A stretch of 64,000 bases of DNA from Thermoplasmata archaeon (GTDB lineage Archaea; Thermoplasmatota; Thermoplasmata; Thermoplasmatales; GCA-001856825), in contig JAJZYT010000006.1 of assembly GCA_021797915.1 (NCBI GenBank), positions 1-64,000 on the forward strand, read 5' to 3'. Under the pieces are notes generated by a model. The model ran no database searches, was not told the DNA's origin, and was given only the letters and a program-made list of their open reading frames with translations. Each line of letters begins with the position of its first letter. Position 1 is the first letter of the stretch. A program made the translations under genes and the position numbers. This document shows positions 1-64,000 of this stretch, piece after piece.

Positions 1-261
1 GTCCTTCATGCTAAGCCATCTGACTTTACGGATGCAGGTATGCATGAAGCAATATGCTATCCGACCTGTTTCACTTCTGTCTGCCAGCGGACATTGCAAT
101 ATGTTGGTAGAACCAATAAACTTTTCACTCGCTTTCATCATCTATCTCGTGAAAGGGGAATTCCCGCTCGCATATGTTAAAACGATATCATTCCAAGCTC
201 TATGATTCTGGATATTGAGAAAGGGAGCAACGAGAGGGTATTCTAAAGTGCATGCAATCTG

Positions 262-438
262 TCATCTACTCGGGTCTTCCTTGAGCTGTTTCAAGAATCT
301 CTGGTAATTCTTGTCATCAAACTCAAAAATGACACTTCCAACATAACCACAGTCGGCACACCGGTATTTTCCAGTGATGTAACCTACTTCCATATCTATG
401 TTCTCTGAACCGCACTGGGGGCATACGCGATGATTCAT
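262..438 (-). CDS. small zinc-ribbon protein (58 aa), below ORF-track length cutoff
   Basis: Minus-strand translation MNHRVCPQCGSENIDMEVGYITGKYRCADCGYVGSVIFEFDDKNYQRFLKQLKEDPSR*; two CxxC pairs (CPQC...CADC). Confidence 0.65.
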   Translation of the reverse strand: MNHRVCPQCGSENIDMEVGYITGKYRCADCGYVGSVIFEFDDKNYQRFLKQLKEDPSR

Positions 439-505
439 GACTTCATGATGAAATGCAGAACAATATATATTTCTGAATCATCTTCCAGAAAATTTTCTTA
501 ATGAT

Positions 506-2152
506 TCAAACAAAATCGTTCCCTGACTCCAGTATGAACTGCCTTACTTTCCCTATTCCAAGATTCATCGCCTTCAGTATGTCATATTGGTCATTCACCA
601 TAAGTCTAAAATCAAACTCTTCTCCTTCAATGAATTCGATGCCTTTGCTCTCGGCAAGTGAGGCGTAACCCATTTTTCTACCGCGATCCAGACTATTCAA
701 GCTTTCTTTTCCAACCCTTATCTTCTTTTTCTCTGCCGTTTTAATGAACCAGTCCTGGTTTGCATAAACGTTGCTTTCAAACGATTCTCCGCTCTCGGGT
801 GGTTCTCTGTATGATACCGGAGGCAGGCAATCAATTGATTTCCCTAGAAAAGTTTCATCGGTCACGACGTTTATCTTGTAGAATTTGAGCGCATTTTCGT
901 AGTATTTCAGCAGAGGAGCAAATGCTTTCTTCTTGAATGGATCGGAAATTTCGTTGAGCTGTCCCCCTATCTTTTCTTCTTTCTCATAAATGGTGACGTT
1001 CAGACCTCTTTTTGCAGCATAAATGGCTCCCGCTAATCCCTGGATTCCCGCACCTTTTATCGCCATGTCTCCGCTCAGTTTCATTTCTGTTCTTCCCTCG
1101 TATCCAACATTCGGATTCACGCTGCACCTGACTTCTCCAAATGACAAGTCCCTGCAACCCTGGTTGCATCTTATACAAGGGCGCAATAAAGTGGGATTGT
1201 TTTGTATCTTGAATGAAAAGAAAGGATCCGCGAGGTGTCCCCTTCCTACCGCTACAAAGTCGCAAATGGACAGAACACGTTCGACTCCTTCCAGATCGAC
1301 GACAGAACCAACCAGCATAGTCGTGATTTTTGGTTTTCTCTTCAAACGTGGAAATATGTGAGTCTCTGGAGAATAGAAAGAAGCAGAAGAACCGGGTGGA
1401 TAAAAGTTGCCAGCGCTAAAATGAACATAGTCAAGGCCCTTTAGAGAATCGATTATCCTGAGTCCGTATTCTTCATTCCAACCATTTGGATCGTCTTCAT
1501 ACAGACTGAGTCTTATCCCCACTGGTAAATCAGTGACAGAACGCACAGCATCGATTACAGCTTGGGGGACTCTCAGTCTCTTTTCGAACGTGCCTCCGTA
1601 CCTGTCCTCCCTAACATTCAAAACTGGAGATAGAAACTGATGCATAAGATATCCATGTGCACCATGAATTTCAATACCATCAAACATCGAATTCTTTGCT
1701 ACTAGTGCGGCCTTCTCATATGCTCTTATCACTCCTTCAATGTCATCTCCTGACATCTCGTCTGGTTTTCTACCCATATAATCCACTGACGATGGAGCCA
1801 TGGGCTGCCTTTGGTTCTCGTCCAGCAGCGCTTTCCCCCCTGCATGAACCAGTTGCATGAAAACCCTTGCACCATAGGGGTGAATTGCCTCCGGTATCCT
1901 GCGGAGCTTGGGTATCAATAGCGGACTGAAAGCGCCGAGCTCGTTTCTAGAACCCCTAGAATTCACACTGTCAACGTATGTGTACTCCGTTATTATCAGC
2001 CCCGTCCCTCCTTTCGCCCTTTCCTCCAGATACCTGACAAGATTCTCGTTGCTGGAGCCATCGGAATTGGCAAGGTTGGATATCATTGGCGCCATTACGA
2101 TTCTGTTTTTGATCTCGAGATCTCCGATAAATCCAGGTTCGAATGCCTTCAT
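506..2152 (-). CDS. Old-yellow-enzyme-family NADH:flavin oxidoreductase / 2,4-dienoyl-CoA reductase-like, with Fe-S motif and a partial FAD-binding domain
   Basis: N-terminal OYE TIM barrel (VHAGGKA, GIEIHGAHGYLMHQFLSP, NVREDRYGG), CIRCNQGC...CSVNP cluster motif, GAGIQG dinucleotide motif. Confidence 0.87.
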   Translation of the reverse strand: MKAFEPGFIGDLEIKNRIVMAPMISNLANSDGSSNENLVRYLEERAKGGTGLIITEYTYVDSVNSRGSRNELGAFSPLLIPKLRRIPEAIHPYGARVFMQLVHAGGKALLDENQRQPMAPSSVDYMGRKPDEMSGDDIEGVIRAYEKAALVAKNSMFDGIEIHGAHGYLMHQFLSPVLNVREDRYGGTFEKRLRVPQAVIDAVRSVTDLPVGIRLSLYEDDPNGWNEEYGLRIIDSLKGLDYVHFSAGNFYPPGSSASFYSPETHIFPRLKRKPKITTMLVGSVVDLEGVERVLSICDFVAVGRGHLADPFFSFKIQNNPTLLRPCIRCNQGCRDLSFGEVRCSVNPNVGYEGRTEMKLSGDMAIKGAGIQGLAGAIYAAKRGLNVTIYEKEEKIGGQLNEISDPFKKKAFAPLLKYYENALKFYKINVVTDETFLGKSIDCLPPVSYREPPESGESFESNVYANQDWFIKTAEKKKIRVGKESLNSLDRGRKMGYASLAESKGIEFIEGEEFDFRLMVNDQYDILKAMNLGIGKVRQFILESGNDFV

Positions 2153-2411
2153 CGTGTCGTCAGTCCAGAGAACTATTAAAAATATTACGAGAATGTCACC
2201 ACTAAACCAGTTGACTACTCTCGTTATGATTGTTTGTATTTAGTCGGTCCGCAGTTTGAAGAGGTTTCTGACCTCGACTCTTGCATGGTTGTTTCCTGAA
2301 ATTTAACCGTTCAGCACAAATTGAAAGGTAGATACAAACTGTTCCACGTCGTAATGTCTTAAAAATCAGAATTGGCTTCTATAATGAAGCCAATTGTAGA
2401 AATATCTGAAA

Positions 2412-2708
2412 TTACCTACCGCCGACAGAACTTGTGTTCTCCAATTCCGAACTACTCTTGGGTGGTATTACAATCCTGTCCTGAGATGCATCTTCGAGAC
2501 TGAGCTTCTTGGTCTCCTTCAGGAATACAGAAAACACTGCAAGCCCGAAGAGGATCTCTTTGAGCCCAACTGTCAGAAGCAGCAGAGAGAATAGGAATGT
2601 TGTTATTGCAGTCCCTGTCTTTCCTGCCCCTGCAGAAATGCCAGGCATACGGCCAAGGTTGCAAAATCGTACTAGCTGACGGGATGTTTCCTGACCAGAT
2701 AAAATCAA
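2412..2708 (-). pseudogene. C-terminal remnant of an MFS (sugar/phosphate:H+ symporter-type) transporter
   Basis: MPGISAGAGKTGTAITTFLFSLLL...LKETKKLSLEDAS resembles the TM11-12 / PETKGxSLEE tail of MFS symporters; no upstream transporter body, and the final TM segment looks shortened. Confidence 0.6.
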
Positions 2709-2732
2709 ATAAAAAAATAAAGAAACAGGATT

Positions 2733-3491
2733 CTAGTCTGCCTCGGTCAGGAAATCTCTGACCTCCTCGATCTCTGACTCGAAGAATTCACTACCCGTGC
2801 CTTTCGCGACGAACTTACCCTCGTAGATCAGGTTTGTATAATCCGACACCTTCCTGGTCAGATTCATATCATGGGTCACAAGAATGACTGTGTATTTCTG
2901 CTTCAATGCTCTGATGAGATCCACTATCTTCCCCTTTGCTATTGGATCAAGTGCGCTTGTTGGTTCATCGAACATCAGCACTTTGGGTCGCAGGACAAGT
3001 GCCCTTGCTATGCAGAGTCTCTGCTGTTGTCCCCCAGATAGAGAGGTTCCTCCCTGTTTCAGGTTCCCGCCCAGCTCTTCAATGAGGTCGGCGTCCTCAA
3101 GGGCCTGGTGTATCATCTTGTCCATTTCATCCTTCTTCAGCTTCTTTCCCTGTATTCTCAACCCGAAAGCAACATTATCATATACAGACATTGGGAAAGG
3201 ATTGGGTTTCTGAAAGACAAGTCCAATCTCCCTTCGCAGCTCAACGGGATCAATGTCCACGATGTTTCTCTTCTCAAATAGTACATCACCAGAAACATCC
3301 ATACTCGGATCCATATCCAGTAGTCTGTTCAGCGACCTAAGTAGGGTACTCTTCCCGCTTCCCGATGGTCCAACTATGGTGTTCACACAGTTCTTGAAAA
3401 TGTTGAGATCTACTCCATCGAGTATCACCTTGTTCTTTGTCTCAACTTTCAGCCTTTCAATCTCAATTATTTTTTCCACCTTTTCTTCCAT
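2733..3491 (-). CDS. pstB: phosphate ABC transporter ATP-binding protein PstB
   Basis: Walker A GPSGSGKST, LSGGQQQRLCIARAL, DEPTSALDP; ATG at 3489-3491, so the ORF-track start is over-extended into pstA. Confidence 0.95.
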   Translation of the reverse strand: MEEKVEKIIEIERLKVETKNKVILDGVDLNIFKNCVNTIVGPSGSGKSTLLRSLNRLLDMDPSMDVSGDVLFEKRNIVDIDPVELRREIGLVFQKPNPFPMSVYDNVAFGLRIQGKKLKKDEMDKMIHQALEDADLIEELGGNLKQGGTSLSGGQQQRLCIARALVLRPKVLMFDEPTSALDPIAKGKIVDLIRALKQKYTVILVTHDMNLTRKVSDYTNLIYEGKFVAKGTGSEFFESEIEEVRDFLTEAD

Positions 3492-3493
3492 AT

Positions 3494-4363
3494 CTATTGC
3501 CTCCTTCCAATATACTTTGAAATCGCAATCAAGCCCGTCACACTGAGTATCAGAATCATTGCAGAAACAAAGGCAAGATAATGCGAGTAGGTTGTCGGGT
3601 AATTGATGCCGTTCCAGACTACATAGGTGAGATATCCCACTCCCGAATGCGTAAAACCTGTGGCATAGTTGTTGTTCCACCCTGCGGAGTAGAGTAGTTG
3701 TGCTGTCTCTCCTGCTGCGATACTCACTGCGAGGAGTATCCCAGAGAGCATCCCTACCTTTGCCTGGGGCAGATATATTCTGGAAGCGACCCTGATGTCA
3801 TCAGCGCCTAACGCGTACGCGTTTTCAATCTGCTCTTTGGGGATGTTCCTGAAGGAAATTTCTATTATCCTCATCAAGTACGGTAGCATCATGACAGCGA
3901 GTGCTAGACCTCCCGCTATCAGTGAATATCCCATATCCAATCTCTGTACCAGAACGATGAATGCAAAGAGTCCTATTACTATGGATGGAACGCTCGTCAG
4001 CACATCCGTGAAGAGACGTGCTACCAGCGAGAGTGTTCCATTGGATCTTCCGTTCACAACGTAGAGAGCTCCCAGGACACTCGGGGGGAGTGAAAAAAGG
4101 AGTCCCATACCGACGAGCTCCCAGGTACCGACAATTGCGTTCAGAATTCCGCCCGTTGCTGTATTACCGGGAGTAATCAGCATAGTCAGCGTTATGTGGG
4201 ATGCACCGGAATCAAGTATGTAGATGAAGATAGATACCAGGATTACCACCATCATTCCAAGGACCACGTAACTCAGCCCTTTTGCTATGGTATCCTTCAA
4301 CTTTCTAGAACCGATCTTTTTCCATTGTATTTCCCGCCTGTTACCCGTATAGGAGCTAGTCAC
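3494..4363 (-). CDS. pstA: phosphate ABC transporter permease PstA
   Basis: Polytopic permease with EAA-like loop (ENAYALGADDIRVASRIYLPQA); position between pstC and pstB. Confidence 0.9.
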   Translation of the reverse strand: MTSSYTGNRREIQWKKIGSRKLKDTIAKGLSYVVLGMMVVILVSIFIYILDSGASHITLTMLITPGNTATGGILNAIVGTWELVGMGLLFSLPPSVLGALYVVNGRSNGTLSLVARLFTDVLTSVPSIVIGLFAFIVLVQRLDMGYSLIAGGLALAVMMLPYLMRIIEISFRNIPKEQIENAYALGADDIRVASRIYLPQAKVGMLSGILLAVSIAAGETAQLLYSAGWNNNYATGFTHSGVGYLTYVVWNGINYPTTYSHYLAFVSAMILILSVTGLIAISKYIGRRQ

Positions 4364-5333
4364 CCTCGTACCCCCTTAGTGATCCTCTTCCTGCTATCTT
4401 TCTACCTATCAAACTCACTGTGAGTGAGATCGCCATAAGCACGACTCCAAGTGCTGCAAGAGCGGCTAAATCCATCCTCGTCGAATCGGTAAGTGCGCTG
4501 TCAAGTAGTGAAGCTATTGCTGCTGACATAGTGTTGGTTGCAGAATAGAAACTCGTGGGAAGGATGTTCGTCACTGCCCCACTGACCATCAGTACGGCCA
4601 TAGTTTCTCCAAGCGCCCTCCCCAAACCAAGAAGGGTACCGCCCACCGTTGAGGCTCTGGAGTACCTTGTCGTTAGATACTTTCCGACCTCCCATTTAGT
4701 CGCTCCCAGAGAAAAGAGGCCCTCCTTGACCTCCTTTGGTACGGAATCAAAAGAGTTGACAATGACTGAAGTTACAATGGGTATGATCATGAAACTTAGA
4801 ATTATCCCTGAGGCTATCAATCCAGCCCCACTGTATATTTCCCCCTTCAGACCTGGGATGAAGGAAAGATGCTGTGCCATCCACGGCTCTACGTTTCTGA
4901 ACAGGATCGGTTCGAGTACGATTATTCCCCACAGCCCATAGACAACGCTTGGAATCCCTGCGAATAGTTCGATCATAGATACCATGAACTTCTTGATTCT
5001 GGCTGGAAGGTAGAGCTCGACGTTCAGGGTTATCAGGAAGCTGATTGGAAATGCAATGAGAATGGCAAGGGCAGATGTGCTGAGTGTGCCCAGTAGGAAT
5101 AGATCGAGTCCAAATTGAGCACCTGGAGGAGCTAGGATTCCGTGAACAATGATCGGTTGCTGGTACTGAAATCCCGGGTTCCAAAGATAGGTCGTAAAGA
5201 AAGAAAGGCCGCTAAACTTCCACAATGGTAATGATTCTTGGAAAACAAAGACAAAAATAGAAATCAGGGCCACCGCTGGTACGATGGCCATCAAGAAAGT
5301 GAAAAAATTAAAGATTCTGTTTGTGGCTTTCAT
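4356..5333 (-). CDS. pstC: phosphate ABC transporter permease PstC
   Basis: Polytopic permease, EGLFSLGATKWEVGKYL loop, GRALGETMAVLMVSG motif; pst operon context. Confidence 0.92.
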   Translation of the reverse strand: MKATNRIFNFFTFLMAIVPAVALISIFVFVFQESLPLWKFSGLSFFTTYLWNPGFQYQQPIIVHGILAPPGAQFGLDLFLLGTLSTSALAILIAFPISFLITLNVELYLPARIKKFMVSMIELFAGIPSVVYGLWGIIVLEPILFRNVEPWMAQHLSFIPGLKGEIYSGAGLIASGIILSFMIIPIVTSVIVNSFDSVPKEVKEGLFSLGATKWEVGKYLTTRYSRASTVGGTLLGLGRALGETMAVLMVSGAVTNILPTSFYSATNTMSAAIASLLDSALTDSTRMDLAALAALGVVLMAISLTVSLIGRKIAGRGSLRGYEGD

Positions 5334-5339
5334 CTCTTC

Positions 5340-7406
5340 CTAACCCGTAATCTTGTTGACAAGCGGATAAACGATCTGTGTCACTACAGATGAAGGCAGC
5401 GCAACCAGGTTAAACCCGCTGAGGTAGTTTGCTGCAGCTCCTCCATTCCCACTCACTGCGAATTTTATGAAAGCTTGCAAAGCGGATGCAATTGCCGGAC
5501 TTGTCTGATTGGTCTTCACGACTATGTACTCCATGTCAGCAATTGGATAGGAATCGTTTCCAGGAGCATATTGCAGTCTTACCGTCCCATTTGCAGGTAT
5601 CTCCGAGAGATAGTGCGATGCTGCATTCGAGACATTCTGAACCGTAGGACCTACAAACTGTCCGTTCTGATCTTCGAGATTTGCGACCCCGAATCCTGCG
5701 GAATGAATCTGTGCTTCATAAGTTGCTGCAATATATCCTATCGAATATGGAGTCGATGTCATTGTGCTTATGATGCCAGCATTCTGAGCTCCAGTCTGTC
5801 CTGCTGCTACGGATGGCCAGTTCACTGCTGTTCCATAAGAAACGCTCTTTGCCCATGTGCTGTTGGATAGGCTCAGGAACGATGTGAACATGAAGGTGTC
5901 TCCGCTTCCGTCAGATCTGTGCACAGGTATGATCGTATGGTTTGGAAGAGTCACGCCCGGGTTAAGGGCTGCAATGGCAGGGCTGTCCCAATTCGTAATC
6001 GTACCCATGTATATGCCAGCTATCACGTCACCATTAAGCTTGAGTGTGGTGGTCACTCCGGGTATGTTGTATGCTATGTACTGATAGGAAATCGCAATAG
6101 GAATGTTCTCGACGTAGGGATACTTGCTTGCAGTACTGTAAGGCATGTATGCATCAGATGCACCTATCACCACTGTCCCTGCAATGGCACTCGATATCCC
6201 AGTCCCGCTCCCTGTAGAAAGGGTTGTTATCGTCGAGTTGGTGTAGTTCTTTGCCCACGAATTGAAGACCGGGTAGAGCAAGCTCGACCCAGACTCTGAC
6301 AATGTAACAAGTGTAGCTCCAGATACAGCAGTTGATATTTGGTTTATCAAAGGATTGATGATCTTCTGAACAACATTAGATGGAAGGGCTACAAGATTGA
6401 AGACCGACAGGTATTTATCGGCCGATCCTCCGTTCGGACTCACTGCCCATGTTATGAACGACTTCAGTGCACTTGCAATAGATGCACTCGTCTGGTTCTG
6501 CTTTACTATTATGTACTCCATATCTGCTATCGGATATGAGTTGCTGCCTGGAGCGTACTGTAGTGCTACCGTCCCATTTGCGGGAATCTCGGTAAGATAT
6601 TGCGAAGCAGCAGCTGAAACGTTAGCAACCGTAGGTGCAACGAATTGACCAACCTGATTTTCCAGAAGTGCCACACCGAATTTAGCTGACTGCACTTGGG
6701 CCTGGTATGTTGCGGCAATATATCCTATCGAGTATGGAGTCGATGTCATTGTGCTTATGATGCCAGCATTCTGAGCTCCAGTCTGTGCTGCTGCTACGGA
6801 TGGCCAGTTCACGGTAGTTGCTGCTCCGACCTGCTTGGCCCAAGTAGCATTTGATTTACTCAGGAACGATGTGAACATGAAGGTATCCCCACTACCATCT
6901 GACCTGTGTACTGGAATAATCGTATGGTTGGGTAGTGTCACACCGGGATTGAGTGCTGCAATGGCAGGGCTGTCCCAATTCGTAATCGTACCCATGAAGA
7001 TTCCTGCAATTATGCTTCCATTCAGTTTCAAGGTCTCACTCACTCCGGGGATGTTATATGCTATGTACTGGTATGAGATCATTATGGGAATGTTCATCAC
7101 GAACGGATACTTCTGAGCATCACTGTAAGGCATGTATGCATCGGATGCACCTATCACCACTGTCCCTGTAATGGCACTGGAAATTCCAGTCCCGCTACCA
7201 GTTGAAAGCGTTGTAATCGTAGCATTGGTATAGTTACCTGCCCAGGAGTTGAAAACTGGATACAAAAGAGATGATCCAGACTCTGAGAGAGTAACCTTTG
7301 CTGGCTGTGGGTTGTTGTTCCCCGAAAGGACTACCGCTGCTACTGCTCCAACGACAACTATCACGACAACTACTACTGCAATTATTGCTATCGTTGACCT
7401 ATTCAT
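5340..7406 (-). CDS. pstS: membrane-anchored phosphate-binding protein with two tandem PstS domains (688 aa)
   Basis: N-terminal hydrophobic anchor, then two copies of LSESGSSLLYPVFNSWA..., STGSGTGISSAI, HRSDGSGDTFMFTSFLS; first gene of pstSCAB. Confidence 0.93.
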   Translation of the reverse strand: MNRSTIAIIAVVVVVIVVVGAVAAVVLSGNNNPQPAKVTLSESGSSLLYPVFNSWAGNYTNATITTLSTGSGTGISSAITGTVVIGASDAYMPYSDAQKYPFVMNIPIMISYQYIAYNIPGVSETLKLNGSIIAGIFMGTITNWDSPAIAALNPGVTLPNHTIIPVHRSDGSGDTFMFTSFLSKSNATWAKQVGAATTVNWPSVAAAQTGAQNAGIISTMTSTPYSIGYIAATYQAQVQSAKFGVALLENQVGQFVAPTVANVSAAASQYLTEIPANGTVALQYAPGSNSYPIADMEYIIVKQNQTSASIASALKSFITWAVSPNGGSADKYLSVFNLVALPSNVVQKIINPLINQISTAVSGATLVTLSESGSSLLYPVFNSWAKNYTNSTITTLSTGSGTGISSAIAGTVVIGASDAYMPYSTASKYPYVENIPIAISYQYIAYNIPGVTTTLKLNGDVIAGIYMGTITNWDSPAIAALNPGVTLPNHTIIPVHRSDGSGDTFMFTSFLSLSNSTWAKSVSYGTAVNWPSVAAGQTGAQNAGIISTMTSTPYSIGYIAATYEAQIHSAGFGVANLEDQNGQFVGPTVQNVSNAASHYLSEIPANGTVRLQYAPGNDSYPIADMEYIVVKTNQTSPAIASALQAFIKFAVSGNGGAAANYLSGFNLVALPSSVVTQIVYPLVNKITG
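5343..6308 (-). repeat. PstS domain copy 2 (residues ~367-688), direct repeat with copy 1
   Basis: See copy 1. Confidence 0.9.
6309..7295 (-). repeat. PstS domain copy 1 (residues ~38-366), direct repeat with copy 2, offset 987 nt
   Basis: Near-identical nucleotide blocks, e.g. the tract starting at 6721 versus the one starting at 5734 (tatcctatcgaRtatggagtcgatgtcattgtgcttatgatgccagcattctgagctccagtctgt). Confidence 0.9.
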
Positions 7407-7749
7407 ATACTCTCAAATCTGAGAATTTTCGCCCGTACTTATCTAAATTCAAATGTGTATCATAGGTGTTCATAAGCACAAGTAGCAGTACTTACAATAC
7501 ATAGTAGACATTATTCTCCATACTACCGCTTCTATTGTATCCGTAAAAATAATTTCGGAAACAAGCTATGTAAAACGGATAGAATCAGGGATTTATCCAC
7601 GATTTTAGGAGTCAGTGGGACTTCAGACGAGCCTAACCATATTTATACGATACCAGCTGGGCCTAGGATAATCCACGCACGGCAGGTCATTCATTAAATA
7701 CAGCAACATTCTCGGAAGAGAGTAAATATATTATTTTGTTAGATTGTTG

Positions 7750-8130
7750 ATGGAGATTAGAAAACGAAGAATGGTTAAGTTGACATCTATATTCGTTGCT
7801 CTAGAGACAGCATTTATGTACTATGTTATAGGTCTATTCTATCTCAGTAGAATACCAGGTACCCCATTCCAATACTTTCCAGGTCTTGGTTACATCATCA
7901 AAACTTTCTTCCCAGTTTACTGGGATGTCAACTATCAAATTGGACCTGGGCATATATTCACACACCAACAGGTAGGAGCAGCACTTGTCCAGTTTCACAA
8001 TGGGGAACATTTCATTCTAGGGTTCTGGTATGGCCTGATAATTGCAGCTGCTATAACTGCTGTTATATACATCTTTGAACTCAAGAATTTTGATAAGACG
8101 AAACCAAAAGCACTCACTCAGGCTGTATGA
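7750..8130 (+). CDS. small integral membrane protein of unknown function
   Basis: ATG at 7750 with TATA-like taaatatatt ~26 nt upstream (leaderless); ORF with several hydrophobic segments and a His-rich loop (GHIFTHQQVGAALVQFHNGEHF). Confidence 0.65.
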   Translation: MEIRKRRMVKLTSIFVALETAFMYYVIGLFYLSRIPGTPFQYFPGLGYIIKTFFPVYWDVNYQIGPGHIFTHQQVGAALVQFHNGEHFILGFWYGLIIAAAITAVIYIFELKNFDKTKPKALTQAV

Positions 8131-8574
8131 GTAAATTCTCTCATAAAATCCTAAAAGGACAGGATGATCAACATGTGTCCAAGAAAATAAAAGCAAAAAA
8201 TTAGACAAGTTTCGGTCTTGAGAGTGGGCTGCTTGTTGCTTTAATCACGCAGGGTTTGTAACTATTCAAACTACCTAGAAATTTGAGTTATTATACTGAA
8301 AAATCGGTTCACCGTTGTATTGGGTAGTGATGAAATTGTTGATGATATTCTAGTCTGAAACGGACATTTGATTCATTCTGACCTAGAGAGCTTTAAGAAG
8401 CGGCTATGCTTTCTCATAGAATAGGAATTTTGAAGATAGTGGACGATTCAATAAGAATAGAGATCCATTGAAGACACCAAATCGCAAATCTGGAAACGTA
8501 TACAAATTGGCCAATCCTCAAGATTTTAAAGCCGTTAGCTGAGAAGAAAATTCTGCCAAGATTCTTCTGGTTAA

Positions 8575-8649
8575 CGGGCCCGCCGGGATTTGAACCCGGG
8601 TCGTCGGCTTCGAAGGCCAAAAGGATGATCCAAACTACCCCACGGGCCC
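8575..8649 (-). tRNA. tRNA-Arg (anticodon UCG)
   Basis: Reverse complement GGGCCCGUGGGGUAGUUUGGAUCAUCCUUUUGGCCUUCGAAGCCGACGACCCGGGUUCAAAUCCCGGCGGGCCCG; acceptor GGGCCCG/CGGGCCC, anticodon stem UUGGC/GCCGA with loop CUUCGAA. Confidence 0.92.
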
Positions 8650-8871
8650 GAGACATGATCGCTTTGTGTGTATAAAGTATGACTTTCAACATCTCATAAA
8701 ATTCATAGCAATACACCCAGACAAGATTTTGGCCTGGCCCGAGCTGCTAAGATATATAATTGGGGAAAAACTATGAAGCGGAGACAAAGCTTTTCGATAG
8801 TCTGTCGTGGAATAATGGCCAGTTACAAACTCCAAATTATTCACTAGCCTCTAGCAGGTGAAATTGACTGA

Positions 8872-8885
8872 TGATTCGGGAATCA
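8872..8885. promoter_or_regulatory. perfect inverted repeat TGATTC-GG-GAATCA upstream of the dapB-like promoter
   Basis: 6-2-6 dyad about 45-55 nt upstream of the TATA-like element at ~8928-8937; embedded in a larger self-complementary block (8867-8899). Confidence 0.45.
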
Positions 8886-8927
8886 CCGGCACGGTCAGTG
8901 ACGTCATGCTTGTTTTGATCATGAATA

Positions 8928-8937
8928 CTTATACATA
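8928..8937 (+). promoter_or_regulatory. TATA box (cttatacata) for a leaderless dapB-like gene
   Basis: Centred ~27 nt upstream of ATG 8961. Confidence 0.55.
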
Positions 8938-8960
8938 GTCTTGAACATTATTAGTTGGCA

Positions 8961-9764
8961 ATGGACAAGATAAGAGTATGCGTAGCCGGAGCAACAGGTT
9001 GGGTCGGTAGGTCACTCATACCCGCCATTCACAGTTCAGGAGATATGTCTCTTGTGGGCGCAGTTTCCCGTTCCTCGGGCGGAAAAAGTGTCGAGACTGT
9101 GCTGGGTATTAAGGGTCTCTCAGTAGAGATAAAACCCACTGTGAAGAATGCTTTGGAGCAACGAACAGATGTACTCGTAGATTATACTTCTCCAGATTCG
9201 GTGAAGTCTAACGTTCTAACCGCAATAAGGAAAGGCGTCAGTGTAGTGGTAGGGACTTCTGGCCTGACAGACGTCGATTATGAGAAAATTGACAGGGAAG
9301 CTTCCAAACAAGAAGTCGGAGTTATTGCAGCGGGAAATTTTGCAATCTCTGCTGCACTTTTGTTGCATTTTTCAGAACTAGCTGCGAAGTACATGCCGTC
9401 GTGGGAAATAATCGATTTTGCTTCCTCTAAGAAGATAGATGCTCCAAGCGGAATGACGAGAGAGCTAGCGTTTCGTTTATCTAAAGTGAGAAGACCGGAA
9501 AGCGAAATTCCGGTTGACGGTGTTACAGGAATAAAGGAAGCCAGAGGGGCGAACATCGACCATACACAGGTTCATTCCATTCGCCTTCCCGGTACAGTAA
9601 TTGGAGCCGAAGTACTATTCGGAAGACCAGACGAGAAACTCAGCATAAGATATGATGCTGGAACCAGCGCAATGCCATATATCGAAGGAACATTACTTGC
9701 TGTGCGCAGGGTTCGAGAAATTAAAGGTCTCAGGCGGGGGCTTGATACCATCCTTGATCTCTAG
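8961..9764 (+). CDS. DapB-family (4-hydroxy-tetrahydrodipicolinate reductase-like) oxidoreductase with altered active-site motif
   Basis: N-terminal Rossmann motif VCVAGATGWVGRSL, VVGTSGLT, AAGNFAISAALL, DAPSGMTREL; lacks the canonical HHxxK segment. Confidence 0.75.
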   Translation: MDKIRVCVAGATGWVGRSLIPAIHSSGDMSLVGAVSRSSGGKSVETVLGIKGLSVEIKPTVKNALEQRTDVLVDYTSPDSVKSNVLTAIRKGVSVVVGTSGLTDVDYEKIDREASKQEVGVIAAGNFAISAALLLHFSELAAKYMPSWEIIDFASSKKIDAPSGMTRELAFRLSKVRRPESEIPVDGVTGIKEARGANIDHTQVHSIRLPGTVIGAEVLFGRPDEKLSIRYDAGTSAMPYIEGTLLAVRRVREIKGLRRGLDTILDL

Positions 9765-9900
9765 TCTCTGGGCCATAGGTTTTTCGATTTAGAACGTTGT
9801 GTAGATTGTGAAAACAGTTCACAAGCGACGCCAGATTAAGGTTCTTATCCCTCAACAATTTCGTAGTTAGGTTTTTATTTCCATACTAATGGAGGATTCA

Positions 9901-9973
9901 GCGAGCGTGGTGTAGCCTGGTAACACGTGAGCTTGCCAAGCTCATGCCTCGGGTCCAAATCCCGGCGCTCGCA
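9901..9973 (+). tRNA. tRNA-Gly (anticodon GCC)
   Basis: Acceptor GCGAGCG/CGCTCGC, anticodon stem-loop TGAGC-TTGCCAA-GCTCA, T arm CGGGTCCAAATCCCG, discriminator A. Confidence 0.93.
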
Positions 9974-10172
9974 TAGTCAGAATGGTTTATGAGATTTCAG
10001 AATTTTAAAGACAACTTGATTAATCCTAGGATAGGACTCAGAACTTCTACTGATTGGTTTACGACTGGGAGCAATGTGCTTGAAATAAAAGTCAATGAGC
10101 AGAATTTTAAGTGAGGTTGTCTCGCTCGAGCCAAAGAAAGGGTTTTATGCCTTATTTTCTCTACTCAATTCT

Positions 10173-10640
10173 ATGAAATGGGTAACAAGAGAAAAGGCAA
10201 AAGTAGACAGGATAGCCTGTCCATGGCTCATATCAAGATTTGTAGACAAAAACCCCGAATTTCTGTTTGTGGCAAAGGAAAAAGTTATGGAAGTTGCAAA
10301 GTCAGAAAACGCCATTCCTTTCGATGCTCCTGGAGCAGAACTCTTCCACTACGAAGAAAATGGGAAGGAATATGTAAGTTTTGACTCAATAATTAAGAAA
10401 TACAATCTCAAAGATCCTGCCCTGCTCGAGTTCGCAAGAATAGTGAGAGGAGCGGACGCTCACATCCCGGAAGCGCCTCCTGAGTCGACTGGTCTAGAGG
10501 CTGCTGCCCTTGGATTCAGGGAGATAGCAAAGGATGACCACGAGAATATGAAACTTCAGTTTCCATTCTATGACGCAATGTATACCTACGTGAAGGGAAG
10601 GATGGAAGGAAAGACTAAACTGGAACACGCAAAGAAGTGA
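10173..10640 (+). CDS. ChrB C-terminal-domain (chromate-resistance-associated) protein
   Basis: MKWVTREKAKVDRIACPWLISRFVDKNPEFLFV...IPFDAPGAELFHYEENGK...FARIVRGADAH resembles the ChrB_C family; ATG at 10173. Confidence 0.75.
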   Translation: MKWVTREKAKVDRIACPWLISRFVDKNPEFLFVAKEKVMEVAKSENAIPFDAPGAELFHYEENGKEYVSFDSIIKKYNLKDPALLEFARIVRGADAHIPEAPPESTGLEAAALGFREIAKDDHENMKLQFPFYDAMYTYVKGRMEGKTKLEHAKK

Positions 10641-10675
10641 TACCATGATACATTACATATTGGGAAGGGAAATAA

Positions 10676-11563
10676 TTGCTACAGTTTCTAAAGAAAATAG
10701 AACTACCACCTGAGGAGAATTGCTCTTTTGATCATGGGGATGTCGATCAAACCACAGGCAGAGTCTACGTTGCACATACAAGCTCCGGAACCGTTGAAGT
10801 GTTTGATGGTCAACAGGAGCGTTGGGTAAAAAATATACCCGACTGTGCGGGAGGAAGTGGAGTGATTTTCGACACTATCAATAACAGAATATTTGCAGCA
10901 TCTAGATCTGCGGGTCATATTCTGTCAATAGAGGGGAACTCAACCGATGTCATCCTAAAATTTGAAACTGGGAATAAGCCCAATGGACTCGCTGTAGACG
11001 GAGAAAGGGGAATTTTGATGACAGCCGACGTAGGAGATAACTATGCAAGGTTTCATTCCCAGAATACGGGAGAGGTTTTGGCTTCAGTAAAGCTAAACGG
11101 GAGACCGAGATGGAGCGCATATAGGAAAGCAAGCGACCACTATCTCATCAACATTATGGAGCCATCTGGGGTTGAGTTCATTTCAGGAAAGAATTTCAGT
11201 CGAACTGGATTCTATCCTATCGATCAAAAGGGACCACACGGACTGGTGATAGTTGGAAGCTTCGCTTATGTTGCGAGTGACGACGCTACCCTTTCAAAAT
11301 TCAATATCGATTCGAAAGAGCTAGCGGGCAAGGCTGCTCTGGCAGGACCGCCTGATGTCCTCTGGAACAACGAGAAGCAGAACCTGATTTACTGCAGCAT
11401 CGGAGATCCTGGAGTCGTACAGGTTTTTGATGAAAAAACTCTGGAGATTGTTCAGGAGGTAAAAACCGAATATGACAGCCATACTCTAACTTTTGACGAG
11501 AAACGTCAAAAGCTCTACACTTTCCAACCCCACAGCCATTCAGTTGGAGTCTACCAAGCCTAA
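10676..11563 (+). CDS. YVTN-type beta-propeller repeat protein, apparently cytoplasmic
   Basis: Repeated VYVAHTSSGTVEVFDGQ, IFAASRSAGHILSIEG, LTFDEKRQKLYTFQPHSHSVGVYQ blades; TTG start; no obvious signal peptide. Confidence 0.7.
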   Translation: MLQFLKKIELPPEENCSFDHGDVDQTTGRVYVAHTSSGTVEVFDGQQERWVKNIPDCAGGSGVIFDTINNRIFAASRSAGHILSIEGNSTDVILKFETGNKPNGLAVDGERGILMTADVGDNYARFHSQNTGEVLASVKLNGRPRWSAYRKASDHYLINIMEPSGVEFISGKNFSRTGFYPIDQKGPHGLVIVGSFAYVASDDATLSKFNIDSKELAGKAALAGPPDVLWNNEKQNLIYCSIGDPGVVQVFDEKTLEIVQEVKTEYDSHTLTFDEKRQKLYTFQPHSHSVGVYQA

Positions 11564-11636
11564 TTGATGTTAAACTGCTGATAGGTGTATAGCATCTCTC
11601 CATTTGACTTTCCGTGGACCCGTTGGAATGATATCT

Positions 11637-12014
11637 TCAAACTCGTATGATTCCATCGACCTGTCCCGCAAAGACCTGTTCATTATTCTGGTTGAATCCG
11701 TTCATGCTTATTCTCAGCCTCATCACTTTTTCTTCCTTGTCCACCTTGGTGATCTCGGAATCACAGCTTATCAAGTCCCCGACGTAAACCGGTTTAATGA
11801 AATGAAACGAGAAATCTCTTGCGATGAAGTTCATTTCTCCACCCATCTTTGTTGGGATTGTCGCGGTCAAAAGTCCCTGAACCATAATTCTCCCCAGACT
11901 GTCAGGTTGAACGTGGTGTATGCCCTTATCGCCGGATAACTCACCGAATGAAATAACATCCTCCCTCGTAAATGATCTGCTGTACGTAGATTTCTGCCCA
12001 ACTTTGATTTCCAT
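11637..12014 (-). CDS. MaoC-like hotdog-fold dehydratase/hydratase
   Basis: VGQKSTYSRSFTREDVISFGELSGDKGIHHVQPDSLGRIMVQGLL matches the MaoC hydratase pattern (D...H). Confidence 0.82.
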   Translation of the reverse strand: MEIKVGQKSTYSRSFTREDVISFGELSGDKGIHHVQPDSLGRIMVQGLLTATIPTKMGGEMNFIARDFSFHFIKPVYVGDLISCDSEITKVDKEEKVMRLRISMNGFNQNNEQVFAGQVDGIIRV

Positions 12015-12197
12015 CGCAAATATCATAATTTCGAACCACTATTACATCTTGTCGAAATCTGTTTATTCAGTGGCATTCCACCTCATTGTTTCACACGTAC
12101 AGCTTTGATAGAGCTACCGTTCCACTTTCGAAAAATTACCAGTAGCATTTGAAAAATGTACCAATCTCATTAACTGCAAATTATATTAGTATCAAGC

Positions 12198-12446
12198 ATG
12201 GTTCAGCCCATTCAAGCAGAACATGATACCTCCCGAGATCCTGCAAAGAAAAAGTTGCTTACTGTCTCGATTGTAATTGTAGCAGTGGTGTTGATCTCTT
12301 CCTTGCTGTCCTCCGACATTTCCTCTCGATTCAGTCGAACTACTCTTAAAAGTTTTAGGTTATTTACAAAACAAAATCAATCACTGCCGTCCGGACCTGG
12401 ATCATTGGTCGTACTGGCTGTAAATGGAGGGGTACGTTTTCACTAG
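12198..12446 (+). CDS. hypothetical short protein with one predicted TM segment; possibly a gene remnant
   Basis: 82-aa ORF with N-terminal polar segment then LLTVSIVIVAVVLISSLL; its 3' end runs antisense into kdpC. Confidence 0.25.
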   Translation: MVQPIQAEHDTSRDPAKKKLLTVSIVIVAVVLISSLLSSDISSRFSRTTLKSFRLFTKQNQSLPSGPGSLVVLAVNGGVRFH

Positions 12447-12845
12447 ATACAGGTTGACTTCCAAAACATTGACATATGGCGTTCCAAAGAAGAACAGCGT
12501 GTACTGCCTGTACTTCAGCAGTGTAGCATTAAGCACGGACTCGGAGATACCGGTGGCATTGTGTATCCTCGGTACCTGACTCATTGCGTCTTTCAACGTT
12601 ATATCCGGGTCTACCCCTGAAGCGGAGTCGTTTCTGGGATGGAAGAATACTGGGACGGTGAAATTCTGTGCTATGAGTTCGGAACCAATTGACTTTCCAT
12701 CGTAATAAACCTGTGAACCGTTCGACTGCCACGGGAGTGCTACCTGACCTATTCCGGTCATGACTATGGGAAATACGAGACCGCATATCAGCAACGATAT
12801 GAGGGCGAGTCTCACATTTGTGGACAGGCTCTTTACTCCTTTCAT
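12402..12845 (-). CDS. kdpC: K+-transporting ATPase subunit C
   Basis: N-terminal TM, GSELIAQNF, FHPRNDSASGVDPDITLKDAMSQVPRI; downstream of kdpB. Confidence 0.93.
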   Translation of the reverse strand: MKGVKSLSTNVRLALISLLICGLVFPIVMTGIGQVALPWQSNGSQVYYDGKSIGSELIAQNFTVPVFFHPRNDSASGVDPDITLKDAMSQVPRIHNATGISESVLNATLLKYRQYTLFFFGTPYVNVLEVNLYLVKTYPSIYSQYDQ

Positions 12846-15007
12846 ATCGTCACCCTGAGAACAGTTATGAGAATCGCAATGAGTTTAATTCCGATGAACG
12901 GGAGCACTATTCCACCAAGTCCGTAGATAGTCACGTTCTTCAGGAAAATCTTCATCGTGCTGGACGGTTTGAACGTATTCCCCCTCAGTGCAAGGGGAAT
13001 CAGGGCTGGTATGATTATGGCATTGAATATGAGCGCGGAAATGACAGCGAGGTGTGGGGTGAGGTGCATCAGGTTGAGCGCACCCAGTTCTGGCAGTGCT
13101 GCGAACATTATTGGCACTATGACGAAATACTTCGCTATGTCATTTGCTATGCTGAAAGTTGTGACCGTCCCTCTCGTCATCAGAATCTGTTTACCGAGCA
13201 TGATCACGTCTATTATCTTAGAAGGATTTGACTCGAGATCTACCATGTTGGCTGCTTCCTTTGCAGGCTCTGTACCTGACGCCATGGCCAATCCAACATC
13301 TGCTGCTGAGAGTGCGGGAGCATCGTTCGTCCCGTCTCCAATCATCGATACAATCTTTCCTCTCTTCTGTTCTTCCTTGACAAATTCGTACTTGGTTTCT
13401 GGCCTTGCCTTTGCAATATAGTCGTCTATTCCTACGTCCTTCGATATGAAACCAGCGGTGGTCGGCTGATCCCCTGTCACCATGACCACCTCGATATCCA
13501 TTTCCTTGAGGGCCTTTATCTTCTCCCTGACTCCAGGTTTGACCTCATCTTTCAACTTTATGAACCCGATGACATCTCCTGTCTCTGCAACCGCCATAAC
13601 CGTTGCACCATCTTCGGATATCTTTTCCAGCATCTCGTCATATCCTGGCGGTTTAATCTTCACGTAATCTATTATAGCATCTGGGGCGCCCTTCACTATC
13701 TCCAGTTCCTGTTGCGGCTCGTCTCCTGATGCGAACTTTCTCCTGAGCCTCTTCCTCTGGAGTATCCCCCTTCCACCTTTCGGGAGTTGAAATTCGTTAG
13801 AGCCGGTCATCTTCACGCTGCTTCTCCGGGTAGCAGCGCTGAATTCCTCGAATTCTGACCGCTCTATGGATCCAAATTGATGAGGCACGAAGCCGAGGTT
13901 GTATGCGAGTTCGACTATGCTCTTGCCTTCTGGAGTATCATCTTCCCAGGATGAAAGAAGCGCCGCTTCACCGACTTCCCTCTCCGTGTGGTTTCCTGCA
14001 GGCACGAACATTACAGCTTTCCTCATACCTTTTGTTATCGTTCCTGTCTTGTCCAGTAGAAGGGCATCTGTGTCGCCTGATGCCTCTATTGCCTTCCCAG
14101 ATTTTGCGATAATTCTCTTGACAGACATCCTGTTTATTCCCGAAATTCCTATTGCGGGTAGAAGTGCTCCTATTGTCGTAGGAAGCAGGCAGACGTAGAG
14201 GGCGATTACAACGGCGAGGTCTATGCCAAGTTTCAGCTCCACTCCGAGGAAGAGCAAAGTCACAACAATTATTGTAAATATGGCAGAGAATCCGGCGATG
14301 AGAATTGTAAGTGCAATCTCGTTCGGTGTTTTTGGTCTAGAAGAAGATTCCACAAGACCGATAAGTTTACTGACATAAGTTTCGTTGGGATTTGTCGACA
14401 CTCTGGCTACTAGACTGTCCGTTGCAACCAATGAACCACCGAGAAGGGTGGAACCCACAGATTTCCTCACGTTTGCCGATTCGCCTGTCAATAGAGATTC
14501 GTCAACCATCGCAATGCCCTCGAGAACCTCCGAGTCTATCGGTACCTTGTCACCGTGTTCCACCAGGATCAGGTCTCCCTTCCGAAGATCGTCCGAATGA
14601 ACCGTTTCAAAATTGCTTCTGTTTGACGACAGCAGCCTCTTTGCAGTCATCTGTTCCTTCATCTTTCTGAGACTGGATGCAGTGTTTCTGATCTGAGCTT
14701 CCGCTATTGAATCTGAAAGTGTGCTGAACCACACCGTTATTATAAGTATCAGGGCGACTTCAGAATAGAACAGCTGCTCCCGACCGCTAGAGACTATAGG
14801 GATGAGAGTGGGGTCTATTGCCATCAGTAGAACTATGAAGAACATGAGTTCGGTGATGAACATTACAACGTTTGACTTCAGTACCCACGGGTTCAGCCTC
14901 TTCAGTGAGTCGATTATTATCGAGGACCAGTGCAATTCGTTTTCAACAATCGCGTTCGTATCAGAGGGCAAAGATGACACCCCCGAGACTGGTCTTGAAA
15001 CTCTCAA
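12842..15007 (-). CDS. kdpB: K+-transporting P-type ATPase subunit B
   Basis: DKTGTITKG, DESLLTGES, MIGDGTNDAPALSAADVGLAMASGT. Confidence 0.97.
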   Translation of the reverse strand: MRVSRPVSGVSSLPSDTNAIVENELHWSSIIIDSLKRLNPWVLKSNVVMFITELMFFIVLLMAIDPTLIPIVSSGREQLFYSEVALILIITVWFSTLSDSIAEAQIRNTASSLRKMKEQMTAKRLLSSNRSNFETVHSDDLRKGDLILVEHGDKVPIDSEVLEGIAMVDESLLTGESANVRKSVGSTLLGGSLVATDSLVARVSTNPNETYVSKLIGLVESSSRPKTPNEIALTILIAGFSAIFTIIVVTLLFLGVELKLGIDLAVVIALYVCLLPTTIGALLPAIGISGINRMSVKRIIAKSGKAIEASGDTDALLLDKTGTITKGMRKAVMFVPAGNHTEREVGEAALLSSWEDDTPEGKSIVELAYNLGFVPHQFGSIERSEFEEFSAATRRSSVKMTGSNEFQLPKGGRGILQRKRLRRKFASGDEPQQELEIVKGAPDAIIDYVKIKPPGYDEMLEKISEDGATVMAVAETGDVIGFIKLKDEVKPGVREKIKALKEMDIEVVMVTGDQPTTAGFISKDVGIDDYIAKARPETKYEFVKEEQKRGKIVSMIGDGTNDAPALSAADVGLAMASGTEPAKEAANMVDLESNPSKIIDVIMLGKQILMTRGTVTTFSIANDIAKYFVIVPIMFAALPELGALNLMHLTPHLAVISALIFNAIIIPALIPLALRGNTFKPSSTMKIFLKNVTIYGLGGIVLPFIGIKLIAILITVLRVTI

Positions 15008-16637
15008 GGAATTGAAGGATTGGTCCTAGTACTAGGAACGGGAAAAATGTGAGAACGGTCAGGATGAAAATGCTGACCACAAGAATGACGACAAAACTTA
15101 TGGTGCCGGTCTTTAGGCCCTGACTTGGCGTTCTCTTCCTCACGGCCACGCTGTCTGCTATTGCTAGCATGAACAGCATCGGAAGGTACCTTCCGAGCCA
15201 CATTACGATCCCCGTCGTCACGTTGAAAAATATTGTGTTTCCGGATGCTCCGAGGAAGTCGGAACCATTGTTGGCAGCTGAAGACGTGAACTCATAAAAT
15301 ATCTGAGTAAAACCTATGGAGTTTGCCGTTAGTCCGGCCGCCTTTTCTGCTCCTATTGCGAAGGCAAGGACAGTAGGCACAAGGATGATTATTGGGTGAG
15401 TTAGAAATGCCATTACTGCAAGCTTCACGTCCCTCCCCTCAATCTTAATGCCCAGATATTCCGGAGTCCTACCTGCCATCAGACCGACCAGGAAAATGGT
15501 GACTATGACGTACATTATCAGATACATTGCTCCGATCCCTTCTCCCCCTGGAGCTCCCTGTATAAGCATACCTATGAATCCTGATAAAATGACAACAGGA
15601 TTGAATGCTGCCAGAGATGCGTTAACCGAACCCGTAGTGAAGGCAGTTGTCGTGACAGTCCAGAACACCGAGGCAGCTCCTCCATACCCGATTTCCAAAC
15701 CCCTCCCAGTGTGAGCCATTGGAAGAAAAGCGATAATCAAATCAATTCCATAGATGGCGTATGCGGCGAGGAATAGCGTCCTTCCTTCCCTGTTGTCCCC
15801 TACCATTCGCCCGAACATGAACAAAGTTGCGGTGGGAATGAACATCATCATCCCCAATTCCAAGAAATCTGTTATCTGGCTCGGGTTCTGGAGGGGATAA
15901 GCTGAGTTGGCGCCGAAGTACCCTCCACCGTTTGTTCCAAGCTGCATTATGGAAACGAGGGATGCGATCGGTCCCCTATAGAGTATCTCGTAAGCATCCT
16001 TCTGGAGCGTTGGAATCGATGTGTAACCACCCAAGCTCTGCGGAATGCCAAGTGCTATCAGGACCAAGGTGGCAATGAATGTGAGCGGTAATAGTACCCT
16101 AGTGAGTGACCTTACGTAGTCGAAGTAGAAATTACCTATCGTTCTTGCCTTGCCGGCAAATCCTCGCAAGATCGCTACTCCAGCAGCCAATCCTGTTGCT
16201 GCTGAAGTGAACTGAAGGAACTGAATTGCGGACATCTGGCTCAGATATGAGAGCGTCGTCTCGCCGTTATAGTGTTGTAAGTTTGTATTTGAGGAGAAAG
16301 AGAGAACTGTATTGAGCGCAAGGGACCAAGACATCCCCTGGTAGTGCATCGGATTGAGTGGGAGGTTAGCCTGAAACATCAGTATGAAGAGGGCGATTAC
16401 CGCCTGTGCTACGTTCAGGTAGAAAAGGGCCTTGAAATATTCCTTCCAACCCATGTTCTTGGTACTTTCGATTCCTGATAGAGTATATATGAAATTCTCT
16501 ATCGGCTTGAAAAACTTGTCGAGCCTGCTCTTGCCGCCCGTGAATACTGTGAAGAGGTATTTCGAAAAGAACCAAGAGAATACTATGACTACCCCCCAAA
16601 CGACTGCAACGACGAACAGGTCTTCGATTGAGAGCAT
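14961..16637 (-). CDS. kdpA: K+-transporting ATPase subunit A
   Basis: KdpA selectivity/pore segments (TNLQHYNGE, GTNGGGYFGANSAYP, SSAANNGSDF); ATG preferred at 16635-16637. Confidence 0.95.
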   Translation of the reverse strand: MLSIEDLFVVAVVWGVVIVFSWFFSKYLFTVFTGGKSRLDKFFKPIENFIYTLSGIESTKNMGWKEYFKALFYLNVAQAVIALFILMFQANLPLNPMHYQGMSWSLALNTVLSFSSNTNLQHYNGETTLSYLSQMSAIQFLQFTSAATGLAAGVAILRGFAGKARTIGNFYFDYVRSLTRVLLPLTFIATLVLIALGIPQSLGGYTSIPTLQKDAYEILYRGPIASLVSIMQLGTNGGGYFGANSAYPLQNPSQITDFLELGMMMFIPTATLFMFGRMVGDNREGRTLFLAAYAIYGIDLIIAFLPMAHTGRGLEIGYGGAASVFWTVTTTAFTTGSVNASLAAFNPVVILSGFIGMLIQGAPGGEGIGAMYLIMYVIVTIFLVGLMAGRTPEYLGIKIEGRDVKLAVMAFLTHPIIILVPTVLAFAIGAEKAAGLTANSIGFTQIFYEFTSSAANNGSDFLGASGNTIFFNVTTGIVMWLGRYLPMLFMLAIADSVAVRKRTPSQGLKTGTISFVVILVVSIFILTVLTFFPFLVLGPILQFLESFKTSLGGVIFAL

Positions 16638-16737
16638 GATGACACCTACAGGCTGGACCTCAAGAGCGCCCACATACCTAAAGTGATAGCCATAACGATC
16701 TCAATGCATCCAACAATTAAAATATTACAATATCCAA

Positions 16738-17010
16738 TTATTCCGGGACTTCAAGCGTGTGATTACGGTGTGATTTCAGCACTATTGAAGTGACTGTGCT
16801 TTTTATCCCACCTATCTTCATTAGTCTGTTCTTGAGCAAATCCCTGAATTCTTCTATGCTAGCCACATTCACTAATACTATAACGTCAAATTCACCTGTT
16901 ACCTCGTATATCTGGACAGCGTTCTTTATTTCTTTTAGGGAGGAAATCACCTCATCCATTCTCTGGGAATCCACGAATAAGTCCACGAATGCAAGTACTC
17001 TGTCTGCCAA
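16738..17010 (-). CDS. stand-alone Lrp/AsnC effector-binding (RAM) domain protein without HTH
   Basis: AFVDLFVDSQRMDEVISSLKEIKNAVQIYEVTGEFDVIVLVNVASIEEFRDLL, typical AsnC_trans_reg fold pattern; 90 aa. Confidence 0.78.
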   Translation of the reverse strand: MADRVLAFVDLFVDSQRMDEVISSLKEIKNAVQIYEVTGEFDVIVLVNVASIEEFRDLLKNRLMKIGGIKSTVTSIVLKSHRNHTLEVPE

Positions 17011-17102
17011 ATTTTCACTACCTGTCGGCTTCTCCCCTCATCAGGAAAGGCTATAAAAATATTAGTCAGGCCTTGTATGTTGACTGCTTTTTTAAAGTCC
17101 AC

Positions 17103-18194
17103 TTAACCCTTGTTCAGGAACACGGTGAGACTGTCTCCATCCTGTACCCTGTGCTGCAAACCCACGCGCTGATTGGGGAATCTCACGGATTTGCCAGTAA
17201 TGGTGGCGAATTTGAATTTTTCGACGAATTCTGTGTGAACGGCCTTGCAAACGTCTTCGACCGTGCTTCCCTCTCTCACCACCATCGGTTCCTCATCTGC
17301 AGGCGCATTCCAAGGTATGAGATGCACCCTGATCATCCTGACCTTCCCGGCTATCTTCTCCTTCAGTAGACCTATGTTCCTTTTCTTCGTAACGGAGGTT
17401 GGGATTGGGTTGAGGTTGAGGGATTCTAGGAACTCATACGCCTTCTGGAATTCTGGAGTGTCTGCCTTGTTCAGGATGAAAATCGCAGGGATGTACACCC
17501 TGTTCCCAAGCAGACCATCTATGAAAACATCCGGAGTCATGGATTGTCTCAGTATTATGTCTGCGTTTATTATCCCGAACTCCCTGCTAATGGATTCTAG
17601 AAGCTCAATATCGAATTCGGATTTTCCTACTTTGGTAATGTTCAGTCCTCCTTTGTCTTTGAGCAATATGGACATCTTCGGAGGCTTCTGGTTGATCCGG
17701 ATACCTTCTCTCTGCAGCTCCTTGATGATGTAAGACGGATCGTACTTGAAAGGATCAAGGACGACAACGATCAGATCCACATTCCTCAGGACTGAAATGA
17801 CCTCCTTCCCCCTTCCTCTGCCTTCGTGCGCACCTTCGATGACCCCCGGCAAGTCAAGTATCCTGAACTTCATGTCCCTGTATTCCATCACACCTGGAAC
17901 TATGGAGAGAGTGGTGAAATCGAAGGCTCCGACCCTGCTTTCTGCGTTTGTGATCGCGTTCAGAATGCTGCTCTTGCCTACCGAAGGCGGACCCAGCAGG
18001 CCGATGCTCGGATAGATTCCTTTCTTTATGAAAAAACCTGTTCCTGCTCCCTTCTTGGATCTTTCTTCTCTTACCTTTTCGAGCCTCGCTATCTTTGCCT
18101 TGATCCTCCCGATGTGGTGTTCCGTAGCTTTGTTGTACTGTGTCTTCTTTATCTCTGCTTCGAGTTCCTTGATCTCATCATCAATAGCGGGCAT
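17103..18194 (-). CDS. DRG-family (Obg-like) GTPase with C-terminal TGS domain
   Basis: GPPSVGKSSILNAITNAESRVGAFDFTTLSIVPGVMEYRDMKFRILDLPGVIEGAHEGRGRG; NKAD; TGS tail. Confidence 0.93.
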   Translation of the reverse strand: MPAIDDEIKELEAEIKKTQYNKATEHHIGRIKAKIARLEKVREERSKKGAGTGFFIKKGIYPSIGLLGPPSVGKSSILNAITNAESRVGAFDFTTLSIVPGVMEYRDMKFRILDLPGVIEGAHEGRGRGKEVISVLRNVDLIVVVLDPFKYDPSYIIKELQREGIRINQKPPKMSILLKDKGGLNITKVGKSEFDIELLESISREFGIINADIILRQSMTPDVFIDGLLGNRVYIPAIFILNKADTPEFQKAYEFLESLNLNPIPTSVTKKRNIGLLKEKIAGKVRMIRVHLIPWNAPADEEPMVVREGSTVEDVCKAVHTEFVEKFKFATITGKSVRFPNQRVGLQHRVQDGDSLTVFLNKG

Positions 18195-18714
18195 TTACGG
18201 TGACCTTCACCAAGCTCAGGACTTCGAAATCGTAGTCCAATTCGTTCACAATCCGGAAGGAGAGTCCTTCGAACTGTCCCTTTTCTGTGTGAGATAATGA
18301 GGACTCAATATAAAAAGCGTGGTTGGAATATTCACTGAATTTTTTCAGGAATTCCAAGGTCAATTCATTTCCTTTGGTGCCACCCGTCCAGGTTGGGTCG
18401 TCAGGAACTTCTGAGGGAAGATAAGGAGGATTGAAAACGCACCAGTCGAATTTTCCCCTTATTCCATCGAACATATTTGTCCTGACAACATTCACCGAGA
18501 GACCGCTCTGAATTGCGTTATTTCTCGCACACCTTGTTGCCTTGTCAGATATATCCACAAGGGTGACAACTGATCCACTCTTGGCATAGCTCAGCCCTAT
18601 GATACCCGTCCCACAACCAATTTCCAATATCCTGCCCTTTATTTCTTCAATGCCCAATAGGAGATAGGAATCGTCCTCCGGTTCGTAAACCCCAGCGCAC
18701 TTCTCTATTCTCAT
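18181..18714 (-). CDS. HemK/PrmC-related (Mtq2-like) SAM-dependent methyltransferase
   Basis: ILEIGCGTGIIGLSYA, CVFNPPYLP (NPPY motif); operon with eIF6. Confidence 0.88.
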   Translation of the reverse strand: MRIEKCAGVYEPEDDSYLLLGIEEIKGRILEIGCGTGIIGLSYAKSGSVVTLVDISDKATRCARNNAIQSGLSVNVVRTNMFDGIRGKFDWCVFNPPYLPSEVPDDPTWTGGTKGNELTLEFLKKFSEYSNHAFYIESSLSHTEKGQFEGLSFRIVNELDYDFEVLSLVKVTVNARY

Positions 18715-19367
18715 AGGTTTAGTGCTTCTTCAATGTTAGAAATCTCAACTGTAGTGCTGTCTTCCCCTATCAGTGCACCTTTGCTGTTTGAAACGACGGA
18801 AGCCCCGATGTACAGACTGCCGAAGTTAGCGGTTCCTACCCTTCCCTTCACACCGAATAACTTCCCGAGTTCATCAATCTCATCATCTGTCATATTAGGA
18901 GGTATGACTAGTCCTGATGATGTGATCAGTCCGCTGGACCCAACAGTCCTGACTTCCCTGAATTTCCCCTTAACAACTTCCACCCCTAGAACCTCTCCAA
19001 TTGTCCTGACAGACTCATCGCTGAACTCTTCGTGTATGAGTGCGGCCTTGTTGTTAGCAAGAATGTTGTTCCCAACAGCATTCAGGTTGTCTTTCAGGAC
19101 TGCATAGTTGACGTCCTTAGGGATGTTCTTGAGCTCCTCTTCTGATACTATATTGCTGAAAATCATTCCGTTAGAGTTCATGACGGTCATCGAACCGAGA
19201 AGATTCGAGCCACCGATGGTCATCTCAATAGGTTCTGTTTTGAGATAGTGTGAAGTCATGCTCTTGAAATCTCTATCGGAGTTCCTTGGCACCAGCGTAT
19301 AGTCTTCCCAGGTCCTGAGATAGACCCCCAAAAAAGGAGAGTTGAATATCCTTGTAACTTGAATCAT
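18711..19367 (-). CDS. eif6: translation initiation factor aIF6
   Basis: eIF6 family repeats; located beside L31e as in many archaea. Confidence 0.95.
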   Translation of the reverse strand: MIQVTRIFNSPFLGVYLRTWEDYTLVPRNSDRDFKSMTSHYLKTEPIEMTIGGSNLLGSMTVMNSNGMIFSNIVSEEELKNIPKDVNYAVLKDNLNAVGNNILANNKAALIHEEFSDESVRTIGEVLGVEVVKGKFREVRTVGSSGLITSSGLVIPPNMTDDEIDELGKLFGVKGRVGTANFGSLYIGASVVSNSKGALIGEDSTTVEISNIEEALNL

Positions 19368-19633
19368 GCCTGATCTGGAAGAAGTACCTCAGCTGAATTG
19401 TCCTCTTCCAGTTTCAATATCTTCACTCTCAGTTTCCTTGGAGGTTTTTCGATTCCCCTCTTCCAGATGAACTTGTTGACCGAATCGTCAATCCAAACAT
19501 TATCTGAAGGAACCTTCATAAAGCGTGCCACTTTTGTTCTTAGCAGCGATACCGCCGCAGAACTCCTTCTCTTTCTTGAAACGTAAACTACTTCCCTCAG
19601 TGATATTGTCATCTCAACTTCTTTCTCTGCCAT
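19364..19633 (-). CDS. rpl31e: ribosomal protein eL31
   Basis: ISLREVVYVSRKRRSSAAVSLLRTKVARFMKVPSDNVWIDDSVNKFIWKRG. Confidence 0.95.
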   Translation of the reverse strand: MAEKEVEMTISLREVVYVSRKRRSSAAVSLLRTKVARFMKVPSDNVWIDDSVNKFIWKRGIEKPPRKLRVKILKLEEDNSAEVLLPDQA

Positions 19634-19638
19634 TCATC

Positions 19639-19794
19639 TCACTCCTTCAGCTTGTTCCTTCTCCACGTTCTCCTCTTCGGATTGGTGGTAACTCTCCTGT
19701 TTGTCTTCATCATAACCCAGGCAGGAACCCTGGAATTCTCGTTCACTTTTGCCATCAGTCTCTTCTTCGTCGCAACATGCTTGTTTCTAGCCAA
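19639..19794 (-). CDS. rpl39e: ribosomal protein eL39 (51 aa, TTG start), not in ORF track
   Basis: Minus-strand translation [51 protein letters not shown]. Confidence 0.95.
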
Positions 19795-19800
19795 ATTTAT

Positions 19801-20151
19801 TCATCTCCTCTCTATTTTTGTCTCTCTCTTTTCTGATAATCTTGCCAGGAGGGATTTCACCTCTGCGTCTGTGACCAGCCTGTTCAGACGACCCGACTGG
19901 GCAAGCATTATTATTTGATTTTCCACGTTTTCGACCAGTTCTGGTTTCACGAGCCTGACGTTGGTCAGTCTCTCGTAAGCCTCTGGAGTCACGAATCTCT
20001 TTATGGCTTCCTGTCTCTCTTTCTCAGCCGCCCTTCGTTGGGTTGCTTCTCTTTCCTGAGCATCCTGGCTAGCGGCTGCCTGGTTCTGGAGATCCATCAT
20101 CCTTCTTCTCTTGATTTCTTCTATTTCCCTATCATCGGTCAATTCTTTCAA
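19801..20151 (-). CDS. PDCD5/TFAR19-family DNA-binding protein
   Basis: EIKRRRMMDLQNQAA...RFVTPEAYERLTNVRLVKPELVENVENQIIMLAQSGRL. Confidence 0.93.
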   Translation of the reverse strand: MKELTDDREIEEIKRRRMMDLQNQAAASQDAQEREATQRRAAEKERQEAIKRFVTPEAYERLTNVRLVKPELVENVENQIIMLAQSGRLNRLVTDAEVKSLLARLSEKRETKIERR

Positions 20152-20154
20152 CCC

Positions 20155-20601
20155 TCAGATGTATTTCTCAATTGCAGGAACCTTTTCCTTCAATGCCGCT
20201 GAAGCGTTCTTTGCTGCAGAATTGAGCAGTTTAGTTCCCGAGGAAGAAACGGATCTCCCTTTCTTGCTTTTCAGCACATACCCTAGTTTTTCAAGGTCCT
20301 GCAGTGCAGACCTCAATACCTTTCTTGATCCCTTTCCGGCGTGGTGTGCCTTGGATCCTCTGTCCACCTTTCCTCCGTATTGAGAGGCGAGCTTCTCTAT
20401 CCCTATGGGTGAGTTCGTCGCAACCTTTCTGAGAACGGATGCGACTCTGATATAGTACCAGTCAGCTTCGTTCGGTCCCCGCTCCTTGTGCTGGCCGGTC
20501 TTCACTTCTTTTGCCCACTTTGGCTCTTGAATTTCCTCTGATAGCTTGTTAGAAATCTCCCTTATCAACATCTCTGGTGGTATATCCTTGAAATTGACCA
20601 T
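20155..20601 (-). CDS. rps19e: ribosomal protein eS19
   Basis: WYYIRVASVLRKVATNSPIGIEKLASQYGGKVDRGSKAHHAGKGSRKVLRSALQDLEKLGYV. Confidence 0.96.
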   Translation of the reverse strand: MVNFKDIPPEMLIREISNKLSEEIQEPKWAKEVKTGQHKERGPNEADWYYIRVASVLRKVATNSPIGIEKLASQYGGKVDRGSKAHHAGKGSRKVLRSALQDLEKLGYVLKSKKGRSVSSSGTKLLNSAAKNASAALKEKVPAIEKYI

Positions 20602-20655
20602 TGCTACATCCTTCCTTAACCGTATAAAGAAGATATATTTAAAATTCCTCGCAAA

Positions 20656-22575
20656 TTATCTCAATCTCACGGTCTCTAAATTATAGGGAGCATAGCTTTC
20701 CACTCCGAATTTCAGAGAAAGTGCTCGCGAGAACTCCGTGGCCTTGCTTGCGTCGCCATGGTTTACTAGAATCCTCTTCGGTTTGAACTCAAGGGCTTCT
20801 ATGTACTTCATGAGCTGCCTCCTGTCAGAATGGCCCGAGAATCCATCCACGGTGTCTACCCTCATTGAAACCTTGACCTCCTGGACTCCGTTGTTCCTGC
20901 GCACATTGAGTTGCTTTGTCCCCGACAGTATCCTTCTTCCGAGTGTACCCTCCGCCTGATAGCCTACAAACAGCAGGAAGTTCCTCTCATCGTCTGCCCA
21001 GTTAGAGAAGTATTCAATGACCGGTCCACCGTTCATCATACCGGAAGTGGCTAGCACCACCAGTGGGCCAACGTCACTAACGATGTTTTCCCTCGTTTCA
21101 GGCGCATCGACCCTTGTGAAAATATCGGAGAGGAATGGGTTCTCCTTCTTGCGGGTTATCATGTCCCTCAGATTGGAGTTGAGGAATTCAGGGTAGGCTG
21201 TATGGATGCTGGTCGCCTCATAGATCATTCCGTCCAGATATACGGGCACCTTCGGAATCTCCCCCAGTCTATATTTCTCCTCAATTACGAGCATTACCTC
21301 CTGGCTCCTTCCGACTGCAAAAACAGGTATCAGCACCTTCCCCTTTGTCTCGGTCACCAGCCTTATGATCTGAGCAAGTCTCTCCCCTGCCTCCTGTCTG
21401 CTGGGCTGAAAATCGCTCCGGCCACCGTAGGTGCTCTCCGTGACAAACGTTTCCACCCTAGGAAGCCTGCTGTCTGCAGCGTTGAACAGCCAGGAATTCA
21501 TGTATTTTATGTCGCCAGACATCAACAGGTTGTGGAAGCCTTCCCCTATATGGAAATGTACAACTGAGGATCCCAGGATGTGTCCAGCATTTCTGAGTGT
21601 CACCCGGACGTCCGGAGATATGTCCGTTGTCTCGTTGTAGTTGAGAGTGACTGTGTGCCTTATCAAGTTCCTGACATCTTCCATTTTGTAGGGTATCTTC
21701 CTGTTCTCTGACATTCCGAGTTTAACGTAATCCATAAGCAACAGGAGCAGCAAGTCCCTCGTCGGTGCCGTCATATAAACGGGACCGTCATACCCTATGT
21801 TGAACAGATAGGGGAGGAATCCGCTGTGGTCCAAGTGAGAGTGAGTCAACACCACTCCGTCGACTGAGTTGAGTGGCCACAGCTCCGGTGCTCCGAGATA
21901 AGGTGCGCCACTTGCCGGGTCGTCAGTGTCAACGGCGCCCGGGTCGAGCCCGCAGTCTATCATTATCTTTGAATTCTTCGTCATCAGAAGCGACGAAGCC
22001 CTTCCAACTTCACGCCATGCGCCGAGGCAAGTGAGACGGGCGAAATTCTCTCCGGGGAGAGGATCTCTGCTTATCCTCTTTGCCAAGTTCTTCAGGAATT
22101 TCCTCCGCTCATCGGACTCAGCCTTCAGGAACTCTCTGACCATCTTTATGGTCGCACTCTTGATGGGCGGTGTCCTCATTATTCTAGGCGCCCATTTCAC
22201 ATCCTTTCTGATAGTCGCTATGATCTGGGAGTTGTATAACTGAATTCTCTCCGGATCGTCGACCTCGATGATGACCTCTCCGGAATCGTGCTCAAAGAAT
22301 ATGTCCGAAATTGAGACATCTTCCGGAAGGATCTTTCTTATCATCTCCTCTGCTTCCTTCTCATCAACCAGGGAGGAGCTGTCTGGTCTGATTATTATCC
22401 TCTTTCTAATGGATTGAGCAAGTTTCTTTATCTTCTCTGGGTCTTCCAGGAATCTGTAGCTCTCCTTAGAATAGAGAACCACGTTTGCTCCCTCCATATC
22501 CAGGCTAGTGTACCCTAGTCCTGGAAAAATCGTTTCCAAGTTTTCCCTTGCGTTAGCTATGATTTCTTCATATTT
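20656..22575 (-). CDS. beta-CASP/KH RNase aCPSF1
   Basis: TCLGAWREVGRASSLL, HSHLDHSGFLPYL, beta-CASP motifs, C-terminal MRVDTVDGFSGHSDRRQLM; MKYEE start. Confidence 0.95.
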   Translation of the reverse strand, partial: KYEEIIANARENLETIFPGLGYTSLDMEGANVVLYSKESYRFLEDPEKIKKLAQSIRKRIIIRPDSSSLVDEKEAEEMIRKILPEDVSISDIFFEHDSGEVIIEVDDPERIQLYNSQIIATIRKDVKWAPRIMRTPPIKSATIKMVREFLKAESDERRKFLKNLAKRISRDPLPGENFARLTCLGAWREVGRASSLLMTKNSKIMIDCGLDPGAVDTDDPASGAPYLGAPELWPLNSVDGVVLTHSHLDHSGFLPYLFNIGYDGPVYMTAPTRDLLLLLLMDYVKLGMSENRKIPYKMEDVRNLIRHTVTLNYNETTDISPDVRVTLRNAGHILGSSVVHFHIGEGFHNLLMSGDIKYMNSWLFNAADSRLPRVETFVTESTYGGRSDFQPSRQEAGERLAQIIRLVTETKGKVLIPVFAVGRSQEVMLVIEEKYRLGEIPKVPVYLDGMIYEATSIHTAYPEFLNSNLRDMITRKKENPFLSDIFTRVDAPETRENIVSDVGPLVVLATSGMMNGGPVIEYFSNWADDERNFLLFVGYQAEGTLGRRILSGTKQLNVRRNNGVQEVKVSMRVDTVDGFSGHSDRRQLMKYIEALEFKPKRILVNHGDASKATEFSRALSLKFGVESYAPYNLETVRLR

Positions 22576-22620
22576 CATTAAAAATTCCTTCTTTAAAAAC
22601 AAAAATAATAAAAATTGTGA

Positions 22621-23280
22621 CTATTTAAGTTTCTTTATTCTTTTCTGAACCTCCTCTTCTGAAAGTTCCTTGTATCCCTCGTCTGGGGTGATCGTGACTA
22701 TGTCCATTCCATTTCCCGTAGCTGCGTCCCTCTGGAGCGAAGTTGAGACCGCCCTTATGGCAAGGTCTATTCCTTCGTCCCTGCTCATGTTGTCTCTGTA
22801 ACCGTCCTCAAGGACGCCGTACACAAATGGCGATCCGGATCCTGTGCTCACAAACTTGTCCTCTACCGAGCCTCCAGCTTCGTCTATCGAAAAGACGTGC
22901 GGGGCGGTATCGTAGCCTGCAAGTATTATCTGAACGTAAAAGGGTGCAAACTTGGTCTGGTTCAGCATGTTCGCCAGTAGGGTAGATAACCCTGAGACAG
23001 ATATTCTCGTTCCTTTCTTGTATTTGTACAGCTCAGCTTCTGCCTTTAGGTATCTGACGAGAGTTTGCAGGTCTCCGACAAGTCCTGCAGTGGTCATTCC
23101 GATGAAATCGTCAATCTTGTAAACCTTCTTCCCAACCTTGTGAGCAACCATGTAACCTGCTGTGACTCTGTGGTCTGCGGCGATTACTAATCCACCTTTT
23201 ACAACCATCGCCAACGTTGTAGTTCCTGTTTTAAGTTCTTCCACGTATAACACCTTCTCAAAACTTACTGGACTATCCAA
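22621..23280 (-). CDS. psmB: proteasome beta subunit
   Basis: Propeptide ending ...KTG|TTTLAMVV, MTTAGLVGDLQTLVRYLKAE, STGSGSPFVYGVLE. Confidence 0.95.
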   Translation of the reverse strand: MDSPVSFEKVLYVEELKTGTTTLAMVVKGGLVIAADHRVTAGYMVAHKVGKKVYKIDDFIGMTTAGLVGDLQTLVRYLKAEAELYKYKKGTRISVSGLSTLLANMLNQTKFAPFYVQIILAGYDTAPHVFSIDEAGGSVEDKFVSTGSGSPFVYGVLEDGYRDNMSRDEGIDLAIRAVSTSLQRDAATGNGMDIVTITPDEGYKELSEEEVQKRIKKLK

Positions 23281-23501
23281 TAAGAATATATAATTACTTC
23301 GTTACAAAGTGAAATGATCAAAAGACATGAATTGATGGTATTGCACAAAGAAGCACGGTTCGAGACCCGGTCAGGGATACCTGATTCTCGTCTGTTTTGA
23401 GTCAGAATTTAGTTAACGATAACATTATATTTCACCCTTTATTAATCCACTCGTGAGGGTTTCAAATAATTACTTTCACAGTAAAATAGAGGTGATAAAC
23501 G

Positions 23502-24758
23502 ATGAATATAGACCCAAATATCACCAAGTATCTCATGAAGGTAAAGATAGTCACCGACGGGATAGTAGAAAAACCCGATGTGGTGGGAGCTATTTTTGGC
23601 CAGACGGAGGGCTTGCTGGGTGATGAACTAGACTTAAGAGACTTGCAAAAATCAGGAAAAATAGGAAGAATAGAAGTAGATATCGAATCAAAGAACGGTA
23701 AATCTGAGGGAACTGTTTACATTCCATCTGGGGTTGACCAGGTTGAGACGAGCATTGTAGCTGCTAGCCTGGAGACGATAGACAGGATCGGACCTTGCAA
23801 AGCGAAGGTAGAGGTTCTTAGTGTAGAGGATGTCAGGGTAGCCAAGAGAGAGAAGGTCGTCGAGAGGGCAAAGGAGATCCTTGAGAAGATGCTTGTGAAC
23901 AACAAGAATCTAGGAGAAGACCTGGTCCAGACCGTAAGGAGTAAGGTGGAGAATGCTGAAATTGCGGCATATGGCCCCGACAAGCTCCCGGGAGGACCCA
24001 ACTTGAACGCAAGCGAATCCATTGTTGTGGTTGAGGGAAGGAACGACGTACTGAATCTTCTGAAATTCGGCATCAAGAACACGATTGCCGTTGAAGGGAC
24101 AAACATATCAAAGACTATATCTGATCTCACGAGAAAGAAGACTTCCACGGCATTCCTAGATGGAGACAGAGGGGGAGACCTGATTCTGAAGGAACTACTT
24201 CAGGTCGCTGACCTTGACTTTGTTGCCAGAGCGCCTAGCGGATTCGAGGTGGAAGAGCTAACATACAAACAAGTGGTGAAGGCTCTCAGGGACAAATCGC
24301 CCCTTGACCAGTACCTTGCATCCCACGGAATGCAGGAAGAACTCAAGATACTCAACACTAAGACCGAGTCTGCTCCAAAAAAGAGGGAAGAGGAGGTCAT
24401 ACAAGTCGTTGCTACAGCAGAACCCCGACCAAATGGTTCTGCAGACAACGGACAGAAAGCTACGGGTGCAAAAGCATACATGAAAATTCTTGACGAAGCG
24501 TCTCAGGGAAAGGAAGTCAGGTTCTATGATGACGGGTGGGAACTGATAGGCAAGCTACCGCTCAACGAGGTCATAGAGAAATTCGCTTCAATCGACAAGA
24601 AATACACCAAGATTGTTACCGGGGGAATTGTTTCCCAGAGACTGCTGGATACAGCCTACACGAACGGGATCAGAGAGATCTACGGAATCAAACTTGGACA
24701 CATTGCGAAGAGGCCAGCAGACATAAAGGTCGTAACCAAGGAATTCGGAAGGAATTAA
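23502..24758 (+). CDS. dnaG: archaeal DnaG-like primase/exosome subunit
   Basis: KPDVVGAIFGQTEGLLGDELDLRDLQKSGKIGRIEV; TOPRIM VVEGRNDVLNLLKFGIKNTIAVEG, LDGDRGGDLI; SD-like gaggtgat upstream. Confidence 0.96.
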   Translation: MNIDPNITKYLMKVKIVTDGIVEKPDVVGAIFGQTEGLLGDELDLRDLQKSGKIGRIEVDIESKNGKSEGTVYIPSGVDQVETSIVAASLETIDRIGPCKAKVEVLSVEDVRVAKREKVVERAKEILEKMLVNNKNLGEDLVQTVRSKVENAEIAAYGPDKLPGGPNLNASESIVVVEGRNDVLNLLKFGIKNTIAVEGTNISKTISDLTRKKTSTAFLDGDRGGDLILKELLQVADLDFVARAPSGFEVEELTYKQVVKALRDKSPLDQYLASHGMQEELKILNTKTESAPKKREEEVIQVVATAEPRPNGSADNGQKATGAKAYMKILDEASQGKEVRFYDDGWELIGKLPLNEVIEKFASIDKKYTKIVTGGIVSQRLLDTAYTNGIREIYGIKLGHIAKRPADIKVVTKEFGRN

Positions 24759-24944
24759 TTTAGATACAGCCTGAATAAATAGCATCAGCTTGATCTTTGA
24801 TAAGGTCAACTGATGATTCTCCTATTTTTCACCCAACGATCAAATAAAAGTCTGTATTTTCAGATGACATTCATATAGATTTCTATGAGACAAGAAATTT
24901 TCTAGACAATTAAATGTGTGTCAGAAACGACAATGCGGCTCAAA

Positions 24945-25241
24945 TTACATATTTAGCATCTTTCTTGCTTCATCAGAGATCATATCCAGATTCCACTGTG
25001 GTTCCCATACGAGCTCTATATCACACTGCTTCACACCAGGGAGTTCCTCCACTCTCCTCTGTGCCTCAACAAGAATCCAGTCAGTGACAGGACAGCTTGG
25101 TGCAGTCATAGTCATTCTGATGCTGACTTTGTCGTTATCGATGTCTAGATTGTAGATAAGACCCAGATTCACTATATCCACCCCTATCTCTGGATCACTG
25201 ACAGTCTTCAATGCCTCGAATACCTCATCTTTTGATACCAT
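24945..25241 (-). CDS. MIP18/DUF59-family Fe-S assembly protein
   Basis: TVSDPEIGVDIVNLGLIYNLDID...MTMTAPSCPVTDWI. Confidence 0.92.
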   Translation of the reverse strand: MVSKDEVFEALKTVSDPEIGVDIVNLGLIYNLDIDNDKVSIRMTMTAPSCPVTDWILVEAQRRVEELPGVKQCDIELVWEPQWNLDMISDEARKMLNM

Positions 25242-25529
25242 TTCATTAAAATTGAACTAATGTATTCATATTTTTTGTCTTTTTAATCTGCGCCTTACAA
25301 CATATTTGCACAGGACTCTCTATCAAAAATTAGACTTGGCAGCTTCAAAGGGGCAATCCAAATTCGAAGTTCCCTGGATTGTGATTCGATTTCTATCTAA
25401 ATGCAGTCTGCAAAAACCGATTCAATAACGGCCTCGGCAAAGATACACTTCAGGCCCATCCAGAGGAAGCTTTGGAGCGTGTGAACACATTATTTATATA
25501 TTCTTATCTCACATTACTCTACGAGCGTA

Positions 25530-26006
25530 ATGAGAAAAGTCTCAGTTGTTATGGGTAGCACAAGCGATCTGGAAACTATGAAAGACGCAATAGTCACGCT
25601 AAAGGATTTCGGAATTGCAGTGGATTACGGAGTGTACTCAGCTCACAGATCCCCCGAAAGACTGGTAGATTATTGTTCTAACTTGAAGAAATCCGGGGTT
25701 GAGGTTGTCATAGCTGGTGCGGGAGGTGCCGCAGCGCTTCCGGGAATGATTGCTGCGCTTACCGAGCTACCTGTGATAGGAGTACCAATCATGGGCAAGA
25801 CACTGAATGGGTTGGATTCGCTCTTGAGCATTGTGCAGATGCCTCCGGGAGTACCCGTGGCAACTGTTGGCATAAACTCATCCAAGAATGCGGCTCTACT
25901 TGCAATCAGGATGATTGCCCTCTACGACGGAGAAATCAAGGGAAAGCTTGAAGAATACATAAAGAAGCAGAAGAAGGATGCGGCAGAGAAGCAGTTGGTT
26001 CTCTGA
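25530..26006 (+). CDS. purE: phosphoribosylaminoimidazole carboxylase catalytic subunit PurE
   Basis: MGSTSDLETMKDA, VYSAHRSPERL, AGAGGAAALPGMIAALTELPVIGVPI. Confidence 0.96.
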   Translation: MRKVSVVMGSTSDLETMKDAIVTLKDFGIAVDYGVYSAHRSPERLVDYCSNLKKSGVEVVIAGAGGAAALPGMIAALTELPVIGVPIMGKTLNGLDSLLSIVQMPPGVPVATVGINSSKNAALLAIRMIALYDGEIKGKLEEYIKKQKKDAAEKQLVL

Positions 26007-29000
26007 TCACTTGTATTTCTTGGGTATCATCTGCTCGTACCATTTCTCAGTGACCTCATCGCTCTCAGGTCTCTCCAGTTTGATATTGATTGACTGAAGG
26101 TATTTCGAAATCCTCTTCTTCGTTTCATCCCTGAGTTCGGTAGTAATGGAGAGCTTGTTTCCTGATCTCTTCCCTTTGAAGAATATAGGATCGTACCCGT
26201 CCCTTAGAAGGACCATCTTTCCCTGCGGTTTCCATCCGAGTATCAGGGAAACGTGCTCCATAGGGAGTGTCCTTGGCAATAACACAACATCCTCACTTCT
26301 TGTCGGAGGGGAGAAGCTCTCGTGCTTCCAGGTGTACATTATCTCGTCCCTGGATTTTAGTGGAAGAATTCTCTGGAATTTCCCCTGTTCCATCCCCGTT
26401 GAGAGGTAGCTCGAGATGTAATTTCCGTTCATTGATTGGCCAAGGATATTGGACAGTATCCTTCCATTGAATATACCTAGTTCTTTTGATATTCTGTCCA
26501 TTGCGGATTCGCTGTTGTCAAGAATCTGGGTGAGTTGATACCTACCTTTGTTGTCTTTGTATACTATGCACTTTTTCAACATTTCATTCAGGTAGTTCAG
26601 TGTTTGATTTATCGTAAAACAGGACCGTTCAACAATTGCTTCCCTTGAGAGAGTAGGCATTTTTCTTATAATCTCGTAGAGCTTCTTTGCATTGTCGCTG
26701 AGGGAGTTGTACTTAATCGAAGCAAGAAGTGCAACGTTCTCCTTGCTGAGATAGCCCTGGGAGCCGTCGACCAGGTAACCTTGAACTGCCAGGTTGCTCA
26801 TCACCAACTTTTCGAGATCTATGCTTCTGTCACTCTTCATCATGAGCTCAAAATTCCCCTTGTAGCCAAGTATTGAATCCAAAGCAACGACCGGATCCGA
26901 GTGCTTGTATCCATTTGTAAAGTGATGCTTCTTCACGAGGTAATGAATCATCTGCTCCTCGTCCATGGACAGGTCGTCAACGGTCGTTCCATTTACCATG
27001 AAATTTCTTACCATTGAGTAACCAATAATATCCATCTGTTCTTTTTCTGGTATCGGAAATGGAATTCTCCTGATCACCAGAGAATCGAATTTTTCTATCT
27101 TTGAAATTTCATTGACAACTTCCATTACCTGTTCAAAATTACCCGCATAATCTCCAGTGATTTCGAAAATCTCCAGGATGCCGTTCTCTGTTGCGGTCTC
27201 AATACCCAGACGAACAGCCCCGTCCTCAAGAAGGAAGAAAGTCATTCCTTCCCCTGTTTCACCCTCGATCCTCTCCCTGTTCATGAGGAAGAGCGGGTCC
27301 CTTGTGCTTATGACTGCCTTCTGTTTTGAAAACGCCAGATCGGTGTACAGGTATGTAGAGTGGCCACTGACCATCTTCTTGACGTTCAACTTTCCTATGT
27401 ATTTTCTCACCAGCACCCCGAAGGTCTGAACGATTTCTTCGATGCTGATCGGGCCGTAGGTTGAGATGAATTTCTCGAGGAGTTCTACAGGTTCCTGTGG
27501 TTCCACCTTTACGTTCACCGGTTTACCACCCTTCAGAACAACGTAGTTGTTCTTCATCAGTTTCTCGAAAGTGGTCTCCTCGATGTCCTCCACTCCGTAC
27601 CCTCCCTTCTTTATCTGATCTGTGACGTATTTGTCCTCTCTGCTGAGCTCTTCAATCCTGTTGAGTGAGACCATCTGTGGCAGGTACTTTTCGTCGAAGA
27701 ACCCCTTTATCGGCCCTGCAAAATGACCCCAAACTATGCCCTTTGAATTAATTTCCTCAGTTGAGTACCCTCTAACAGCCAGTGAATTTTCTGAGCTGGC
27801 AACGAGGTAACTATCAAAATAACTCTCACCCCTTCTCTCCAAAGACCTGTTCAACCTAATGCGTCCTATTTCTACCTCGTCTGTCGATCGTAATTTCTTC
27901 AGATCTTCTGACAGAATGTATTGCCTGTCGACCTTCGGGAAGAATCGCCCTGAAACGATCACTTTCTTGGTGGTCTGATCTTCGATAACTTCCTCAAGTT
28001 CGTTCATTTGGCCTATTCTGTCTACGATCTCGTTGAAGGTGAGAGGCCCGTTTTGCCACAACAACCAGAGCACTACTCTCTTCACAGATTCCACCTTCTC
28101 TGCCGTGTCGACTTTTCTGTTGTACCACTTCACCCTGTTCCCGTGTCTCAGGAAATAAGCGGTGTATGCTCTTTCCATCTTTCTAAGGACAATGAGCGCA
28201 GCCCCTGGATCGAGGTTGTTGTTCTTGGCGATCAAATTCGTGCTTTCTCCATCTTTGAAATCTAACTTATCCTCGCTCTCCTGCTTGAAGACTGATGCGA
28301 GATATGGTACGTTTTCCTTGAGCGTGTAGGTTGTTTTTCCCGTGAAAACGGGTACAATTTCCCCACTTGTAAGGTATTCGGAAACTGTCTTGAAGTAGTC
28401 TTCTGGAACATCCACTTTCTTGAGAGGTGAAAAGGAAACGGTCGAATAGATGTCAGCAAATCCGGCCTTGCGGAGGAATTCAATGATTCCGTTATTAGAG
28501 TCCATCAGCTGCTTTGATTCCTGGTAATTCATCAGAGATTCTATGTCCACTTCGGAGCTCCCTTCCAATCCCATCTTTGCAAGGAGAGCTTCCTGCAATT
28601 CCCGGATAATTGCACTCTTGTCCTCCATTAGCACCACATCGGTGATACCGGTGGATATTATGCCGAAACCAAACGGGCTGGGGTATCTGGTGTAATCCCT
28701 CGAAGCGACCTTTATGTCGCCGTCCCTGATGGAAGTTAGGATCTTCTCAGAGTTTCCGAGGTCCATGACTATGCCTTCTATTTCGCGGAACGTTTCCTCT
28801 ATTATCGGGAAATTTTCCATTGAAAAGAGTATGTTGAGAACCTTTTCACTTCTGAGCTGCTGTCTGGCCACAGAGACTTCTCTACCTCTGTATCTTCTAA
28901 GAACCATGAAGGAACGTGTGGCGCAGTGCCTGAATCGCTGCTTGAATAGTTCGGTGGACTTGACCGCATTTCTCAGGGAGCCTCCAATTTTTATCGTTTG

Positions 29001-31103
29001 CAACAGGTCCTGTATTTTCGTAACTTCGACCTTCCGGTTAAAGGTCAGCATGAAACCATCATCCGTGAGAGATATCCTAGAATTCACGGAGAAATTCCTT
29101 GAGATGTTGAACGCAATTATCCTGCTGAGTGCGTCGTTCACCCTCCTCCCATAAGCGAAGTGGAAAATGACTGAAAACTGTCCGGCCTTGTCAATATACC
29201 CTTCGATCAACAAACTATCGTGAGTGGGGACGCCGTAGTCCATCTGGTTTGTGATGTATGAAATGACACTCCTGACACTGTTCTCATCAGCCGCATATTC
29301 ATTCTTGAGAAATTCCTCAGCGGTTCCGTTCTTCATTCTTTCTTCAAGATTCTTTCGGAATTTTCCAACTTCAATTGAAAGGTCAAAAGTTCTGGGGAGC
29401 ATCTCTCCTACCCAGGATGGTACGGTCGGTTTCCTTCCAGAGGCGTCCTTTATGAAAACTTTATTCCCCCTCATTCGGAGGAATTCATATGTTCTGGCAC
29501 CTAGGACGAATATGTCCCCCCTGTGAAGTTTCTCAACGAACTTCTCAGACAGAGATCCAAGGTGCCTGTTATCGACTGAGAACGCGTCGTAATCAGCTTC
29601 CTCCGGAATCGTACCTGCATTTGTGAAATATATGAGTCGAGTGCTCTTCTTCCTCCCGAAGGTGTGTTCCTTCTTGTCCCACCATATCTTGGAATAAACA
29701 TTACCCTCCTCAAATCCTCCGGAGAGATAATTGAGCACGTTTAGAAAATCGCTTTCACTAAGATCCTTGTAACAGTATGTTCTCCTGACAACGTCCAGAG
29801 CCTCGCTTTCGTTCCATTTCTTCTCAAGCGATATCCCTGCAACGAACTGGCTCAGGACATCCAGCGAATACTTCGGAATCGCTATTCGATCAAGCTTCTT
29901 CAGCTTGGCTTCCTTGACCAGGACAAGTGACTCCACTAGGTCATCTATATCCATTGGAATGATCCTGCCCTTTGCAGTAGCGAAAACTGAGTGACCGGAC
30001 CTACCAACCCTCTGAAGACCTTTTGCGATACCCTTCGGAGAACCAACCTGAACCACCAGGTCAATACTTCCTATGTCTATACCAAGTTCCAGTGAAGTAG
30101 ATGAGACTGCACATTTTAGCTCGCCCTTCTTTAGTCTTTCCTCGACGTTGAAACGTGACTCTTTTGACAAGCTCGAGTGGTGGGCCTCAAGGTCAAGTAT
30201 ACCTCTTTCTATCAGTTTCGATGATACCCTTTCAGCTCCGCTTCTAGTGTTCGTGAAAACTAAGGTGGTGGTGTGTTCTTTGACCATGGCTTCGATTATG
30301 TCGTACGTCCTCTCGTTTATCTGCTCCTGAGGAGCCGAAAAGAGGTCTGAGACGGGGCAGACCACTCTCATATCCAGATTCTTGTTGGATTCGGCTTCAA
30401 CAATGTACACATCCAACTTGTCGACATTCCCGACCAAGAAACTTGCAATTTCATCTATGGGTTCGGTGGTTGCAGAAAGCCCTATTCTAGTCATGGTACC
30501 GGTTGTGTGTTGAAGGAATTCAATTATCAGACTAAGTAGCTCTCCTCTCTTGTTGGATGCGAGATCGTGGATTTCGTCGACGATCAGGAATTCAACTCTC
30601 CTGAATTTCTCCTTGAACTTCGGAGAAAACAGTGCAAGCGCAAGTGACTCGGGAGTCGTTATGAAGATGTGTGGAGGTGTCTTGTTCATCTTTTGCCTGA
30701 CATATTGGCTGGTATCGCCTGACCTCACTCCGACTCTGATCTTCGGTATGTGGATCCCTTTGCCCTCTGCGAGCTGCCTTATCTCTTCCAGGGGAACTTC
30801 CAGGTTTCTGTGAATGTCATTAGCAAGTGCCTTGAGAGGTGAAACGTATACGCAATAGATCTTATCCTCGAGCTTTCCTTCCTTCGCAAGAAGAAAAAGT
30901 TCGTTTATTGTAACAAGAAAACCGGAGAGGGTTTTCCCCGTTCCAGTTGGTGAAGAAATTAGTACATTCTTTCTCTGATGAATTAGAGGAATCCCAATCT
31001 TCTGTGCGGTAGTGGCATCGTTGTATTTAGAAGTGAACCACTCCAGCACCAAGGGATCAAGATATTGTTCCAGATTGTACTCATTATTACCTCTTATTAT
31101 CAT
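26007..31103 (-). CDS. lhr: very large Lhr-family SF2 ATP-dependent helicase (1698 aa) with long C-terminal extension
   Basis: SSPTGTGKTLSGF, VDEIHDLASNKRGELLSL, GLSATTEPIDEIA, STSLELGIDIGSIDLVVQVGSP, QRVGRSGH; C-terminal ~830 aa with winged-helix/AlkZ-like segments. Confidence 0.93.
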   Translation of the reverse strand: MIIRGNNEYNLEQYLDPLVLEWFTSKYNDATTAQKIGIPLIHQRKNVLISSPTGTGKTLSGFLVTINELFLLAKEGKLEDKIYCVYVSPLKALANDIHRNLEVPLEEIRQLAEGKGIHIPKIRVGVRSGDTSQYVRQKMNKTPPHIFITTPESLALALFSPKFKEKFRRVEFLIVDEIHDLASNKRGELLSLIIEFLQHTTGTMTRIGLSATTEPIDEIASFLVGNVDKLDVYIVEAESNKNLDMRVVCPVSDLFSAPQEQINERTYDIIEAMVKEHTTTLVFTNTRSGAERVSSKLIERGILDLEAHHSSLSKESRFNVEERLKKGELKCAVSSTSLELGIDIGSIDLVVQVGSPKGIAKGLQRVGRSGHSVFATAKGRIIPMDIDDLVESLVLVKEAKLKKLDRIAIPKYSLDVLSQFVAGISLEKKWNESEALDVVRRTYCYKDLSESDFLNVLNYLSGGFEEGNVYSKIWWDKKEHTFGRKKSTRLIYFTNAGTIPEEADYDAFSVDNRHLGSLSEKFVEKLHRGDIFVLGARTYEFLRMRGNKVFIKDASGRKPTVPSWVGEMLPRTFDLSIEVGKFRKNLEERMKNGTAEEFLKNEYAADENSVRSVISYITNQMDYGVPTHDSLLIEGYIDKAGQFSVIFHFAYGRRVNDALSRIIAFNISRNFSVNSRISLTDDGFMLTFNRKVEVTKIQDLLQTIKIGGSLRNAVKSTELFKQRFRHCATRSFMVLRRYRGREVSVARQQLRSEKVLNILFSMENFPIIEETFREIEGIVMDLGNSEKILTSIRDGDIKVASRDYTRYPSPFGFGIISTGITDVVLMEDKSAIIRELQEALLAKMGLEGSSEVDIESLMNYQESKQLMDSNNGIIEFLRKAGFADIYSTVSFSPLKKVDVPEDYFKTVSEYLTSGEIVPVFTGKTTYTLKENVPYLASVFKQESEDKLDFKDGESTNLIAKNNNLDPGAALIVLRKMERAYTAYFLRHGNRVKWYNRKVDTAEKVESVKRVVLWLLWQNGPLTFNEIVDRIGQMNELEEVIEDQTTKKVIVSGRFFPKVDRQYILSEDLKKLRSTDEVEIGRIRLNRSLERRGESYFDSYLVASSENSLAVRGYSTEEINSKGIVWGHFAGPIKGFFDEKYLPQMVSLNRIEELSREDKYVTDQIKKGGYGVEDIEETTFEKLMKNNYVVLKGGKPVNVKVEPQEPVELLEKFISTYGPISIEEIVQTFGVLVRKYIGKLNVKKMVSGHSTYLYTDLAFSKQKAVISTRDPLFLMNRERIEGETGEGMTFFLLEDGAVRLGIETATENGILEIFEITGDYAGNFEQVMEVVNEISKIEKFDSLVIRRIPFPIPEKEQMDIIGYSMVRNFMVNGTTVDDLSMDEEQMIHYLVKKHHFTNGYKHSDPVVALDSILGYKGNFELMMKSDRSIDLEKLVMSNLAVQGYLVDGSQGYLSKENVALLASIKYNSLSDNAKKLYEIIRKMPTLSREAIVERSCFTINQTLNYLNEMLKKCIVYKDNKGRYQLTQILDNSESAMDRISKELGIFNGRILSNILGQSMNGNYISSYLSTGMEQGKFQRILPLKSRDEIMYTWKHESFSPPTRSEDVVLLPRTLPMEHVSLILGWKPQGKMVLLRDGYDPIFFKGKRSGNKLSITTELRDETKKRISKYLQSINIKLERPESDEVTEKWYEQMIPKKYK

Positions 31104-31249
31104 TTAAATTCCTGCGTAGTGGGAAAGGTATGTTGAAAACCTATAAAAACATGTGGAACCACTTTCCAAAACAATAGTGAACCAGATCTCTGATTATTGT
31201 TACGAGATTGAGGACAGAACCAGTTTATTTTAGAATTACTAGATGCATT

Positions 31250-31920
31250 ATGGATTCTCAGTTGTTGATGAAGGTTGAGGATTATTTCACCGGAAAGTTG
31301 GTTGGACAAGAGAAGTCGTTTTCTGATGCCCTCGAGCGACAGGAGAGAGAGGGTTTCCCCTTTATCAACGTCCTACCAACTCTGGGAAAGCTGCTTTTCC
31401 TGCTTGTCAAGTTGATCAAGGAAAGGATTGTACTGGAAATCGGCACTCTTGGAGATTACGGTTCACTATGGCTTGCCAAGGCATTCCCCGAAGGGATGCA
31501 AAGTTACGAGCCTGGAAACTGACGGGAGACACGCTGAAGTTTCAATGGAGAATACTCGGAATGCTGGACTTGAGGAAAAGGTGCAGATTCTGATTGGAGG
31601 TGCAGAAGATACCCTGTCCAATTTGTCTCAAAAACAGGTGAGTACATTCGATCTTGTCTTCATAGATTCTGACAAAGAAAGGAATCCGGTTTATTTCAAA
31701 TGGACTGTAAACCACTCCCACCCCTGCTCAATCCTTGTGGTAGACAATCTGGTAAGAGATGGGTAGTGGTTGAAGGCAGCGATGGTGATCTATCAGTAAG
31801 GGGAACCAGACAGCTGGGGGGGAACTAGTCACCAAAGATCAGAGAGTGGAATCCACTGCTATACAGACTGTTAGTGGCAAAGGGTATGATGGTTTTATGG
31901 TCGTGAGAGTCAAGGGTTAG
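31250..31920 (+). pseudogene. class I SAM-dependent O-methyltransferase with three frameshifts
   Basis: Three frames concatenate to an O-methyltransferase: ...VLEIGTLGDYGSLWLAKAFPEG / KVTSLETDGRHAEVSMENTRNAGLEEKVQILIGGAEDTL...FDLVFIDSDKERNPVYF...ILVVDNLVRDG / VVVEGSDGDLSVRGTRQLGG / ELVTKDQRVESTAIQTVSGKGYDGFMVVRVKG*. Confidence 0.85.
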
Positions 31921-31944
31921 TCAGGAAATTCTCTATTTGACAGT

Positions 31945-32271
31945 TCAGAAATTATCAATGTGGAAGAGGGCCATTTTTTCAAGCAGTTCCTCTATAGAGT
32001 CCACATTCCAGAACTTCTTTTTAGAAGAGTTGACATCTATTTCAGGAACTCTCCCTGGATTCTCTGAAAACTCCACTTTGATTATTTTTCCTGAATACTT
32101 CTTGATTCCGATTATCTCAAACCCCTTGTAAACCTGCCTCTGGAGAGATAGGTAGAGAAGTATTTCGTTCCAGAGTGATTTGCTGATCATCCTCTGGTTC
32201 TCAAAATTCTCCCTTGCATATTTCATCGCGACGTTCAGGTGTATATTGCCCAGAATCCTGTCCTCCCTCAC
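31945..32271 (-). CDS. hypothetical protein (108 aa)
   Basis: Intact ORF between lonB and pseudogene; no family recognised. Confidence 0.5.
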   Translation of the reverse strand: MREDRILGNIHLNVAMKYARENFENQRMISKSLWNEILLYLSLQRQVYKGFEIIGIKKYSGKIIKVEFSENPGRVPEIDVNSSKKKFWNVDSIEELLEKMALFHIDNF

Positions 32272-32338
32272 TAGGGAGCAATTGTCGAAACTGTCTGGAC
32301 CAACTTCACTAAAGGAATCTAAAAAATAATAGGTGAGA

Positions 32339-34276
32339 TCAACTGGGATTGATCAACACCTGTCCCTTAGAGACCGCTAAATCAAACTTAGAAAGCAACG
32401 AATTCTTAGACTTAGTTGAAGCTAACACGAGGTTCAGCACATCGCTAATAGTCTTTACTACGTGAATCTGTATCTTGGCCTTCTGCGTCTCTTCTAGAAC
32501 TATATCGCCCCTGTTGCTCTCTGGAACAATGACGTTCTTGAATCCAGCTTCTATTGCTGCCTCAACTTTTGCAGTCACCCCTCCAACGGGAAGGACCTGC
32601 CCTCTGATTGAAAGAGAACCGGTCATTGCGAACGACTGGTCAACGGGAATTCCTTCCATCGCTGACACTACTGCGGTTGCTATTGTGATGCTTGCGGAAT
32701 CACCCTCTACTCCCTCGTAACTGCCTATAAATTGAATGTGCACATCGTGGTTCGCTATGTCCTGGCCGGTATATTTCTTGATGACAGCAGAAACGTTCTG
32801 GACAGCTTCCTTTGCGATATCGCCAAGTTTTCCGGTTGCAATTACTTTACCGCTTTCCTTTTCCTGAGCAGGTGTCACTTCAGCCGCCACTGGCATCACG
32901 ATGCCGGAATACTCAGCCATGCCAGAGCCGGCACTAAAAACAGCAAGGCCATTCACAATTCCTATAGAATATCCTTCGTTGGTGAAGGTGTTGTAGTTCT
33001 TGTAGGCCTCTATGTGCTTGTCCGCGATCTGTTGTTCGAGCGGCCTTGCCTTCAGTTTGGCCTTGATGACGTGCTCGGCGCTGACGACCGCTGCCGCAGA
33101 CTGTACGGCTAGATCTCCTGCGATTCTTATTAGGCCACCCATTTCCCTTAACCTGAGTGTGATTTTTCCTTTCCTTCCAGCTCTCTTCTGAGCTTCCCTT
33201 ATGACCTCTGCTATTGCGGTATAATCGAATGCTGGAATCTTCTTGTCTTTCAATACTTCCTGACCAACGAACCGCATCACTCTCTCCCTGTTTTCTTCAG
33301 TGTCGTCCATCATGGTGTTCATATATACTTCGTAGCCGTATCCTCTTATTCTAGACCTGAGCGCAGGGTGCATGCCTTGAAGCGCATCGAGGTTTCCTGA
33401 CGCGACCAAAATGAAGTCACACGGCACCATTTCCGTCTGTACGAGCGCTCCGGCAGATCTCTCACTCTGACCGGAAATGGTGTATTTCTTCTCTTGCATT
33501 GCAGTAAGAAGGCTCTGCTGACTCTCCATCCTTAGAGTGTTGATTTCGTCTATGAAAAGGACTCCCTTGTTTGATTTGTGGATATTTCCAGCTTCCACTC
33601 TAAGGTGAGCTGGTGTCTCAAGACCCCCAGACTGGAACGGATCGTGCCTCACGTCTCCAAGAAGTGCTCCTGCCTGAGCTCCCGTGGAGTCCACGAAAGG
33701 AGCCTTATCGTCCTTGTCGTGACCCACTAGCAGCTTTGGCACTAGAGTCTTGTCTTCCCTTGACACAGGTCCCATATTAAGAGCAATATAGAGAAATGCA
33801 GCTGCCATAATTGCGAGGAAAATTGGGGTCGAGTCAATCGTGTGGCTGCTGGGATAGTTAATGAATGCAAATATGAGACCGATTACGACTATGAAAATCA
33901 CCAGGATCCTGACACTCCTCTGTTTCTCGGTCTTCTCCTGATCTGACCTCTTCTGGTAGTCCTTGGTGATTTCTTTGCCCTTCCCCGCCGGTACGGTCAC
34001 TATCTTGGGACGATTTGCATCTTCTGGATTATGAAATACCAGGATATCTTCCAGCTCTTCCTTTGGAATGAAATCTGTCATGGATTGAGCCAGCATAGAC
34101 TTCCCTGTTCCCGGTTCTCCTATCAAAATGACGTGCCTCTTCTGCTTAGCTGCTCTCTTAATGACTTCGACACCTTGATCCTGACCTATGACCTGGTCAA
34201 CCAATCTCTCAGGTATCTTGATGTCATTTGTAGTGTTGACACCCTTAGACTTTATCCATTCTGATAATTCGTCCAT
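32339..34276 (-). CDS. lonB: membrane-anchored archaeal LonB protease
   Basis: GEPGTGKSMLAQSM, two TM segments inside the AAA+ domain, C-terminal protease motif EGDSASITIA. Confidence 0.96.
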   Translation of the reverse strand: MDELSEWIKSKGVNTTNDIKIPERLVDQVIGQDQGVEVIKRAAKQKRHVILIGEPGTGKSMLAQSMTDFIPKEELEDILVFHNPEDANRPKIVTVPAGKGKEITKDYQKRSDQEKTEKQRSVRILVIFIVVIGLIFAFINYPSSHTIDSTPIFLAIMAAAFLYIALNMGPVSREDKTLVPKLLVGHDKDDKAPFVDSTGAQAGALLGDVRHDPFQSGGLETPAHLRVEAGNIHKSNKGVLFIDEINTLRMESQQSLLTAMQEKKYTISGQSERSAGALVQTEMVPCDFILVASGNLDALQGMHPALRSRIRGYGYEVYMNTMMDDTEENRERVMRFVGQEVLKDKKIPAFDYTAIAEVIREAQKRAGRKGKITLRLREMGGLIRIAGDLAVQSAAAVVSAEHVIKAKLKARPLEQQIADKHIEAYKNYNTFTNEGYSIGIVNGLAVFSAGSGMAEYSGIVMPVAAEVTPAQEKESGKVIATGKLGDIAKEAVQNVSAVIKKYTGQDIANHDVHIQFIGSYEGVEGDSASITIATAVVSAMEGIPVDQSFAMTGSLSIRGQVLPVGGVTAKVEAAIEAGFKNVIVPESNRGDIVLEETQKAKIQIHVVKTISDVLNLVLASTKSKNSLLSKFDLAVSKGQVLINPS

Positions 34277-34374
34277 TCGGTGGTCAAGTGAAAATCCCTA
34301 ATTAAGCGTTTTGTTGTTGAAGCTGCATTTCATCCTTTCGGATGAACTTTAATCCTCAAAGCACATCCTCCCTT

Positions 34375-35181
34375 ATGATCTTGGAAGGCAGACCTATTGC
34401 CAAAGAAATGCTCCAAGAAGTTAGAGAGGGTGTTTCCGAATTCGGAAAGATCACCACGGCCTCGGTCGCTTATGAGGAAGATCAGGAATCAATAATATAT
34501 TTCAACAATATCAAGAAGAATGCCGAAAGAGTAGGAATGAACTTCACCCCCCTTGTGATCAAGGGAGAGGAATTGTTGGGGACGATAGAGAGGCTCAATA
34601 CCGATTCGACCTTAGATGCGGTAATCATCGGAAGACCATTCCCTAAGGGCATTTCCAACGAAATGGTCTCGGAGGCACTGGATCCGGACAAGGATGTCGA
34701 CTGCGTAACGTATCAGAATCTTGGACGGCTTTATTTTGGCCTAGAAAGAATAGCCCCTGCAACGCCAAAGGCTTCCCTCGACATCCTGAAACATTATGGT
34801 GTTGATTTGAAGGGAAAGAAGGTACTGGTAATAAACAGGTCAGTGACTGTCGGCAGACCACTGTCTCAGATGCTTTTGAACAGGGACGCTACCGTAACAG
34901 TAGCGCACAGCAAGACCCAGAACATGGAGGAGTTGATAGAAGAAAATGAGGTTGTATTCCTTGCTGTGGCAAGGGCGGGATACCTGAAGGCGTCCACTAT
35001 AAAGTCGAAGAAGACTGTGGTGGATATCGGGATTAACGTGGTAAATGGAAAGGTTAGAGGCGACTTCGAACTTGATGGAGAAAATGAACTGGTGGACTAC
35101 ACCCCTGTACCGGGGGGAGTCGGGACAGTTACAAGCGTCGAAATACTGAAAAATGCATTGGAACTAGTAAAGTCCAGATAA
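34375..35181 (+). CDS. folD: methylenetetrahydrofolate dehydrogenase/cyclohydrolase FolD
   Basis: MILEGRPIAKEM, DPDKDVDCVTYQNLGRLYFG, VINRSVTVGRPLSQMLLNRDATVTVAHSKT, TPVPGGVGTVTS. Confidence 0.93.
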   Translation: MILEGRPIAKEMLQEVREGVSEFGKITTASVAYEEDQESIIYFNNIKKNAERVGMNFTPLVIKGEELLGTIERLNTDSTLDAVIIGRPFPKGISNEMVSEALDPDKDVDCVTYQNLGRLYFGLERIAPATPKASLDILKHYGVDLKGKKVLVINRSVTVGRPLSQMLLNRDATVTVAHSKTQNMEELIEENEVVFLAVARAGYLKASTIKSKKTVVDIGINVVNGKVRGDFELDGENELVDYTPVPGGVGTVTSVEILKNALELVKSR

Positions 35182-35228
35182 CATTTATTAATAGTTATAT
35201 CATACCTTCCGACCCAGGTGCTTAACAA

Positions 35229-35585
35229 ATGGGTGTAAACGAAAAGGATGAAAGGGAAAAACTTGCGTTAGAGATGAAGAAGACTGCCTTAGATAACGAT
35301 TCAAGATTCTGGGGCGATGTGGCGACTAGGATCAGAAAGTCGAAAGACAATCTGGTCGAGGTAAATGTTGGAAAGATTTCACGTTTCGCTGCCACAGACG
35401 AGACCGTTGTAGTTCCTGGAGTAGTACTGGGTTCGGGAAGAATCGAGGAACCCGTAAAGGTGGCTGCACTGTACTTCTCAAAGTCTGCAAGGTCCAAGAT
35501 AGAAGAGGCAGGCGGAAAGGCTATTACACTCAGAGAATTGATGAGCGAGAATTCAAAAGGCACCAAAGTAAAGATAATAGGGTGA
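35229..35585 (+). CDS. rpl18e: ribosomal protein eL18
   Basis: RFWGDVATRIRKSKDNLVEVNVGKISRFAATDETVVVPGVVLGSG; first ribosomal gene of the L18e-L13-S9 operon. Confidence 0.95.
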   Translation: MGVNEKDEREKLALEMKKTALDNDSRFWGDVATRIRKSKDNLVEVNVGKISRFAATDETVVVPGVVLGSGRIEEPVKVAALYFSKSARSKIEEAGGKAITLRELMSENSKGTKVKIIG

Positions 35586-35591
35586 TGTGAA

Positions 35592-36023
35592 ATTAGAATA
35601 ATTGACGGAAGCAATCTGGTACTTGGAAGGGCCTCTTCCTACCTTGCAAAGGAACTCCTGACAAAGCAAGATGAAATTATAATAGTGAACGCAGAGAAGG
35701 CAGTGGTCTCGGGCCGGAAAAGGTTCACCATTGAGCACTACAAGATGGAAAGAGACGTGGGATCTGTCAGAAAGGGACCAAGGTTCCCCAAGGAGGCGGA
35801 CCGAATATTCAGGAGGACGGTCAGAGGAATGCTACCAATGAAGAGTTCAAAAGGGATATCGGCATTCAAGAGACTCAGTGTCTACATCGGGGTACCCAAA
35901 GAGTTCACCGGAAAAGAAATTGAAAAATTGGAAGGATTTCAGAACAAACATGTTGCGAATGTCATAACGTTGTATGATGTTTGCAAAGAATTGGGATCAA
36001 AAGTGATTGTAGATGGTAATTGA
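35592..36023 (+). CDS. rpl13: ribosomal protein uL13, inferred non-canonical AUU start
   Basis: In-frame translation from 35592: (I/M)[40 protein letters not shown]...; the ORF track begins only at an internal ATG (35685), missing 31 conserved N-terminal residues. Confidence 0.85.
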
Positions 36024-36408
36024 GACAAGCGGGGCCAGGAAGACGGCCGTTGCACGTGCAACAATCAAGGAAGGAAAGGGAAGAATAAGGATAAACGGGG
36101 TTCCAGTCGAGATATACCAACCTGAACTTGCCAAACTCAAGATGATGGAACCTGTCATGCTTGTTGGAGACAAGATTTCCAAGGTCGATATTGCAGTAAA
36201 TATGAGAGGCGGAGGAGTGATAGGCCAGGCTGAAGCGGCTAGAACGGCCATCTCCAGAGCGCTGGTCGATTTCTTCAAAGACCAGGAGCTTGAAAAGATT
36301 TTCAAAGATTATGATAGGAGCCTGCTCGTAAGTGATGTGAGAAGGAAACTCCCGAAGAAGCCTGGAGGAAGCGGGGCCAGGAAGAAGAAACAGAAGTCTT
36401 ACAGGTGA
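36013..36408 (+). CDS. rps9: ribosomal protein uS9
   Basis: [30 protein letters not shown]...[19 protein letters not shown]; ends [11 protein letters not shown]. Confidence 0.96.
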
Positions 36409-36412
36409 AAAA

Positions 36413-36634
36413 ATGATTATTCCTGTCAGGTGTTTCAGCTGTGGAAGGGTCATCGGATCCGATTATGTTCGATTCTCGAACAAGGTGGAGGAAATTAGGA
36501 AATCGAAGAACAGGGAAGCGAATTCTGAAGAGATTTCCGGTATCCTGGACGATCTGAATGTCACACGATACTGTTGCAGAAGAATGATCCTTTCTAACGC
36601 GGAACTCCTAGAAGAAATTTTACCATTTGACTGA
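36413..36634 (+). CDS. rpoN: DNA-directed RNA polymerase subunit N
   Basis: MIIPVRCFSCGRVIGSDY...NVTRYCCRRMILSNAELLEEILPF. Confidence 0.97.
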   Translation: MIIPVRCFSCGRVIGSDYVRFSNKVEEIRKSKNREANSEEISGILDDLNVTRYCCRRMILSNAELLEEILPFD

Positions 36635-36635
36635 A

Positions 36636-36710
36636 GGGGCCATAGGGTAGATTGGACCATCCTACCAGCTTGGGGTGTTGGTGACCCGAGTTCAAATCTC
36701 GGTGGCCCCA
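36636..36710 (+). tRNA. tRNA-Pro (anticodon GGG)
   Basis: Acceptor GGGGCCA/TGGCCCC, anticodon loop TTGGGGT in CCAGC/GTTGG stem, T arm CCGAGTTCAAATCTCGG; starts 1 nt after the rpoN stop. Confidence 0.92.
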
Positions 36711-36761
36711 TCTAATTCAAGGGGATATACAACACCAGTTATTGCACATTTTTTGTCCCTT

Positions 36762-37640
36762 TTATAATCCATACAACTGATACTCTGTCACTTTCTTGAA
36801 TCCCATATGATCGTAAAGTGGATGCCCCATTTCTGTAGCCTCCAAACAACTCCAGACACACCCTTCTTTAGCTCCATCCATTATAGCTCTCCACGTTATT
36901 GCTTCTGCATATCCCCGTCTTCGGAATTTCTTCACTGTTCCGACAAAGTAGATGCCTGCTAGATTTCCTGTCTTGTAACGAAGTGAGGTTGCAACCGGGG
37001 TTTCACCAAAAAGACCTATGTAAAGGGTTGCCCCGGGTATGGAGGAACCAATTTGATCAAGTGGAATGTTCACATCTTTACCATCGTCCGAAAACAATCC
37101 GTGTCCAAAGCTCAGACTACTGACCTCCAAAAACATTTTAAGATCCTTCAAAGAACTCACTTCTCTGACATTCAACCCGGTTGAAGATTCAGGAATCTTG
37201 TCTGGTAACGGATCCAAAATCATTCCGGGACTCACCTCTTGAAGCTTCAATTTCATCTCTTCTATCAGGGGTTTGAGATCTTCCACAATATTCGGCAATG
37301 TTATGAGCCGCCAGGGCAGTCCAGAAGCGACATATAGTTCTTTTATTCGATCTATCAGCTTTTCGATATTGACCGGTTTGTCAAAAGCAAAAACACTGTT
37401 GTACTCTGGAGAGGGAAGACCGGAATTGATCAATGAAACGCCTTCGAAATTTTCAACAGTCCCTCCAGGTATGATCGAAGAGAAAGAACTCAGCAACGAC
37501 TCCCAATTTTCGGTGCAAGAAATCTCCAGCTTGGACCTGACGAGCATGTTATACCCCAGACTCGAATCTCCTACGGTGGTTAATCGTTTTCGGATCACAT
37601 CACCCCGTTGTGACAATAGAGGCAAATTGATCTCTTTCAA
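36762..37640 (-). CDS. GNAT-family acetyltransferase (C-terminal GNAT domain plus N-terminal extension)
   Basis: LAGIYFVGTVKKFRRRGYAEAITWRAIMDGAKEGCVWSCLEATEMGHPLYDHMGFKKVTEYQLY. Confidence 0.85.
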   Translation of the reverse strand: MKEINLPLLSQRGDVIRKRLTTVGDSSLGYNMLVRSKLEISCTENWESLLSSFSSIIPGGTVENFEGVSLINSGLPSPEYNSVFAFDKPVNIEKLIDRIKELYVASGLPWRLITLPNIVEDLKPLIEEMKLKLQEVSPGMILDPLPDKIPESSTGLNVREVSSLKDLKMFLEVSSLSFGHGLFSDDGKDVNIPLDQIGSSIPGATLYIGLFGETPVATSLRYKTGNLAGIYFVGTVKKFRRRGYAEAITWRAIMDGAKEGCVWSCLEATEMGHPLYDHMGFKKVTEYQLYGL

Positions 37641-37758
37641 TGATCAGCAACCAGACTAATATTTTCGCGGATGAAATTTCATGAAGTATAAATATTGCCA
37701 GAAATAGGATAACCATGCAATATAATTCAAAAATAGTAGCAGAAGCGATCAACTGGAG

Positions 37759-38214
37759 GTGTACCTTTTGACCAGGGTCACGAAGAATGATGCCGACATT
37801 TTCTTGAAAATGCTTGATTCGATGTCAACACAGCAGATGCAGGAGGCGATGAATTGGTTCAACAAGGATTTCTCTGCCAAAGATTATTCGGAGTTCAAGA
37901 AGAAATATCCTCAGGGTAGCATAGGCAATAACAATGTTATGGCCATTCTAGTCAATTTCGAGATGCAAGGGGTTCTAGTTAGCCACGGACTGCTGAACGA
38001 AGATCTTTACTTTGATTTCAGTGGTATCGGATTCATCTGGCCAAGGCTAGAGAAGATAGTCGCAGGGATGAGAAAAGAAATGGATGAGTCACTATTTGAA
38101 AATGCCGTTTGGCTTGCAAAGAGACAGAAGGAGTGGAAAAAAGGAGTTTGGCGTCCGAACCTAGCATGGAAGCTTGATGGCGCAAGTGCAAAGAATCAGA
38201 AAAAGAAAAAGTGA
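37759..38214 (+). CDS. hypothetical protein
   Basis: 151-aa ORF with basic C-terminus; no family recognised; start codon uncertain. Confidence 0.55.
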   Translation: MYLLTRVTKNDADIFLKMLDSMSTQQMQEAMNWFNKDFSAKDYSEFKKKYPQGSIGNNNVMAILVNFEMQGVLVSHGLLNEDLYFDFSGIGFIWPRLEKIVAGMRKEMDESLFENAVWLAKRQKEWKKGVWRPNLAWKLDGASAKNQKKKK

Positions 38215-38323
38215 GCCTCTCTAACCACTGATTACCCAACTTTATCTAATTTCTCTCTGATTGATTGAGGTGGATGTGAGAATAGTGAAACCTCGACATT
38301 TTCTTCGCAAGTGGGTAGCAGTA

Positions 38324-38986
38324 TCAAACTCTCAAAACGTAAAACAACGATATCAAAATCGTAACCGATAGCAATAAGACTGTTTCTGTCATACCAACTG
38401 GACGGAGTCCTTTGGTCTTCAACGCTACAGGAATTCTAGCTACGGACAATGAAAAAACCAGGAAAACTGGATTTAGAATGACCAAGACTACTGGTACCAG
38501 ATCATAGAGCAAAAGGTACCTTGCACTTGACAGTTTAGCCCTGACAGTGAACTCAGAACCAATCATGTAAACGAAGAGCGAACCCATCAACAGAATTTCC
38601 CTATTTGCGATAAGTCCGATTGTTTCAACGAAGAGTATCACAAATGCAAGTATGCCTGAAACTGTCCCGAGATATGACAGTTTCTTGGAGGCAAGAAATA
38701 TTCTCAAGGCATAGGTGAGGAAGAAAATCGCGTACGGTACTATCAATAGATAATCAATGTAGATAGATGCGATGGATGCAGCGACGAGGATGATCATCCA
38801 TGCCGTATCAATTTGCGATTTCCACAACCTTTTGAATGGCACATCGTACAGAAACAGCCCCATCCATATTGGAACCCAGTAGAGAATCGAAATGAAATAG
38901 CCCCTTGTCAGTATCGCAAGAACAACGGAAGAACTACCTAGTATGATAGAGCTGAAGATGTTTCCGTGTTCAACAGGTCTCCTCAT
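38324..38986 (-). CDS. polytopic membrane protein (YwiC-like/UbiA-like topology), function unknown
   Basis: Multiple TM helices; ends ARIPVALKTKGLRPVGMTETVLLLSVTILISLFYVLRV. Confidence 0.5.
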   Translation of the reverse strand: MRRPVEHGNIFSSIILGSSSVVLAILTRGYFISILYWVPIWMGLFLYDVPFKRLWKSQIDTAWMIILVAASIASIYIDYLLIVPYAIFFLTYALRIFLASKKLSYLGTVSGILAFVILFVETIGLIANREILLMGSLFVYMIGSEFTVRAKLSSARYLLLYDLVPVVLVILNPVFLVFSLSVARIPVALKTKGLRPVGMTETVLLLSVTILISLFYVLRV

Positions 38987-39044
38987 AGATGGAAATAAAA
39001 TAGGATTAATTAATGATTTAGACTTAGTTGTAAGGAACTAAATT

Positions 39045-40370
39045 CTATTCGAAATTCACCGCTTCCAGCAAGTCCCTAGTCGATGCCCTGTCGAAATTCT
39101 TACCTAACTCTATCAGTCTCTTCACCTTTTCAGGGTCCTTTATGAGCCTGTGCCCCTTGTTCTCTAGGTCCTTCCAGTCGTAAGGATTCTTGAAGTGCCC
39201 TTTCGGAACTGTGACCTCCTTTTGCTGTTCTCCAGCCTTTGTCTTAACGGATATCTTTACAGGAAGATATTCCGGGTACATCTCATCGTACTCCTTGGTG
39301 ACTTCAAAGTCCATTGAATCTATCAGTCTGAGAATTGACGGGTCGTTCAGGTACTTGGGTTCAAAGGAAGATGTGTTTGGTTCTCCGTAAGTCAAGGTAT
39401 AAGCAATCATGTAGGGGAGACTGTGATCCGCTGTCTCTTTTGTCTTAGGTCTGAGCTTTTCTGGATCCTTCACAATGATCCTGTGGGCAACGGAGAACGT
39501 GTCAACATGAATCTCTGATATTTCTTCGCCATTTAGCTGATTCTTGATCCACAACGCGGATTCTATCGCGCTCATTGCGTGATATTCGACGGGAAAATTC
39601 TTGATCATGGTCCTTACGATCCTGTTCTTCTCCAGATCGACCTTAATGTTGCCGGTGACCTGCTTGAAAAAGCCCATTTCTCCTTCAAATATTGGAGAAG
39701 GACCCGTAAACCCTTCATTTGCAAGCAGGGAAGCAAAGACCGAATTTCTGGAGGCATTTGCAGCAGTACATCCCTTCCACATGCTGAGTTCTCCTGCTCT
39801 TGTCTGTCTCATTGAAATGTTGTTGTTGAGCGCAAGGTTGAGGGTATTGATGAACCTTGACTTGTCGAAGTGATTTAGCACTCCAAGACCTGCCGCCGAC
39901 GAGATAGAGATATATGTGACGTGATCCCAACCCCTATCCCTGATTGAATATGCGTCTGCCAAGGCTCCGACCACCTGGTAAGCTGTTGCCAGGGCCTTGA
40001 GAACCTGCATTCCGCTCTCGTTAGAAGAGTAACCATAGCTCAAGAGTGGAGGTACGTTGTCTGATGGATGCAGTGCTTCCTTGGAAAGATAGGTATCGTT
40101 GTAGTCCAGATATCTGGTCATTGAACCATTAATGTAGGTCGCAATGTCAACAGAAGCCTTCCTCTTATCGTAGTAGATTGGAGCATCAATCTTTCCCGAT
40201 GAAGGCAGGAGTGCGCGCTTGGATATTTGGACTGCGTCCGCATTTCTTGCTCCATAGGAAACAAACAATGAATCCACTATTCTTTTTTTGAGTTCCTCAG
40301 TTGTTGATTTATCTTTCAAAAGATCATTTATGTGGAGACTGTACTCATAGATTTGCTCATCTAGATTCAA
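39045..40370 (-). CDS. MmgE/PrpD-family protein (2-methylcitrate dehydratase-like)
   Basis: ATYINGSMTRYLDYNDTYLSKEALHPSDNVPPLLSYG, AANASRNSVFASLLANEGFTGPSPIFEGEMGFF. Confidence 0.9.
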   Translation of the reverse strand: MNLDEQIYEYSLHINDLLKDKSTTEELKKRIVDSLFVSYGARNADAVQISKRALLPSSGKIDAPIYYDKRKASVDIATYINGSMTRYLDYNDTYLSKEALHPSDNVPPLLSYGYSSNESGMQVLKALATAYQVVGALADAYSIRDRGWDHVTYISISSAAGLGVLNHFDKSRFINTLNLALNNNISMRQTRAGELSMWKGCTAANASRNSVFASLLANEGFTGPSPIFEGEMGFFKQVTGNIKVDLEKNRIVRTMIKNFPVEYHAMSAIESALWIKNQLNGEEISEIHVDTFSVAHRIIVKDPEKLRPKTKETADHSLPYMIAYTLTYGEPNTSSFEPKYLNDPSILRLIDSMDFEVTKEYDEMYPEYLPVKISVKTKAGEQQKEVTVPKGHFKNPYDWKDLENKGHRLIKDPEKVKRLIELGKNFDRASTRDLLEAVNFE

Positions 40371-40627
40371 GAGATCACCCTACCTGAAAATAATTTCTTC
40401 TACTAAACTACTATCTTTGAAGTGAGTAATTAAGAATATTCAAATTCTGCCATCTTTGGGACGCAAGTTCATTTACGTTTGATTTTTCCTTAAAATTTGC
40501 AACCACTATTCAATATGGTAGTAAAACTCAGCCTCTCGACTGAAATAATCAAAATCAAATCTAGCCCTAATCTTGACGTTAGAATTTTCTATATCGGTAT
40601 GTTAGGGATTCAATAAAGTGAATAAAA

Positions 40628-41794
40628 ATGAAGTTTTTCCTTGAAAACTATGGTTGCACTCTAAACCAAGCACAGGGGGAAATGATAGCCACTTCCCTAA
40701 TCTCCCAAGGGAACCAGATGGTGGGAGAGCTTGAGTCTGCGGATTCAGTTCTGATTTCTACTTGCGTTGTCATAAAACATACTGAAGACAAAATGAAAAA
40801 CCGAATAGATGAGCTAAAGAAACAGGGGAAGGAAGTCATTGTCTCTGGCTGTTTGACCCATCCTCAATCTAAAGGTGTTAGAAGGATAGATTTCTCCTCA
40901 TCATATGGGAGTCTTCCAATCCTCAAAGAGGGGGACCTGAGCGTCGGGATCCCAATAGCCGAAGGGTGTGATGGAGGATGTTCGTTTTGCATCTCAAGAA
41001 TCGCAAGAGGAAGACTCAAGAGCTTTGATGAGGAAAAGATTCTTTGGAAGATAAAGGAAATGGTTGCGAGGGGAGCAAAGGAAATTCGCTTGACCGCTCT
41101 GGATACGGGTTCCTACGGTAAAGACAAATCGAAGACGCTGTCAGATCTTATCGATAGGATCGTCAGCCTTGAAGGCGATTTCAAAGTTAGAATTGGAATG
41201 ATGGAACCAGAAAATGCCAGCTCTATAATAGACGGATTGATTGAAGTGATGAAATCAGAAAAAGTGTACCGATTCCTGCACATACCGTTTCAGAGCGGAG
41301 ATCCGCTGATTCTAAGGAAAATGGGCAGACAGTACAGGATAGAAAAATTCTTAGACGTTGTCAGAAAATTCCGGAATGCCTTCCCGACGGGAATCCTCAG
41401 CACAGACGTGATTGTTGGTTTTCCTTATGAATCGGTCGAGGGCCTCAAGGCAACAGCAGATGTTGTGAAGCAAGTGAGACCTGAAATCCTCAACGTGACC
41501 AAGTATTCTCCGAGGCCCGGTACAGCGGCATATGGGTGGAAGATACCTCCTACGAACCAAACAGCTCAATGGAGCCAGATCCTAAACGAGATTCACAGAG
41601 ATGTTTCGGAGAGATCTCTCAGAAGATTCGTCGGAAAAGAAACAGAAATCAGACTGATGGAACTTGGAAAGAATGGCGCCTTCCTCGGAAGAGATCAGGA
41701 TTATCATCCTGTGATAATTAAGACAGGAAAACTAGGGGAAAAGAAAAGAGTCAAGATTGTAAATAACTCCCAATTTTACCTCATTGCAAAATAA
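40628..41794 (+). CDS. radical-SAM tRNA methylthiotransferase (MtaB/CDKAL1-type)
   Basis: FLENYGCTLNQAQGEMI, GCDGGCSFCISRIARGRLKS (CxxxCxxC), HIPFQSGDPLILRKMGRQY, TRAM-like tail. Confidence 0.93.
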   Translation: MKFFLENYGCTLNQAQGEMIATSLISQGNQMVGELESADSVLISTCVVIKHTEDKMKNRIDELKKQGKEVIVSGCLTHPQSKGVRRIDFSSSYGSLPILKEGDLSVGIPIAEGCDGGCSFCISRIARGRLKSFDEEKILWKIKEMVARGAKEIRLTALDTGSYGKDKSKTLSDLIDRIVSLEGDFKVRIGMMEPENASSIIDGLIEVMKSEKVYRFLHIPFQSGDPLILRKMGRQYRIEKFLDVVRKFRNAFPTGILSTDVIVGFPYESVEGLKATADVVKQVRPEILNVTKYSPRPGTAAYGWKIPPTNQTAQWSQILNEIHRDVSERSLRRFVGKETEIRLMELGKNGAFLGRDQDYHPVIIKTGKLGEKKRVKIVNNSQFYLIAK

Positions 41795-42117
41795 TGAGTA
41801 GGAACTCTATAATAACTCGTCTCTCATCTGTAAATGTGCACCACATTCTTCTCTACGATGTCGTTGATAATTTCATCCCGAGGCGTGACCGATTCATGAG
41901 CGCTCACCCGGCACTTGCAAAAGAAAGTGAAGCAAAGGGAGATTTATTGATGGCAGGTGCATTAAGTGATCCGGTCGATCGTGCCGTACTTATTTTAACC
42001 TCTCGAGAAGCAGTGAAAGAATTTGCTAAGAGTGACCCATATTACTTGAATGGTCTGGTTAGATTCTTATGTTATCAGGAAATGGAATGCGGTCATAGGA
42101 CCAGGAGTAGAATCTAA
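41794..42117 (+). CDS. YCII-related domain protein
   Basis: VHHILLYDVVDNFIPRRDRFMSAHPALAKESEAKGDLLMAGALSDPVDRAVLIL. Confidence 0.75.
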   Translation: MSRNSIITRLSSVNVHHILLYDVVDNFIPRRDRFMSAHPALAKESEAKGDLLMAGALSDPVDRAVLILTSREAVKEFAKSDPYYLNGLVRFLCYQEMECGHRTRSRI

Positions 42118-42351
42118 ATGAGACAAAAAATCACCGTTCGAAGGGGTAACGCGCCGATTCAGGAAAAGGAGGGAGTCCTGATCGTTTCTACAACGGAAAA
42201 GAGGGAAAGGAACAAGGCAAATATTGATATTATCAGACAGCTTTCAAAACATTATTCTATTCCACAATCCAGCGTCAGACTGATTTCCGGAGCAACATCC
42301 TCCAAGAAGGTAGTTGAAATTTTAGACCTCAACGACCCTAAAAGTAGGTAG
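42118..42351 (+). CDS. DUF167/YggU-family protein
   Basis: EGVLIVSTTEKRERNKANIDIIRQLSKHYSIPQSSVRLISGATSSKKVVEI. Confidence 0.85.
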   Translation: MRQKITVRRGNAPIQEKEGVLIVSTTEKRERNKANIDIIRQLSKHYSIPQSSVRLISGATSSKKVVEILDLNDPKSR

Positions 42352-42428
42352 GTCTACCAAACCTCGAAGTGTTCTATCACTCATAAAATTCTGGAAGGAT
42401 TCAATTCTGAAAAGTTTCAGCCTGTTAT

Positions 42429-42860
42429 CTATTCAATGTAAAGTCTAGCCAAGGTGAAATGTCTCTTTGCAAGAAGCATCGCTGTCTTCAGATTCTTTGC
42501 TTCCTTCCCTATGGCAGATGCCTTGTAATTCGGATCCACCTTAACATTCACCACATACCCGCTCTCCCCTGCGGTGATGTTGAGGGAAACCACCTTGTAT
42601 CGATAGAAAAGGTTCCTGAAAAATTGTTCGGGTTCAGGGGAGTAATCCAGGACGTTCACTCTCTTCTTCAGACTCTCCTTGATCCTCTCCAGTGCCCTCT
42701 TTTTGTCATCGCTGGTGAACAGCTTATAGGTGCCTCCCTTCTCTAGGACATAGAAGATAACATCGTCTGCCTCCATGACGTCCTTAACAGGTAGCCCGGT
42801 GGCCTTTTCAAAAAGCTGAATGAGATCCAGACTTCGTGTATCCAGTGTTATTTCTCCCAA
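42429..42860 (-). CDS. nusA: archaeal NusA-like KH-domain protein
   Basis: KVDPNYKASAIGKEAKNLKTAMLLAKRHFTLARLYIE; downstream of rpl30e in the rpo operon. Confidence 0.88.
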   Translation of the reverse strand: MGEITLDTRSLDLIQLFEKATGLPVKDVMEADDVIFYVLEKGGTYKLFTSDDKKRALERIKESLKKRVNVLDYSPEPEQFFRNLFYRYKVVSLNITAGESGYVVNVKVDPNYKASAIGKEAKNLKTAMLLAKRHFTLARLYIE

Positions 42861-42862
42861 CT

Positions 42863-43138
42863 TTACTCATTCTCCCTGAACTGAGAGATACCGGAGTCTA
42901 TAACACCAACAACGGAAACCGGGAATGGTTTCCCAAAAATATTACCAAGTTGAATAGAGTTTAGTGGTACGACAAATTTAGGCGACTTGAGTGCATCATA
43001 TTTTTCCTTCAAATGAGGCTCGTTGGCAAATACTACTGCCTTTATACTTCCCTTCTTTCCTAGCTTCTCGGTGACTTTCTCTCCGAGCACGAATTTTCCT
43101 GTTTCCTTCAACCTTCCAAGTTCCCAGTTAAAGTCCAT
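42863..43138 (-). CDS. rpl30e: ribosomal protein eL30
   Basis: LKETGKFVLGEKVTEKLGKKGSIKAVVFANEP; rpo operon context. Confidence 0.88.
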   Translation of the reverse strand: MDFNWELGRLKETGKFVLGEKVTEKLGKKGSIKAVVFANEPHLKEKYDALKSPKFVVPLNSIQLGNIFGKPFPVSVVGVIDSGISQFRENE

Positions 43139-44680
43139 TTACTCTTCTCTCCTGTACGAAAGTTTTACTGCACCCGTACCAAGGGTTATTGGTTGTCCCA
43201 CTATAATATTTTCTGCGACGCCATTGAGCCTCTCTACCTCTCCAATCAATCCGGCGTTCAGCAGATGCTTGCTCGTAATTTCGAATGCCGCCCTTGCCAG
43301 AACTGATGCCTTCTTTCCAGAGATCCCGTGCCTTCCGATCGCTTCGACGTTTCCTGAAAAAGTCATCATGTCAGAAACAAGCATTAGGTGCCTGATGTCG
43401 GTATTGAGACCTGCGTTGTGAAGTGTTGAGGTGCTCTCCTCGATGATCGCTTCCCTAGCTGCCTCGACCCCTAGGACCTGAGATATCTCTATGATGTCGT
43501 TCGTTTTTGTCCTGGTATAATCAACGTCCTTAAGTTCCATCACTCCAGCAAGGTTTGAGCCCTGAGTGTAGATGACCCATTCCTTTGCCTTCTGGTCAAA
43601 CTTAACTATTGCCCTCTTTATTCCGTCAAGCCCCTTGACCTGGAATGTTTTCAGGTTCTCGTACAGCTGGTAAATTTTCTTATACGATGGTTCTTCTTGA
43701 GAGAGTCTGATCTTGTTCTCTTCTTCGGAGATTGCGGTCTTTTGCATCCTAATTTTCTTTAGCCTCGGCATTATCTCTTCCCGCTTTAGTCCCCTCTCCT
43801 GCATCTTCTGCTTGTCCAACAGGATGAGGACATACCCCTCTGTCGTGTTGACTTCTATATCTGCTACGTCGAGCAGCGTGGTTGACTCTATGGATCTGGC
43901 AAGCGAGACTGCTCTGTCCTCGTCCCCTCTTGCCTTTTCTGTGAGGAAAATGGTCATTGAGGGAGTGCTCGGAGTCTTTCTTGCATCGACGATCTCGATG
44001 AGCCTCGGCAGACCGAGTGTGACATCCATTTCTGCGACACCTGCAAAGTGGAAAGTTCTCATTGTCATCTGCGTTCCAGGTTCACCGATGCTCTGGGCTC
44101 CCACTATTCCTACGGCCTCGTAAGGGTCGACGCCTGTCTCCTTGTACTTCTCCAGAGTGGCTTTAATCAGTTTTTCAAAGTCCTTCTCCCCAATACCATA
44201 ATGCTTCTTTGCCGCAGTCAGCTGTTCCGCTATTTTCACCGGCAGACTGTTCCCGTCCTTCTCTACCTGACGGATCAGGCTCTTGACCTCGCTGTTCAGC
44301 TTTCCTTCCATGTGATCTGGAAGTTCGATCTTTGCCTCCTCTTTCTTGACAATAACGGCATATGAGAGCACCTTATCGACTGAGCCCCCGGATACCTCCT
44401 CATAGTTAACTATGTCATCCTGTATTTCCTCGATCTTCTCTATCGTGATTAGTGTCTTGAGCTTGTCTTTCTTCTTCTTTAGAACGTTTTTCTCATTCTG
44501 GTATGGAGCAATCTTTGATATCTTTGCCTTTGCAACGAATGTCTTTCCCGTGACCGTTATTAGAGCTTCTTTTATCGATTTGTCCGCAGGAATCTCATAG
44601 TCAAGGCAGTATCCGATAGGGGCCTTTTCTAATATCTCCTTAACCTTCTTGAGTGTGTCCTTCCATGCAAGGATGGTCAT
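43139..44680 (-). CDS. rpoA2: RNA polymerase subunit A''
   Basis: [51 protein letters not shown]. Confidence 0.98.
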
Positions 44681-47328
44681 TTCTTTCCCCCCTCATATTT
44701 CGTTCCAAATATCTCTTTGACGAGATAATCCACGTCAACGGAATCTCCCTCAAATGATCTCGATGGGTCTGTTCCATCTTCCCCATATTCTAGCTGAATA
44801 ACTGAGTCCTCCGTATCGAGCACCTTTCCTTCCTCCGATACCTTGAGGTCTTCAAGAGCGTTGATCAATCTTCTCTGCATGTACCCTGATCTTGAAGTTC
44901 TGACGGCAATATCCACAAGCCCTTCCCTTCCACCTGTCGCGTGGAAGAAATATTCGGTCGGATTCAGCCCCTCCTTGTAGGATGAACTGACGAAACCCCT
45001 TGCGTATGCCCCTATGTCTCCCTTCTGGAAGTGTGGCAGCGTTCTGTTTGTGTACCCCCTGTGTTGCCTCTGACCTCTAATACTCTGTTGCCCAATGATA
45101 CCGGCCATCTGCGCGAGGTTCATCATGTTCGCCCTCGCCCCTGACCTTGCCATTATGACAGTTGAGTTGTCCATACCCAGATAGTGGGAAGCAATCTCAG
45201 AACTCTTTTCCCTTGCCTGTGAAAGCGCCTTCATAACCATTGATTCCAGAGTATCCTCAAGGGTCTTTCCGGGTTCCATTCCAATGAGTCCATTCTTGTA
45301 ATTCTCTATGAGCTTCTCGACTTTTTGGACTGCCTCGTTTCCCACTTCCCTGAGCTGGGCCTTCGCCTCTCCTGGGACGTCTTCATCATCTATTCCTGTG
45401 GAGAAACCGGTGAAACTGATGACGCCAGCAGCAAGTCTGGTGAGGTTGTCGAGGAACTTGGCTCCTTCTGCATTTCCGTACTTCCTTAGCACATAATCGA
45501 GGAGAGCACCTTTGGACTGTCCGACGGCGTTTTCGTCAATCGCGCCATTAACCAGTTTGCCTTTCTCTATCCTTATCAGTCCTTCGGTCCCGTTCGGATC
45601 GAGACTCTTGTCTGCTAGTTTTCCCTTGAATTCCAGATTCACTCCCTCTGGAAGAATGAGTGAGAAAATATCTCTGCCCTTGAAGTATCTCTTTCCATCC
45701 ACTTCTACGGTTTCTGGTGTGCGATCAACGTCTATGTAGCTTGTGATATGTAGTCCGGTCTCCAATGGGATCAATGGATTCCTGTAAGTCAACATGAAAA
45801 GTGCGGTAATGTGATCGTGTATTGCTCCCATTATCGGTCCTCCAAATCTTGGAGAAAGGAAGTTCTCCTGTACCTTCATTAGAATCTCAGCCTCTGCCCT
45901 TGCTTCCTGACTCTGAAGGACGTGGAGATTCATCTCATCCCCATCAAAGTCTGCATTGTAAGGTGCGCATACCGCAAGATTGAACCTGAAAGTCCTGTAT
46001 GGTAGGACCCTAACTTCGTGAGCCATCATGGACATCCTGTGAAGACTCGGTTGCCTGTTGAAGAGAACAATGTCCCCATCTTCCATCTGTCTCTCGACCT
46101 GCCATCCAAGCTCCATCTTTTCAGCAACTTCTGCAGAGTTCTTTTCGGATATCTTTATCCTGCTTCCGTCTATTCTATACACGTAGTTTACTCCAGGTTT
46201 GTAGACCGCTTCGTCCCTCCCAGGGCCGTTCTTGATCAGTTCCTTCAGTCTTTCGAAATTGTGTTCGGTTGCGGTTTCTGTGACGGTGAGTTCCCTCGCT
46301 GCCTTTGCGGGTACGCCCACCTGATTTATCGATAGGAATGGCTCTGGACTTATTACAGTCCTCGCAGAGAAGTTTACCCTCTTACCAGAAAGGTTGCTCC
46401 TGAACCTTCCTTCCTTTCCCTTGAGTCTCTGAACCAGTGTCTTTAAGGACCTTCCCGACCTGTGCCTCGCCGGAGGCGTCCCGGGTGTCTGGTTATCAAA
46501 ATAGGTTGTAACGTGATACTGCAGGAGGTCCCACAAGTCCTCTATGATTAACTGTGGGCTTCCCTGGTCCCTGTTTTCCCTGAGTCTCTGATTGATCCTT
46601 ATTACATCGACAAGCTTGTGAGTGAGATCGTCCTCGCTTCTCTCACCGGTTTCGAGTGTTATGGTAGGTCTTACATTAACGGGTGGAACCGGGAATACAG
46701 TGAGGATCATCCATTCCGGCCTTGCCACTTTTGGATCGAGACCGATCAGCGGGAGATCATCGTTCTGTATCTTCTCAAATCTTTCCCTGATTTCCTTTGG
46801 AGTGAGTTTCTTTCCTTCTTCCCTGAATGTGGTTGGTTTGTCGAGTGCGACCTTTTGATTCTCAAAGTGACAGTGCGGACAGATGACAACTTCGGAAGCG
46901 TCAGATTCAACTTCAGAAACAATGTCATCGTACTCAATATCACTGAGCCTGTTTGCTGTATCCTTTATCTTCTCGAAGAATTCCTTTAGATTGCTGTCCG
47001 GAAGCTTAATCCTTCCACAGTTTGAGCAGGTGCTGGACAGGATCGAATAGATCTCCTTTATGAACCCGATATGCACCACTGGCATAGCCAGTTCGATGTG
47101 CCCGAAATGTCCGGGGCACTGATCTACTTTCCCTCCGCAGGTCTTGCACTTCAGACCTGGTTCGATGACTCCCATCGAAGGGTCCATCAGTCCTTTCTCT
47201 ATAGGATAACCATCATCGTCGTAGGTATCTGGAGTAATTACCTTTACAGCCGACATCCTCCTTATCTCTTCTGGGGATAGCAGCGCGAATTTCAGTTCTT
47301 CAATTCCCTTTGAAATCTCTACCTTCAC
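44677..47328 (-). CDS. rpoA1: RNA polymerase subunit A'
   Basis: [48 protein letters not shown]; zinc motif [20 protein letters not shown]. Confidence 0.98.
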
Positions 47329-50300
47329 TTCAAATCACCCAACCTCAATCTCATAACAACGCCAAGCGACATCAATTCGTCTCTCATCAGCTTGAACGCG
47401 TAGCTGGTTTCCACAGGTCTGATGTTGCTGGTGTTTCCGCAGACTGGACACCTGAGCTGGTGAGTCTTGTAGTCGTAAATGGCCACGTGACCGCAATCCG
47501 GATCACCACAGACGTAGACGGTGAATCCATCGCTCTGGTCCAGCAACCTGTCCTTGATAGCCATAGCTGCGCCGTGACCTATCAGAGTATCTCTCTCCAT
47601 TTCACCAAACCTTAGTCCGCCCTGCCTAGATCTTCCTTCGGTTGGTTGTCTTGTCAGTATCTGCACGGGTCCCCTTGACCTTGCGTGGAATTTGCCTGCA
47701 ACCATGTGGTGCAGTTTCTGGTAATACACTACTCCGATGAAAATATCGGCTTTGAATTTTCTTCCTGTGATTCCATCATACATTATTTCCCTTCCAGAAA
47801 ACTTGAACCCATTCCTTTCCAGGGACTCCCTCAGAGATTCCTCCGGTTCCCCCTCGAACACGGTTCCGTTGATGAACCTTCCTTCCAGAGCACCGACCTT
47901 GCCCCCTATCGTTTCGAGTAGGTGACCAACTGTCATTCTGCTCGGAATTGAGTGCGGATTGATTATCAGGTCTGGAATGACTCCCTCTTCGGTAAATGGC
48001 ATGTCTTCCTGAGGGATAATCGCTCCGATGACACCCTTCTGTCCGTGTCTGCTTGCAAACTTATCTCCGAGTTCGGGTATCCTATCATCCCTCACCTTGA
48101 CCTTGAGGAGTCTACTGTTGTTCTCGGAAACCGTAAGGATGACCGAATCTATGTGACCGGTCTCGCCTGGTCTGTTCGTTATGGAACTTTCCCTTCTCTT
48201 CTGGATGGAAATCTTTTGCTCCTCTTCCATGAATCTTGGTGGCGAAGTCTTTCCGACAATGACGTCTCCTCCGGATACGTAAATTTCTGGAGACACCATT
48301 CCGTTCTCGTCTATGTTCCTGTACGACTCTTCACTCCTCACTCCCCTGACTTCTGGCGGAGGAATTTCGAATTTATCTTCCTGTCCACCGGGATACCTCT
48401 TCTCTTCAGCCTTGTATGTTCTGAAGAATGCGGATCTTCCAAAACCTCTCTCAACCGATGCCTTGTTGATAATGACCGCATCCTGGATGTTGTAATTGTG
48501 ATATGATATCAATGCCACAACGGCGTTTTGCCCTGAAGGCCTCCGGTTGTACTTGATGTATTTCGCTGCACCAGTCGTTACCATGGGTTTCTGAGGATAG
48601 TGAAGCACGTGTCCTCGGGTATCAGGTCTTAGTCTATAGTTTGATGACGAAAGTCCCAGTGACTGTTTGGTCATGGCAGCTCCCATAGTAACCCTAGGAG
48701 ACTGGTTGTGTTCCGCGTACGGAATGACCCCAACGACCACTCCTTGAATCATCATCGGGTCTATTTCCATGTGTGTGTGTTCCGGGCCATAAGTTTTCTT
48801 CCCCTCGAAAGCATTGTTGCACTTCAGGCACTTGAGCTTGACTGCCTCTTCCCCTGGGTTCACCCATTCTGTGAGGTCGCTATAAAGGTAGGTTCCGCAG
48901 TGCGGACACTTCAGTGGTTTCTCATATGGATAGACGGAAACGAACGAGTTCTCTTCCTCTTCCGCATCCAGCCACTCGATGATCCCACCTGCTATGAGGT
49001 CTTTCACTCCCATCTTTCCAGAGAGAAGATTCTCCCTTGTGGCCGCATTGAATTTTGTCTTTCCATTATAGACCACTATTAGCGGTCTCCTTATCCTTCC
49101 CTTGTCTGTGTTGATGATGACTTCGTTCGTTGTGTCATCGAATCTAATATTGACCTGGTTCGATAGGTTACCAGACCTTCTCTTCTTTCTTATTTCGGCT
49201 ACTACGCTCAATCCGTCCCTGTGATAACCGATCAGATTACCATTGACGTATATTCTTGAAAGTCCAGGCTTCTCCCCAAGTATTTCTTCGAGACCCATCT
49301 TCTTCAACATTTCGATGATGTTTTCTTCCGGGTATCCTTCTGTGATGTCTATAACCAAACTGGCGTTCTTTACGAGCCCACAGTTCTGCCCCTCTGGCGT
49401 CTCATTCGGACACATCCTTCCCCACTGGGTTGGATGCAGATCCCTTGCCTCAAAGTGCGGCTGTGATCTTGTCAGTGGCGATGATATCCTCCTCAAATGT
49501 GAAAGGGTGGCGATGTATGAAGTCCTCTCCAGAAGCTGTGACACCCCCGTCCTTCCTCCGATCCAGTTTCCAGTTGAGATTGCGTGCTTCAACTTCTCGT
49601 TCAGAACATCTTGTCTCACTGCAGCGTTGAGCCTGATACCCCTTTTCCTGTTGTAGGTTTTTTCCAGCTGACCCTTGAGGTCCTTCAGCAGTGCCTGCGC
49701 TGAGCTCCTGAACAGCTCCTCCAGAAGGTCTCCGGATAATTTTATTCTCTTGTTTGCAAGGTGATCCTTGTCGTCTTCTTTCCTGATACCCAGATAGAGT
49801 TCAAGGAGTGCCCTTGCCATTCTCCCGAGGTATATTCCCTTCTTGGTCCTGTCGTGAATGGAGTCACCTAGATGCGGTAGCAAATTCTTGTCGAGAATCT
49901 GAGACATCTTCTTTTCCCTGAATTCTTTTGCCTGCCCTGCAGCAAACCTCTTTTCCAGGTAGTTGATTGCGTCCTTTTCACTCAATATTCCGGTCGTAGG
50001 ATAGAGTTCAGTGTTTTCAGAGTCCTCTATGTTTGCTAGGACGACTGGAACCATTTTTTCATTTGTCACTATTGAATCGTAAATATCCTTGTCCTTGTCA
50101 ACTCCCAGTGCCTTCATCAATACCACGAGTGGAATAGTTCCTGCGATCGACGGAATGGAAACTGTAAGTATTCCGTCTGCTTTCCTCTCGACTGCTATGA
50201 GGGCCCTGTAACCTTCCTTCTGGGAGAATATCTTTGCGACTTCGACCCTTGAATCGTACTTCTCCTCATATTCGACAATGATCTTATTAGGGGCCAGATC

Positions 50301-50942
50301 CTCCATTGATATGAGGGTCCTTTCTGTTCCTCCAATAATGAAATATCCGCCTGCATCTTGTGGATCCTCTCCGAGCAGCTGAAGCTTCTTCTCGTAAGGA
50401 AGGGATAGCAATTCCTCCTCCGTCATACCCCTTATTTTCTCGTCCTTCCTTAGGTTAATTCTCCTGATGAATTCATCAGTGTTGTTCTTGTGAAGTATGC
50501 AAATCTTAGACCTCACCATGACTGGGAACTCTCCTATCTTGATCTTCTCATTCCTAATCTCCGTGTCTTCCTCGAGAACAGTGAAGTCGAGAAACAACGG
50601 GGCCATATAGTTGAGGTCCCTCAGTCTCGCTTCGAGAGGAGTTATGTAGTTCTCCGATCCTGTGGGTTCCCTGATCTTCGGGAGCTCAATAGATATTGTC
50701 GTTTCTGGTTTTTCGACATTCTTCCGCCTCCCGAATCTGATCCTAATGTCCACTCCACCAGTCTTTGATCTGTCAAGCTTCATCTCACCAGGTAAGTCAT
50801 CCTCCGTCACCCTTAGGGTGTCGAAGACCTGCTGCATTCCTGAATCAGGGTTGTCTTCTGTTGGGATAAAATCGTTGTAAGAAACTAGTTGATGGTTGAC
50901 TACTTCCATCTCTTTAAAAAACGTATTCAAAATGCTATACAT
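47325..50942 (-). CDS. rpoB: RNA polymerase subunit B (unsplit, 1205 aa) with an extra zinc ribbon
   Basis: [47 protein letters not shown]-terminal C-x4-CGH...CPVC. Confidence 0.98.
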
Positions 50943-50945
50943 CTA

Positions 50946-51206
50946 TTATTCACCTATCACGGTTCTGTATATCTTGGCAATTCCTCTTGTCCTGCTCTTT
51001 CTGACTATTTCAATAATTCTACCGGGAACAATTTCTCCTATCCCCGGGGCCTTTTCCAGTGTCTTTATGACTGGGTCGGTCCTCCTGATCTTTGGAAGCT
51101 GTCCCTTGGTAACCCCCAGTGACTTCAAAATATTCTCTTCCTCCTTTACGGGAACCAACCAGTGTTCTGGAACCATCTCGTGCATTAATATATTATATTT
51201 CGCCAT
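50946..51206 (-). CDS. rpoH: RNA polymerase subunit H
   Basis: HEMVPEHWLVPVKEEENILKSLGVTKGQLPKIRRTDPV...GKIYR-type tail. Confidence 0.96.
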   Translation of the reverse strand: MAKYNILMHEMVPEHWLVPVKEEENILKSLGVTKGQLPKIRRTDPVIKTLEKAPGIGEIVPGRIIEIVRKSRTRGIAKIYRTVIGE

Positions 51207-51645
51207 AGAACTTTAGCCCTCGAGCAATCCAAAGCATTTTAAGCCTACTACATCAGAATTTTCATACAAACTCATTTTAAACCTCTGGAATTGCCTGACC
51301 TTATCTTTTAATGATACATATTCTTTGTGTTCCCATTTATTAATTATGATTAATATTTTATTATTAAATAAATCAATTCTCTATCTGTTAATTAGCTGAC
51401 TGGTTAGACCACAAAATTTATTAGTCTTTTGATAACACAATTCCTGATTATACCGAGTGACGTAAAGGTGAAAAGAGCTTGCAGGAAGCACTTCTCAAAT
51501 GATTCAATTCAGATTCTGATTTTCGGAACCGGAACCTTCATAATTAAAATCTCAAGTGAAGAGGGAAAGAGCCCCTTGCAATTCAATAAACAAGAAAGCC
51601 ACCGAGCTTGCGAAAGTATCTTATGATTTCTTAGAGTCTGAATAT

Positions 51646-52128
51646 ATGGAGACGGATCTAAAATCACAAATTAAGAGTTCGAGAAAAGTGAGCATTGATG
51701 GAACCAAGGTAACCTACGACATGACTAATGGAGTGGACTTCTCCAAGCCTAGGAAAACTGCAGAGGCCCTTGCGGAGGCCCTTTTTGAGGAAGATGTTTC
51801 AAAATGGATCACGTACACCTCAGGGGAACTGACTGTGAGTCCGACTCAAAAGATCGAAATTCTGATAACATCCGACCACAGCAAGAAAGTAGACAAAACT
51901 GTCGAAGAGTTCAAGAAGGATCTGGAAAAGAATGAGATGGGCAGCCATTATGCAGATGCAATGGAAAAGGCCGCAACATACAAGGCAGGGATTGGAACAT
52001 ATATGTTTGCAGGGTTAATAGGTGCAATGATTGTCGAGTCGTCAAACCGAAATGCAGAAGGGAAAGAATACCTGGATAAGGTATTCCAAAAAGTCATGAA
52101 TAATGTGGAGATCAAAAAGATAGGCTGA
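51646..52128 (+). CDS. hypothetical protein, likely starting at ATG 51646 (ORF-track start 51556)
   Basis: Long clean ORF; ttatgattt TATA-like element ~26 nt upstream of 51646. Confidence 0.6.
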   Translation: METDLKSQIKSSRKVSIDGTKVTYDMTNGVDFSKPRKTAEALAEALFEEDVSKWITYTSGELTVSPTQKIEILITSDHSKKVDKTVEEFKKDLEKNEMGSHYADAMEKAATYKAGIGTYMFAGLIGAMIVESSNRNAEGKEYLDKVFQKVMNNVEIKKIG

Positions 52129-52189
52129 AAAAAGAAACTGTGAATCTAACGAGTCTCCATCTTATAATTTACCAAGAGGTCTGGGGCTC

Positions 52190-52324
52190 GTGTTGAAAAA
52201 AACTGGCAAGCGAAAGGCAAATTCTGAGGTACGTAAGACTTCAATCTCGATCTCGGATCTTGATTTCTTCCGGAGCGTGTTCAAATCCAAATTTCACCAA
52301 ATAGCCAGTCGAGAAAGTCTGTAG
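52190..52324 (+). CDS. candidate 44-aa basic small protein (GTG start, leaderless)
   Basis: Translation MLKKTGKRKANSEVRKTSISISDLDFFRSVFKSKFHQIASRESL*; TATA-like cttataattta at 52161-52171 is ~25 nt upstream of the GTG. Confidence 0.3.
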   Translation: MLKKTGKRKANSEVRKTSISISDLDFFRSVFKSKFHQIASRESL

Positions 52325-52362
52325 CAAACTGGCCCGGGGGAGCCTATGGTAAATGCATCTTT

Positions 52363-53169
52363 TCAATCCAGCCCTTCCAGCCAGGGCAGCACTTCTCTTA
52401 TCAGAGACGGCCCGTGATGAGCGAAGAAATCGTATTCACCGGGAGTGAGGTAGATTTGCCTATTGTTATAAGATCTGAGGTTCACCCACTTTCTGGAAGA
52501 TATCACCGTATCGAGCATATTGACTTCACGTTTGGTGAACATCTTGGGTTCCATGATGATGTAATCAGGGTCACTCTCTCTCACAAAATCAAAATCTGGA
52601 TAAAGCCATTCTTTCGAAACTCCTGAATAGATTGACTTGAAATTCATGAACCGAAGAACGTCGGTTATATATGAGAGGGAGCCGAAAGTTACTGGACCTC
52701 CGAGATCACATTCTAGGTACACCGTTTTCTGTTTACCGATTCTTAGATCCTTGGTAAGCTCCCACAGGTCCCTTTCAAGTACTCTTCCATCGTCCTCCCT
52801 TCCTATGACCACACCGACCTTTGTCACCAGGTCAAGAACACCCGCCAGAGAGGACGGGAGTTTGAATGAGAATGTCCTGAAGTGCGGACTGAGTTGGTCT
52901 GCGACTGAGTTCTGGTAACCCGTAACGGTCAGTATCAAATCTGGCCTCAATTTCTCAAACTGTTCGATGCTTGCATACCCGTAACTCGCTACCTTCTTCT
53001 TGGTCATTGCTTCCTGCGGTCTAACACAGAAAGGAGTCACGCCAACTACCTTGTCCCCCATTCCTAGGTCGAACAAGATTTCGGTAATCGCAGGACTGAG
53101 ACTTATGATTCTTTCGATAGTCTCTGGGACTTCTACCTCCTTGTTCCGATCGTCTATCAAAGTGACCAA
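52363..53169 (-). CDS. BtuF/periplasmic-binding-protein-like protein lacking a signal peptide
   Basis: VTLIDDRNKEVEVPETIERIISLSPAITEILFDLGMGDKVVGVTPFC...ASIEQFEKLRPDLILT; no hydrophobic leader or lipobox; no permease/ATPase neighbours. Confidence 0.85.
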   Translation of the reverse strand: MVTLIDDRNKEVEVPETIERIISLSPAITEILFDLGMGDKVVGVTPFCVRPQEAMTKKKVASYGYASIEQFEKLRPDLILTVTGYQNSVADQLSPHFRTFSFKLPSSLAGVLDLVTKVGVVIGREDDGRVLERDLWELTKDLRIGKQKTVYLECDLGGPVTFGSLSYITDVLRFMNFKSIYSGVSKEWLYPDFDFVRESDPDYIIMEPKMFTKREVNMLDTVISSRKWVNLRSYNNRQIYLTPGEYDFFAHHGPSLIREVLPWLEGLD

Positions 53170-53300
53170 AGCAATTGAGATTTCGAACACCTATTTTAAC
53201 GTCAACGGAGAAATTAGCTCGATATATACCTCAGAAGCTGGTTATATTGGGCATATCACCAAATTTTTAATGGGCAAACCAATTTCCTTCCTGTAGATTA

Positions 53301-53498
53301 ATGGCTAAGATTAGGATATTCGGTGACGGTAAAGAGGTCCAGGTTGAAGGAAAGATGAGCGGTGAGGTCATACTGAAGCAACTCGGACTGAGTTCAAGTT
53401 CGACCATCATCCTGCGAAATGGCAAGCCCATACCAGAGGACAGCCTTGTCGGGGAAGATGACGATATCACGATCATCAAGTCGTTTTCAGGCGGTTGA
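53301..53498 (+). CDS. ubiquitin-like / ThiS-MoaD-SAMP-type beta-grasp protein
   Basis: 65 aa, MAKIRIFGDGKEVQVEGKMSGEVILKQLGLSSSSTIILRNGKPIPEDSLVGEDDDITIIKSFSGG with terminal GG. Confidence 0.85.
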   Translation: MAKIRIFGDGKEVQVEGKMSGEVILKQLGLSSSSTIILRNGKPIPEDSLVGEDDDITIIKSFSGG

Positions 53499-54482
53499 AT
53501 AATCCATCCTATACCTGAGTACCGCAACCATTCCACCATACGATTCGACTATTTTTCCAGTTTCCCACGAGCCATGGACAACGAACAACTTACAGCCACC
53601 CTGGCTGCACTTTTCCATATAAGTTGCTGCTCTGGGACCCCTGAAGAATTTATCAGACATTAAAAGTGTAGAGACTGCCCTCATATCAAGCGCTTTCTCC
53701 ACCTCCTTCTTACCGTAATAAGAAATACCCAAGCCAAATCCTTTAAGGAAGTCTGAAATCAATTTACTTTCCGCACTCCTTCTGAGGTTTACAACGCCCT
53801 CTTGGAGCAACTCCCTGATACCGTCCTCTTCAGATGATCCAATTTGAGTATTGACAGATTTGTAGCCGTTCTGGGAGAGGAGTTTAGAGATAGAGTCCCT
53901 GAATATTGATGGACCTATTATGTAGATTTCTCCCTGACGGTGCTTTTCCATTTTCTCTAGGAAATCTTCTCGATAGCTGTTTTCTTTTCCTTCATACATC
54001 TTGCCAGTGCTTGTCGAAATTCTCCAGAGCATATCGTTCTTCGACTCATTGATTCCATATAGTGTGATGTTTTGATCGTCCGTGGACAGTACCAGAACTG
54101 TTGAGTTTGTTAGACTTGAAGACTCTTCAAGAGTACGGACAAAATTGACTCTATCCAGCGGAACTATTGAAATCGTGGATTCTGGTTCCACATTGATAGA
54201 CTGATGTTCACCCATGTAGTCCTCTGGCCCCCCGATTATCTTACCAAGTATATGGAGCCTGGAGGAGAGCTCAAGGAACTCTACACTCTCAATCCTGATC
54301 GATACTTTTATCTTTTCTCTCTCCGTCCTCTTATTTCTAATCACGTCCTCTTTCCTCTCCACTCTTCTCAGAACTTCTGCGACGAGAACGTCTCCTTCTT
54401 TGAGGAACAGTGAGAGGTACCAAAGGTCTTCTCCTCCCGTGATCTCGATGTTCACCAGATCATCCTTAATCGTGAATTTCAA
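53487..54482 (-). CDS. pelA: Pelota (aPelota) ribosome-rescue factor
   Basis: KEGDVLVAEVLRRVERKEDVIRNKRTEREKIKVSIRIESVEF; central and C-terminal eRF1-like domains. Confidence 0.93.
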   Translation of the reverse strand: MKFTIKDDLVNIEITGGEDLWYLSLFLKEGDVLVAEVLRRVERKEDVIRNKRTEREKIKVSIRIESVEFLELSSRLHILGKIIGGPEDYMGEHQSINVEPESTISIVPLDRVNFVRTLEESSSLTNSTVLVLSTDDQNITLYGINESKNDMLWRISTSTGKMYEGKENSYREDFLEKMEKHRQGEIYIIGPSIFRDSISKLLSQNGYKSVNTQIGSSEEDGIRELLQEGVVNLRRSAESKLISDFLKGFGLGISYYGKKEVEKALDMRAVSTLLMSDKFFRGPRAATYMEKCSQGGCKLFVVHGSWETGKIVESYGGMVAVLRYRMDYSTA

Positions 54483-54906
54483 ATCCTACCCTCTCCACCA
54501 TTTTCCGGAAGTTTTCCATGTGGCTACCGTTCCAGTAATACCTCTTGCAACTATTGCAACGGAAGATCTGTTTCGCATCCTTGTTGACATATTCTGGGAG
54601 CTCAAGCCCATTTTCTATACTTTCCAAACTGTGACCGCAAATGCTGCAAAGTTCCATGAACCTGTGCTCTGGAGCAGGTAATGCACCTTTGAGTTCAGCT
54701 AACTGCCTTTCAGAGTTGTGCGATTCGATAAGCACGGAATTTTTCAGTTTGCCGTGCAGTAGCTTGTCCCTCGTCAGTATCAAATTATTTTCAGATATGC
54801 TGATGATATAAGAATCATCCTTGTCCTTTTCTATGTACTTCACATCATACCCGATTATCCGCAGATATCTGGCCAGTTTACCGAGCATGCTATCTGCTAT
54901 TATCAT
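54466..54906 (-). CDS. Mut7-C RNAse-domain protein with zinc ribbon
   Basis: ADSMLGKLARYLRIIGYDVKYIE...LILTRDKLL; CSICGHSLE...FRCNSCKRYYWNGSHMENF. Confidence 0.92.
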   Translation of the reverse strand: MIIADSMLGKLARYLRIIGYDVKYIEKDKDDSYIISISENNLILTRDKLLHGKLKNSVLIESHNSERQLAELKGALPAPEHRFMELCSICGHSLESIENGLELPEYVNKDAKQIFRCNSCKRYYWNGSHMENFRKMVERVGFEIHD

Positions 54907-55526
54907 CGTTTGACGTATAACACTTCTGCGCTTTTTATGCTATCTATTATCTCTTTTCCGAAAGCCATTTTCTTCATCTTCACGTCCTGGGGTTCGTCTA
55001 CGGGTCTTGCGTAGTCAAATCCATGAATATAGATTTTCTTTGCTCCCATTAAAACGCCCATGATCACGCTCCTGTCTCCATCTGTGAACCCGCCTATGTT
55101 TCTCACCCTCTGCAATGGAACGCTCTGAGTCGTCCCTAGAACAACTCCCTGCATTCTTGGGACGAACTTCACCAATTTTTGTATGTTATCACCGTGGGCA
55201 TGCACTACCTTTATGCTTTCAGTGTGGTTCAATATCTTGTCGACAGGTCCGTCCAAATCCGTCACGATCATGTCGCAACTTCCGTCATAGTAGTTGAGGG
55301 CAGAGTCCGCGACTATTACGTAACCCTTTGGTTCACCAGCCGGATATGCTGGTCCAATAACACTCACAATTTCCTCCCTCGGAAGATCCTCCCAGAGGTT
55401 CTTCGAGATCAGATTGTTCAGTTCAATTCCGGCCAAAAGGTCCCCGTATGGGTTGAACCTAAAGGTCGCGACTATCTTTCTGTGAAGTTGTATGTTCCGT
55501 TGAGTGTTCCTCGAATCCTTTTGCAT
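54903..55526 (-). CDS. DUF115 / MptE-like 6-hydroxymethylpterin diphosphokinase family
   Basis: VIGPAYPAGEPKGYVIVADSALNYYDGSCDMIVTDLDGPVDKI...VHAHGDN...GFTDGDRSV. Confidence 0.88.
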   Translation of the reverse strand: MQKDSRNTQRNIQLHRKIVATFRFNPYGDLLAGIELNNLISKNLWEDLPREEIVSVIGPAYPAGEPKGYVIVADSALNYYDGSCDMIVTDLDGPVDKILNHTESIKVVHAHGDNIQKLVKFVPRMQGVVLGTTQSVPLQRVRNIGGFTDGDRSVIMGVLMGAKKIYIHGFDYARPVDEPQDVKMKKMAFGKEIIDSIKSAEVLYVKR

Positions 55527-56631
55527 TTCTCCTTCTGAAAATGGAAATGATCACTCCAAAACTCACACCTAACGCTGTCAGTACTATAGCGACTGTGAGG
55601 TAATATGTCTTTACGGCACCCGTCAGGAGGGCATAACTGACGAAAGAAAGCAGCCCAAGTACAGCTGTGAAGAAGCTGATGTAGAAGAATGCAGAAAGAA
55701 TGTAAGCCTTGATCATCTCCACCCTCTTCCCCTTCTCATATATCAAAAATCCTTCCACTATCCTTCCGGTGTCAAAGATCAGAATGGCAATGATTGTGAT
55801 GGGGACTATCCTGTAGATCAGGTCGATAATTCCGAGGACTGGAAGGTTGGTGTGAAGGGCAACGAGGAAACCGCTGTAAATACCATATGCAAAGACGGCT
55901 ATCGCGATGAGGAGTGAGAATACCGTGACCCTCGTGTTTACGAATTCCTCCATGAGCCTTGAGAAAGTCTCAGAAATTCTTTTTCCTGCGGAATACGCTT
56001 TACTCAGAAAATAAATTCCAATCGCAGAAACGACCGTCATGAATCCTGTTGTGGCAGGATCCAGACTACCCAGTCCGTAGAGGTAAACCCTCAATCCTAG
56101 TACGAAGAGTATCGTGATTCCAAGAACGAGGAAACCCACCCCTATCGGTGCGAGTACTTTCCTCAGGAATTTCTCCTCCTTCAGCGCTTTTACAATAATA
56201 TAATACATCGACTCGATTTGTGGAGCTTGCCTGACTGTCACCCGTTTTATTGCTCTTATCCTGATTCTGCTCTGTATCAGAGGGAGTATGAAATCGTCCT
56301 CTGCTCCATCTGAAACCACTACAACGTCGGATGGCTTTATCCTCGTTACTATTTCATCAATCTGTTTTCCTAATACCTCATCTGATACAATTCCCACATT
56401 CTTGTGGCCGCATATGGTCGCAATTTCAATATCTTCCCCTGACTTTACAAGAGAGTCGTAGGTGGATATGGCAGAAAACAAAGCATTGGAATCTGAGTCT
56501 TCAGCGTCTGCCAGCATCAGGGAATTGGCTGCCGACAGGTTGGACTCCCTTCCGATTATGGGGGATCTTATTCCGGCCTTCTCACCAAAATCGTTGTCCC
56601 TGTCGACGCATAGGACTAAAGTCTTGCTCAT
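55459..56631 (-). CDS. DUF373 membrane protein
   Basis: LVLCVDRDNDFGEKAGIRSPIIGRESNLSAANSLMLADAEDSDSNALFSAISTYD; C-terminal TM helices. Confidence 0.9.
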   Translation of the reverse strand: MSKTLVLCVDRDNDFGEKAGIRSPIIGRESNLSAANSLMLADAEDSDSNALFSAISTYDSLVKSGEDIEIATICGHKNVGIVSDEVLGKQIDEIVTRIKPSDVVVVSDGAEDDFILPLIQSRIRIRAIKRVTVRQAPQIESMYYIIVKALKEEKFLRKVLAPIGVGFLVLGITILFVLGLRVYLYGLGSLDPATTGFMTVVSAIGIYFLSKAYSAGKRISETFSRLMEEFVNTRVTVFSLLIAIAVFAYGIYSGFLVALHTNLPVLGIIDLIYRIVPITIIAILIFDTGRIVEGFLIYEKGKRVEMIKAYILSAFFYISFFTAVLGLLSFVSYALLTGAVKTYYLTVAIVLTALGVSFGVIISIFRRRNAKGFEEHSTEHTTSQKDSRDL

Positions 56632-56843
56632 TTGACTACAAAGTACCCCGCACTTTTCTGCCTGACGACCCTCTTTACATAACCCTTGTTCAGCAGCTCT
56701 TGCAGGGCATTGGTAACGAGACCCTTGCCCATAGAGGCTGCCTTCATAATGTCATCGGCAGTCTTCATCTTGTCTTCAGCAGTGGAACCCAGTCGTTTGA
56801 GGGAGTCATAAACTTTTTGAGCGGGTGGTGTAAGATCGCCCAT
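56628..56843 (-). CDS. small winged-helix/HTH protein (71 aa)
   Basis: MKTADDIMKAASMGKGLVTNALQELLNKGYVKRVVRQKSAGYFVVK. Confidence 0.75.
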   Translation of the reverse strand: MGDLTPPAQKVYDSLKRLGSTAEDKMKTADDIMKAASMGKGLVTNALQELLNKGYVKRVVRQKSAGYFVVK

Positions 56844-57003
56844 TTATATTCACCGTTCTAATGAATGACTATTAAATATAAATATGATTTGTGAAATTTG
56901 CTAATTCCGTTGACACGATTAACTTTTCGCTGTTTTCAGGACGCAGAACCAGCGTAGACCAAGTTGACACAAAGTATAGGATGCAGGAGGCATAACTAAA
57001 TAG

Positions 57004-57618
57004 ATGCTCGAATCACTTGACGGAAGAATTGAATCGGTTATCTCAAACGACATTATTTTCGGAAAGATACTCGGCAGGAAGGAAGAATTCATTAGAAACA
57101 AGGACAGGGGAATTGATGAAAAGTTCTCTGAACTAACATTTTGCACTCTGACGGCAAATACATCAGCGGAAATGGGACTGAAATGTCAGGAATATTTGAA
57201 CACACTCCAGCAATTCGATCTGGAGAGTTTGAGAACTGCTCTCGTATACTGCCATTACAGATTTCCTAACACTAGGTCCAAATTCATATCTCAAAATTTT
57301 AGACACAAGAATTTGCTTGATGAAATACTGGATTCGGATCAAAGAAGAGACAAGCTGATCGAGACCTATATGGGAATAGGAATGAAAGAAGCATCTCATT
57401 TTTTGCGAAACATAGGATTCTTCCAGTATCCCATCCTTGACAAACACATCCAAAGATTCCTTTCCAGCTACTACGGGAAGGAAATCAAGATCAAGAACAG
57501 AAAAGACTACGAAAGGGAAGAGATCCTATTCATGGATATTTCGAAGAAATATGACCTGGAACCTGGAATCATGGACCTTGTTGTTTGGTACCTTATGACC
57601 GGAAAGATTCTGAAGTGA
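57004..57618 (+). CDS. ogg: 8-oxoguanine DNA glycosylase/AP lyase (Ogg2-type)
   Basis: GIGMKEASHFLRNIGFFQYPILDKHIQRFL (HhH then catalytic K/D). Confidence 0.9.
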   Translation: MLESLDGRIESVISNDIIFGKILGRKEEFIRNKDRGIDEKFSELTFCTLTANTSAEMGLKCQEYLNTLQQFDLESLRTALVYCHYRFPNTRSKFISQNFRHKNLLDEILDSDQRRDKLIETYMGIGMKEASHFLRNIGFFQYPILDKHIQRFLSSYYGKEIKIKNRKDYEREEILFMDISKKYDLEPGIMDLVVWYLMTGKILK

Positions 57619-57652
57619 GGTTTCCGCTCCTTGCAGCTGGAACCTCTTCCCG

Positions 57653-58351
57653 TCACTTGGAAAGATCCAATATTGCTCTTGCTGTCTCCTCTGGTTTGGT
57701 GATCATTGGGAAGTGACCGGAGTCGATGATTTTGTATTCTCCCTCAATCTTTCCCCATTTTCCTGCGATGAGCTCATTGACGTCGCTCCCGCTCTTTGTA
57801 CAGAATATGTGAGCAACTTTGAGTCCGTCATACTTTTCACTCAGAACTATCGGATCTGTCGCATATTTCACTGGCCACGGTGTAGATAGAGAGAACATCC
57901 ACTCTTTGTCTGCGCCCGCAACATCTTCTCCTATCATTTTTAGAACACCCTCTGTGAATGGGATTGTGGTCTGACCTGGTTCTAACTTGCCAAACTCGCC
58001 TGGTTGAAAACTCATCTGTGAGGTCCTTACCTTTTCCGGCCTGAATGTGTCCAGGTACAACAACAATCTGATCTTTTCCGGTATCTTGTCTCCCACTGAT
58101 GCTATGACCTTGGCTGCAAAAGAGTGTCCCACCAGTACGACGTCATCTAATTGGTTGTACTTTATGACGTTCAGCACATCCATCACTGCAGTTTCGATGC
58201 CAATTTGTGGGGAAAATAGATGGACCCTTTCTCCCATTCCTGTCAGTGTGACAGGGTAGACCATATTACCTGCACTCTCAATTTGCGGTGTGATCTTCTT
58301 CCACACCCAGCTACCCAGCCAGGCGCCAGGCACCATTACAAATGTTGTCAT
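57653..58351 (-). CDS. alpha/beta-hydrolase
   Basis: FVMVPGAWLGSWVWKKI, DDVVLVGHSFAAKVIAS (GHSFA nucleophile elbow), IDSGHFPMITKPEE. Confidence 0.9.
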   Translation of the reverse strand: MTTFVMVPGAWLGSWVWKKITPQIESAGNMVYPVTLTGMGERVHLFSPQIGIETAVMDVLNVIKYNQLDDVVLVGHSFAAKVIASVGDKIPEKIRLLLYLDTFRPEKVRTSQMSFQPGEFGKLEPGQTTIPFTEGVLKMIGEDVAGADKEWMFSLSTPWPVKYATDPIVLSEKYDGLKVAHIFCTKSGSDVNELIAGKWGKIEGEYKIIDSGHFPMITKPEETARAILDLSK

Positions 58352-58534
58352 TTTGATATTACCTCTTATCCCATTCTGCTTCATACTTAATACTTAAGTG
58401 GTTTGTGAGGGAACGGATATCTTTCCCCTGGATCCCAAGATTAGAAGATTGAATATTTTCCATTTTCTGCAAACTACTTTGGACGACAATTTTCATTAGG
58501 TCGTAAGAGCTTAGGATTTCTCTGGGGTCAAGAC

Positions 58535-59464
58535 ATGAGAGCTACCCTTGCAGTTGGTGGAAATGCCCTGTTGGAGAAGTATGATAGGGGAACTGCTGAA
58601 GAGCAGATTTACAGAGCTGAATTGACTGCTAGGAAGACTCTTGAATTTTTCAGGAGCAATGAGGTAGTTCTTACTCACGGGAATGGACCTCAGGTAGGGG
58701 CAATACTGCTGCAAAACGAGTTCTCCAGCTCGGTAAGTCCAGCAATGCCTCTCGATGTCTGTGGAGCAATGTCACAGGGAAATATTGGATATTTTTTGCA
58801 GACTTCTTTTCAGAAAGTATTCAATGAGTCAGGGATAGACAAGAAAGTGGTAACAGTTATCACAAGGACCGTCGTTGAAAAGGATGATCCTGCATTCAAG
58901 AATCCGACAAAACCAGTTGGCAAATATTACACAAGGTACGAAGCTCAGGTTTTGGAAGCAAACAATGGATTTGTTATGCGGGAAGATGCTGGGCGAGGAT
59001 ACAGAAGGGTTGTCCCTTCTCCTAGACCGGTCGACATTGTTGAGATAGAGCAGATAAGATATTTGATGAACGAAAGGTTCGTTCCCATCGCAGTGGGTGG
59101 CGGAGGGATACCGGTTATCAGAACCGATGGTGGATTCACCGGCGTGGAAGCGGTCATAGATAAGGATCTGGCGTCGTCATTGATAGCGATCGAGTTGAAT
59201 GTTGACATTTTCATTATCTTGACAGCGGTGGATGCAGCCTTCATCAACTTCAGCAAACCCAACCAGGAAAAACTCGGAACTGTTCGAATAGATGAGTTGA
59301 AGAAACTGAAGTCAGCAGGTCACTTCGCTGCCGGGAGCATGCTACCAAAGATAGATGCAGCAGTGAATTTCGTGGAAAAATCCGGTAGAAAGGCGATCAT
59401 AACGAATGCAGAAAATATGAGTGACGCTTTGTCTGGCAAAGCTGGAACAATAGTGACTGCTTAG
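58535..59464 (+). CDS. arcC: carbamate kinase
   Basis: AVGGNALLEK, VLTHGNGPQVGAILLQNE, GGGGIPVI, AVIDKDLASSLIA, AGSMLPKIDAAVNFVE. Confidence 0.95.
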   Translation: MRATLAVGGNALLEKYDRGTAEEQIYRAELTARKTLEFFRSNEVVLTHGNGPQVGAILLQNEFSSSVSPAMPLDVCGAMSQGNIGYFLQTSFQKVFNESGIDKKVVTVITRTVVEKDDPAFKNPTKPVGKYYTRYEAQVLEANNGFVMREDAGRGYRRVVPSPRPVDIVEIEQIRYLMNERFVPIAVGGGGIPVIRTDGGFTGVEAVIDKDLASSLIAIELNVDIFIILTAVDAAFINFSKPNQEKLGTVRIDELKKLKSAGHFAAGSMLPKIDAAVNFVEKSGRKAIITNAENMSDALSGKAGTIVTA

Positions 59465-60111
59465 ATCTTTGATATCTTACCGTCGTTGAACTTGATCTTG
59501 TTGTTGTGCTCCAACCATGATAAAGTTTCGTCGAATTCTCTATGAGAGATGAACAGGTCATTTTTCTTATGCAGACAATATTCAATTTCCTCCCTTGTCA
59601 TTGAAGTTTCCATGCATCCAAGGATGAGATTCCTGAAATCCTCCTTCTTGTTCCACGGGAATATGAACCATTTCCAGTTGTCAGCTGTTATCTCTTCTGC
59701 AAAGTAGTCGGGTACCACTTCTGATTTGTTGATGTGAAGGAACGTGGCCGTTTTGACTATCTTAGGATTCTTCTGTTTTGTAGCTTCAATTGCCAGTTTT
59801 ATAGATTGTCCTGTATCGGTTATGTCATCGACCACCAGAACAGATCTTCCGCTCAAGTCCTTGACTATGGGATAAGTCACAGCAGCCTTCCCATCAGGTG
59901 TTGCAGTGATACCCCAGTGTTCCGTCTTGAGTGTGAAAATATCTTTAATGCTAAGATAATCCGAAACTATTCTTGCAGGGACCAGTCCTCCTCTGATGAC
60001 AGAGATGACACAATCGAATTTGAAATCCCCGATTTTCTCAACGATTATTTCGGCCCATCTTTCAATTTCTTCCCAGCTCACAACCCTCGAGGGAACCCTT
60101 TGAAAGTCCAT
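59461..60111 (-). CDS. phosphoribosyltransferase with C-terminal HTH-like extension
   Basis: VISVIRGGLVPARIVSDYL, VLVVDDITDTGQSI PRPP motif; ~50-aa tail MTREEIEYCLHKKNDLFISHREFDETLSWLEHNNKIKFNDGKISKI. Confidence 0.88.
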   Translation of the reverse strand: MDFQRVPSRVVSWEEIERWAEIIVEKIGDFKFDCVISVIRGGLVPARIVSDYLSIKDIFTLKTEHWGITATPDGKAAVTYPIVKDLSGRSVLVVDDITDTGQSIKLAIEATKQKNPKIVKTATFLHINKSEVVPDYFAEEITADNWKWFIFPWNKKEDFRNLILGCMETSMTREEIEYCLHKKNDLFISHREFDETLSWLEHNNKIKFNDGKISKI

Positions 60112-60231
60112 TATTATCAAGTCATAGTGTTTCTCTTTATTTAAGCTCTTTTTAGACGAGGAACCAATGCAGCTTGTGACAATTCAATTGGCACAAGAAA
60201 AGGGTTTAAGCCAAAAGTTCATTTAAGAGCG

Positions 60232-60972
60232 ATGAAAGTTGTGTATGGCAAAGACGATGTTGCCGGCAGGAACATGAGTTATTTCCTTGAGAATAATTTT
60301 GCAGTTGACATTATAGCACTCAAGGAGCATCCAATCTATCACGACTATCCAGAGAAAGAGGCAGGCGCAAGAAAAGGTGAGTTGATTATAATCCCAAGCC
60401 AGCACAAGAGCCTCAAGAATATCAGGAGTCTTACCGTCCACGCAGCTGGGAACTTCGACACAAATGACTATGGTGGAGCAAAGAATAAGATGACACTATA
60501 CGACGGGAAGTATGCTCGCGGAGTTCTTATGAACATCAACAAGTATGCCCAAGGATTGAATTTTGAGGTCACCTACGAAGCCACTCACCACGGTCCTTAC
60601 TCTGAAAATCCGTTGGTGTTCGTGGAGATCGGTTCTAGCGATCCCGAGTACGGAGATAAGGAAATTGGATACATGATGGCAAGGGCGATTTACGAATCAT
60701 ACGACGAGGAGGCTGAGATTTACTGTGGAATCGGCGGAATGCACTATTCTAGCAAGTTCACTAAGATGGCAATCAACGAGGGATTGGCGCTTGGCCACAT
60801 CGCCTCGAAATACAGATTCGCGTCCCTCACTCCGGATTCCCTAAATGAAATGTTTCAGAAGTCTATCGGGGCTGAGGGTTTCCTGATAGAGAGCAAGTCC
60901 TTTGATTCCCTGCAAAAGAATTCACTCAAGAAGATGTTAGATTCAAAATCCCTTAACTACAGATTTGTTTAA
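60232..60972 (+). CDS. dtdA: D-aminoacyl-tRNA deacylase, archaeal/plant DTD2 (GEK1) type
   Basis: LTVHAAGNFDTNDYGG, YEATHHGPYSENPLVFVEIGSSDPEY, GGMHYSSKFTKMA, GHIASKY. Confidence 0.95.
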   Translation: MKVVYGKDDVAGRNMSYFLENNFAVDIIALKEHPIYHDYPEKEAGARKGELIIIPSQHKSLKNIRSLTVHAAGNFDTNDYGGAKNKMTLYDGKYARGVLMNINKYAQGLNFEVTYEATHHGPYSENPLVFVEIGSSDPEYGDKEIGYMMARAIYESYDEEAEIYCGIGGMHYSSKFTKMAINEGLALGHIASKYRFASLTPDSLNEMFQKSIGAEGFLIESKSFDSLQKNSLKKMLDSKSLNYRFV

Positions 60973-60973
60973 C

Positions 60974-61885
60974 CTAGAGAGAGGCTACAATTAGTGGGAG
61001 CAAGACTGTTGCTTCACCTTCTATCAGGACCTGCTTTGCATGCGGTTTTATTTTTCCCCAGGAAACAGCTTCCCTTGGCTGCGCTCCCGAGAGGCTTCCA
61101 TCAAATTCCTGGGCTGTTGTTATGTAAATCGCGTAGTCCAGCCCACCCCTGAACTGGTTCCACCATATCACGTGGTGCTTTGAGATCCCGCCACCGATAA
61201 TGATTGCTCCCATTTTCCCTTTGGCAGAGTTGAAAACGATTTCGCTAAGTCTGTGCTCATCTTCCAGTGAATCGATAGCAAAATCGTGATTCATTTCCCA
61301 GAAAGACCAGAGCTGTGATCCGAACGATCCATCTGTATATCCTGGAATGAAAACGTCTACTCCGTTTTCGTATGCGGCATTTAGGATTGAGTTCTTTTTC
61401 ATTTGCTTTCCCAGATCTCTGAGAAGGTCCGTTATTGTCCACTTCTTTTTCTTCTCATATTCTTTTTCAAGAAACGGCATCATCTTTTCTTCTATGATCT
61501 TCCCATAGTGATCCTGTGGAATTACCACGTTACCAAGTCTGTATTTCTTCTCCCTGAGAAGCACGGCATCATTGAGCATGAAGTCGCCACGGTAGTAGTT
61601 CTTGTAACTCCGTGCCAGATCGTGGTCGACAGTTCCTGCTGTGGTGATTATGTGGTTTACGATCCCTGAATTTATCAGGTCCACTATTGCACCTCTGGTA
61701 CCGGTAGAAACTATATCAGCAGTGAAGCTGAGGAACGTTTCGACCTTGTTCTTCTTCATCTCTTTGATGATTTCGACTGCCGCTCCAAGTTTTGGTGCAG
61801 TGAATCCCCCAGAATGCTCAAACTGGTACAGAAGTTCGGAGACTTTCATCCCTCTTCTGGTCCTTACGTCCTCAACCGGTTTCAT
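60974..61885 (-). CDS. dys: deoxyhypusine synthase
   Basis: FLSFTADIVSTGTRGAIVDLINSG, IITTAGTVDHDLARS, IIIGGGISKHHVIWWNQFRGGLDYAIYITTAQEFDGSLSGAQPREAVSWGK. Confidence 0.96.
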   Translation of the reverse strand: MKPVEDVRTRRGMKVSELLYQFEHSGGFTAPKLGAAVEIIKEMKKNKVETFLSFTADIVSTGTRGAIVDLINSGIVNHIITTAGTVDHDLARSYKNYYRGDFMLNDAVLLREKKYRLGNVVIPQDHYGKIIEEKMMPFLEKEYEKKKKWTITDLLRDLGKQMKKNSILNAAYENGVDVFIPGYTDGSFGSQLWSFWEMNHDFAIDSLEDEHRLSEIVFNSAKGKMGAIIIGGGISKHHVIWWNQFRGGLDYAIYITTAQEFDGSLSGAQPREAVSWGKIKPHAKQVLIEGEATVLLPLIVASL

Positions 61886-62886
61886 TTAAATTCCTCCATT
61901 AGGAGTTTCCTCTCCGGATTGCTCTCGAAGTATTTCTTCGATGGCTCAAGAATCTTGATCAGCTTATGGGAAAGACTCTCTTTGAGATCTGAAGGATGAA
62001 TTTTCCCTTCCACGAAGTCACGTTCTAGATCGGCATACGTTGCATACTCCTCCCTCTCCCCTATCTGGACGCCATCGTTGTAGAAATTGAAAACCACGTT
62101 CTTGTAGATCTGAAGAATTGGGTTTCCTTCAACTGTCTTCTCCGGACAAAAGGCTGACTTAATCTTCCTTGAAATATCTTCGGGAGAATCGTGAATGAAT
62201 ATTGCGGAGTCCGCCTTGCTCTTGCTCATCTTGTTCATCGGGTCCATCCTGTTCCCACCCTTGAGTGATGAGATGAGATGGCTGTGTATCGCAACAAACC
62301 CCTTCTTCCCCACTTTCTTGTGAATGTCTCTCGCAAGCATGTGGACGTGCCTCTGATCCATTCCTCCAAATGCCACGTCCAGGTCCATGTAAAAAATATC
62401 AGTTGCTTGCATCATCGGGTAGATCAGCTTTGAGGAATCTTTGTCAGCGTCTTCCTCGTTTCGTCCCATTATAGGAAGTGCTCTTTTTATCCTTGAGATG
62501 GTAAGCGCCTTTGCTACCCTAAGAAGAAGAGCCCAGTAATCAGAATTTGCAACAAGTTCCGAAGCGTAAAGAAATTTCACTTTCGGGTTTAGACCGCAAG
62601 ATAGGAACCCCTGCCTCATGTATTCGGCATTTCTCCTAATTTTCTCCATGTCCCCATCAAACTTGTCGTTTACAGCAGCGTGCCAGTCTGCTAAGAGAAG
62701 TGTCATCTCTATTCCTGCATCAGCAGCGAGGTTGAAAATGTTAGTCCAATATAGACCCGTTCCAATGTGGAGGGGACCAGACGGCTCGAAGCCTGCATAT
62801 CCCTTAGCAGCATCTAGTGCTCTCAGTTCCTCTGCGGTTATCACTTCCTGGACAACCGATTCCAACCTGGAAAGGTCTTTCAGCAT
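61882..62886 (-). CDS. tyrS: tyrosyl-tRNA synthetase
   Basis: GFEPSGPLHIGTGLYWTN (HIGH), LLADWHAAVNDK, MDLDVAFGGMDQRHVHMLARD, NKMSKSK (KMSKS). Confidence 0.95.
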   Translation of the reverse strand: MLKDLSRLESVVQEVITAEELRALDAAKGYAGFEPSGPLHIGTGLYWTNIFNLAADAGIEMTLLLADWHAAVNDKFDGDMEKIRRNAEYMRQGFLSCGLNPKVKFLYASELVANSDYWALLLRVAKALTISRIKRALPIMGRNEEDADKDSSKLIYPMMQATDIFYMDLDVAFGGMDQRHVHMLARDIHKKVGKKGFVAIHSHLISSLKGGNRMDPMNKMSKSKADSAIFIHDSPEDISRKIKSAFCPEKTVEGNPILQIYKNVVFNFYNDGVQIGEREEYATYADLERDFVEGKIHPSDLKESLSHKLIKILEPSKKYFESNPERKLLMEEFK

Positions 62887-63159
62887 GATTCGACAAATAT
62901 TCTCTTTATTTCATTGTTACTATAGCCAACGTTGTTTGGACTACTTTTCCTGCGTACCCTCTCTCTTCGATTTCGTGAACATGTGGACTCCCCTTCCTCC
63001 CACGCTTCTTTTGGCAGCAGTTCGTAGTATCTTGTCTACTCTAACTTGTCATCGATGTAATCTCGGGCGTGTATGAGCGGCATATGGTTTGAAAGAGGTA
63101 CCTCGGCGATTAGGATCCTGAACCTAAATGACCCCACCGAAATTATTAATGGGAGGATG

Positions 63160-63699
63160 TCAGAGCCAGATTGCGTGGCGTTTTCTCAGATCTGCTTCCT
63201 TTTCTCCTCTAGCTTTCATAAGAAGTGCGACTATTGAATCAAGAAGAACGTGGGAGGATGCTTCAAAGAGAGTTCCAAGAGGGGCAAGATCCGATGACTT
63301 GTTTGTCTTCAGAACTATTCTGAAATCACTTGCCTGGTAGATCGAGTTCTCTTTAGATGAAGTAATGGAAATTATCTTCGCGTTCACTTTCTTGCAAATT
63401 TGCGCTACCAAGATGGCACCCTGCGTCTCTCCCGTTCCTGACAGCAGGATAACCGAATCTTTTGCTGTCACAACAGGCGCTATTGTTTCTCCAACAAAGT
63501 AGGCATTGAAACCCATTTGCACGAGTCGCATGGCGAACATTCTTCCGACTATGCCTGACCTTCCTACTCCGTATACGAAAATATTCTTTGAGTCAATAAT
63601 CACTTCACAGACCTTTCCAACAATGCCCTCATCCAAATCTCTCAGATTTTCAAAATTGCCAATTATGTAGTCGAAGGAATCGGTTAGAGTGGACATCAA
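63160..63699 (-). CDS. SIS-domain 6-phospho-3-hexuloisomerase-like protein
   Basis: VYGVGRSGIVGRMFAMRLVQMGFNAYFVGETIAPVV, LLSGTGETQGAILVAQI. Confidence 0.88.
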   Translation of the reverse strand: MMSTLTDSFDYIIGNFENLRDLDEGIVGKVCEVIIDSKNIFVYGVGRSGIVGRMFAMRLVQMGFNAYFVGETIAPVVTAKDSVILLSGTGETQGAILVAQICKKVNAKIISITSSKENSIYQASDFRIVLKTNKSSDLAPLGTLFEASSHVLLDSIVALLMKARGEKEADLRKRHAIWL

Positions 63700-63791
63700 A
63701 AGAAAAGTATTGACGACTAATTTAACTTATCTTAACTTGAAACCGACCTGCCTTGTCTTTTTGTTTTCCAGTCGCTGAATTGTGGAAATTC

Positions 63792-64000
63792 TCACTTGTA
63801 TAATTTTACAAAATCGTATCCTCTATCCTTTCCATAGCAGTACTTTATTTCCTGGAAATCCTTTTTCAGTTGTAACACTTCTTCTTTTACGTCTTTGCCT
63901 TTGAGCGCCCTGTCCATCAGGTCTGCAATATGAGACATCTCGCTCTTTCCCATTCCGATCCTGGTCACTTCCTGTGTCCCTATCCGGATCCCAGATGGAT
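63792..64000 (-). CDS. glyA: serine hydroxymethyltransferase, C-terminal part (gene runs off window)
   Basis: Minus-strand translation ...SGIRIGTQEVTRIGMGKSEMSHIADLMDRALKGKDVKEEVLQLKKDFQEIKYCYGKDRGYDFVKLYK*; absent from ORF track because its start is outside the window. Confidence 0.88.
   Translation of the reverse strand, partial: PSGIRIGTQEVTRIGMGKSEMSHIADLMDRALKGKDVKEEVLQLKKDFQEIKYCYGKDRGYDFVKLYK

Follow-up and report, generated by a model that had tools for sequence, protein, structure and literature searches.

Tandem PstS phosphate receptor with a variable number of binding domains and intragenic gene conversion in Thermoplasmatales archaea

A phosphate receptor carrying two tandem PstS domains behind one membrane anchor is encoded at positions 5340–7406 (minus strand) of the 64,000-nucleotide stretch of DNA analyzed here (the window), which comes from an uncultured Thermoplasmatales archaeon. 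The gene, pstS, is the receptor gene of a PstSCAB ABC importer. Its relatives within the genus (g1) encode one, two or three such domains. Taken together, the results are probably best explained by a recombination-driven tandem PstS of ancient origin, homogenized by gene conversion, with one to three working sites per anchor and a single translocator.

Results

Two PstS Domains Behind a Single Anchor

The initial annotation of this DNA had described one open reading frame (ORF) of 688 aa with one N-terminal anchor and two PstS modules. This architecture was confirmed and its coordinates were correct; the strand, which had not been stated, is the minus strand, since the plus-strand translation of 5340–7406 is riddled with stops. 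The offset of 329 codons (987 nt) proposed for the two modules was also recovered, 987 nt being the only offset within 960–1011 nt that gave more than 50% identity. The hydrophobic N-terminal anchor (MNRSTIAIIAVVVVVIVVVGAVAAVVLSGNNNPQP; 7302–7406, minus strand, as are all features of the pst operon given below) was assigned from the sequence and lacks a lipobox cysteine. It is followed by domain 1 (residues 37–359; 6330–7298), placed by domain matches and ligand-equivalent residues, by a short linker (6309–6329) that fills the gap between the domain matches, and by domain 2 (residues 367–687; 5346–6308), placed by domain matches and an AlphaFold2 model.

PstS is the textbook single-domain receptor, and the usual trait of one domain per protein did not hold here, with two domains in the window and between one and three in the genus. 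The PstS model TIGR00975 matched the protein in two separate stretches with 542.9 bits in total (cut-off 205), the separated halves scored 280.8 and 274.4 bits, and both halves matched PF12849. The two domains, of about 322 residues each, are 82% identical in protein and 69% identical overall in DNA. Their nearest solved relative is PstS-1 of Mycobacterium tuberculosis (phmmer E 3e-78), and this protein (7dm1) was also the best PDB match of the AlphaFold2 model of domain 2 (pLDDT 92, TM 0.97, rmsd 1.2). A type II periplasmic-binding-protein fold is thus predicted for domain 2 by the model and for domain 1 by its identity to domain 2. When the full double protein was modeled in AlphaFold2, the alignment was shallow and the pLDDT was 39.

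The phosphate ligands of E. coli PstS, which we take to be T10, F11, S38, D56, R135, S139, G140, and T141, have S, L, S, D, R, S, G, and D as their equivalents in both domains of the window. The other aligned close Thermoplasmatales domains have the identical pattern, although some carry T instead of S at position 10. L at position 11 and D at position 141 are also the residues of close homologues, M. tuberculosis PstS-1 among them. A loss of all phosphate-ligand residues from one domain, an outcome considered in the initial annotation, was therefore not what was found, as both retain them. In comparison with L025, the nearest relative, dN/dS was low in domain 1 (0.044) and in domain 2 (0.036), which indicates strong purifying selection on both domains. 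Hence, both domains look functional and are predicted from their sequence to bind phosphate.

The gene is the first of an operon with the order pstS-pstC-pstA-pstB. One copy of the permease gene pstC (4356–5333; TIGR02138, 246 bits, above the cut-off) starts a few bases 3′ of pstS and is overlapped by one copy of the permease gene pstA (3494–4363), which scored 168.4 bits with TIGR00974, below the cut-off of 193, and exceeded the cut-off of PF00528. The ATPase gene pstB (2733–3491) scored 286 bits with TIGR00972, below the cut-off of 343, and exceeded that of PF00005. The TIGR00972 match begins at residue 72 of a long ORF, and the start of pstB is likely the ATG at 3491, not the upstream GTG. 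The window pstS is the sole PstS gene found in this assembly (1.32 Mb, 89% complete). A PiT-family transporter (PF01384), present in most members of the genus, was not found in the assembly; its absence is only suggestive because the assembly is incomplete.

Other Open Reading Frames of the Window

A hydrophobic protein of 128 aa without a Pfam match is encoded divergently from pstS (7744–8130, plus strand). L025 has a conserved counterpart next to its pstS, split there into two overlapping frames, possibly through a frameshift. Further along, an Lhr-type helicase ORF of 1698 aa (26007–31103, minus strand) has Pfam domains only at residues 31–812, which leaves about 880 C-terminal residues without a match. 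An ORF for the RNA polymerase subunit Rpo1C (43139–44680, minus strand) has, before its Pfam match, some 180 residues that by eye resemble an N-terminal extension more than an intein. A putative kdpA-kdpB-kdpC operon for potassium uptake was also noted by eye (12402–16673, minus strand).

The Number of Domains Varies Among Relatives

A search for double PstS proteins in related genomes, suggested in the initial annotation, found them within g1 and in two other genera of the Thermoplasmata, g27 and g51. Within g1, three domains were present in G007/L026 and G010/L028, two in G000, G001/L025, and G002/L027, and at least two in G004/L031, where a contig end lies inside the gene. A single domain was found in G009/L032 and only a C-terminal PstS fragment in G003. 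No PstS was found in 3 of the 11 g1 genomes (G005, G006, and G008); either PstS is dispensable in the genus or it was overlooked in incomplete genomes. The repeated unit measures exactly 329 codons in every two- or three-domain gene of g1 (unit starts, for example, at 41, 370, and 699 of the open frame). The anchor is much alike in relatives with one, two or three domains, and on contigs that extend beyond pstS, one gene each for PstC, PstA, and PstB comes next regardless of the domain number.

In g27, two doubles were found (L029 and L030), the remaining members having single domains. A third copy was considered for the L030/L043 genome: the first 397 nt of the L043 contig overlap the end of L030 at 96% identity, and L043 may represent a strain variant or another PstS unit. 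The doubles of g51, a genus of another family of the class (f15), were G167/L085 (704–3181, minus strand) and G080/L086 (608–3052, minus strand). Within a species, protein identity between their halves is 98%, as against 82–84% between species; over the first ~270 codons homogenization is near-perfect (99–100% in nucleotides), and the differences lie mainly in the tails. The g51 doubles would represent either independent recent duplications or near-complete homogenization, and the comparison of the tail regions favored neither. Eight long frames with a single match in the class survey (G314, G330, G219, G205, G202, G188, G287, and G382) were also inspected as candidates, and each has one domain.

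Separately, in a bacterial metagenome-assembled genome (L046, bin.193), three separate and diverged pstS-like ORFs stand in a row ahead of pstC, pstA, and pstB (3835–8234). This is an amplification at the level of the gene, not of the domain.

The Duplication Is Older Than the Species of the Genus

A recent duplication had been suggested for the two copies. Nevertheless, domain trees and an approximately unbiased (AU) test showed that they are older than the split of the species of the genus. Across species, first domains cluster with first domains, and most last domains cluster with one another. In the IQ-TREE analysis, domain 1 of the window grouped with the first domains of L025, L026, L027, and L031 (support 83/85), and it is 94% identical in amino acids to the first domain of L026 and 82% identical to its own neighbor, domain 2. 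A lineage-specific duplication, in which the four domains of the window and L025 form one clade, was rejected (dlnL 133, p-AU 4e-80). The position-wise grouping and this rejection together mean that the duplication in the window gene is not recent. The four domains of the g27 doubles form one clade (support 100/100), which would fit an independent event or a fully homogenized pair.

Gene Conversion Between the Domains

Patches of near-identical DNA shared by the two domains had been reported, and most of them are real. The exception is the HRSDGSGDTFMFTSFLS region, where the protein is identical between the domains and the silent sites have diverged over most of the length; this region therefore reflects constraint on the protein, not DNA identity. 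With a threshold of at least 18 nt, identical runs between domain 1 and domain 2 were located at 7168–7144/6181–6157, 7142–7122/6155–6135, 6996–6955/6009–5968 (a block of 42 nt), 6884–6859/5897–5872 (26 nt), 6812–6788/5825–5801, and 6786–6733/5799–5746. The last of these, of 54 nt, corresponds to the blocks that the initial annotation placed as starting at 5734 and 6721. A conversion tract, in which 79 of 80 nt are identical, spans 6733–6812 in domain 1 and 5746–5825 in domain 2.

The initial suggestion of ongoing gene conversion was borne out by a test in which codons were scored as same or different between domains and their clustering was compared with that of permuted codons. The longest run of same codons between the domains of the window was significant (p<0.0005), and such tracts were significant in nine of 11 within-gene pairs and in none of 10 orthologue pairs. 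The longest tract comprised 41 consecutive identical scored codons, between the first and third domains of L028. The place and extent of the tracts vary between species; those of the window and L025 are common to both, and therefore predate the split of these two.

Selection at the DNA or RNA level, acting on codon choice or RNA structure, might also produce identical patches, and some sharing of codons would be expected where the tracts cover conserved protein segments. However, at sites with the same amino acid, the codon agrees between orthologous domains of the genus in only about 45% of cases; these domains show no tracts and do not share the silent codons at the same patches, and the tract positions differ between species. 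A reading of the patches as codon selection was rejected by these orthologue controls, and we regard this kind of selection as highly improbable, the more so as it cannot produce the swapped patch described next.

Over about 70 nt (6885–6954 in domain 1 and 5898–5967 in domain 2), domain 1 of the window matches domain 2 of L025 and vice versa. Of 207 informative sites between the window and L025, 14 consecutive sites are crossed and 192 parallel, with one isolated crossed site elsewhere. This patch is the strongest single sign of conversion in these sequences. Because ordinary conversion is one-way, the reciprocal swap would have to come from two events, from a double crossover or from alleles that segregate. 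The outgroups gave no polarity as to whether the window or L025 had changed. Furthermore, the single domain of L032 is like the first domain of L028 at its start and like the last domain of L028 in its later part (max-chi2 p=0.0005), as would be expected from the contraction of a longer array by recombination.

An artefact of assembly, be it a false tandem or a mosaic in which strains or paralogues were joined by phase switching, has to be weighed against these results. Nearly all of the genomes that have named records were assembled from metagenomes, from short reads, and arrays of identical blocks are sites where short-read assembly can drop, add or switch units; contigs end inside pstS in L031, L038, and L030/L043. 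The swapped patch, for its part, is bounded exactly by the identical blocks of 42 and 26 nt and might conceivably stem from a phase error in one of the assemblies. Nevertheless, the halves of the window gene differ at 31% of the bases, and the same layout recurs in separately assembled genomes whose pstC genes are 73–96% identical, so that the assembly duplication raised in the initial annotation is unlikely. The tracts, too, are common to the window and L025, which are separate assemblies, and no identical block in the window exceeds 54 nt, a length below the usual read length and the usual final k-mer of assemblers. An artefact is thus very unlikely to account for the gene as a whole.

Discussion

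How a Tandem Receptor Would Arise and Work

In the explanation that we favor, the whole binding domain of 329 codons was repeated in frame and in tandem behind a single anchor at a time when the genus had not yet split into its species. Since then, homologous recombination among the units would have expanded or contracted the array to one, two or three domains, gene conversion has homogenized the repeats patch by patch, and purifying selection would preserve phosphate binding in every domain. Most likely, each domain would capture phosphate alone and dock in turn on the single PstC-PstA translocator, the tandem thereby offering more binding sites per anchored protein. Archaea of this type have no outer membrane, and the receptor is held on its anchor. 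We infer that both domains bind phosphate and deliver it to one translocator, the benefit being more capture per anchor; the raised local ligand capture proposed in the initial annotation is a plausible reading.

A receptor whose domains differ in affinity or in ligand (phosphate versus arsenate or organophosphate), as in GlnPQ, would be another outcome of the duplication. First and last domains did remain distinct through speciation, with the fixed differences G194/S, N250/D, T272/S, A281/R, K315/Q, K348/Q, and S358/T (domain-1 numbering). Against such a division, all eight positions equivalent to the phosphate ligands agree between the two domains of the window and nearly agree in all relatives, conversion repeatedly homogenizes the middle of the domain, and the halves of the g51 doubles are almost identical in protein. 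The two affinities suggested initially are therefore unsupported: the ligand residues are the same everywhere, the fixed differences are a handful, and conversion opposes divergence. The identical ligand residues and the conversion speak for "more of the same", and we consider a division of labor between the domains improbable.

Copy number might also be neutral, recombination adding and removing units and selection keeping the units functional with no effect on uptake. The occurrence of one, two and three domains among close relatives, and the apparent absence of the gene from some members of the genus, are what this would predict. However, at least two domains persist across species with a DNA identity of only about 75% in pstC, and three genera contain doubles, where neutral drift with easy contraction would tend to erase them. 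Neutrality is a minority reading in our view, although a more credible one than differing affinities. With equal reserve, the number of PstS domains may be seen as an evolvable dial: recombination between the in-frame repeats would alter the phosphate sites per receptor and conversion would keep those sites alike, so that receptor capacity could be tuned among, and perhaps within, populations while expression and translocator remain unchanged.

The natural series of one, two and three near-equivalent domains before one translocator makes the number of binding sites usable per translocator of an ABC importer directly testable, a question already raised by the tandem domains of GlnPQ. Additionally, it offers a clear case of conversion and copy-number change between repeats within one archaeal reading frame.

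Comparison With Known Systems

The window protein shares family, fold, ligand residues, and the operon with PstC, PstA, and PstB with the known PstS proteins of PstSCAB systems (TIGR00975; M. tuberculosis PstS-1, 7dm1/1pc3; E. coli PstS), and its domains have, like M. tuberculosis PstS-1, D for T at E. coli position 141. The solved PstS homologues that were matched have one domain, whereas the window protein has two complete domains per polypeptide (one to three in the genus). Among the open-access papers listed by searches on PstS and Thermoplasmata, none describes a tandem PstS in its title or in the opening of its abstract.

More than one phosphate receptor is also present in Synechococcus WH8102, with three PstS (PMC10846223), and in L046, but there as separate genes and proteins with no in-frame tandem. 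Gene conversion is known to homogenize the copies of duplicated prokaryotic genes, such as tuf, nifH, and rRNA operons, within one genome (PMC8223754); in the window it acts inside one reading frame, where the number of repeats changes as well.

A further likeness is to SBD1-SBD2 of GlnPQ from Lactococcus lactis, with serial binding domains, a short linker, and one translocator. In GlnPQ the two domains act largely on their own, each binding independently and with unchanged affinity, and they compete for docking (PMC8025302). By analogy, each PstS domain would bind phosphate and deliver it in turn. The GlnPQ domains, however, are joined to the transmembrane subunit, take amino acids as ligands and have different specificities, whereas the tandem PstS is a separate anchored protein of a different binding-protein family, with pstC and pstA as separate ORFs, apparently the same ligand for each domain and a variable number of domains. 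Therefore, the tandem PstS is analogous to GlnPQ and not a member of its family. The PstS family and the principle of tandem binding domains are known; what the papers listed do not describe, and what we regard as new, is the combination of a tandem PstS that forms its own anchored protein, a unit number that varies, and conversion within the gene.
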